Shown: positions 1 through 25,661 of the stretch, one piece after another
Position numbering within the stretch: the stretch's first letter is position 1
Layout: the number at the start of each line of letters is the position of its first letter
Origin: a virus
Reading direction: 5' to 3' (one strand)
IMG/VR virus record: IMGVR_UViG_3300034684_000217
Coordinates: 1-25,661 of that record
Length of the DNA stretch: 25,661 bases
Program-made: the position numbers and the translations under genes
The notes under the pieces: generated by a model
Told to the model about the DNA's origin: nothing
Database searches by the model: none
The model's input: only the letters and a program-made list of their open reading frames with translations

Positions 1-10
1 TGTCAAAAAT

Positions 11-34
11 TAACTTTAACGAAGTTACTATAAT
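11..34 (+). promoter_or_regulatory. Possible promoter/operator before the first gene
   Basis: A 6-bp inverted repeat (TAACTT at 11-16, AAGTTA at 22-27, 5-nt centre) lies two bases before a perfect TATAAT at 29-34. No good -35 box is visible in the bases available, because the window starts here. The dyad next to the -10 box resembles an operator, but this rests on the pattern alone. Confidence 0.3.
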
Positions 35-54
35 CGTAAAGGGGGAAAGTGAAT

Positions 55-282
55 ATGAAAAACACCAAAGATTACTCGATAGGATTGCTGGACAAAAAAG
101 CGGTAATAAGCACAGAAGATATAGACACCGCGATAAAACTTCTGCTTAAGCTTCAGCTGCCAACATATATTCGAGAAGACGACGAACATGCAATTGATAT
201 AAGGGGAATTAAAAACGTCCTAGTAACCATCCAAATTGAAGGAGACGTGCAAAGGATTAAGATAAATAGCCTGGTAAAATAA
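55..282 (+). CDS. Small hypothetical phage protein (75 aa)
   Basis: The ATG at 55 sits 9 nt after a GGGGG Shine-Dalgarno run at 41-45. An in-frame GTG at 49 is too close to that run and is rejected. The product is a small, soluble, charged protein with no signal peptide, membrane segment or motif that I recognise. It has an alternating beta/alpha look, and the second half carries a beta-hairpin-like IRGIKNVLVTIQIEGDVQ stretch. It lies directly upstream of the late-regulator-like gene, whose own ribosome binding site starts a few bases after this stop codon, so the two are probably co-transcribed. Function unknown. Confidence 0.6.
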   Translation: MKNTKDYSIGLLDKKAVISTEDIDTAIKLLLKLQLPTYIREDDEHAIDIRGIKNVLVTIQIEGDVQRIKINSLVK

Positions 283-289
283 CCAGGCT
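268..289 (+). other. 8-bp hairpin spanning a stop codon
   Basis: AGCCTGGT (268-275) and ACCAGGCT (282-289) form a perfect 8-bp stem with a 6-nt loop. The TAA stop of the first gene begins in the loop, and the AAGGGGG ribosome binding site of the next gene begins just after the stem. There is only TTTT further on, so it is not a convincing terminator. It could affect mRNA stability or coupling. Confidence 0.5.
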
Positions 290-304
290 GAAAGGGGGTT
301 TTCC

Positions 305-775
305 ATGTTAACTTCCACACAAAGTTTTATTGTAACTGAACTCCAAAGATACAAAGGTTATTGGCAGGCAATTTTAAAAAGGAAAATTCATTTGGATTTT
401 GTAAATGGCGAAATTATTATACAGTTTACACTTAAAAATGGAGCAGTAGTAATATTTAATAAAAATTCAATGCATTCTCCAGAAATTCTGGATGAACTCA
501 CGATAGAAAAGAAGCGTAGAATGTGGAATAAAGTCAGACGGATTGAGTATTGGCTTCAGTTACTTCCTTTAAGGCAACGAGAAGCAATATTCTGGAGAAT
601 TATAAATCACGATTTTGAAAAAGCACCTATATATGATGAAACCAATGAACAGTTGAGATACAAAACATTGTCCTATAAAGAAATAGCTAATAGAATGAAT
701 ATTGATAAGAAAAATGTACGTAAGTTAGTATCAAAAGCCCTTGAAAATCTTGAAAAAATTTACCAAAAAGCTTGA
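305..775 (+). CDS. HTH phage late-gene regulator, sigma-70 region 4-like (ArpU/RinA type)
   Basis: This 156-residue protein has a C-terminal helix-turn-helix (about residues 118-152, LSYKEIANRMNIDKKNVRKL) preceded by LPLRQREAIFWRII. That arrangement resembles sigma-70 region 4 and the ArpU/RinA-like late regulators of Gram-positive phages. The N-terminal half is not recognised. The ATG at 305 follows AAAGGGGG with about 7 nt spacing. Late activators of this kind commonly sit just before the terminase genes and switch on packaging, structural and lysis genes, and the position here fits. Its TGA stop is embedded in the -35 box of a consensus promoter that fires downstream. The HTH assignment is fairly sure; the late-activator role is inferred from context. 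Confidence 0.7.
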   Translation: MLTSTQSFIVTELQRYKGYWQAILKRKIHLDFVNGEIIIQFTLKNGAVVIFNKNSMHSPEILDELTIEKKRRMWNKVRRIEYWLQLLPLRQREAIFWRIINHDFEKAPIYDETNEQLRYKTLSYKEIANRMNIDKKNVRKLVSKALENLEKIYQKA

Positions 776-800
776 CAGGGGGTCCCGAAAATGATATAAT
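772..800 (+). promoter_or_regulatory. Consensus sigma-70/sigma-A promoter
   Basis: A perfect TTGACA (772-777), a 17-nt spacer and a perfect TATAAT (795-800). The -35 box overlaps the TGA stop of the upstream regulator. The predicted start near 807 lies only about 15 nt before a hairpin terminator, so a very short RNA or an attenuated leader would result. Confidence 0.85.
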
Positions 801-821
801 TTTTGTAGAATCCATAAGTAT

Positions 822-857
822 ACAAAAACACCGGGCATGGCCCGGCTTTGTTTTGTG
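822..857 (+). terminator. Rho-independent terminator or attenuator hairpin
   Basis: CCGGGC-ATG-GCCCGG (831-845) is a perfect 6-bp GC stem. It is extended through an internal loop by ACAAAA pairing with TTTTGT on the flanks, and the 3' arm is T-rich (CTTTGTTTTGT). It ends any transcript from the promoter at 772-800 and would insulate the downstream cassette from the regulator operon. Confidence 0.7.
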
Positions 858-888
858 AAAAATAGTTTACGTTTTCTTAATTGAATTT

Positions 889-918
889 TTGTAATTTTTT
901 AATGTTTAGTGGTATAAT
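889..918 (+). promoter_or_regulatory. Promoter of the antitoxin/toxin cassette
   Basis: TTGTAA (889-894), an 18-nt spacer and TATAAT (913-918), with an extended -10 TGG directly before the hexamer. Predicted transcription starts near 925, about 28 nt before the ATG at 953. This rules out the in-frame TTG at 929 as a normal start. Confidence 0.75.
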
Positions 919-952
919 AAAAATGTAATTGTCCCGAGAGGGGGTGAGTAAG

Positions 953-1696
953 ATGGGTAATAAAGACTCAAAAAATTTAAAAACAGAAATAAAAGAAGAT
1001 AAAATTAGAATCAAAGCTAAGGTATTTCGTAAGTTAATGCTCTTAGCTTTATTTTACGTTGCTGATGGTAAATTAGATGGGAGAACAAAGTTGCAAAAAA
1101 TTCCTTTCTTTTTCTTAAAAGAAGCTCTCAAAAGCGAAAAGTTAAATAGTCCTATTTTTAATTATATTAATTATGAACATGGACCTTATAGTAAGGAAAT
1201 GTATGAAGATGTCGAATACATGGAAATGCTAGAATTAGTAGAATCAAAAAATAAAGAAATTGAGTTGCATTCTGATCAAACTATTACAAACCAACAGATT
1301 TTTGTTTTAACTGATCTTGGTAAAAAAACCGCACAACATGTCTATAAATTTTTAAAAATTGCTGCTCCAGAAACAACAGAGATTCTTGAAAAAGTGGTTA
1401 AACAATATAAAAACTTAACAAATACACAACTTAAAAATATGTCTCATGAAACTGAAGAATATAAACAAACAAAATACGCAGAAAATATTTATTCGGTAAA
1501 AGATAATGCAGTTGTTGAGTTTGAAAAAACTTGGGAAGAATTGGAAAAAATTGACGAAGAGGTAACCGACGAAATTGAAGAATTAACTTTAGCTTTTGAT
1601 GATGAGTTTATAGATTTATTAAATCAATCATTTGAAGAACTAGAGTCTCCAACATTTGATAATTCTAATTCACTTGGTGATTCAAATGGCATTTGA
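953..1696 (+). CDS. Panacea/SocA-like (DUF4065-type) antitoxin candidate
   Basis: The start is the ATG at 953, 8 nt after GAGGGGG; TTG 929 and GTG 944 are less likely. The product is 247 residues. The N-terminal half carries features of the Panacea/SocA/YwgA-type fold: TKLQKIPFFFLKEA, then YEHGPYSKEMYEDVEY, a winged-helix-like LTDLGKK, and later ILEKVVKQY followed by LKNMSHET, matching the 'L..sH.T' end of the domain. Panacea domains are known as promiscuous antitoxins paired with unrelated toxins. The C-terminal 60 residues are very acidic (EELEKIDEEVTDEIEEL) and could be the toxin-binding part. The gene overlaps the next by 11 nt and has its own promoter and terminator. Family call moderate; antitoxin role inferred from family and gene pairing. 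Confidence 0.65.
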   Translation: MGNKDSKNLKTEIKEDKIRIKAKVFRKLMLLALFYVADGKLDGRTKLQKIPFFFLKEALKSEKLNSPIFNYINYEHGPYSKEMYEDVEYMEMLELVESKNKEIELHSDQTITNQQIFVLTDLGKKTAQHVYKFLKIAAPETTEILEKVVKQYKNLTNTQLKNMSHETEEYKQTKYAENIYSVKDNAVVEFEKTWEELEKIDEEVTDEIEELTLAFDDEFIDLLNQSFEELESPTFDNSNSLGDSNGI

Positions 1697-2102
1697 ATTT
1701 GCCATAATAACAAATTCTGGGAAAAATTCTCTAAAAAAATTTAAAAACAATAAATCAACAATAGAAAGATTTAAATCTTTAGTAGAAATTGCTAAACAAT
1801 GTGTCGAAGGAAAAGTTATAAAGTTATCTCATTTAAGTAAATTATTCCCGGATTTTAAGGATATGCTATGGCGAGTTAAAAAAAAAGGATTACAAGAAAG
1901 AATAATTTTTGTTCATAATGAAAAGACAAATGTTGGTTTTTTAGTTTATTTTTTTCTTCGGGGAAAAGTTGGTGGTAATGAGAATCAAGAATATATGAAA
2001 CTTGCTAAAAAGTCTGATATTGCTCAAGCTAAAAATTATAATAATTTAGCAAATGATCCTAGAAACGAAGTATTTGAAGATTACATAATTACAATAAAAT
2101 AA
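1686..2102 (+). CDS. Small toxin candidate, RelE/Gp49-like
   Basis: The start is the ATG at 1686, 5 nt after GGTGA and inside the end of the upstream gene, implying translational coupling. The product is a basic protein of 138 residues. Residues about 70-115 show a RelE/HigB/Gp49-like order: LWRVKKKGLQERIIFV, then a hydrophobic strand VGFLVYFFLRG, then EYMKLAKKSDIAQAKNY, like the 'LHAFxKKtqktP..EI..A' end of Gp49-type toxins. The resemblance is by eye and the catalytic set is not certain. The gene order antitoxin-toxin, the overlap, the private promoter and the terminator right after it all support a type II toxin-antitoxin pair. Alternative: an unknown partner of the Panacea-like protein with another activity. 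Confidence 0.5.
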   Translation: MAFEFAIITNSGKNSLKKFKNNKSTIERFKSLVEIAKQCVEGKVIKLSHLSKLFPDFKDMLWRVKKKGLQERIIFVHNEKTNVGFLVYFFLRGKVGGNENQEYMKLAKKSDIAQAKNYNNLANDPRNEVFEDYIITIK

Positions 2103-2110
2103 GAAAATTA

Positions 2111-2134
2111 TGGGGCCAAAAGCCCCATTTTTTA
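2111..2134 (+). terminator. Rho-independent terminator after the cassette
   Basis: TGGGGC (2111-2116), a CAAAA loop and GCCCCA (2122-2127), followed by a T-run (TTTTTTATT). It starts 9 bp after the toxin stop codon and closes the cassette that begins at the terminator/promoter near 822-918. Confidence 0.9.
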
Positions 2135-2208
2135 TTGCCAAATTATAATCTAGACTATAAAAGTTAGAGTGTGTCATTATGATAAAGCTTACATCATTAA
2201 TTATACCT

Positions 2209-2356
2209 GCCAGTGTTCACTCCTTGGGGTTCCGTCCACCAAGGGAAAGTGCACTGGCTTTTTTATACCGTTTTATTGGAAAACGAAAATCACCAATATT
2301 CGTGTTATTTCAGAACGGTAGCGGGGATTTAGATAAAGAGCTTGCCCGCTGTGGGA
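2209..2356 (+). ncRNA. Structured GC-rich non-coding island, possible small RNA or structured leader
   Basis: The gap 2103-2371 holds no credible gene but several stems. The largest is GCCAGTG (2209-2215), CACT, CCTTGG ... CCAAGG, AGTG, CACTGGC (2252-2258), a 17-bp hairpin with small bulges, followed by six T (2259-2264). The long hairpin plus T-run could also end transcription. Further on, ACCGTT/AACGGT can enclose ATTGG/CCAAT. AGCGGG and CCCGCT (ending 2350) form a 6-bp stem just before the ribosome binding site of the next gene. I compared it by eye with GEMM (c-di-GMP-I) and saw no match. In an A+T-rich genome such GC-rich stems usually mark functional RNA. No strong promoter is visible within it. 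Confidence 0.45.
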
Positions 2357-2371
2357 AAGGGGCGTGGGTTT

Positions 2372-2674
2372 GTGAATATCAAAACACTTAAGATTAACGG
2401 TTTTGAATATGAAGTGCAGTATCATGATGATTTAGGTGGCGACATGGTTGGCAACATTGATTATGTCGAGGGAATAATCAACGTAGAAAAGCACTCTAAT
2501 AAAGGAATGCTTTTAACTATTCTTCATGAAGCTGTTCACGGAATACTTTTTTCAGCTGGTTTTAACAATGTAGACGATGAACATGATGAAAGAGTAATTC
2601 AAGCACTTGCACATGGAATTTATACGCTGATAAAAGACAATCCAGAACTTGTTAAAGAGATCAAGAACAGTTAG
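2372..2674 (+). CDS. HExxH phage metallopeptidase-like protein (ImmA/IrrE-like)
   Basis: The start is the GTG at 2372 after AAGGGG with 9 nt spacing. The 100-residue protein begins with a beta region resembling small phage proteins annotated ImmA/IrrE family metallo-endopeptidase (NIKTLKINGFEYEV...GNIDYVEGIINV). The zinc-binding HEAVH is at residues 52-56, with an acidic cluster DDEHDE at 68-73 that could supply a further ligand. The C-terminal helix carries ALAHGIYTLIKDNPELV. The family is known for the zincin signature; the substrate is unknown. It sits just upstream of the packaging genes, where such small zincins are common in phages. Not close to an obvious repressor gene, so a classical ImmA induction role is unproven. 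Confidence 0.65.
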   Translation: MNIKTLKINGFEYEVQYHDDLGGDMVGNIDYVEGIINVEKHSNKGMLLTILHEAVHGILFSAGFNNVDDEHDERVIQALAHGIYTLIKDNPELVKEIKNS

Positions 2675-2684
2675 GAGTGATAGC

Positions 2685-3068
2685 ATGAAACATTTAACAG
2701 TTGTGTTAATTATCGCACTAATTATTCTTGCATCAGCTGCAGAATTTAGTCTTGGTATTTTTGAATACCAAAATGGCATTAGAGGTTTTACAAGTATTAA
2801 GAATGAAATTGATATAGGACAGTTCACGCTTGGTTTAAAACATTGGATATTTTTCAGGGCGTATAACTTTGGCAATTTTGATTTTCCAAAAAGAATAACA
2901 CCATTTGATTGGGAAAGCTCAGGGGGATGGTGGGATGTATATGTAAAGTTTTACTTGACACCAGATATGTGGATTTATTTTTTACATAGAAGTGAGCACA
3001 ATTTTGACGGTTTGCACTTTCTAAACATACATTGGTATAACTTCTTCGGTTTTGCTTATATCTTTTGA
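2685..3068 (+). CDS. Secreted aromatic-rich protein, outer-membrane beta-barrel-like
   Basis: The ATG at 2685 follows AGGAG (2673-2677), which overlaps the stop of the previous gene. The 127-residue product starts with a clear signal peptide (K-H at the N-terminus, then VVLIIALIILA and a likely cleavage after ASA near residue 18). The rest is rich in Trp, Phe and Tyr with alternating beta-strand patterns (WWDVYVKFYL, MWIYFLHRS). It ends in GFAYIF, a terminal Phe as in outer-membrane beta-barrel sorting signals. I know no family for it. Export by a lysogen suggests a cell-surface role such as receptor masking or superinfection exclusion, but this is speculation. It lies between the HExxH gene and the HNH gene. 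Confidence 0.6.
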   Translation: MKHLTVVLIIALIILASAAEFSLGIFEYQNGIRGFTSIKNEIDIGQFTLGLKHWIFFRAYNFGNFDFPKRITPFDWESSGGWWDVYVKFYLTPDMWIYFLHRSEHNFDGLHFLNIHWYNFFGFAYIF

Positions 3069-3119
3069 AAGGGGTTAAAACATGGGGTAGGCTCTATACC
3101 ACGTATCATTCGAGATTAT

Positions 3120-3434
3120 GTGCACAAGAGAGACAAAGAGAAATGTAGGTTGTGTGGAAGATATGTAAATGGAGAAGGGCAAATACACCATTTATTTAGG
3201 CGCAATGCAACTATTCCACCAGAGTATCAAATTCCATGGGTACCACGCAATCACCATCCATACAATCTTATCCTTTTGTGTCCAGAATGCCACAACAGAG
3301 TACACAAAGATTGGGTAATAGATGTAGATTTCTTTGTTAATCAAAATAAAAAAAAGAAACTTCCAAGAAATGTACAAAGGTGGGTGAGTCGTAATGAAGT
3401 GGGAAGAGTTGGATCAAGAACTGATGCTGGATGA
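3120..3434 (+). CDS. HNH endonuclease of the packaging module, 5' end disrupted
   Basis: Zinc-ribbon HNH protein: CxxC at residues 9-12, HH at 23-24, Asn49, CPEC at 54-57, then H58 and H62. HNH nucleases beside terminases are known to assist packaging in HK97-like phages. The GTG at 3120 has no ribosome binding site. Upstream, AAAGGGG (3068-3074) is followed at 7 nt by ATG 3082, but that frame reads ATG-GGG-TAG. The frame of the nuclease is open back to 3069 without a standard start codon. One additional G in the G-run at 3084-3087 would join that ATG to GVGSIPRIIRDYVHKRD, a typical N-terminus for this family. It is thus a one-base lesion, a sequencing error, or a gene using a weak start. The 3' end overlaps the next gene by 41 nt. 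Confidence 0.75.
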   Translation: MHKRDKEKCRLCGRYVNGEGQIHHLFRRNATIPPEYQIPWVPRNHHPYNLILLCPECHNRVHKDWVIDVDFFVNQNKKKKLPRNVQRWVSRNEVGRVGSRTDAG

Positions 3435-3654
3435 ACTATCAGCCGAAGAACTTGCTCAAATCTCTGTTCAAGAAGCACAAATGAGAATGCAGAATAACAT
3501 AAATTTACTTGCAAAGATAAACAACTTACTTCTGGAAGCGACGAACGAACTTGGCAAGTGGCGGATTATAGTGGAGAAACTAAAACACACGAAGAACACG
3601 ATCATAGAACAGAATAGGGCTTTAAAGGAAATTTTGAAAGCAGAGAAATTCTAA
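3394..3654 (+). CDS. Small coiled-coil protein next to terminase
   Basis: The ATG at 3394 follows GGGTGAG with short spacing inside the 3' end of the HNH gene. The 86-residue product is almost entirely helical and charged, with heptad-like leucines (INLLAKINNLLLEATNEL ... IIVEKLKHTKNTI), so it is a likely coiled coil. It has no membrane segment or catalytic motif. Its position between the HNH nuclease and TerS suggests a packaging accessory factor, but no family is recognised. Confidence 0.65.
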   Translation: MKWEELDQELMLDELSAEELAQISVQEAQMRMQNNINLLAKINNLLLEATNELGKWRIIVEKLKHTKNTIIEQNRALKEILKAEKF

Positions 3655-3670
3655 GAGAGGTGACTCGGAT

Positions 3671-4342
3671 GTGGCAGGAAAAAATATCAATTGGGATGAG
3701 ATCTTCAAGAGATTCACCGAAAAGAAAATTCTTAAGGCTTCATATAGTGAAATAGCAAGAACAGTAGGTGTTAGTGAAGCTGCTGTTAGAAAACAATTTA
3801 AGAAAAGAGGGGCAATAGATCCACGCAAGGTTCGAAAAGGTTCGAAAGTTAAAGGTTCAAACTTAGGAAACAATTCGAACTCGAACCTGGAAAATATAAA
3901 TCTCCCTCCAAAAGGTAATACAAACGCTCTCAAACATGGACTTTACGCAGAAGTATTCTGGACTGAACGTGGAAAACAAATCTACCAGCAACTAGTGAAA
4001 ACAGGAGATTTTCTTAATCCTCTAGATGAAGTATATCTTCTCAAGTCTAAAATTGCATCAGGCGAAATAAGTAAAGCCAAAGATGTTATGAACGCTTTAG
4101 ATATTATGAGTAGGTTATATGACAAAGCAATAATGTTAGCGCGAAATGAAATCGAACGTGAACGATTAACGCATGAAAAAACACGTGTAGATATTGCACG
4201 TGAAAAGCTCGAACTTGAACGTCAGAAGTTAAAAGGTCCAGATAAAGACACAGAAGAGGTTCATAAAGATTTCATTAAGAGTGTTGTAGAAGAGGTTGAA
4301 CCAGAGGAGTTGTATAGTGATGAAGAAGAACAAGGCATTTGA
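3671..4342 (+). CDS. terS: Terminase small subunit
   Basis: The 223-residue protein has an N-terminal helix-turn-helix (about residues 20-46, YSEIARTVGVSEAAVRKQFKKRG) that would bind the packaging site. This is followed by the PBSX/YqaS-type signature PPKGNTNALKHGLYAEVF near residues 78-95. The long C-terminal part is a charged helix (EIERERLTHEKTRVDIAREK) for oligomerisation and TerL contact. The GTG at 3671 follows AGAGAGGTGA; an ATG at 3669 lies in another frame. It overlaps terL by about 23 nt, as expected for a coupled terminase pair. TerS recognises phage DNA and feeds it to the TerL motor. Confidence 0.85.
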   Translation: MAGKNINWDEIFKRFTEKKILKASYSEIARTVGVSEAAVRKQFKKRGAIDPRKVRKGSKVKGSNLGNNSNSNLENINLPPKGNTNALKHGLYAEVFWTERGKQIYQQLVKTGDFLNPLDEVYLLKSKIASGEISKAKDVMNALDIMSRLYDKAIMLARNEIERERLTHEKTRVDIAREKLELERQKLKGPDKDTEEVHKDFIKSVVEEVEPEELYSDEEEQGI

Positions 4343-5579
4343 ATTTAAACCATTTTCAAAGAAGCAGAAAAAATTACTCTTCTGGTGGGCAGAAGGTAGT
4401 CCACATAAAGATAAGGATATTGTCATAGCAGATGGTTCTATAAGATCAGGTAAAACAATAGCAATGATTGTATCTTTTCTTATGTGGTCGCAATATACAT
4501 TTTCAGGCAAAGATTTCATTTTAGCAGGGAAAACAATCGGGGCATTAAAAAGGAATGTTATAAAGCCAATGCTTCAGATCTTAAATACATGGCACTGGGA
4601 TTATAAATATAACAGATCCGAGAACTACATCATAATCGGCAGCAACACATATTACATGTTTGGTGCTAACAATGAAGCATCCCAGGATGTGTTACAGGGT
4701 TTAACTGCAGCTGGGGCTTTAGCAGATGAAGTAACACTTTTCCCGGAAAACTTTGTTGAACAGATGATAGCACGTTGTTCGGCAGAAGGTTCGAAGATCT
4801 TTATGAACTGTAACCCTGGAAGTCCGTTTCACTATGTGAAGACTGAATTTATAGACAAAGCCCTGGAAAAAAAGGTGTATCACCTGCATTTCACACTGGA
4901 TGATAATTTAACGCTTTCAAGAAAGATTAAAGAGCGTTATAAAAAGATGTTTACTGGTCTATTTTATAAACGCTATATACTGGGTCTCTGGGTACTTGCT
5001 GAAGGGGTTATTTACGACATGTTTGATACCGATAGACATGTAATCAAGGAAATTCCTAAGTGTGATGAATATATAGTCTCAATTGACTATGGAACTGGAA
5101 ATCCAACTGTTTTCTTACTAATAGGTTTTAAGGATAACAAAGCATATGTAATAGATGAATATTATTACTCTGGACGTGATACAGGTAGACAAAAAACAGA
5201 TTCAGAATACGCAGATGATTTTGGAGAATTTGTAAAAGAGAAAAATATTTCAGCAGTTTATGCTGATCCTTCAGCAGCTTCGTTTATAGCTGAATTAAGA
5301 AAACGCGGTCATTATGTTATTCCAGCTGATAATGCAGTCCTTGATGGTATTAGATACGTTGCTAATTTGATTCCACAAGATCGTTTGTTTGTCCATGAAA
5401 AGTGCAAAAATACAATAACAGAATTTACGGTGTATAGCTGGGATCCGAAAGCTGCACAACGGGGTGAAGATAAACCATTAAAAGAACATGATCATACTAT
5501 GGACGCTCTTAGATACGCTGTCTATACGCATGGTAAAACCGCGGGAACACTACAAAGTTATAATCTGGACATTGTGTAA
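4320..5579 (+). CDS. terL: Terminase large subunit (PBSX/Terminase_3 type)
   Basis: Start at ATG 4320 after GAGGAG (4304-4309); GTG 4317 is equally close. The 419-residue motor has an N-terminal ATPase: Walker A GSIRSGKT (residues 39-46), Walker B ALADEV (Asp136-Glu137), and the coupling motif NCNPGSP (163-169). The C-terminal RNase-H-like nuclease has Asp256 in SIDYGTG, Asp316 in YADPS and Asp395 in HTMDALRYA. All expected catalytic residues are present and the length is normal for the family, so it should be functional. It cuts and pumps the phage DNA into the prohead through the portal encoded next, 13 bp downstream. Whether packaging is headful or site-specific cannot be told from the sequence. 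Confidence 0.95.
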   Translation: MKKNKAFEFKPFSKKQKKLLFWWAEGSPHKDKDIVIADGSIRSGKTIAMIVSFLMWSQYTFSGKDFILAGKTIGALKRNVIKPMLQILNTWHWDYKYNRSENYIIIGSNTYYMFGANNEASQDVLQGLTAAGALADEVTLFPENFVEQMIARCSAEGSKIFMNCNPGSPFHYVKTEFIDKALEKKVYHLHFTLDDNLTLSRKIKERYKKMFTGLFYKRYILGLWVLAEGVIYDMFDTDRHVIKEIPKCDEYIVSIDYGTGNPTVFLLIGFKDNKAYVIDEYYYSGRDTGRQKTDSEYADDFGEFVKEKNISAVYADPSAASFIAELRKRGHYVIPADNAVLDGIRYVANLIPQDRLFVHEKCKNTITEFTVYSWDPKAAQRGEDKPLKEHDHTMDALRYAVYTHGKTAGTLQSYNLDIV

Positions 5580-5592
5580 GGTGGTGAAATAG

Positions 5593-6846
5593 ATGGTGAA
5601 AAACTATAACGAATTATTTGATCTGTTTTACGGAGAATATACCGAAAATTACTGCAAACAAAAAGGATTGTTTATAGATTACGACTCAAAAGGGAACTTA
5701 AAACACATTACAAAAAGCCTTGTAGATTACGCATACGAGATCATATCAACAGATTATTCACTTATATTCGGCGACAATTTTAAACTTGTAGTACCAGATA
5801 ACGAAAATGCAACGAATAGACTAAATGAATTATTGAAGCAAAACAACTTTGACAAGACTGCAAGATTGTTTGTTATTCAAGGATTGATTTTAGGAGATAG
5901 TGCTTTAAAGATTGGGCGAGACGGCAACGGACAGATACGAATAGGGATTGTAAAACTTTTGAATGGAACACTCAACTATGTTATGGAATACGGACAAGTT
6001 GTGGCTTGGCAGTATGAATATACTATGAAACATCAGGATAGCACTTTAAACGTAAAAGAAGTTTATACAAAGGACAGGGTACAGATTTACATAGACGACA
6101 AGTTAGTAAAAGACATACCAAACAGATACGGTGAATTTTGGCTTATACATGTAGCAAATATGCCGAGTTTAAAAGATCCTGTGTGGGGTGAGAGCGAACT
6201 TGAGAGGATAGGGGATACCATAGACGAGATGAATTCTACTTTATCCAGGATATCTGCAATTGAAGATATATATGCAAAACCAAGAATTATAGCAAGTGGA
6301 ATTAGGGACGCTTCGAACTTAAAACAAGAACACAATGTATGGTCCACTCCAGATAATGCAGAACTGAAAATCCTGGAATATAACGGGAACGTAATTCCTT
6401 CGATGTTAAAGAAGTACGAAATGTTAGAGAACTACTTACGCAATAAATGTCCAGAGCTTATTCTTAATGATCTGGGCAATATTTCTGGATATGCATTAAA
6501 GCTTAAACTTTCCAAACTTATCAAGAAGATTAAAAATTATAGATCTGTTTATTTTGAAGGGATTACAAAACTTGCAAAGCTTGCACTCGCAATGGACGGG
6601 GTCGTAGTAGACGAGGTACAGGTAAATGTAGATCCTGTAATTCCAGCAGATGAAGTAGAAGATTTGAACAAGTGGATTAATTTACTCTCGATGAACCTTG
6701 TATCAAGACAGACAGTTGCGGAAGCATTAGGAATTGATTTTGAAGCAGAGCAGGAAAAAATCACAAAAGAAAATGCATGGATACTGGAGATGATGCCAGA
6801 TGAACATAATGGAGATGTATCGGCTTCTGAACAAGTTGGAGAATGA
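5593..6846 (+). CDS. Portal protein (SPP1 gp6-like)
   Basis: The 417-residue product follows terL by 13 bp, with GGTGGTGA just before the ATG at 5593. N-terminal features fit portal proteins of the SPP1 family: ITKSLVDYAYEIISTDYSLIFG, then VIQGLILGDSALKIG near residues 93-108. The middle carries WGESELERIGDTIDEMNSTLS and IIASGIRD. The C-terminal region has paired long helices (ALKLKLSKLIKKIKNYRSVYFEGITKLAKLAL) typical of the stem and crown. It forms the dodecameric DNA gate at one capsid vertex and docks TerL during packaging and the connectors afterwards. The 3' end overlaps the Mu-F-like gene by 47 nt. Call based on fold features and position. Confidence 0.9.
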   Translation: MVKNYNELFDLFYGEYTENYCKQKGLFIDYDSKGNLKHITKSLVDYAYEIISTDYSLIFGDNFKLVVPDNENATNRLNELLKQNNFDKTARLFVIQGLILGDSALKIGRDGNGQIRIGIVKLLNGTLNYVMEYGQVVAWQYEYTMKHQDSTLNVKEVYTKDRVQIYIDDKLVKDIPNRYGEFWLIHVANMPSLKDPVWGESELERIGDTIDEMNSTLSRISAIEDIYAKPRIIASGIRDASNLKQEHNVWSTPDNAELKILEYNGNVIPSMLKKYEMLENYLRNKCPELILNDLGNISGYALKLKLSKLIKKIKNYRSVYFEGITKLAKLALAMDGVVVDEVQVNVDPVIPADEVEDLNKWINLLSMNLVSRQTVAEALGIDFEAEQEKITKENAWILEMMPDEHNGDVSASEQVGE

Positions 6847-7645
6847 GTTTGTACGAAAACACTTGCGGAGATTAATCAAATACCTTGAAAAACTAGACAA
6901 ACTTAAGGCAGAGAAGAAGATAGCATTAAGAGACTATAAAACGGTTAAAACTCAAACGCAGAAAGCTATAAGAGAGTTTATAAAGGAATTTTCCAAAGAA
7001 GACAAAGCACTTTTAAAGTATATGTACCGCAAGGGGTGGCAAATTGCGTACGAAGATTTACAAATGGGCGGTAAATTTTCAGGAATACCAAGAAACGCAT
7101 TGCAGTACTTTGATAAGTATTTTCTCCAACAGCAACAAACAATTATGAGAAACTATACAGCTGATATGATGAGGCTTATTGAAAACCAGCTATCCGTTGC
7201 AATTATGAACGGTGAATCATACACAAGAATCATTACAAACCTGCAAGAACAGATAAAAACCACAGCAAAACGCAGAGTAAAGATTATGGTCCGGGATCAG
7301 CTTGGGCGTGCAATGCAAATGGGAATATGGAATGGCTATAAGCAAAACGAAGACAGAATTAAATACTTTCTCTGGATAGGACCAAATGATGAGCGCACAA
7401 CTGAATGGTGTAAAAACCGCAAAAGATTAAATCCATGGGAACCAGAAGTAGTGTTTAGGCTGGAAAAGGAAAATCCCATTACATACAAAGGACTGGAAAT
7501 CCGAGATCCAAAAACAGGAAGTTTTCAGCATCCGCATATACAATGCAGGCACAGGTGGGTTGCAGTATCGAAAGGAAGTGATTTAGAAAGTCAGGACCTA
7601 AAAGGTTGGTACTCACCGGAAAGCAAAAGGCAACAGCCGAGGTGA
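6800..7645 (+). CDS. Phage minor head protein, Mu F-like (SPP1 gp7-like)
   Basis: Start ATG 6800, 9 nt after GGAGA; ATGs at 6809 and 6815 are alternatives. The 281-residue protein has a helical N-terminal part and a C-terminal Mu-F domain. That domain includes RAMQMGIWNGYKQN, the hallmark IGPNDERTTEWCKNR, and the terminal HPHIQCRHRWV with conserved Cys and His. Members bind the portal and are packaged in few copies, and in SPP1 the counterpart helps DNA delivery. It overlaps the portal gene and precedes the scaffold and capsid genes, the standard arrangement. Confidence 0.9.
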   Translation: MNIMEMYRLLNKLENEFVRKHLRRLIKYLEKLDKLKAEKKIALRDYKTVKTQTQKAIREFIKEFSKEDKALLKYMYRKGWQIAYEDLQMGGKFSGIPRNALQYFDKYFLQQQQTIMRNYTADMMRLIENQLSVAIMNGESYTRIITNLQEQIKTTAKRRVKIMVRDQLGRAMQMGIWNGYKQNEDRIKYFLWIGPNDERTTEWCKNRKRLNPWEPEVVFRLEKENPITYKGLEIRDPKTGSFQHPHIQCRHRWVAVSKGSDLESQDLKGWYSPESKRQQPR

Positions 7646-7656
7646 GGTGGTGATAT

Positions 7657-7923
7657 ATGGCAAAGGCGATGAAAGATAAAACATGGAACAATATTCCACC
7701 AGTAGGCTCTTCAAAAAGGGAGGATATGCCAGCACATGTATTTCTAGATCCAAAAAACAGGAGATATTCATACAAAAAGAAAGTAGATGGTGTATGGAAA
7801 CCTTCATGTGCTGGGCTACTTGCAGCATACAGAAGAGCCATGATGAATAAAGATGCTGAAATAGCAAGTAAGGCAAAAAGTCTTGCAATTCAGTACAAAT
7901 GTCCTTGGGCAAACAAAGAATAA
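7657..7923 (+). CDS. Small head-module protein, DUF6582-like
   Basis: An 88-residue protein starting at ATG 7657 after GAGGTGGTGA. The central AHVFLDPKNRRYSYKKK and the following helices (CAGLLAAYRRAMMNKD, IASKAKSLAIQYK) resemble the small DUF6582-type phage domain, which reads like 'FADPxxRKYPi ... AxxR'. That domain often occurs alone or fused to head maturation proteins. The match is by memory of the pattern, not by search. It lies between the Mu-F-like gene and the scaffold and ends only 17 bp before the scaffold start. Its role is unknown; a head-assembly helper is the simplest reading. Confidence 0.65.
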   Translation: MAKAMKDKTWNNIPPVGSSKREDMPAHVFLDPKNRRYSYKKKVDGVWKPSCAGLLAAYRRAMMNKDAEIASKAKSLAIQYKCPWANKE

Positions 7924-7940
7924 AAAAGGGAGGTATTAGC

Positions 7941-8576
7941 ATGAGTGAATTGGAAAAGAGGGGCATTGACATTCAACTCTTTGCAGAGGGGGATGAAAAT
8001 GCAACTCAACAGGAACAAAAGCCAGCAGAAAACACAAACCAAGAAGAAGCAATAAAAGACGATGGAGATCCTATCGAAGTATTAAGAGCAACAGCTATAC
8101 AGCTGGGGCTCAATCCTGAAGATGTTGCGATTATGACAAAGAAGGAACTTCAAAGTCAGATTGATAGTGCAGTTACTAGAGCAATAAAAACAAGGGAGGA
8201 GAAATTAAAGAAACAGGCAGAAATAGAGAAGATGAAGGAAAAAGGCCAATACGAGCAACTCCTGAGACAGGAAAGAAAAGAAGCACTTGAAGATCTGAAA
8301 AACACATACTTACAGGCAAAAGGATTGCCAAACGAATTTGGAGCATTAATAAATGTAGATCCTTTGGTTGATTTATCTCTAACCGAAGCCAAAGAACAAT
8401 TATTAGATACTCTAGAATCTGTAGCAAAAAAACTGGATGAGTTAATTGAAGCAAGAGTAAATGAAAGAGTAAAAAACATGGAAACTGGAACATTTACAAA
8501 CACAGCTGACATACAAAAAACTTTGCCTGATAATCCAAAAGAAGCTTTGCGGGCAATTTTTAATCAAAAAAAGTAA
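7941..8576 (+). CDS. Capsid scaffold protein (DUF4355-like)
   Basis: Start ATG 7941, 7 nt after AAAGGGAGG. The 211-residue protein opens with IDIQLFAEG, an N-terminal signature seen on many scaffold and capsid precursors. It continues as a highly charged, low-complexity helix rich in Glu, Lys and Gln (about residues 80-120, KLKKQAEIEKMKEKGQYEQLL). The C-terminal part has short helices ending in NPKEALRAIFNQKK. It is the usual length for a scaffold and sits directly before the major capsid gene. It would guide capsid assembly and be lost from the mature head. No protease gene is present, so removal may occur by exit or by an unseen protease. Confidence 0.85.
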   Translation: MSELEKRGIDIQLFAEGDENATQQEQKPAENTNQEEAIKDDGDPIEVLRATAIQLGLNPEDVAIMTKKELQSQIDSAVTRAIKTREEKLKKQAEIEKMKEKGQYEQLLRQERKEALEDLKNTYLQAKGLPNEFGALINVDPLVDLSLTEAKEQLLDTLESVAKKLDELIEARVNERVKNMETGTFTNTADIQKTLPDNPKEALRAIFNQKK

Positions 8577-8593
8577 AAAGGAGGTAATGAAAT

Positions 8594-9682
8594 ATGGCTA
8601 CAATTACAGGAATGGTAACTTCTTATAACGTTGCTGAAAATAAGTACGATGTATCTCCAGTATTGTCAAAACTTGAACTTCCGCAAACTCCATTACTAAA
8701 TCTTATTGGCATAGCCAACGAACCTGTTGAATCGACAAGATATGAATGGTGGGATGACGTATTACCAGTACTCAAAGTAAGCCTTGCTACTGCATATACT
8801 GCAGGTGGAGGTTCTTTAACTGTTGAATCTAATGGTGGTAAGAGATTTAAAGTTGGCAACGTAATCAAGGTTGAAAATTCCATCTATAGAGTAACAGCAA
8901 TTTCCGGTGATGTCTTGACTATTGCGGTTGTTGCTAACGATGCAAATCATTCTGCTGGAGTAGATGTAGAACTTATTGGAGACGCTCAACCTGAAGGGCA
9001 AGATTACATTGATAGCAATTATGAGCAAAAAGTTAAGAGATACAACGTTACTCAAATTTTCTCCGATTACGTGAAATTTTCAGGAACACAACTTTCAGTC
9101 ACACAATGGGTAAATGAAGATGTATTTTTAGAGGAAGTACAAAGGAAACTATCCAAACTTAAAATCTTACTTGAAAGGTCTGCATGGCTTGGTATAAGAG
9201 TAGATCCTTCGGATAATAGCACACCAAGAATGTTAGGTGGTATAAGATACTTTATTGATAACGATGGAATTACTGCAACAAATACTTGGAGCGAAGATAA
9301 CTTCAAGGCATTCTTAAAACTTATTTATGATGTAAACGGACCTATTGTTGAAGCTTGGATGAATGCGTCTACAAAAGAAAAATTTAATGCACTCAATAGC
9401 GACAAGTTAATAGTTACACAAAGCGAAAGAACTTCTGGAAGATTAATTGAAGCTTACTTATCACAGTACGGGGAAATTAAATTGAGAACTTCTCCACATA
9501 TTCCTGAGAACATGATAATAGTCTTTGACCCAAACAATGTAAAGGTAAAACCACTTTCCGGAAGACAAATGTCATATGAGCCACTTGCAAAAACTGGAGA
9601 TAGTGTAAGAGGACAAATTGTAGGAGAATACACACTTGAATTTAGGAATCCTGATGTAGCTGGAATATTCTATATTCAATAA
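8594..9682 (+). CDS. Major capsid protein, SU10/DUF5309 family, HK97 fold
   Basis: The ATG at 8594 follows GGAGGT. The 362-residue protein begins with a DUF5309-like N-terminus: YNVAENKYDVSPVLSKLELPQTPLLNLIG, then RYEWWDDVL. Residues about 75-130 form an inserted beta domain (TVESNGGKRFKVGNVIKVE, YRVTAISGDVLTI). The spine-helix region is QRKLSKLKILLERSAWLG, followed by MLGGIRYFI and the C-terminal PLAKTGDSVRGQIVGEYTLEFRNPDVAGIFYI. This family builds HK97-fold capsids without an obvious protease-cleaved delta domain. A strong terminator four bases after the stop codon should make this the most abundant head transcript end. Confidence 0.92.
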   Translation: MATITGMVTSYNVAENKYDVSPVLSKLELPQTPLLNLIGIANEPVESTRYEWWDDVLPVLKVSLATAYTAGGGSLTVESNGGKRFKVGNVIKVENSIYRVTAISGDVLTIAVVANDANHSAGVDVELIGDAQPEGQDYIDSNYEQKVKRYNVTQIFSDYVKFSGTQLSVTQWVNEDVFLEEVQRKLSKLKILLERSAWLGIRVDPSDNSTPRMLGGIRYFIDNDGITATNTWSEDNFKAFLKLIYDVNGPIVEAWMNASTKEKFNALNSDKLIVTQSERTSGRLIEAYLSQYGEIKLRTSPHIPENMIIVFDPNNVKVKPLSGRQMSYEPLAKTGDSVRGQIVGEYTLEFRNPDVAGIFYIQ

Positions 9683-9685
9683 TTC

Positions 9686-9710
9686 AAAGGGGCTTTGTGC
9701 CCCTTTTTTT
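9686..9710 (+). terminator. Rho-independent terminator after the capsid gene
   Basis: AAAGGGGC (9686-9693), a TTTGT loop and GCCCCTTT (9699-9706), with a T-run to 9710. It lies inside the late operon, so downstream genes need partial read-through, antitermination or an unseen promoter. It probably sets a high capsid-to-connector ratio. Confidence 0.92.
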
Positions 9711-9742
9711 ATAATTAATTAAATCTTTAAGGAGGCGAAAAA

Positions 9743-9946
9743 ATGAAATATGAATTTACAGGTAATACAAAGTTTGTAATTGTAAATGGCAAAGCTTATC
9801 ATGTTAAATCTGCAAAAGATAAAAAAATCGTTGAAATTCCTGATGACATAGAAGTTAAAGAAAAGTTTTTAAAACCACTAGAAGTTAAGAAAGATAAAAA
9901 AGCAAATGTGCAAGAGAAAACAGAAAAAGAAGGGGATAAAAAATAA
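9743..9946 (+). CDS. Small Lys/Glu-rich head-tail region protein (67 aa)
   Basis: The ATG at 9743 follows AAGGAGG. The first 45 residues look like a small beta domain (YEFTGNTKFVIVNGKAYHVKS). The last 20 residues are a highly charged Lys/Glu tail that is probably disordered. There is no signal or membrane segment. Small proteins of this type often occur between capsid and connector genes of Gram-positive-type phages; I do not recognise a family. It is the first gene after the capsid terminator and stands 13 bp before the connector gene. Confidence 0.65.
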   Translation: MKYEFTGNTKFVIVNGKAYHVKSAKDKKIVEIPDDIEVKEKFLKPLEVKKDKKANVQEKTEKEGDKK

Positions 9947-9959
9947 GGAAGTGATGTGA

Positions 9960-10439
9960 ATGACTAATCTAGAATATCTAAGAATGAAAATTCCTGATAA
10001 AGATACCAACAACCAGATTTTTACAGACGATGAACTAAATGAAATCATAAAAATCCACTCTGAAATTAAAGTAATGCAAGCTACACAAATGGATGTTGAT
10101 GGCAAAGTGTTCAAACTTCCTGTGTACAGATTAGATGAAACATATACAGAAAGGATATTTATTGGATTGCCATATCCAGAAAACGAGTTAACTTCAGGAT
10201 TTGCCATGGATAAAGAAGCAGGAATTATTTATTTTGATGATGCTGTTAGGGCTGACGTCTATGTTCAAGCAAAAGTGATTAACTGGAACGATGTACTTGC
10301 GGACTGTTATGAAATGATAGTTGCAGACTTTAGAAAGTGGAATGCATACCGTGCAGGTGATGTACAGGAAGATATCACTAAAGAACATTTAATTATGCTT
10401 GCTAATTCCTTGCGAAGTGCAAGGGGTTGGGACCTATGA
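9960..10439 (+). CDS. Head-tail connector protein (gp15/gp6-like)
   Basis: A 159-residue protein with start ATG 9960 after AAGGAAGTGA. The N-terminus has EYLRMKIPDKDTNNQIFTDDELNEIIKIH, typical of the first helices of SPP1 gp15 / HK97 gp6-like connectors ('lR.rl.D....frd.eL...l'). A central beta part follows, and the C-terminal helices contain DCYEMIVADFRKWNAYRAGDV. It would form a ring under the portal after DNA packaging. The stop TGA overlaps the next ATG (ATGA), so the genes are coupled. Assignment rests on length, N-terminal pattern and position. Confidence 0.7.
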   Translation: MTNLEYLRMKIPDKDTNNQIFTDDELNEIIKIHSEIKVMQATQMDVDGKVFKLPVYRLDETYTERIFIGLPYPENELTSGFAMDKEAGIIYFDDAVRADVYVQAKVINWNDVLADCYEMIVADFRKWNAYRAGDVQEDITKEHLIMLANSLRSARGWDL

Positions 10440-10747
10440 TTCTGGATTATTCCAATCATACAGTTTCAGGAACATACAGACATTTTGTTTCCGAAACATT
10501 TGATCCACTTACGGGACAAACTACTGCAACGTATCAAGATACTCAAATTAAGGCTATTTTAAGCAGTATTCGCGATGAACTTATAGGAGAGAAATTTCAA
10601 TATTCCGATAGGCTTTGTATATGCGATTATTTAGGAGATATAACACTTAACAAAGATCTTGTGATACTGGAAGGGAAGACATACGAAGTTATAGAAGCAA
10701 GGAGGTATCTGGAGCATTCTGAGTTAGTGCTAAGGGAAGTGAAATAA
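10436..10747 (+). CDS. Head closure / head-tail adaptor protein
   Basis: The start is the ATG at 10436, 9 nt after AAGGGG, overlapping the previous stop. The 103-residue beta-rich protein follows the pattern of SPP1 gp16-like stoppers. An N-terminal extended strand (GTYRHFVSETFDPLTGQTTATYQDTQI, split by a turn) is followed by IKAILSSIRDELIGEKFQYSDRLCI and a C-terminal ILEGKTYEVIEARRYLE. It would plug the portal-connector channel to retain DNA until the tail attaches. The gene ends one base into the next ATG. The call depends mainly on gene order and size. Confidence 0.65.
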   Translation: MILDYSNHTVSGTYRHFVSETFDPLTGQTTATYQDTQIKAILSSIRDELIGEKFQYSDRLCICDYLGDITLNKDLVILEGKTYEVIEARRYLEHSELVLREVK

Positions 10748-11112
10748 TGGAATTCGAACTTACACTTGATCCAAAAGATGTAAAAGAATTTGAAAAACTG
10801 CTTCAAAAAGTTGGTTCCGAAGCAGAAAAAAAGGCACATAATTTTATTGTAGATATGACGCTTGATACTCAACGCAAGGTAGTTGAAAAAACTCCAGTTG
10901 ATACTGGAAGATTACAGCAGTCAATTGATAAATCAATTAAACAGTTTGAGGGAATTATCTTTACCAACGTTGAGTATGCTCCGTTTGTTGAAAAGAGACA
11001 CTGTGCAAGGCATGGTATGGTACATGCTATGTTTGGCCGCACGTTTAAAGAACAGGCTCCGATATTTAAACGTAAATTTAAGGCAATGCTTGAGGAGTTG
11101 AAAAAGCTATGA
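10747..11112 (+). CDS. HK97 gp10-like neck/tail completion protein
   Basis: A 121-residue protein whose ATG shares its A with the preceding stop. It carries the family signature TPVDTGRLQQSI (about residues 49-60), followed by strands IIFTNVEYAPFVEKRH and a C-terminal helix PIFKRKFKAMLEELKKL. This is the usual HK97-gp10_like domain at normal length. Members sit between head closure and tail terminator genes and take part in joining or completing the tail, although the exact function is not settled. The gene overlaps the next by 4 nt. Confidence 0.85.
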   Translation: MEFELTLDPKDVKEFEKLLQKVGSEAEKKAHNFIVDMTLDTQRKVVEKTPVDTGRLQQSIDKSIKQFEGIIFTNVEYAPFVEKRHCARHGMVHAMFGRTFKEQAPIFKRKFKAMLEELKKL

Positions 11113-11492
11113 TCAACTTTAGAAAATTCTTTAATGAATTTCTCTACAATAAACTGCACGGGATTTATAACTATGATGTATATTTTAACAAGCCAAATCA
11201 ATCGCAGAAGCATATAATAGTTGACTATCTTGAACGAACAGAGGAAAGGGAAAATGGGTATATTTACTCAAGCGAACTGGTGCAAATTTCCTGTGTTGCA
11301 TCCAGACAATCTTTACCATATGAAGTTGTAGAAATGGCAGCTAACGTTTTAAACGTACTTCACGAAAGAAGAATAGTACTCAGCAATGGCTTGGCGGTTG
11401 AAATTACCAATATACGTGTAAGCGATGTATCGGATATGTATACATACTTTATTTCAATTCGTTTTGATGTGAATTACTACGAGGAGGTGTAG
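11109..11492 (+). CDS. Tail terminator protein (gp17/gpU-like)
   Basis: A 127-residue protein starting at the ATGA overlap. It has an alpha/beta arrangement typical of tail terminators: an N-terminal helix (FRKFFNEFLYNKL), then strands HIIVDYLE and GYIYSSELVQISCVASRQS, a helix YEVVEMAANVLNVLHE, and final strands ISIRFDVNYY. It lies between the gp10-like gene and the tail tube gene, where the terminator is normally found. It caps the tail tube once the tape measure length is reached and joins it to the head. Assignment by position and predicted fold. Confidence 0.75.
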   Translation: MINFRKFFNEFLYNKLHGIYNYDVYFNKPNQSQKHIIVDYLERTEERENGYIYSSELVQISCVASRQSLPYEVVEMAANVLNVLHERRIVLSNGLAVEITNIRVSDVSDMYTYFISIRFDVNYYEEV

Positions 11493-11496
11493 TAAC

Positions 11497-11997
11497 ATGG
11501 CAAGTTCAGTTGTAAAAAACAAAAGAGACGGAAAATTAGTTATAAAAGACGGTTCAGTAACACCACAAACACTTGAACTCACTTTTGCAGAAGGTGATCT
11601 TTCAATTGTCTTTCCAAAAACAGGAGATCCAATCCCAATAAAAGATAGAACAGGTGCTCTCTCGCATATCAAGGCTGGTGATGCATTTGCTGATTTTGGT
11701 AGAGTATCATTTTCATTCAAATATACCGACAAAGATCCAGTAGAAGCGTTAAAATGCGGGACCGTTGGCGGAAGTGCATGGGTATCTACTGCAAATGGAG
11801 ATAACACAATACCAGCAAGTTATAAGACAGTTGATTTAGAATTCACAATTTACGACCAAGACGGAGTTACAGTTGCTGAAACATGGACAATTACCAAAGT
11901 ATGGTTCAATCCTGGAAGTATAAACTTTAAAGAAGGCGACGAAGCTAATACAGTTTCAGCAGAAGGAATAGTATTTGGTGAAATAACAATTGCATAA
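11497..11997 (+). CDS. Major tail tube protein
   Basis: Start ATG 11497 after GAGGAGGTG. The 166-residue beta-rich protein has the pattern of siphovirus tail tube proteins. An N-terminal segment DGKLVIKDGSVTPQTLELTFAEGDLSIVF precedes KDRTGALSHIKAGDAFADFGRVSFSFKYTD. The C-terminal half has YKTVDLEFTIYDQDG, TWTITKVWFNPGSINFKEGDEANTVSAEGIVFGEI. It directly follows the tail terminator gene. It would stack as hexamers around the tape measure to make the non-contractile tube. No sheath gene follows, which supports a siphovirus rather than a myovirus. Confidence 0.8.
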   Translation: MASSVVKNKRDGKLVIKDGSVTPQTLELTFAEGDLSIVFPKTGDPIPIKDRTGALSHIKAGDAFADFGRVSFSFKYTDKDPVEALKCGTVGGSAWVSTANGDNTIPASYKTVDLEFTIYDQDGVTVAETWTITKVWFNPGSINFKEGDEANTVSAEGIVFGEITIA

Positions 11998-12007
11998 AGG
12001 CGGTGAA

Positions 12008-12211
12008 ATGATGAAGTATATTGTAGAAGTTTATGATGTAAACGGCAATTTGCTTTATAAATGTGAAAATCCACAGAAAGAAGTAATACGAGGACCGATT
12101 ACCATAGTTAACGACAAATTTGTAAGAAATGATACGGTTATTCTAAAATGTATTGCAGAAAACGCAGTATATGGTGAACCACAGGAACCAGTAGAACCAG
12201 CAGGGGAGTAA
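12008..12211 (+). CDS. Small hypothetical tail-region protein (67 aa)
   Basis: Start ATG 12008 or the adjacent ATG 12011, after AAAGGCGGTGA. A small protein with a beta-hairpin start (YIVEVYDVNGNLLYKC) and a Pro/Glu-rich end (EPQEPVEPAGE). It has no membrane segment or known motif. It follows the tail tube gene by 10 bp, and its stop codon lies inside a terminator hairpin, so it is the last gene of the capsid-connector-tube transcript. Function unknown. Confidence 0.6.
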   Translation: MMKYIVEVYDVNGNLLYKCENPQKEVIRGPITIVNDKFVRNDTVILKCIAENAVYGEPQEPVEPAGE

Positions 12212-12226
12212 TTCCCCTGCTTTTAT
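12199..12226 (+). terminator. Rho-independent terminator after the tail tube block
   Basis: GCAGGGGA (12200-12207), a GTAAT loop and TCCCCTGC (12213-12220), extended by an A-T pair, then TTTTATTT. The hairpin contains the stop codon of the small gene before it. As after the capsid gene, it would lower expression of the following tail genes relative to the tube. Confidence 0.88.
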
Positions 12227-12242
12227 TTAGGAGGTGAATTGA

Positions 12243-13061
12243 ATGCAAGTATTCAGTTCCAAAGAAACAAGCGGGAAAATAATACTACTTGAGAATAAAA
12301 AAGCATCTGGTACAGGGATATTAAACGCAAAAAGCGAATTTTTTCAGATACCAAAAGGCTGGAAACTCGAACCATACACAGTCGTGAACTTACTTGGCAA
12401 ATACGGAGATTTTGAAGTGGATAGCGACGCTGATGGATTGGCTGATGGGTGGTCAGTTAGCAATGTGACCCTCAAAGAACTTGTAAGCGGAATTAATGGT
12501 AACGCTCAGCATATTTCACACACATATAATGGTGGAACACACGTACTAACAATCCAGTTCTATCCACAACAAGGTCATACATATTATGCAAAAACGGCAA
12601 TGAAAACTACGACGACAGACCCAGTTAAACCTATAGTAAATGGCATGACTGGGTCACTACAGGCATATCGTTTCGGATACCCAAATTATTTGTTATTTGG
12701 ACCTGAAGGTTATACAAATGTCTGGACTATACGTTCAGGGTATTACACAGAAACAGAAACGCTTGATTTCCGTGCACTTACTGTGTATATAGCAGCTGAC
12801 TTTGGTGGTGCAAACGTAGGCGAGACATACGAACTATGGGTTGATAACTTTTTGCTTGTTGATTTAACCGCAATGGGTGCTCTCCCAAGTGGGCTACAAA
12901 CCTTCTTCAGCGCAGCAGGTATTACAAAATGGGAAGAACTTGCTACAACAAGCAATATAACAGGCGCAGACGGAAGAACACAAACAGGTAAAGAATGGCT
13001 TGATTTGTTGCTGCCTTACGTTGATTCTATTGCAACACTTGGCTGGAAGTGGGGTGAGTGA
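12243..13061 (+). CDS. Tail protein with carbohydrate-binding-like jelly-roll domain
   Basis: Start ATG 12243 after GGAGGTGAATTGA. The 272-residue protein opens with QVFSSKETSGKIILLENKKA, which resembles the first strands of tail tube or tail accessory proteins. Residues about 50-205 look like a beta-sandwich carbohydrate-binding module: GDFEVDSDADGLADGW, then a Tyr-rich strand region, ending in the typical ELWVDNFLLVDLTAMG. The last 60 residues (GITKWEEL ... DLLLPYVDSIATLGWKWGE) resemble the closing segment of phage decoration proteins. It lies between the tail tube block and the chaperone genes, next to a second protein of the same style. Probable role: sugar-binding decoration along the tail. 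Domain call by eye, moderate confidence. Confidence 0.65.
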   Translation: MQVFSSKETSGKIILLENKKASGTGILNAKSEFFQIPKGWKLEPYTVVNLLGKYGDFEVDSDADGLADGWSVSNVTLKELVSGINGNAQHISHTYNGGTHVLTIQFYPQQGHTYYAKTAMKTTTTDPVKPIVNGMTGSLQAYRFGYPNYLLFGPEGYTNVWTIRSGYYTETETLDFRALTVYIAADFGGANVGETYELWVDNFLLVDLTAMGALPSGLQTFFSAAGITKWEELATTSNITGADGRTQTGKEWLDLLLPYVDSIATLGWKWGE

Positions 13062-13062
13062 T

Positions 13063-14235
13063 GTGGGCGTAGTTAAGATAGAAAATAGAGGGAAGAATTT
13101 GATTGATGCAGTATATTACGGAAGTGTTAGAGAGACAACAGGTGAAACTTTATTACAAAACCAAGAATATTCGCCAAATTATGCTATTGGCTCATATCAA
13201 ACACAGTGGCATGAGGTATTTACACAACCAATATATGTTATAGCTGGAAAAACTTATACTGTTTCATTTGAAATAGTTTTCAATCAGATAGGATATATTT
13301 TGTTGCGGATTTTTGAGTCTGATACTGAAAATTTTATTAATGGAAATGCTATTATTGCGAAATATATATATGATTCCGTAGTAACATATACGTTTACACC
13401 ATCAAAAAAATGGATAAAAATCGCAATGGCGTCGGGTACTGGTACAGTAATTTTTAAGAACATCCAACTTGAAGAAGGTGCGTCAGCTACACCATACGAA
13501 CCACCACTTGAGAACTACATAGATTTTAATCAAGAATTGTTCGGTTATAACGGTGTTTTTGACACTTTGACAGACGATGGAACATTGATAAAAAGATGGA
13601 ACAAAGAAATAGGAATAACAGTTTCTTCTGGTTCTTGTACTTTGGCAAAATCTGGAACAGGTACAGCAATCCTTGTAAACGAAATCAACGGTGAAGTTTA
13701 CGAAGGAACTGTTAGTGGAACAAGTTTATCTACTTCAGCACCAGACGGAACATACACCGTCATATACCAACTTGCTACACCAGAGATATCAACCGTTAGC
13801 TTCTCAGGAAGCGGACTTATCCTGGACAAAGGAGACAACAATATCATTCTCCCAGATTATGGTGTGATGGAACTCGAATACGAAGGAACAGGTACTTCAC
13901 AGGAAAGCTTAATTTACATGCAGGATTTACGCATTAGAGAAGAAGCTTCATACAGAGAGTATCAACCTGTTAATTCAAAATATACAAAGAGCATACAAAC
14001 GGGCAAGAGATATTCAATTAGCATTGGACAAGTCTATTTTGAAAGAAGCATGGCAGACAAACTTGATAAAGAGACACGCTTTACTCTGGAAGTTATTAAA
14101 CAAAACGAAGACGGTAGAACAGAAACAGATAGATACGTTAACTGCAGACTTGACAGTGTGGAAGAAACAGACAGCAACGGCCTTAGAATGGAAAGCGTTA
14201 GTATAACAGCTGAAGCTAAGGAAGTGGTAGCATGA
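13063..14235 (+). CDS. Tail protein with carbohydrate-binding-like and tube-like domains
   Basis: The start is GTG 13063, one base after the upstream stop, with GGGGTGA before it; GTG 13054 is the alternative. The product is about 390 residues. The N-terminal region has KIENRGKNLIDAVYYGS, a beta-sandwich, and the phage sugar-binding-module ending FKNIQLEEGASATPYEPP near residues 130-150. A second beta-rich segment (about 185-270) contains the Gly/Thr-rich SGTGTAILVNEINGEVYEG. The C-terminal 110 residues (YMQDLRIREEASYREYQPV ... MESVSITAEAKEVVA) look like a separate tail-tube-like barrel. The upstream frame is open for at least 60 nt before this start, so a split or fused origin with the previous gene is possible. 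It overlaps the next gene by 4 nt. Confidence 0.65.
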   Translation: MGVVKIENRGKNLIDAVYYGSVRETTGETLLQNQEYSPNYAIGSYQTQWHEVFTQPIYVIAGKTYTVSFEIVFNQIGYILLRIFESDTENFINGNAIIAKYIYDSVVTYTFTPSKKWIKIAMASGTGTVIFKNIQLEEGASATPYEPPLENYIDFNQELFGYNGVFDTLTDDGTLIKRWNKEIGITVSSGSCTLAKSGTGTAILVNEINGEVYEGTVSGTSLSTSAPDGTYTVIYQLATPEISTVSFSGSGLILDKGDNNIILPDYGVMELEYEGTGTSQESLIYMQDLRIREEASYREYQPVNSKYTKSIQTGKRYSISIGQVYFERSMADKLDKETRFTLEVIKQNEDGRTETDRYVNCRLDSVEETDSNGLRMESVSITAEAKEVVA

Positions 14236-14576
14236 AGACTATTGCAATAAATGCAAAACCACTGTTAGTTGAAGCGTATGAAACATATGAAGCCAGAACA
14301 ACCGCAAGATGGGTGAGAAATTCACTTACAGGAAAGCTGTATAAAGAAGAGAGATACGGCAAAACAGTAAGATATCACATTATTGAGGTAATAGTTGACA
14401 AAGAAACATTTGATTGGTTATTTGGCTTATATGAAGCTGGTGAACCTGTTAATTTACATGTAAACGGAAATGATGTTGAAGTTGTATTTACTGAAAATGA
14501 ATTCAGGCTTTCTTTAATTCCTGGAACGGACAGTTATGAGGGAACTATAGCATTTGAGGAAGTACAACCAATTTGA
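14232..14576 (+). CDS. Small tail protein, paralogue of the gene at 18783
   Basis: The ATG at 14232 overlaps the previous stop. The 114-residue beta-rich protein starts IAINAKPLLVEAYETYEAR and has a central helix KETFDWLFGLYEAGEPVNL and late strands ENEFRLSL and YEGTIAFEEV. It aligns along its length with the 101-residue protein encoded right after the tape measure. The shared points are IN(A/G)KPL(L/I)(V/I)E, a HI..I strand, (F/Y)(D/N)(W/F)L..L, a DV/SV strand and a terminal YE.T...EV. The similarity suggests a duplicated tail building block, perhaps tube-, Dit- or adaptor-like. No named family recognised. Confidence 0.65.
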   Translation: MKTIAINAKPLLVEAYETYEARTTARWVRNSLTGKLYKEERYGKTVRYHIIEVIVDKETFDWLFGLYEAGEPVNLHVNGNDVEVVFTENEFRLSLIPGTDSYEGTIAFEEVQPI

Positions 14577-14589
14577 AGGAGGGATTTTG

Positions 14590-15033
14590 GTGAGTAAGAT
14601 TATTAAACTTGATAAGTTAACTAAGGCTGATAAAGGGAGATTTGAACAGAAAAGCACAGTTAAGCTTGAATTACCAAGCGGGGAAATTTTAGAAATACCG
14701 ATTAAAGCTGTACCAATTAACATTCAGGATAAAGTTGCGGAATTATTCCCATATCCAGAAAAACCAAAGAGATTTAACAAACAAACAAGGCAATGGGAAT
14801 ACATTGAAACTGATGAATGGCAAGAAGAAGTGCAAAAAGTTGATGTAATGAGAACATATGCATTTGTGCTTATGGGAATTGATGAAGATAGGCTTCAAAT
14901 TGAGGGAGATACAGTACAGGAAAAGATAGAAACACTTATTGCAACAGGACTTCCAATGGGAGCATTTCTTGAAATAGCCAAAGCAATTCAAGAGCTTTCA
15001 ATGATTAGAGAGGACGAGTTTCGAAGAGGCTAA
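14590..15033 (+). CDS. Tail assembly chaperone, G part
   Basis: The start is the GTG at 14590, 6 nt after AAGGAGGG. The 147-residue product (SKIIKLDKLTKADKGRFEQKSTVKLELPSG ... IPIKAVPINIQDKVAELFP) lies immediately before the tape measure and resembles tail assembly chaperones of lambda gpG type. A helical second half follows (VDVMRTYAFVLMGIDEDRLQ, GAFLEIAKAIQELSMIRE). Chaperones of this class coat the tape measure during tail assembly and are made in a short and a frameshift-extended form. The stop TAA at 15031 lies inside an open +1 frame that encodes the extension described in the next entry. Confidence 0.8.
   Translation: MSKIIKLDKLTKADKGRFEQKSTVKLELPSGEILEIPIKAVPINIQDKVAELFPYPEKPKRFNKQTRQWEYIETDEWQEEVQKVDVMRTYAFVLMGIDEDRLQIEGDTVQEKIETLIATGLPMGAFLEIAKAIQELSMIREDEFRRG
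15019..15024 (+). promoter_or_regulatory. Candidate +1 slippery site TTT-CGA
   Basis: The shift must occur between a +1-frame TGA at 15002-15004 and the G-frame TAA at 15031-15033. Of the ten codons in that span only TTT (15019-15021), followed by C, allows the P-site tRNA to re-pair well one base on: Phe-tRNA moves from UUU to UUC. The A-site codon is CGA, often poorly decoded. No stimulating structure was worked out. Confidence 0.55.
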
Positions 15034-15244
15034 ACAGCTTCTTGGCGGTGAAAACTTAATCAATAATGAAGAAGCTCCGCTGTTGTATGCAATATTTGAC
15101 CTTGCAGCTGAATATTGGAAAACTCCGTTTGTATTTAACACATTGAGTAAAATGTCAAAGAAAGAGCTAACTTTTTGGCTTGCATACAGAGAGTTGCGGC
15201 ATGAGTTGGAACAGAAGAAGATAAATGAAGCTTCAAGGCGGTGA
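15020..15244 (+). CDS. Tail assembly chaperone T extension, reached by +1 frameshift
   Basis: A frame +1 to the G gene is open from 15005 to the TGA at 15242-15244 and has no start codon with a ribosome binding site near its beginning. Read after a shift at 15019-15022, it gives FEEAKQLLGGENLINN, then APLLYAIFDLAAEYW and LTFWLAYRELRHELEQKK. This is a helical T-type domain ending exactly at the tape measure start. The joined helix IREDEF-EEAKQLL is continuous in style. The GT product would be about 217 residues (14590 to 15244). In lambda, G and GT are both needed in a set ratio. The coding potential and position are clear; the frameshift itself is inferred. Confidence 0.75.
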   Translation, partial: FEEAKQLLGGENLINNEEAPLLYAIFDLAAEYWKTPFVFNTLSKMSKKELTFWLAYRELRHELEQKKINEASRR

Positions 15245-15249
15245 GATAC

Positions 15250-18200
15250 ATGGCAGAACATACACTTGAAGGAAAACTTAAGCTTGATATTTCTAATTTT
15301 CAAAAGAACCTGCAAAAAGCAAGAGAACAATTTAAAGAATTTACCAACCAGATAGCAAAGATAGGTGCGGCATCTGCTGCAGCTCTTGCAGGAATTACAG
15401 CTGTACTCAAAAAAAGTGCTGATGCATACGCAGAACAAGAAAGAGCAGTAGCTAAACTAAATGCAGCTTTAAAAGCACAAGGCAGTTATACAGAAGCTTT
15501 ATCCAGAGATTTGCAAAACTTTGCTGCACAAATGCAACAAATAACTATCTTTGGTGATGAAGTAATAGAAGAAGCAATGAGTATGATGGCAACGTTTGGG
15601 CTTACTGGTGAAGAATTGAAACAGGCAACCAAAGCTGCTTTAGATTTGGCTTCTGCATATGGTATAGACCTATCAACGGCTGCATTTCTATTAGGTAAAG
15701 CTCATGAAGGTGTTACAGACACACTTACAAGATATGGAATTATTTTAGATGAAAACATAGATAAAAATAAAAAGTTTGAAGAAGTAATTAAAAGAATAAA
15801 CGAGAAAATAGGCGGGCAAGCTGAAGTTGTAGGAAATACACTTTACGGTGCAATGGAAAAAGCTAAAAACGCTTTTGGTGATTTATTTGAAACAATAGGT
15901 CAAATATTTGCACCAGAAATTAGAAAAGTTGCTGATTTTATTACAAACTTTTCCTTAGCATTCCAGAACCTTTCACAACCAAGCAAAGACGCACTTAAAC
16001 AATTAACATTAGTTGGCATTCAACTTCTAACGCTTGGTAGTGTTTTTGGCATGCTTGCACTGATGATAAAAGGCTTTGGTTGGACGTGGAGTACTATAAT
16101 GGGACTTATTACCAATCCGTGGACGTTGCTTGTTGGATTAATAGCATTGGGTGCTGGAATTATCATAACGCATTGGGACGAAATTAAAACAGCACTTCAA
16201 CCACTGTACGAAAAAATAGTTGATATTGTAGACAAAATAAAAGAAAAAATGACTGAATTTCAATCTGGGCTAAAAGAAGGTTGGAAAGGTACCTACGATG
16301 ATTTAAAATCCATCTGGGATAATCCAGATCTATCATTCCTGGAAAAAGTAGGTGCTTCAATAGGTTTAATTGCAAGCAAGATTTTTAATGGCGATGAAGC
16401 AAAAGGATATGAAGGACTTGGCACAATATGGAAAAAAGCATGGGACAACCTTGTTGAAGTGTGGCAAAATCCTGATCTTTCAATGTTTGACAAGATAAAA
16501 GCTACAATTGCAGGTGTAGCACTTGCAACATGGATGAGTGCAAGAACAATAGGGGCTGCACTTACTGATGCATTTGGTGGCGACGTAAAACAATATCTTG
16601 ATTCAGTCGATACAGCTTTAAAAAACATTACAACTTCCTGGAAGGATTTTAAAGAAGGAATTACAACAGGCGATTGGTCAAAAGCATTCAGTTCGTTCGT
16701 AGATCTTGCAAAAGAATTGTATAACTTACCAGCAACATTTGTATTAAGTGGGTTTAAACTTGCAGAAGATTTTGACAAAACTCCTCTTGACAACTTAGCT
16801 AATATGATTGCTACAGTTCTTGGTGCGAAGTTAATGACAGGAAGCTGGAGAATAGGTCTTGCTCTTGCATTGCTTGCTGATTTTGTGTTTGGCAGTGAAT
16901 GGACTGGAAATAAATGGCAAGATGAGTTAATAAAAGCTGCTGAATCTGTAGGATTCTCATTGTTGCTATTTGGCACTAAACTTGCAATACCGATAGGAAT
17001 TAGTTTGTATTTTATGCAAGACTTAGTTAAAGGAACTGGCAACAGACAAGCAGCCATGAACGCTTGGCGTGCATGGAAAGAATACATGGAATTAGGGAAA
17101 ACAGAAGTGTTAGAAGAATGGGCAAAGGAAACAGGAAAAATACCGATTACAGGTTTCATGTTTAAACCTTCAGAAGTTCAACTTGATAATCTTGCACAAC
17201 AAGCACTGGAAGAATTTCAAAAAAATTTTGATAACCTTTCTTTCTTCAATAAAGGCTTTATTTTGGGTGAAACTTTTGCCCTTGGGTTTTATTATGGTTT
17301 GCAAAGCTGGAGTACAAAGATTAATAATTACCTGGAAAACAGCTTCTTAGGTAAATGGATAGATAAGTTAATTAGCAATGGCAAAAAAACTGGTGGATTT
17401 GTAAATAAACATCCAGCAGGTGGTGGCAAAGAAACAGAAGGATTTTCTCAATATGCCGAAGGTGGATTTACTGGGATAGGTCCACTTGACGATATAGCAG
17501 GCGTTGTACACCGTGGAGAGTATGTTATCCCCGCCTGGATGGTCAAGAAAAATCCTGCTCTTGTAATGGCACTTGAAAGAATCAGAAAAAGGGGGTTTCA
17601 ACAAGGCGGCGGAGACGTAAATCTTAACGATGCTTTTGGTAAATCCCTTGATATGTTTGTAAACGTAATGGATGGACTTGTAAATACGTTCGAACCAATG
17701 GTAGATATATTCAACAAACTCATAGAAGGATTAAGTAAATTAGCTGAGAAATATGATTTCTTACAACCACTTGCAGAGCTCGGACAAACTGTTGCAACAA
17801 GTTTTGATGCAATGAAAGGAAGCGTTGACGCACTAAAAGAATTAAAACAAAACATGATAGATCTGAAAAATGCGGTGACCGGAGAAGTGCAACAAGAAGG
17901 AGAAACAGTTCCGGCTACACTGTTACAGAGATGGCAAAATTGGTTTGATGATCTATTTCAAACAGGGCAAGATAAATGGACAGAAGGCTTTGGAGAATTC
18001 TTCAAATTCCTTATGTCTAAGGGCGATGCATTTGCTACAAACGTAATTGATACAGTAGTTGTTGCATTGAACAATGTAAAATCATTCATTGAAAACTTTG
18101 ATTTTAACGCATTTGTTGATAATGTCAAATCTGGTGCAAAGAATTTCATAGAAGGGTTTAAAAATATCAATTGGAAAAATATGCTTTCAAACATGGGCAT

Positions 18201-18783
18201 GGGATTGCTCCAAGGAATAGGAACAATTGTTTCAGGTGTAACATATGGATTGGGAATGTTGGTTACTAGTATCATTTCTGTGTCTGATTTCTTTGCAGGA
18301 CTATCAAAGGCGTTAGAACCAATTGCTAACAAACTGAGCAAAATATTTGAAACAGTAGGATATTTGGTAGGGCAATCGCTCGCACCTATTTTAGAAATAC
18401 TTATACCAATACTTAACCATGTAGCAAAAGGCTTTATGATGATTTACAACATTGCAATTCTACCGTTTATAAAACTAGTAGCATCTGCATACAATGCACT
18501 TGCAAGTGCAATTAACGCTGTATTTGGTTGGCTTGGAATACGTCTTGAACTTATCAGACTTCAAAACATTGAACCACTTTCAATGGAAGAATACGAAGCA
18601 AGAAGCGAATTTGAATCTCCAGAAGGTGCAGGAAGAAGTTCTTGGAGTGCTGGTGGTAGTTCTACCGTATACAATTACATCACTTACAATATCACAGCAC
18701 ACGTGGTTGATGATGATGGTATTAAATGGCTTTATAATGAGCTAAAGAAATATGAGGCTCGACTAGAGGCAGGTGGTAGCTAA
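15250..18783 (+). CDS. Tail tape measure protein
   Basis: The start is ATG 15250, after AAGGCGGTGA, rather than the GTG at 15241. The product of about 1177 residues is the largest but one in the window. It has an N-terminal coiled coil (FQKNLQKAREQFKEFTNQIAKIG), a TMP-type core (about 75-180, FAAQMQQITIFGDEVIEEAMSMM), and hydrophobic membrane-like stretches near residues 251-307, 528-593, 990-1015 and 1036-1095. It also has the common tape-measure motif YAEGGFTGIGPLDDIAGVVHRGEYVIP near 734-760. A short repeat occurs twice about 49 residues apart: IWDNPDLSFLEKVGASI at 353 and VWQNPDLSMFDKIKATI at 402. It fixes tail length and helps carry DNA through the envelope. It follows the chaperone and overlaps the next start by one base. 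Confidence 0.93.
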   Translation: MAEHTLEGKLKLDISNFQKNLQKAREQFKEFTNQIAKIGAASAAALAGITAVLKKSADAYAEQERAVAKLNAALKAQGSYTEALSRDLQNFAAQMQQITIFGDEVIEEAMSMMATFGLTGEELKQATKAALDLASAYGIDLSTAAFLLGKAHEGVTDTLTRYGIILDENIDKNKKFEEVIKRINEKIGGQAEVVGNTLYGAMEKAKNAFGDLFETIGQIFAPEIRKVADFITNFSLAFQNLSQPSKDALKQLTLVGIQLLTLGSVFGMLALMIKGFGWTWSTIMGLITNPWTLLVGLIALGAGIIITHWDEIKTALQPLYEKIVDIVDKIKEKMTEFQSGLKEGWKGTYDDLKSIWDNPDLSFLEKVGASIGLIASKIFNGDEAKGYEGLGTIWKKAWDNLVEVWQNPDLSMFDKIKATIAGVALATWMSARTIGAALTDAFGGDVKQYLDSVDTALKNITTSWKDFKEGITTGDWSKAFSSFVDLAKELYNLPATFVLSGFKLAEDFDKTPLDNLANMIATVLGAKLMTGSWRIGLALALLADFVFGSEWTGNKWQDELIKAAESVGFSLLLFGTKLAIPIGISLYFMQDLVKGTGNRQAAMNAWRAWKEYMELGKTEVLEEWAKETGKIPITGFMFKPSEVQLDNLAQQALEEFQKNFDNLSFFNKGFILGETFALGFYYGLQSWSTKINNYLENSFLGKWIDKLISNGKKTGGFVNKHPAGGGKETEGFSQYAEGGFTGIGPLDDIAGVVHRGEYVIPAWMVKKNPALVMALERIRKRGFQQGGGDVNLNDAFGKSLDMFVNVMDGLVNTFEPMVDIFNKLIEGLSKLAEKYDFLQPLAELGQTVATSFDAMKGSVDALKELKQNMIDLKNAVTGEVQQEGETVPATLLQRWQNWFDDLFQTGQDKWTEGFGEFFKFLMSKGDAFATNVIDTVVVALNNVKSFIENFDFNAFVDNVKSGAKNFIEGFKNINWKNMLSNMGMGLLQGIGTIVSGVTYGLGMLVTSIISVSDFFAGLSKALEPIANKLSKIFETVGYLVGQSLAPILEILIPILNHVAKGFMMIYNIAILPFIKLVASAYNALASAINAVFGWLGIRLELIRLQNIEPLSMEEYEARSEFESPEGAGRSSWSAGGSSTVYNYITYNITAHVVDDDGIKWLYNELKKYEARLEAGGS

Positions 18784-19088
18784 TGTATTCAATCAATGGA
18801 AAACCACTTATTATTGAAGATATAAATGAAACACCTGAAATAATTGGATCATATGAGCGTGCTGTTGATGGCACGCTCATTTCTTATAAAGTAAACTCCA
18901 AAAGATCTTTCCATATTTCCGCTATCTTAGAAGAAGATGACTACAATTTTCTTAAAAGTCTTCTTGGAGGTAATGCTACATTCTACAACGATGGTGAAAG
19001 TGTAACAGTATACGTAGCAAAAATAAATGGAAAAAGAATCAAAGGCACTACTGTGTATGAAGTAACAGCAGACCTACTGGAGGTGTAA
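18783..19088 (+). CDS. Small distal tail protein, paralogue of the gene at 14232
   Basis: The ATG at 18783 shares its A with the tape measure stop. The 101-residue beta-rich protein (YSINGKPLIIEDINETPEIIGSYER ... NFLKSLLGGNATFYNDGESVTVYVAK ... TVYEVTADLLEV) aligns with the 114-residue tail protein upstream of the chaperone. By position between tape measure and hub it would be a distal tail (Dit-like) or tube-end adaptor, but it is much shorter than a usual Dit of 200-250 residues. A perfect 10-bp inverted repeat lies within the coding sequence (18853-18880). The hub gene follows after 3 bp. Confidence 0.65.
   Translation: MYSINGKPLIIEDINETPEIIGSYERAVDGTLISYKVNSKRSFHISAILEEDDYNFLKSLLGGNATFYNDGESVTVYVAKINGKRIKGTTVYEVTADLLEV
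18853..18880 (+). repeat. Perfect 10-bp inverted repeat inside a coding sequence
   Basis: ATGAGCGTGC (18853-18862) and GCACGCTCAT (18871-18880) pair perfectly around an 8-nt loop, followed by TTTCTT. It lies 70 nt into the small tail gene. The GC-rich stem is unusual for the local base composition and could act as an RNA processing, pausing or weak termination site before the hub gene. Confidence 0.6.
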
Positions 19089-19091
19089 AAT

Positions 19092-22000
19092 ATGCAGCTT
19101 TTAATCAACAGCGTTGAAGTTAAAACGTTTAAAATTACCGTACGAAATGAAACAGGTGGTAAATTTGAAGCGGTGGCAAATAAACTAACGGCTTATATTC
19201 CTATAGATAGTTCGGTAAATGTAAAAGATACGGTTGAAGTTCTAGATAACGGGCGATATGTCTTTCGAGGCTTTGTAGATAGCATTGAAAAATCCAATGA
19301 TATTATGCTTGTCTTAACTGCAAGAGACTTCGCAAGTGTACTTATTGACAAAGATGTTCCGAATAAGACGTATATTAATAAATCTCCAGAGTATATCATT
19401 CAGGACCTCTGTGCAGACGGCGGGTATCCAGGAAGTTTAAGTCTGATGAACACGGGAATTGTTTTCCCTGTGTTTAAAACATCTGAAGGTTCAATATGGG
19501 AAAATATACAGAATGTAGTCAAGCAAACAGCAGGACGTTTAAATGTGCTTCCTGATGGTACGTTGTATTATATAGCATTTGCATCTTCAAGTTATACACC
19601 AGTTGTAACTCCAGAAAAAGAATTAAACGCTTCACAATTACTTGATATCAAAAATGAAGTTGACAGTACAGAATTAATTAACAAAGTCAATATCAGTTTT
19701 GCTGAATTTGAGTTTGTAGATGACTCAATTGTATGGAAGAACGTAACCGATATTGAAGGAAATGGAATACTCAATGATGAAAACGAAGTATCCTGGGATG
19801 TAGGGCTCGTTCTTGCTGAAACTCATAAATTTGATGGCAGTAATATTACTCTAAAACATGTCCCTGTAAATTCTATTATTGCGGTATACAATGACACGCA
19901 AGAAACTAAGATTACTGATTTTACAATTGTTGACGCAAGTAAAGGTATTGTGCGAATTAATTCAGGTGCTTCAACAGATGATTCAATACGATTTATTTAC
20001 AGAGTAGATCCACCGCTTGTGCTTCAACTCAAATTTGAAAACAATACAGGCAAAAATGGAGAAGTAGTTGCCGTTCAAAATCCTGTGTTAAGTTATACAG
20101 TTTCAGGAACAACTCCAACATTGAGTTTAGATACCGAACCTGATAAAACGCTTTATCCAGACGCTGATGCAGTTCTAACAATAGACGGCTTCGATTCAAC
20201 TACAAGAATTCATAATCTAGAAGTACATGCAACTGTAATTTTAAAAAGAGAAAGGAAAATAGTCGACGTAGATGAAACAAGTGTACAGACATATGGGAGA
20301 AAAGAAGAAAGCTTTGAATTTGTAGGCATAACAGAAACACTTGCAAAGAAAATAGGCGACTATATACTAAAACGCTATGCAAATCCATATAAGAAACTTA
20401 CGATAAAAATACCATACGATGAAACATTACAGCTGTATGATGTGATCTCCGTACGTGAAGAATCCTGGACAAACACCGTAGCAAACTTTGAAATTGTAGG
20501 CTTGGATATTTCAGAAACTACACAAGGCAAATATATGACTTTGCAATTAGAAGAATATCCAGCTGATTGGTCGTTTGGTACCGGGACACCAAATACAGTA
20601 ATTACAAAGTTCGAACAAAAGACAATCCTATCAAATAACAAAGTCGCAAAACTGCTTATTTGGTATGCTTATCCTTCAAACATAAACGGCACATATGATA
20701 ATCAACGAGCAGGGAAAATCTTCTCGCAATATGATCTGGTAGTCTTTCCAGCAGGTCTAGAATTATCTACGCATCCAGACCATGATAATGCAGTTGAAAT
20801 TATAAAGTATATAAAGCAGTACAGCCCAACTACGAGAATATTTGGTTATATCCCTACAGGGAATAGAGGAGGGATTGATACATGCTATACGGTAGACGAA
20901 ATATATTCCAGAGCAAAGAAATGGAAAGATTTAGGAGTACATGGCATATTCCTAGATGAATTCGGTTTTGATTACGGCAACGATAGAACTAGACAAAACG
21001 ATATTTTAGACGCTGTTCATTCTCTGGGATTAATAGCGTTTGTAAATGCATGGAACCCAGATGATGTATTTGGCGGCACACCGACTATTCACTGGTTAAA
21101 CGGCATTGATTGGTATTTGCTTGAAAGCTTTGGCTCAGTTGCAGATGGAACTAATTGGTATTGGGTTTCAAGTGCAGATGTATTCTATAGAGCTTGGCAG
21201 GTAAAATATCAATATTCTGATTTCAATATAAAGGTTGCTGGAGTTGCAACGGCAAATACAGATGAAGAAGCAGAAACAGTCTACAAAATAATGTATGCAA
21301 TTTCCACAGCTTACGGAATTGACGCTTTTAACGTAGAAAAAGCTTATTACTATGCAATCGATGTCAACCTTTTAAGCATACCAAAACTACCTGATTATGC
21401 TGGAAATTATAAAGGCAATCCAGAACCTTTTGCCGAAACAACAAATTGGACTTTGTCCAGTGGTACAGTTTTAACAGGATGTGAAAGGCGTTATGGAAAA
21501 TCCGCAGTAGGAGACTATGATTTTGTTTGGTATGATGCAACTCCAGAGCCTGTATATATCTTTCTTTCAAACTTTTTTGAGTATGACAAGGAAAAGGGGA
21601 GTTTAGACTTATTCACCAACACAGGAAAGATCATTAAAGCAATTTCTGGAAATTCATTCACAGAAATAGACGGTGGGAAAATCACCACAGGAATTATCAA
21701 AGGGCATTACGATACGACAAAAATTGATTTGAATAACGATCTAATTGACGTAGCAAATGGTACAGTAAAAATTGGAAAACAAGTTTTAGATGATAATACT
21801 GATGGCATTTCAATCAACAATGGAAAAATTCAAATAAAGAACAGTAACAATTCAAAGACATTAATTGGAGCAGATGGAATACGTCAAATATATAATATTA
21901 GTTTGATTGACCAACTCGATTCAACCCGCGGTCTTAGCATTCCTATTTATATTCCACAGAACACAGACGGAACAGGCGTAACAAACGGAACAGCAAGAAT

Positions 22001-22706
22001 TATTGTTAATGTTGAAAAATACAGAGCATTTTCTAAAAGTGCATTAGATGGTGGTTCATATTCAAAAACACAAACATCACAAAATGCAGTTGCGCCTTGG
22101 GAAATGTTGCAAATTGAAACAGGATACGGTTTTCGCACTGATGTCGCTCAAACAATTTTAACCAACTCAAGTGGCGGAACGAGGACTACAAACACTGGAG
22201 GTTCACATAACCATGGAGGAAGCACTGGCACGAGTTCGGCTGGAACTGTCCCGAGTGGTTCAACTGGATTTATAAATGGCGGAAGTCCTGATACAGACCA
22301 CACGCACTCTTTGGTTACTGCTAATACTGTTCACACACACGATATTTCAAGATCTGGGGCACATACTCACGACGTAGATATAAGCCACGCACATACAATT
22401 GATGTATTACAAATCAACAATCACAAACACTTAGTAACGCTATATCTCAGCAACTTACAACACACTCATGATGTCACGATTTCAATTCCGGCGCATTCAC
22501 ATAATTTGCAATATGGTATCTACGAATCCACCGCAACCGCGACTGTTACAATCAAAAAAGGCACAACGACAATAGGAACAGTCACAACAGGAAACAAAGG
22601 TGATTTTGCGAATATTGCCGTGAATGATGGAGACGTGATTTCGATAACTGCCGATAATCTTGCGAGAGTTCAAGTTTATATTTTTGTTGAATATTATTTA
22701 AAATAG
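19092..22706 (+). CDS. Tail hub / receptor-binding protein with spherulin-4-like glycosidase and HxH fibre tip
   Basis: Start ATG 19092 after GGAGGTG. The 1204-residue protein has four parts. Residues 1 to about 505 are a baseplate-hub region (VFRGFVDSIEKSNDIMLVLTARD; late KKIGDYILKRYANPYKKLTIKIPY). Residues about 518-758 form a TIM-barrel-like domain resembling spherulin-4/GH135 and related GH114/GH166 galactosaminidases: LIWYAYPSN, YDLVVFPAG, RIFGYIPTGNRG, then VHGIFLDEFGFD with Asp622-Glu623 as candidate active-site acids, and IAFVNAWNP. Residues about 850-935 look like a fibre (EIDGGKITTGIIKG). Residues about 1037-1138 contain eight HxH motifs, as in metal-stabilised tail fibre tips. The likely role is host attachment combined with digestion of a surface polysaccharide. 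Domain order is clear; the enzyme's substrate is inferred from family. Confidence 0.8.
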   Translation: MQLLINSVEVKTFKITVRNETGGKFEAVANKLTAYIPIDSSVNVKDTVEVLDNGRYVFRGFVDSIEKSNDIMLVLTARDFASVLIDKDVPNKTYINKSPEYIIQDLCADGGYPGSLSLMNTGIVFPVFKTSEGSIWENIQNVVKQTAGRLNVLPDGTLYYIAFASSSYTPVVTPEKELNASQLLDIKNEVDSTELINKVNISFAEFEFVDDSIVWKNVTDIEGNGILNDENEVSWDVGLVLAETHKFDGSNITLKHVPVNSIIAVYNDTQETKITDFTIVDASKGIVRINSGASTDDSIRFIYRVDPPLVLQLKFENNTGKNGEVVAVQNPVLSYTVSGTTPTLSLDTEPDKTLYPDADAVLTIDGFDSTTRIHNLEVHATVILKRERKIVDVDETSVQTYGRKEESFEFVGITETLAKKIGDYILKRYANPYKKLTIKIPYDETLQLYDVISVREESWTNTVANFEIVGLDISETTQGKYMTLQLEEYPADWSFGTGTPNTVITKFEQKTILSNNKVAKLLIWYAYPSNINGTYDNQRAGKIFSQYDLVVFPAGLELSTHPDHDNAVEIIKYIKQYSPTTRIFGYIPTGNRGGIDTCYTVDEIYSRAKKWKDLGVHGIFLDEFGFDYGNDRTRQNDILDAVHSLGLIAFVNAWNPDDVFGGTPTIHWLNGIDWYLLESFGSVADGTNWYWVSSADVFYRAWQVKYQYSDFNIKVAGVATANTDEEAETVYKIMYAISTAYGIDAFNVEKAYYYAIDVNLLSIPKLPDYAGNYKGNPEPFAETTNWTLSSGTVLTGCERRYGKSAVGDYDFVWYDATPEPVYIFLSNFFEYDKEKGSLDLFTNTGKIIKAISGNSFTEIDGGKITTGIIKGHYDTTKIDLNNDLIDVANGTVKIGKQVLDDNTDGISINNGKIQIKNSNNSKTLIGADGIRQIYNISLIDQLDSTRGLSIPIYIPQNTDGTGVTNGTARIIVNVEKYRAFSKSALDGGSYSKTQTSQNAVAPWEMLQIETGYGFRTDVAQTILTNSSGGTRTTNTGGSHNHGGSTGTSSAGTVPSGSTGFINGGSPDTDHTHSLVTANTVHTHDISRSGAHTHDVDISHAHTIDVLQINNHKHLVTLYLSNLQHTHDVTISIPAHSHNLQYGIYESTATATVTIKKGTTTIGTVTTGNKGDFANIAVNDGDVISITADNLARVQVYIFVEYYLK

Positions 22707-22719
22707 AGGAGGTGATTTG

Positions 22720-22950
22720 ATGCTAAAAATTTTGAAAAATGAAGCAATAATTTTTGAAGGTGACCCACTTGCACTTTCAGAAAGCAACGCCAAGTATTTA
22801 AATATTGATTTGTCGGAATTCATAGAAATACATCAAGGTGATGTGGTTGATATTGAGTTTGAAGAATTCCGATGGCACGGTGAAGTGTTTTCAGTACTAA
22901 AGGTGTTATTTCCAGAAAGACGTCAAACAATTGCAATAAAGCTAATTTAG
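22720..22950 (+). CDS. Small protein after the tail hub (76 aa)
   Basis: The start is ATG 22720 after GAGGAGGTGA; the TTG at 22717 is less likely. The 76-residue acidic protein (KILKNEAIIFEGDPLALSES ... IEIHQGDVVDIEFEEFRWHGEVFSVLKV) looks beta-rich and has no membrane segment. It may be a tail-fibre companion or chaperone because of its position, but no family is recognised. A hairpin follows directly after the stop codon. Confidence 0.65.
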   Translation: MLKILKNEAIIFEGDPLALSESNAKYLNIDLSEFIEIHQGDVVDIEFEEFRWHGEVFSVLKVLFPERRQTIAIKLI

Positions 22951-22952
22951 AA

Positions 22953-22983
22953 ACGCCTTTTTAAATCGATTTTAAGGCGTGTT
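22953..22983 (+). terminator. Weak terminator-like hairpin after the tail module
   Basis: ACGCCTT (22953-22959) and AAGGCGT (22974-22980) pair around an A+T-rich loop, followed only by GTTT. The 7-bp stem right after a stop codon suggests termination or mRNA protection, but the T-run is short. Confidence 0.5.
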
Positions 22984-23047
22984 TCATAAGGTAAGATGTG
23001 TAATTATATATCTCGGGGTTAAAAACCTATCATAACGGCGAAATATG

Positions 23048-23070
23048 GCGCTCTTCGTGAGCGCTTTTTT
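23048..23070 (+). terminator. Rho-independent terminator before the phosphoesterase gene
   Basis: GCGCTC (23048-23053), a TTCGT loop and GAGCGC (23059-23064), followed by six T. Outer CGGC (23037-23040) and GCCG (23074-23077) can extend the pairing. It separates the tail transcript from the phosphoesterase/lysis genes. I see no convincing promoter in 22984-23047, although that stretch is A+T-rich. Confidence 0.88.
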
Positions 23071-23091
23071 CATGCCGAAAGGGGGTTTCAA

Positions 23092-23862
23092 ATGCAAGTA
23101 GCAACGTATGAATTTGAAGGAGAGTATATCGATATTTTACCGATTGGAGATTTGCATTTAGGTTCAGAAGAAAGTATGTTTGACAAAGCAGTAGAATTTG
23201 TAGAAAACAATCCAGAAGCCAAAATAATCCTTCTTGGAGACCTTGTTGACAATGCAATTGCAGAAAGTCTTGGAGATGTATACTCTCAAACTACAAATCC
23301 ACACGGCGCTTTGCAGGCAATTTTGGAATTTCTGACAAAGTATAAGGAGCGTATCCTGGGGGTGGTAAGTGGAAACCATGAAAGAAGAACATGGAGAAAG
23401 GTTGGAGTAGACCCAATTAGGCTTTTCTGCGAAGAATTACAAATCCCATATGCTGATGATTTATTGATCATAGATATAGGAATCAAGAACCACCAAACTT
23501 ACAGAGGAAGCAAGAAAAGAACACACTATGCAATAGCTTGCCATCATGGAGCAAGTGGAGGAAGGTTTCCAGAAAAGAGCATGAGACAACATAGATACTT
23601 CCAAACAATGGTATCAAACGTAGATATCTACATAACAGGGCATACTCACGTACCACAAACAAGCATGACGGCGGTATATGAGTATGACCCACGAAACAAA
23701 AACATAACGATAAGAAACATGCAACACATAACGATACCTGCTTGGACCGAAGAAAAATACGCAAGACAAAAGCTCTTAGCTCCAAGTGCTGAAACTGTTT
23801 TGATTCTCAGACTGTATGGTTCAAGCGTAAAACACCACGAAGTGTTAATGCAAACGAGGTGA
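23092..23862 (+). CDS. Calcineurin-like metallophosphoesterase
   Basis: The ATG at 23092 follows AAAGGGGG with 6 nt spacing. The 256-residue protein carries all five metal-site blocks of calcineurin-like phosphoesterases: GDLHLG (19-24), GDLVD (49-53), GNHE (94-97), CHHG (150-153) and GHTH (183-186). It should therefore be an active two-metal phosphatase or nuclease. It has no signal peptide and is probably cytoplasmic. The substrate is unknown. Phage members are usually found with DNA metabolism genes, so its place between tail and lysis genes, directly after a terminator, is unusual and suggests a moron or lysis-linked function. It ends 4 bp before the first lysis gene. Confidence 0.9.
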   Translation: MQVATYEFEGEYIDILPIGDLHLGSEESMFDKAVEFVENNPEAKIILLGDLVDNAIAESLGDVYSQTTNPHGALQAILEFLTKYKERILGVVSGNHERRTWRKVGVDPIRLFCEELQIPYADDLLIIDIGIKNHQTYRGSKKRTHYAIACHHGASGGRFPEKSMRQHRYFQTMVSNVDIYITGHTHVPQTSMTAVYEYDPRNKNITIRNMQHITIPAWTEEKYARQKLLAPSAETVLILRLYGSSVKHHEVLMQTR

Positions 23863-23866
23863 TGTT

Positions 23867-24142
23867 ATGAAAAAAGTGTGGAAATTCTTAAGGAAATTCT
23901 GGTGGTTAATCTTGGCAACCCTTGCATTTGTAGCGGGACTTTCTTTTAGAAAAGGAAAGAAAAATCCAGATGTTGAACTCCTGAAGGGGCAACGCAAAGA
24001 TTTACAAAAGGAAGAAGAAGAGCTTAAGAAAGAGCAGGAACGGTTAGAAAGGGAGGCTGAGGAAATTGAAAAAAAGCGTTATTTTAATGATCCTGTTGAT
24101 GCTGCTAACTATATCAATAATGAACTTTGCAAACGAAAATGA
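23867..24142 (+). CDS. Inner-membrane coiled-coil protein, i-spanin-like
   Basis: Start ATG 23867 after GAGGTGATGTT. The 91-residue protein has a basic N-terminus, one membrane segment (FWWLILATLAFVAGLSF, about residues 11-27), then a long, highly charged coiled coil (LQKEEEELKKEQERLEREAEEIEKK, residues about 46-70). This is the layout of Rz-type i-spanins, which span the periplasm. The 3' 77 nt overlap the next gene in another frame, again as in Rz/Rz1 pairs. The alternative is a generic membrane-anchored lysis accessory protein. Function is inferred from topology and location. Confidence 0.6.
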   Translation: MKKVWKFLRKFWWLILATLAFVAGLSFRKGKKNPDVELLKGQRKDLQKEEEELKKEQERLEREAEEIEKKRYFNDPVDAANYINNELCKRK

Positions 24143-24446
24143 ATATATGTTTATAAAACAAGCAACCGATGGAAGATTTTACATGGAAGAGAATACAGTA
24201 ATAGAACTTGCCAATTACATTAAACAATTAAAAGAATTAAATAACAACTACCTTGCACAAATAGAAAATCTAAAAAAACAAATAGCAAACTTGGAAAAAC
24301 AAATTTCTAATCTAGAAGAACAAGTAGCAATACTAAGCGACGAAAAAAGAAAGCTTGAGCTTTTGTTAAAAGCAGAAAGGTTTAAATCCTGGACGGTAGT
24401 AGCTGTAATTGTATTAGGTGCAACAGCAATATTTTTCATAAAGTGA
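24066..24446 (+). CDS. Exported coiled-coil protein with C-terminal membrane anchor, spanin-like
   Basis: The start is the TTG at 24066, about 9 nt after GGAGG; it gives an excellent signal-type N-terminus (KKSVILMILLMLLTIS). A later ATG at 24087 would lose the positive charges. The 126-residue protein has, after the signal, a segment DGRFYMEENTVIELANYI, a heptad-rich coiled coil (about 55-98, LKKQIANLEKQISNLEEQ), and a C-terminal membrane segment SWTVVAVIVLGATAIFFI. Topology matches unimolecular spanins except that no lipobox cysteine is seen, so it would keep an uncleaved anchor or use a normal cleavage. It is nested in the end of the previous gene. Spanin function is a hypothesis. Confidence 0.6.
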   Translation: MKKSVILMILLMLLTISIMNFANENEYMFIKQATDGRFYMEENTVIELANYIKQLKELNNNYLAQIENLKKQIANLEKQISNLEEQVAILSDEKRKLELLLKAERFKSWTVVAVIVLGATAIFFIK

Positions 24447-24456
24447 GGTGACACAT

Positions 24457-24654
24457 ATGAAATTAAAAAGCAGAAAACTTTGGCTTGCATTAATTCTAAT
24501 GGTTTTATTTACGGTACTTGTTTGGATTGGGAAACTCGGAGAAGAAAATTATATAAATGCAATGCTTTGGCTTTATGGTGTTTACTCTGGAGCAAATGTG
24601 CTAACAAAATTTACATTCAAACAAGAACCAGAAAGCAGTGATAAGCATGAGTGA
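24457..24654 (+). CDS. Holin-like small membrane protein
   Basis: The start is ATG 24457 after TGAGGTGA; the GTG at 24448 overlaps that ribosome binding site. The 65-residue protein has a basic N-terminus (KLKSRK), a first membrane segment (LWLALILMVLFTVLVWIG), a short polar loop (GEENYI), a second membrane segment (AMLWLYGVYSGANVLTKF) and a charged tail (KQEPESSDKHE). This two-segment pattern with charged ends is typical of small holins. It lies two genes before the transglycosylase and overlaps the XhlA-like gene by 8 nt. Holins form the pores that time lysis and release the endolysin. Confidence 0.65.
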   Translation: MKLKSRKLWLALILMVLFTVLVWIGKLGEENYINAMLWLYGVYSGANVLTKFTFKQEPESSDKHE

Positions 24655-24928
24655 AATCGACGTAAAAATAGCAAAGCACGAAGAACAAATAAAATCAGTT
24701 CAAGACGACATAAAAGAAATAAAAGAATCTATTAAAGAAATAAACAAAAAACTTAATGGCTATTTAGAAAACAGGATAGAAACAAAAGTAAGGACTATGG
24801 ATTCTTTTTTTGAAAACATAATAAATAAAACAATCGAAAGAAGGATGGGGAAATGGATGATAGGCTTTGCTTTGTCTGTAATTGCCACATGGATAGTTGG
24901 AATGCTTACAGGAAAGTATTGGTGGTGA
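24647..24928 (+). CDS. XhlA-like holin-associated membrane protein
   Basis: Start ATG 24647 inside the end of the holin-like gene. The 93-residue protein has an N-terminal coiled coil (IAKHEEQIKSVQDDIKEIKESIKEI, residues about 8-40) and a C-terminal membrane segment (WMIGFALSVIATWIVGMLTG). This is the layout of the XhlA/hemolysin family that works with a small holin and an endolysin in PBSX-type prophages. The ribosome binding site is weak, so translational coupling to the holin-like gene is likely. It ends 4 bp before the transglycosylase start. Confidence 0.7.
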   Translation: MSEIDVKIAKHEEQIKSVQDDIKEIKESIKEINKKLNGYLENRIETKVRTMDSFFENIINKTIERRMGKWMIGFALSVIATWIVGMLTGKYWW

Positions 24929-24932
24929 TAAT

Positions 24933-25400
24933 ATGCGAAATGTTCTAGAAGAAATAGCAGAAGAAGTTTGCAAAGAATTAAATTTAGATCCTATATTAGT
25001 TAAAGCAATAATTTCTACAGAAAGCGATTGGGAACCAAAAGCAGATAGTGGCATTGCAAGAGGTTTAATGGGTGTTTCTAAAATAGCTTTAGAAGACATT
25101 AACAACCGTTACAAATTAAATTACACCTACGAGGATATGTATAAACCTAAGCCAAATATAGTTGTTGGTTGCTTATATTTAAAATGGCTTTTAAATTACT
25201 TTAAAACACGTTATCCTTTAAATCCTTTTTATTTAATTTACGCATTAATGGCTTATAATTGGGGAATTGGCAACGTTAGAAGATGGTTAGAAGAAGTGCC
25301 GTTTGATAATAGCAAGATAGACGAATCGGTAGAACAAGAAACAAAAAACTATCTTACAAACATTATCAAGTGGTATAAGTACTTTTGCAACGACAAATAA
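24933..25400 (+). CDS. Endolysin: lytic transglycosylase (SLT family)
   Basis: Start ATG 24933 after GGTGGTGATA. The 155-residue protein has the SLT domain order: LDPILVKAIISTESDW with catalytic Glu30, then SGIARGLMGVS (normally GLMQ; here Gly replaces Gln), a helix NIVVGCLYLKWLL, AYNWGIGNVRRW (the AYNxG.GxV motif), and ETKNYLTNIIKWYKYF. It has no signal peptide, so release depends on the holin genes just upstream. It cleaves glycan strands of peptidoglycan at the end of infection. It is the last phage gene and is followed by a strong terminator. Confidence 0.88.
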   Translation: MRNVLEEIAEEVCKELNLDPILVKAIISTESDWEPKADSGIARGLMGVSKIALEDINNRYKLNYTYEDMYKPKPNIVVGCLYLKWLLNYFKTRYPLNPFYLIYALMAYNWGIGNVRRWLEEVPFDNSKIDESVEQETKNYLTNIIKWYKYFCNDK

Positions 25401-25426
25401 CCCCTCTCTAAATAAACAAAACATTA

Positions 25427-25452
25427 GCCCCCTATAAAAGGGGGCATTTTTT
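25427..25452 (+). terminator. Rho-independent terminator ending the late operon
   Basis: GCCCCC (25427-25432), a TATAAAA loop and GGGGGC (25440-25445), then A and six T. It closes the lysis operon and prevents transcription into the oppositely oriented tRNA gene. Confidence 0.93.
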
Positions 25453-25465
25453 GGTCTGCCTTAAT

Positions 25466-25531
25466 TTACATAGTTGTAACGTGCTTAAAGTATCATAAAC
25501 ACTTGCTTTCTTACAACCCCGTGGTTTACAA
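25466..25531. repeat. TTACAA repeats in the presumed attachment arm
   Basis: TTACAA occurs on the plus strand at 25511-25516 and 25526-25531 and inverted (TTGTAA) at 25474-25479; a related TTACA lies at 25466-25470. GTTGTAA (25473-25479) and TTACAAC (25511-25517) form a 7-bp inverted pair. Repeated short motifs beside a tRNA-borne attachment core are typical of integrase arm-binding sites. Short A+T-rich words can also recur by chance. Confidence 0.35.
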
Positions 25532-25534
25532 TGA

Positions 25535-25611
25535 TGGTCTGGGCGGTGGGACTTGAACCCACGACCTCCAGATCCCGATTCTGGCGTTCTAGCCAACTGA
25601 ACTACGCCCAG
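25535..25611 (-). tRNA. tRNA-Pro (anticodon CGG), CCA encoded
   Basis: The minus strand folds into a complete cloverleaf. The acceptor CTGGGCG pairs with CGCCCAG, with a D arm GTTC/GAAC and anticodon stem CCAGA/TCTGG around the loop ATCGGGA, giving anticodon CGG. The T arm is GTGGG-TTCAAGT-CCCAC, discriminator A. The 3' CCA is encoded (complement at 25535-25537). Length is 77 nt with CCA. It decodes CCG proline codons. Its 3' end faces the prophage, as expected if the phage integrated there and restored the gene. Confidence 0.97.
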
Positions 25612-25623
25612 ATTCTACTTGAT

Positions 25624-25652
25624 ATTTTAACATAGTTAATCTTTTTCTTCAA
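25624..25652 (-). promoter_or_regulatory. Promoter of tRNA-Pro
   Basis: On the minus strand, TTGAAG (25652-25647), a 17-nt spacer and TAAAAT (25629-25624), with an extended -10 TGT. The -10 box ends 12 bp before the mature tRNA 5' end. This is host sequence. Confidence 0.75.
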
Positions 25653-25661
25653 TACAAAAAT

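What the first reader, a model, noticed from the sequence alone, without database searches (positions are those of the whole stretch)
15002..15244. Unannotated +1 frameshift extension of the tail assembly chaperone
An open frame after the G gene has no usable start yet encodes a T-like helical domain and ends exactly at the tape measure. The overlap window is only 15005-15033. TTT-C followed by CGA is the only site where a +1 slip gives a perfect codon match (UUU to UUC). Lambda uses -1 at the same place, so this would be a different recoding solution.
Basis: partly seen in the sequence, partly recalled or inferred. Interest (0 to 1): 0.62.

Follow-up and report, generated by a model that had tools for sequence, protein, structure and literature searches.

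The report
Forward frameshift makes phage tail chaperone
A virus of heat-loving bacteria very probably makes the long form of its tail-building helper protein by letting the ribosome slip one base forward at TTT-C, a slip site of the kind best known from influenza virus, where most tailed phages slip one base backward.

Summary
In the window a 79-codon frame (15005-15241, stop 15242-15244) with no start codon near its beginning overlaps the end of a G-like gene and ends on the tape-measure start. TTT-C at 15019-15022 is the only one of 10 possible P-site codons that re-pairs after a +1 slip. An independent Thermotogota prophage (G 51%, T 47% identical) has the same arrangement with TTT-C in the aligned codon. 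A CRISPR spacer against that T gene differs from it only at synonymous third positions of the T frame. A fused G-T profile matches Pfam TAC_5 (XkdN-like) chaperones, which in 20 of 20 readable loci reach T by -1 at A_AAA_AAC. So the fusion is conserved and the recoding differs. TTT-C also sits at the junction in 5 of 5 methanogen-type virus chaperones, 9 of 9 haloarchaeal ones examined, and one Bacillota prophage, where the nonamer equals influenza PA-X (UCC_UUU_CGU). TTT-CGC was already proposed in print for HF1-group haloviruses; I found no report for bacterial phages. Best reading: low-level +1 frameshifting at UUU_C makes a G-T tail assembly chaperone. A -2 shift cannot be excluded without peptides.

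The parts
14576..14583 (+). Shine-Dalgarno-like AAGGAGGG in front of G
   Evidence: read directly; 6 nt before GTG 14590
14590..15033 (+). G-like tail assembly chaperone, 147 aa, GTG start, TAA stop 15031-15033
   Evidence: homolog 51% identical in a Thermotogota genome; fused profile matches TAC_5
15002..15004 (+). last stop (TGA) in the T frame, upstream limit of the shift window
15005..15033 (+). overlap of the G and T frames in which the shift must happen
15019..15022 (+). TTT_C, proposed +1 slip site (P-site UUU re-pairs as UUC)
   Evidence: only re-pairable codon of 10 in the overlap; TTTC in the aligned codon of L008
15022..15024 (+). CGA, zero-frame A-site codon during the slip
   Evidence: CGA 3.2 per 1000 codons in window genes, new-frame GAA 60.5
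15023..15244 (+). T domain coding, 73 aa after the shift plus TGA 15242-15244
   Evidence: helical AlphaFold2 model, pLDDT 72
15024..15043 (+). 8-bp hairpin just 3' of the slip site; not conserved in the relative, role doubtful
   Evidence: z -2.73 in the window, no counterpart in L008 (z 0.38)
15241..18783 (+). tape measure protein, GTG overlapping the T stop
   Evidence: PHROG tape-measure families, best E 6.8e-24
14232..14576 (+). small conserved gene in front of G (52% identical in the relative), function not assigned

Best explanation
The pair 14590-15244 is a tail assembly chaperone gene expressed as two proteins. Most ribosomes stop at TAA 15031 and give G (147 aa). A small fraction pause with tRNA-Phe on UUU 15019-15021 in the P site and the poorly used CGA codon in the A site. 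The tRNA slips one base forward onto UUC, GAA is read next, and a G-T fusion of 217 aa results. By analogy with lambda gpG/gpGT (inferred, not tested), the G part coats the tape measure and the T part recruits the tail tube subunit. Shown: frames, absence of a start for T near its beginning, the single re-pairable site, TTTC in the aligned codon of a diverged relative, coding constraint on T, profile homology of the fusion to TAC_5 chaperones. Inferred: that the shift is +1 rather than -2, its efficiency, and the function.
For: Frames and the unique site. Independent prophage with the same layout, T also without a start until 26 residues from its end, TTTC aligned at the junction REDEF|EEAKQLLGG / DQEQF|NNALELLGG. 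T-frame constraint: spacer versus L008 T, 5 of 5 differences synonymous third positions; window versus L008 T, differences by codon position 27/14/54 over 70 codons. Fused profile versus TAC_5 fusion: P 3.8e-6 with 60 column shuffles far below, repeated with another alignment, P 4.2e-5. The only hit of the fused profile in 398 Bacillota-side genomes was a TAC_5 gene. Foldseek ranks YqbN first and the HK97 chaperone fourth, both at weak E-values. TTT_C at the junction in 16 of 16 +1-type genes plus a Bacillota prophage found blind to the motif.
Against: No protein, reporter or ribosome-profiling data. One close relative only. The A-site codon of the relative is CAA, which is common in the window's own genes (24.8 per 1000), though among the rarer codons in a sample of the relative's host genome (8.0 per 1000). 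No stimulatory structure or Shine-Dalgarno-like stretch is common to both phages (and reading). G alone and T alone score low against TAC_5 (prob 7.6 and 3.1); only the fusion scores well. Window group versus Hafunaviridae is not above shuffles, so the shared TTT_C there may be convergence. Deposited notes on haloarchaeal relatives say -2.
Confidence: 0.85

Rival explanations
1. T is reached by a -2 shift near the same place, as in phage Mu gpGT and as the depositors of several haloarchaeal viruses wrote; the fusion then carries one extra residue.
For: -2 and +1 reach the same frame; deposited notes on HRTV-14, -15, -25, -27 say putative -2; Mu uses -2 according to PMC3498833 (passages).
Against: Moving back two bases from TTT gives AGT here and AGT in the AAG_TTT haloarchaeal sites, so tRNA-Phe would not re-pair (read), whereas the forward step gives UUC every time. 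For the same tetramer in influenza PA-X the sequenced peptide was +1 (PMC3498833, passages).
Confidence: 0.07
2. T is translated on its own from a non-standard or internal start, or by reinitiation after the G stop.
For: Short overlaps often couple translation; TTG 15083 and ATC 15059 exist in the T frame.
Against: In L008 the first start codon of T is TTG with 26 residues left, after the conserved LLGG...DIAAEYW stretch. Drs3 has none until 5 residues from the end. The fused product, not T alone, aligns with TAC_5.
Confidence: 0.04
3. Sequencing error or decaying gene: G and T were one gene and the frame break is accidental.
For: The window is a single uncultivated-virus record.
Against: The same break with TTTC stands in a separate prophage, 51%/47% identical. 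The T frame is under purifying selection. In homologous TAC_5 genes the break is universal but in the other direction (20 of 20).
Confidence: 0.02
4. The shift is +1 but not by re-pairing at TTT_C, for example by occlusion at another codon of the overlap.
For: Some +1 shifts occur without P-site re-pairing (PMC12661321, start of abstract in the search listing, for yeast).
Against: TTT_C is the only codon that re-pairs in the window and is shared with L008; 16 of 16 related-type genes carry it within the last 10 codons.
Confidence: 0.02

Closest known systems
Phage lambda gpG/gpGT tail assembly chaperones (reviewed in PMC5009743, passages)
   Same: Position between tail genes and tape measure; short G, T without its own start, T frame ending at the tape measure.
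   Different: Lambda shifts -1; here the frames demand +1 (or -2) and the site is TTT_C. No sequence match to a lambda-type family.
Pfam PF08890 Phage_TAC_5 (XkdN/YqbN-like) chaperones of Bacillota
   Same: Fused profiles align through the junction (EFEEAKQLL with LVEEVKNLI); Foldseek first hit is YqbN.
   Different: 20 of 20 readable loci shift -1 at A_AAA_AAC. The window proteins do not pass Pfam cut-offs.
HF1-group / Hafunaviridae haloarchaeal tail assembly chaperones with TTT-CGC (PMC7230728, passages; HSTV-2 +1 in PMC5009743, passages)
   Same: +1 frame, TTT_CGN near the G stop in 9 of 9 records examined.
   Different: Archaeal myoviruses; no significant profile match to the window group.
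Influenza A PA-X +1 site UCC_UUU_CGU (PMC3498833, passages)
   Same: P-site UUU to UUC, A-site CGN in the window.
   Different: Unrelated gene, eukaryotic ribosome; the window's E-site codon is GAG, not UCC (UCC_UUU_CGU does occur in the Bacillota prophage L093).
Listeria phage PSA/A118/A500 +1 sites CCC_UGA (PMC5009743, passages)
   Same: +1 frameshift in a phage tail gene by P-site slippage.
   Different: Major tail protein, proline codon before a stop.

Membership tests
Frameshifted tail assembly chaperone pair (lambda G/GT type) | Two small overlapping frames directly before the tape measure gene | tested here: met
Frameshifted tail assembly chaperone pair (lambda G/GT type) | Second frame lacks its own start and is conserved as protein | tested here: met
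Frameshifted tail assembly chaperone pair (lambda G/GT type) | G and GT products in unequal ratio, acting on tape measure and tube protein | not testable with these tools
   needs protein work
Pfam PF08890 Phage_TAC_5 | Score above the curated family cut-off | tested here: not met
   no PF08890 hit at E <= 1 or E <= 10; 0 of 103 Thermotogota genomes above cut-off
Pfam PF08890 Phage_TAC_5 | Remote homology of the whole fusion | tested here: met
   hhalign P 3.8e-6, score 32.7 against a maximum of 13.9 in 60 shuffles; second alignment 37.5 against 25.2 in 40
Pfam PF08890 Phage_TAC_5 | -1 shift at A_AAA_AAC at the junction | tested here: not met
   T is in the +1 frame in the window while 20 of 20 readable TAC_5 loci are -1
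UUU_C class of +1 shift sites (PA-X type) | In-frame UUU_C in the overlap, T in the +1 frame | tested here: met
   L008
UUU_C class of +1 shift sites (PA-X type) | A-site CGN | tested here: met
   CGA in the window, but CAA in L008 and CAT or CCT in named methanogen viruses, so CGN is not general
UUU_C class of +1 shift sites (PA-X type) | Direction proven by the junction peptide | not testable with these tools
   needs mass spectrometry

The most novel reading that the evidence does not exclude
UUU_C is an old and widespread +1 frameshift site of tail assembly chaperones in viruses of both bacteria and archaea. Homologous chaperones keep the same G-T fusion at almost the same residue while the recoding switches between -1 (A_AAA_AAC, Bacillota TAC_5) and +1 (UUU_C, Thermotogota phages, methanogen and haloarchaeal viruses, at least one Bacillota prophage). 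The same tetramer, in one prophage the same nonamer, was adopted by influenza virus, so slipperiness of tRNA-Phe on UUU_C would be a property of ribosomes in all three domains.
Probability: 0.6. Interest if true: 0.66.

Novelty: new variant of a known kind. Interest (0 to 1): 0.52.

Why it matters
It gives a bacterial case for the UUU_C class of +1 shift sites that was predicted from influenza virus, and shows a homologous fusion protein kept while the direction of frameshifting changed. That makes the evolution of recoding testable in simple reporters, and it corrects annotation: T is missing as a gene in the methanogen virus records examined, and several haloarchaeal records carry a -2 label that the sequence does not favour.

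Tried and rejected
Family scans of G and T gave no usable Pfam, PHROG or NCBIfam hit. tblastn of G or T against 50,697 phage records found nothing. Pattern scans with G or T alone found nothing in viral contigs, and G found no relative in genome contigs. T-profile hits other than L008 and the CRISPR spacer (11 genomes, E 0.007 to 0.08) were judged by score and frame only and set aside. A conserved 3' RNA structure was rejected: hairpin z -2.73 in the window, 0.38 in L008. A conserved Shine-Dalgarno-like stimulator was rejected on reading: AGAGAGGA stands before the site in the window, nothing alike in L008. Requiring CGN in the A site was rejected (CAA, CAT, CCT occur). L009, a prophage with a 92% identical terminase, has a different tail module and no re-pairable site in its overlap. 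Of the seven tape-measure relatives L072-L078, two (L077, L078) are +1 with TTT_C; L072 and L074 look -1 from their frames; L073, L075 and L076 were not resolved. Window group versus Hafunaviridae homology was not significant. One search drew the same kind of genome set as 46, gave the same single hit and adds nothing.

Full report
What is there. The window is an IMG/VR virus record of 25,661 bases with a head-to-tail gene order. The record's terminase is 91% identical to one on a contig titled Thermotoga sp. MAG, so a Thermotogota host is likely (inference). G runs from GTG 14590 to TAA 15031-15033. In the next frame, 15005-15244 is open between TGA 15002-15004 and TGA 15242-15244, and the tape measure starts with GTG at 15241 (tape measure by PHROG, best E 6.8e-24). 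The first start codon in the T frame leaves 53 of 79 residues. Among the 10 codons from which a forward slip can reach T, only TTT 15019 re-pairs, as TTC.

A relative. G was found in 1 of 103 genomes of the phylum (locus L008, also IMG/VR UViG_2645727976, identical over 3,438 bases). Its contig is 2,169,170 bases long, which from memory matches Kosmotoga pacifica; this name comes from no sequence search. G is 51% and T 47% identical. The layout is the same: zero-frame ...GAC CAA GAA CAG TTT CAA TAA, T frame open from 1907, no start codon until TTG 2072 with 26 residues left. TTTC falls in the aligned codon: REDEF|EEAKQLLGG and DQEQF|NNALELLGG. Of 12 possible P-site codons in L008, TTT is the one that re-pairs with the same tRNA; AAA to AAC at 1906 shares two bases but not a tRNA class.

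T is translated. Over 70 aligned T codons the two phages differ at codon positions 1/2/3 in 27/14/54 places. A third, unknown phage is sampled by a CRISPR spacer in another Thermotogota genome (G019, locus L027, 46 repeats): it matches L008 T in 32 of 37 bases, and all 5 differences are synonymous third positions of the T frame.

What the protein is. No family library recognises G or T above cut-off. The fused profile A3 hit 1 of 398 Bacillota-side genomes (E 1.3e-4); that gene is PF08890 Phage_TAC_5 (E 1.9e-39). I then collected TAC_5 genes (18 of 149 genomes, 21 loci). Of these 21, 20 gave a readable G (L066 did not), and all 20 carry T in the -1 frame with AAAAAAC at the junction. Profile comparison of the fusions: probability 73, P 3.8e-6, score 32.7, 60 column shuffles reaching at most 13.9, aligned through the junction EFEEAKQLL / LVEEVKNLI. 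With a second alignment: 69.6, P 4.2e-5, score 37.5, 40 shuffles at most 25.2. G or T alone score low (7.6 and 3.1). An AlphaFold2 model of G (pLDDT 68) finds YqbN (3klu) first and HK97 chaperone (2ob9) fourth among 350,542 chains, at E 0.29 and 0.53, so a lead only. T models as helices 18-30, 35-43 and 46-72 (pLDDT 72).

Other chaperones with TTT_C. HSTV-2 is cited as very likely +1 (PMC5009743, passages). Its annotated overlap holds UCC_UUU_CGC. Of 53 records similar to its G I examined 9 including HSTV-2: TTT_CGC or TTT_CGT is in the overlap of all 9. Dyall-Smith and others (PMC7230728, abstract and passages) already proposed TTT-CGC for the HF1 group, citing influenza and amalgavirus work. 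A tape-measure scan led to two metagenome viruses (L077, L078) with AAC_TTT_CGC. Their relatives PhiF3, vir075 and Drs3 carry TTT_CAT, TTT_CCT and TTT_CCT with T in the +1 frame, and no T gene is annotated in those three records. As a test blind to the motif, a profile of that group's G found one Bacillota prophage (G223, L093, E 1.1e-21; 2 of 398 genomes, the other a 912-aa frame that I did not pursue): its junction is AAA_TCC_TTT_CGT, the nonamer of PA-X, with T in the +1 frame for 63 codons past the stop.

Counts. In 16 +1-type genes (window, L008, five methanogen-type, nine haloarchaeal; several near-identical, so fewer independent lineages) TTT_C occurs once in the last 10 codons of each, 16 of 160, against 2 of 2324 codons before. 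In the 20 -1-type genes it occurs in 0 of 200. L093 came later and is not in this count. Methanogen-type versus haloarchaeal fusions are clearly homologous (P 8.9e-12); methanogen-type versus TAC_5 also (P 7.5e-8); window group versus methanogen-type weakly (probability 26.6, P 6.9e-4, above shuffles); window group versus haloarchaeal not above shuffles.

Mechanism. UUU read by tRNA-Phe re-pairs with UUC one base on; the waiting codon is CGA, 3.2 per 1000 in the window's genes against 19.9 for AGA, and the new-frame codon GAA is frequent at 60.5. In L008 the waiting codon is CAA, 8.0 per 1000 in a 100-kb sample of its genome, where CGA is 4.9. This fits the P-site slippage model with a slow A site that was worked out for PA-X (PMC3498833, passages). 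No RNA structure is shared. A -2 shift would give the same frame but does not re-pair.

Literature limits. I used ten full-text searches. The ones aimed at the motif (55, 65, 89, 129) returned influenza, plant viruses and the HF1-group paper among their listings; none of the listed titles reported UUU_C in a bacterial tail chaperone. PRFect (PMC10885494, passages) states that actinophage (SEA-PHAGES) data hold both -1 and +1 annotated shifts, so +1 as such is not new in bacteria. The library lacks most subscription journals.

Verdict. It is a bacterial variant of a known kind of recoding, with a wider pattern that deserves a test.

Noticed in passing
[quoted passage not shown]
   Followed up: partly
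L086, L087, L088 (PhiF3, vir075, Drs3): A conserved T frame after the chaperone gene, reached through TTT_C, is not annotated in these records.
   Followed up: partly
L041, L043, L045, L046: Deposited notes say -2 frameshift for haloarchaeal chaperones although the overlap favours +1 at TTT_CGN.
   Followed up: partly
L027 about 1516-1552, minus strand: CRISPR array of 46 repeats in a Thermotogota genome with a spacer against the T gene of an L008-like phage.
   Followed up: yes
L009 17871-18702: Prophage with 92% identical terminase but another tail module; a +1-frame ORF overlaps the gene two before its tape measure with a GTG start and no re-pairable codon.
   Followed up: partly
window 25535-25611: tRNA-Pro (anticodon cgg) on the minus strand at the right end, possibly the integration site or host flank.
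   Followed up: no
L049-L069: TAC_5 chaperones of Bacillota: AAAAAAC at the G end and T in the -1 frame in 20 of 20 readable loci of 21.
   Followed up: yes

Follow-up and report, generated by a model that had tools for sequence, protein, structure and literature searches.

The window, that is, the whole stretch of viral DNA analysed here (25,661 nucleotides; positions 1 to 25,661 of record IMGVR_UViG_3300034684_000217), contains structural genes of a tailed phage, including those for the terminase, the portal, and the major head protein. The tape measure gene, the predicted tail hub behind it, and the two ends of this hub are located as follows:

15241..18783, plus strand: tape measure protein (PHROG and TIGR01760 matches)
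18783..19088, plus strand: 101-aa protein between tape measure and hub (open reading frame without significant family match)
19092..22706, plus strand: predicted tail-hub protein of 1204 aa with the barrel inside (open reading frame, YqbQ-like N terminus, synteny with Marinitoga camini viruses)
19092..20612, plus strand: hub base, residues 1-507, YqbQ-like at 27-147 (PF24032; match to the hub of Marinitoga camini virus 1, MCV1)
21633..22703, plus strand: C-terminal fibre tip, residues 848-1204, with His-x-His repeats (C termini of the MCV1 and MCV2 hubs; phrog_32822, phrog_4311)

The assignment of the 1204-aa protein as the tail hub is well supported by sequence comparison, because its YqbQ-like N terminus, both of its ends, and the gene order correspond to the hubs of the Marinitoga camini viruses. 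When searched alone, the N terminus scored 27.8 bits against the Pfam family YQBQ (PF24032; cut-off 27), so that both marks of a YqbQ-like hub, the N-terminal domain and the gene position after the tape measure, are present. Residues 4-299 align with residues 53-353 of the MCV1 hub (22% identity, E 4.5e-10), consistent with a homologous N terminus, and residues 848-1204 align with the C termini of the MCV1 and MCV2 hubs (46% identity, E ~1e-74). The hubs of both viruses likewise come after the tape measure in the same gene order, and as in the window they are followed, past one to three small genes, by a metallophosphoesterase. The window version of this enzyme (23092-23862; 'DNA repair exonuclease', phrog_7339) is 56% identical to that of either virus. 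The middle of the protein differs, as the MCV1 and MCV2 hubs lack a barrel and instead contain an Ig/fibronectin-like domain and coiled-coil-like repeats. Because these hubs hold other sequence at the barrel's place, the hub middle is, as far as the alignments tell, a slot for exchangeable domains. A run of His-x-His motifs in the C terminus (22240-22560), also found in the MCV hubs, possibly binds metal. Further downstream, an SLT transglycosylase (PF01464; 24897-25400; E 1.2e-18) is likely the endolysin.

The initial annotation had placed a glycosidase-like TIM barrel at residues 518-758 of the hub. The motifs on which it relied (LIWYAYPSN, YDLVVFPAG, RIFGYIPTG, VHGIFLDEFGFD, and IAFVNAWNP) are real; all of them lie in frame in the open reading frame 19092-22706 within this range, and the near-invariant residues in the alignment of homologues argue for more than a chance resemblance. 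The barrel proper extends slightly beyond the annotated range on both sides, and the exchanged DNA described below is longer still. The barrel and its two key residues are encoded at:

20634..21386, plus strand: predicted TIM barrel, residues ~515-765, spherulin-4/galactosaminidase-like (AlphaFold2, VIA-align, Spherulin4 matches)
20955..20957, plus strand: codon of Asp622, predicted nucleophile at the end of β4 (model strand 112-116; conserved in 18/19 barrels)
21123..21125, plus strand: codon of Glu678, predicted acid/base at the end of β6 (after model strand 168-171; conserved in 17/19)

Viral relatives of the barrel were collected in three IMG/VR scans and supplemented by one sequence from Bacillus phage KLEB27-3. 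With an alignment of 17 homologues, AlphaFold2 predicted a TIM barrel of alternating β-strands and α-helices (pLDDT 79.5, pTM 0.80), the fold whose absence had been named beforehand as speaking against the annotation. In model numbering, where residue 1 is protein residue 507, strands β1 to β4 span 13-17, 43-46, 76-82, and 112-116, and β5 to β8 span 142-146, 168-171, 208-215, and 239-244; helices lie between successive strands. A model computed from the single sequence was poor (pLDDT 50) and was discarded.

The barrel is part of a longer segment that recurs in another phage, at the 11-kb locus L002:

20632..21760, plus strand: cassette consisting of the barrel and a connector of ~100 aa (blastn, 90.4% gapless identity to L002 6002-7130)

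Outside this cassette, blastn found a single match of 53 bp between the window and L002. At the left edge, identity drops from 0.83 to 0.23 between adjacent 30-bp bins, and at the right edge it falls over ~100 bp. The L002 protein has another N terminus, with a phage-tail-repeat match, and another C terminus than the hub. The terminases differ as well (best match phrog_38 in L002, phrog_10250 and phrog_2 in the window). We refer to L002 merely as a different phage, because an identity as a T7-like phage, considered at one point, was not supported by family searches and was dropped. These comparisons document an exchange of the cassette between phage tails, and the low dN/dS ratios between the two copies (0.19 across the whole cassette and 0.18 across the barrel) indicate purifying selection. 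From sequence, the barrel thus looks like a swappable tool for penetrating a host surface layer. In addition, three small proteins are common to the window (23867-24651) and L002 (7640-8667), with 20-46% identity and two of them coiled-coil-like; such distant sharing would be compatible with an encounter of these phages within a single group of hosts. When phage records were searched with the window by megablast, no relative was returned.

As the fusion is known from a single metagenomic virus record, it might have been created by an assembly chimera or a read mis-join, and the N-terminal part of the hub retrieved no relative from IMG/VR. However, 108 of the 1129 sites differ between the cassettes, mostly by synonymous changes, and therefore neither was copied from the other by assembly. 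Moreover, the reading frame is open across both joints, and the flanks match both ends of the MCV hubs in the right order. We consider an artefact very unlikely on these grounds and rejected it.

The conservation alignment contained 20 homologous barrels, 19 of which were scored. Residues G585, Y586, G590, G618, I619, D622, G625, R632, Q635, D673, and E678 are near-invariant, and Asp622 and Glu678 are both kept in 16 of the scored barrels, namely that of the window and 15 others. Enzymes of the galactosaminidase clan use an Asp nucleophile and a Glu acid/base at C-terminal strand ends, ~58-69 residues apart, and D622/E678, with a spacing of 56 residues, correspond to such a pair in the sequence and in the predicted structure. 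Published nucleophile and acid/base pairs are D189/E247 in Ega3, D156/E225 in TmGH191, D323/E391 in Env-GH191, and D157/E225 in FsGH114 (PMC12054363). The same source gives D160/E223 for PelA and Asp196/Glu222 for Sph3, where the number of the Asp may be a misprint. For PelA, we used D160/E218, which are 58 residues apart, because the hydrolase-dead mutant is D160A E218A (PMC12022489). The acidic residues expected by the initial annotation are thus present, but of its proposed pair, Asp622 and Glu623, only Asp622 can be retained. Glu623 is mostly conserved, yet the homologue L020 has Val at this position and keeps D622 and E678.

Three homologues are degenerate: L008 (8001-8789) has K622, N623, and E678, L012 (6001-6840) has N623 and Q678, and L019 (5905-6738) has N623 and T678, while all of them retain the fold signature. 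The phylogenetic tree unites L008 and L012 in a clade (99/99) and places L019 by itself on a long branch. It looks as if catalysis was lost repeatedly and the fold was kept, and because these proteins lost catalytic residues, the fold can evidently be maintained in tails without catalysis. By analogy, the barrel in the hub could be a non-catalytic carbohydrate-binding domain that serves for receptor binding only. We regard this as improbable for the window, where, as in the 15 other homologues, both acids are preserved, and where purifying selection acts most strongly on strands β4 to β6 (dN/dS 0.085 between window and L002, compared with 0.41 for β1 to β3).

The affiliation of the barrel was addressed by structure and sequence. 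Foldseek's order by itself was uninformative, with fucanases and generic TIM barrels in the lead at TM 0.4-0.6, and the structural ranking was based on a re-alignment of Foldseek's 1000 best PDB chains with VIA-align 2. The best six of these 1000 chains are all galactosaminidase-clan entries: the GH166 hydrolase domain of PelA (9cgy, Z 18.0; 5tcb and 5tsy, both 17.7) and GH191 proteins from Thermotoga maritima (TM1410; 9euz, 17.7; 2aam, 17.4) and the environment (9ep5, 17.0). The next chain is 9f9v (Z 16.3), and unrelated TIM barrels reach Z ~13-14, so that the clan leads by just 3-4 units, a margin of some use but no overwhelming one. Sph3 and Ega3 were not among the matches listed by either Foldseek or VIA-align. 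PelA, a periplasmic exopolysaccharide-processing enzyme, shares 15-17% identity over aligned residues with the hub barrel, which is known from sequence and model. The GH191 proteins, which are not virion proteins, share 10-12% identity as well as the barrel type and the acid pair.

At the sequence level, Spherulin4 (PF12138; grouped with GH135 Sph3) is the only Pfam family that recurs among the barrel homologues; it matches 14 of 17 at E <= 0.1 (best E 5.8e-5). The window barrel itself scores ~19.3-19.4 bits (E 8.5e-4 to 8.8e-4), under the curated cut-off of 30.2. In hhalign, the barrel profile matched a genuine Spherulin4 domain from a bacterium (L042; probability 83%, E 9e-6) with aligned D-E columns, and a DGIF.DE motif is common to both. 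The match to GH114 proteins was weak (probability 3%, E 0.015), with the Asp column aligned. PF03537 (GH114) had no match in the Pfam search of the window proteins, and PDB searches with the single sequence and with 6-row and 17-row profiles retrieved chance matches and no galactosaminidase. A three-stranded, substrate-binding insertion between β3 and α3 is described for characterised clan enzymes (PMC12054363). It is absent from the hub model, where 12 residues join β3 (76-82) and α3 (95-108); the corresponding stretch in GH114 proteins such as Ega3 (PF03537) has ~40 residues. The lack of this insertion, which also sets the barrel apart from PelA and GH191, precludes a claim of membership in GH114, GH166, or GH191; the Spherulin4 score lies below the cut-off, and the GH114 match is too weak to weigh in. 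Thus, of the original assignment as spherulin-4/GH114 type, the kind is supported by the Spherulin4 matches and the structural ranking, and the family membership is not claimed. The barrel would work like a clan enzyme and is not filed under any of the three families.

A glycoside hydrolase that shares merely the general barrel and acts on a different substrate, for example a fucan or a chitin-like polymer, has to be weighed here. GH168 endo-fucanases, which top the Foldseek list, come next by Z (~14-16, listed from 15.4), and a GH18-like protein reaches 15.3. Nevertheless, GH166 and GH191 rank above them, Spherulin4 is the sole Pfam family matched, and the spacing of Asp and Glu fits the galactosaminidase clan. 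Such a specificity is a serious but rather unlikely alternative.

Homologous barrels also occur in other viral tail proteins, identified as such by family match or annotation (L002, L005, L008, L018, and L023); the protein of L021 had no family match. Most of the barrel-bearing tail proteins (L002-L026 and the tail fibre of KLEB27-3) have both acids, the KLEB27-3 barrel and two others lack catalytic residues, and the hub N terminus was seen in none of them. Among 151 Chloroflexota genomes, the barrel profile matched solely the genome that gave L007 (5899-7065), a contig in an Anaerolineae MAG. As its sequence is the same as that of the viral contigs L003 and L004, L007 was taken as viral rather than as a host homologue; it probably stems from a phage whose contig was assigned to the bacterial bin. 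The one genome-wide scan, distinct from this profile search, used a single-sequence query, by which distant cellular homologues would be missed. In the literature searched, spherulin-type barrels are not described from phage tails, and we also found no description of a spherulin-4-like one in a tail hub. The location in the hub, correctly recognised at the outset, is therefore the part of the claimed novelty that holds, whereas spherulin-4-like barrels as such are present in many phage tail proteins, and automatic annotation in BFVD already gives certain viral proteins the name 'Spherulation-specific family 4'.

Viral spherulation-specific family 4 proteins from the Atacama, with a mean length of 1265 aa, were read as sporulation or extremotolerance genes (PMC8269230). 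By this annotation, the barrel could have an auxiliary role and support the host in sporulation or stress tolerance. This is hardly credible for a domain that is fused in frame within a tail hub and has its relatives in tail proteins, and we rejected it. Conversely, our results suggest that the viral genes called sporulation helpers in that study may be tail enzymes.

A tail depolymerase is recognisable by a glycan-hydrolase fold with catalytic residues, in frame inside a virion tail protein, and the hub shows this combination as judged from its sequence and model. We consider it likely that the barrel, of the spherulin-4/endo-α-galactosaminidase kind, is a module with depolymerase activity on surface polysaccharides and that phage tails exchange it. 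From its place behind the hub base and ahead of the fibre tip, the module would use Asp622 and Glu678 at the host surface to cleave a polysaccharide, either a surface or an extracellular one, allowing the tail tip to reach its receptor. The exchanged unit, which also includes the ~100-aa connector, can be accommodated in a hub or in a different tail protein. A polymer of the GalN/GalNAc type is a first guess for the substrate and rather a doubtful one. Two further inferences of the initial annotation, a galactosaminoglycan-like layer on the host and heat stability of the enzyme, are not supported by the present results. T. maritima GH191 has the catalytic residues, yet showed no measurable activity (PMC12054363). 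At slightly less than even confidence, the barrels may represent a new phage-borne glycoside-hydrolase family of the galactosaminidase clan, which lacks the β3 insertion, is exchanged as a cassette among hubs and fibres of unrelated phages, and in some lineages has turned into non-catalytic binders.

Searches for phage depolymerases usually look at stand-alone spikes or fibres. A putative depolymerase built into a hub, with the same cassette in the tail protein of another phage, points to a route for the exchange of entry enzymes. Tail-associated lysins in hub or Tal proteins likewise place an enzymatic domain in the tail tip, but their fold differs; excerpts of one account describe those of enterococcal phages as acting on cell wall, teichoic acid, or polysaccharide antigen (PMC10194240). 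Provided that its members cleave galactosamine polymers, this family would also supply enzymes for use against Pel-like biofilm matrices.

In the structural cluster of the window, a protein encoded at 13000-14235 has weak CBM_4_9 and head-spike-fibre matches. Spherulin4-type domains are also encoded in Streptococcus phage VA460 (L046, 4809-6098), beside a lysin, and in Rothia phage Spartoi (gp21; L047, 4743-5831), after minor tail genes; both proteins are annotated as hypothetical.
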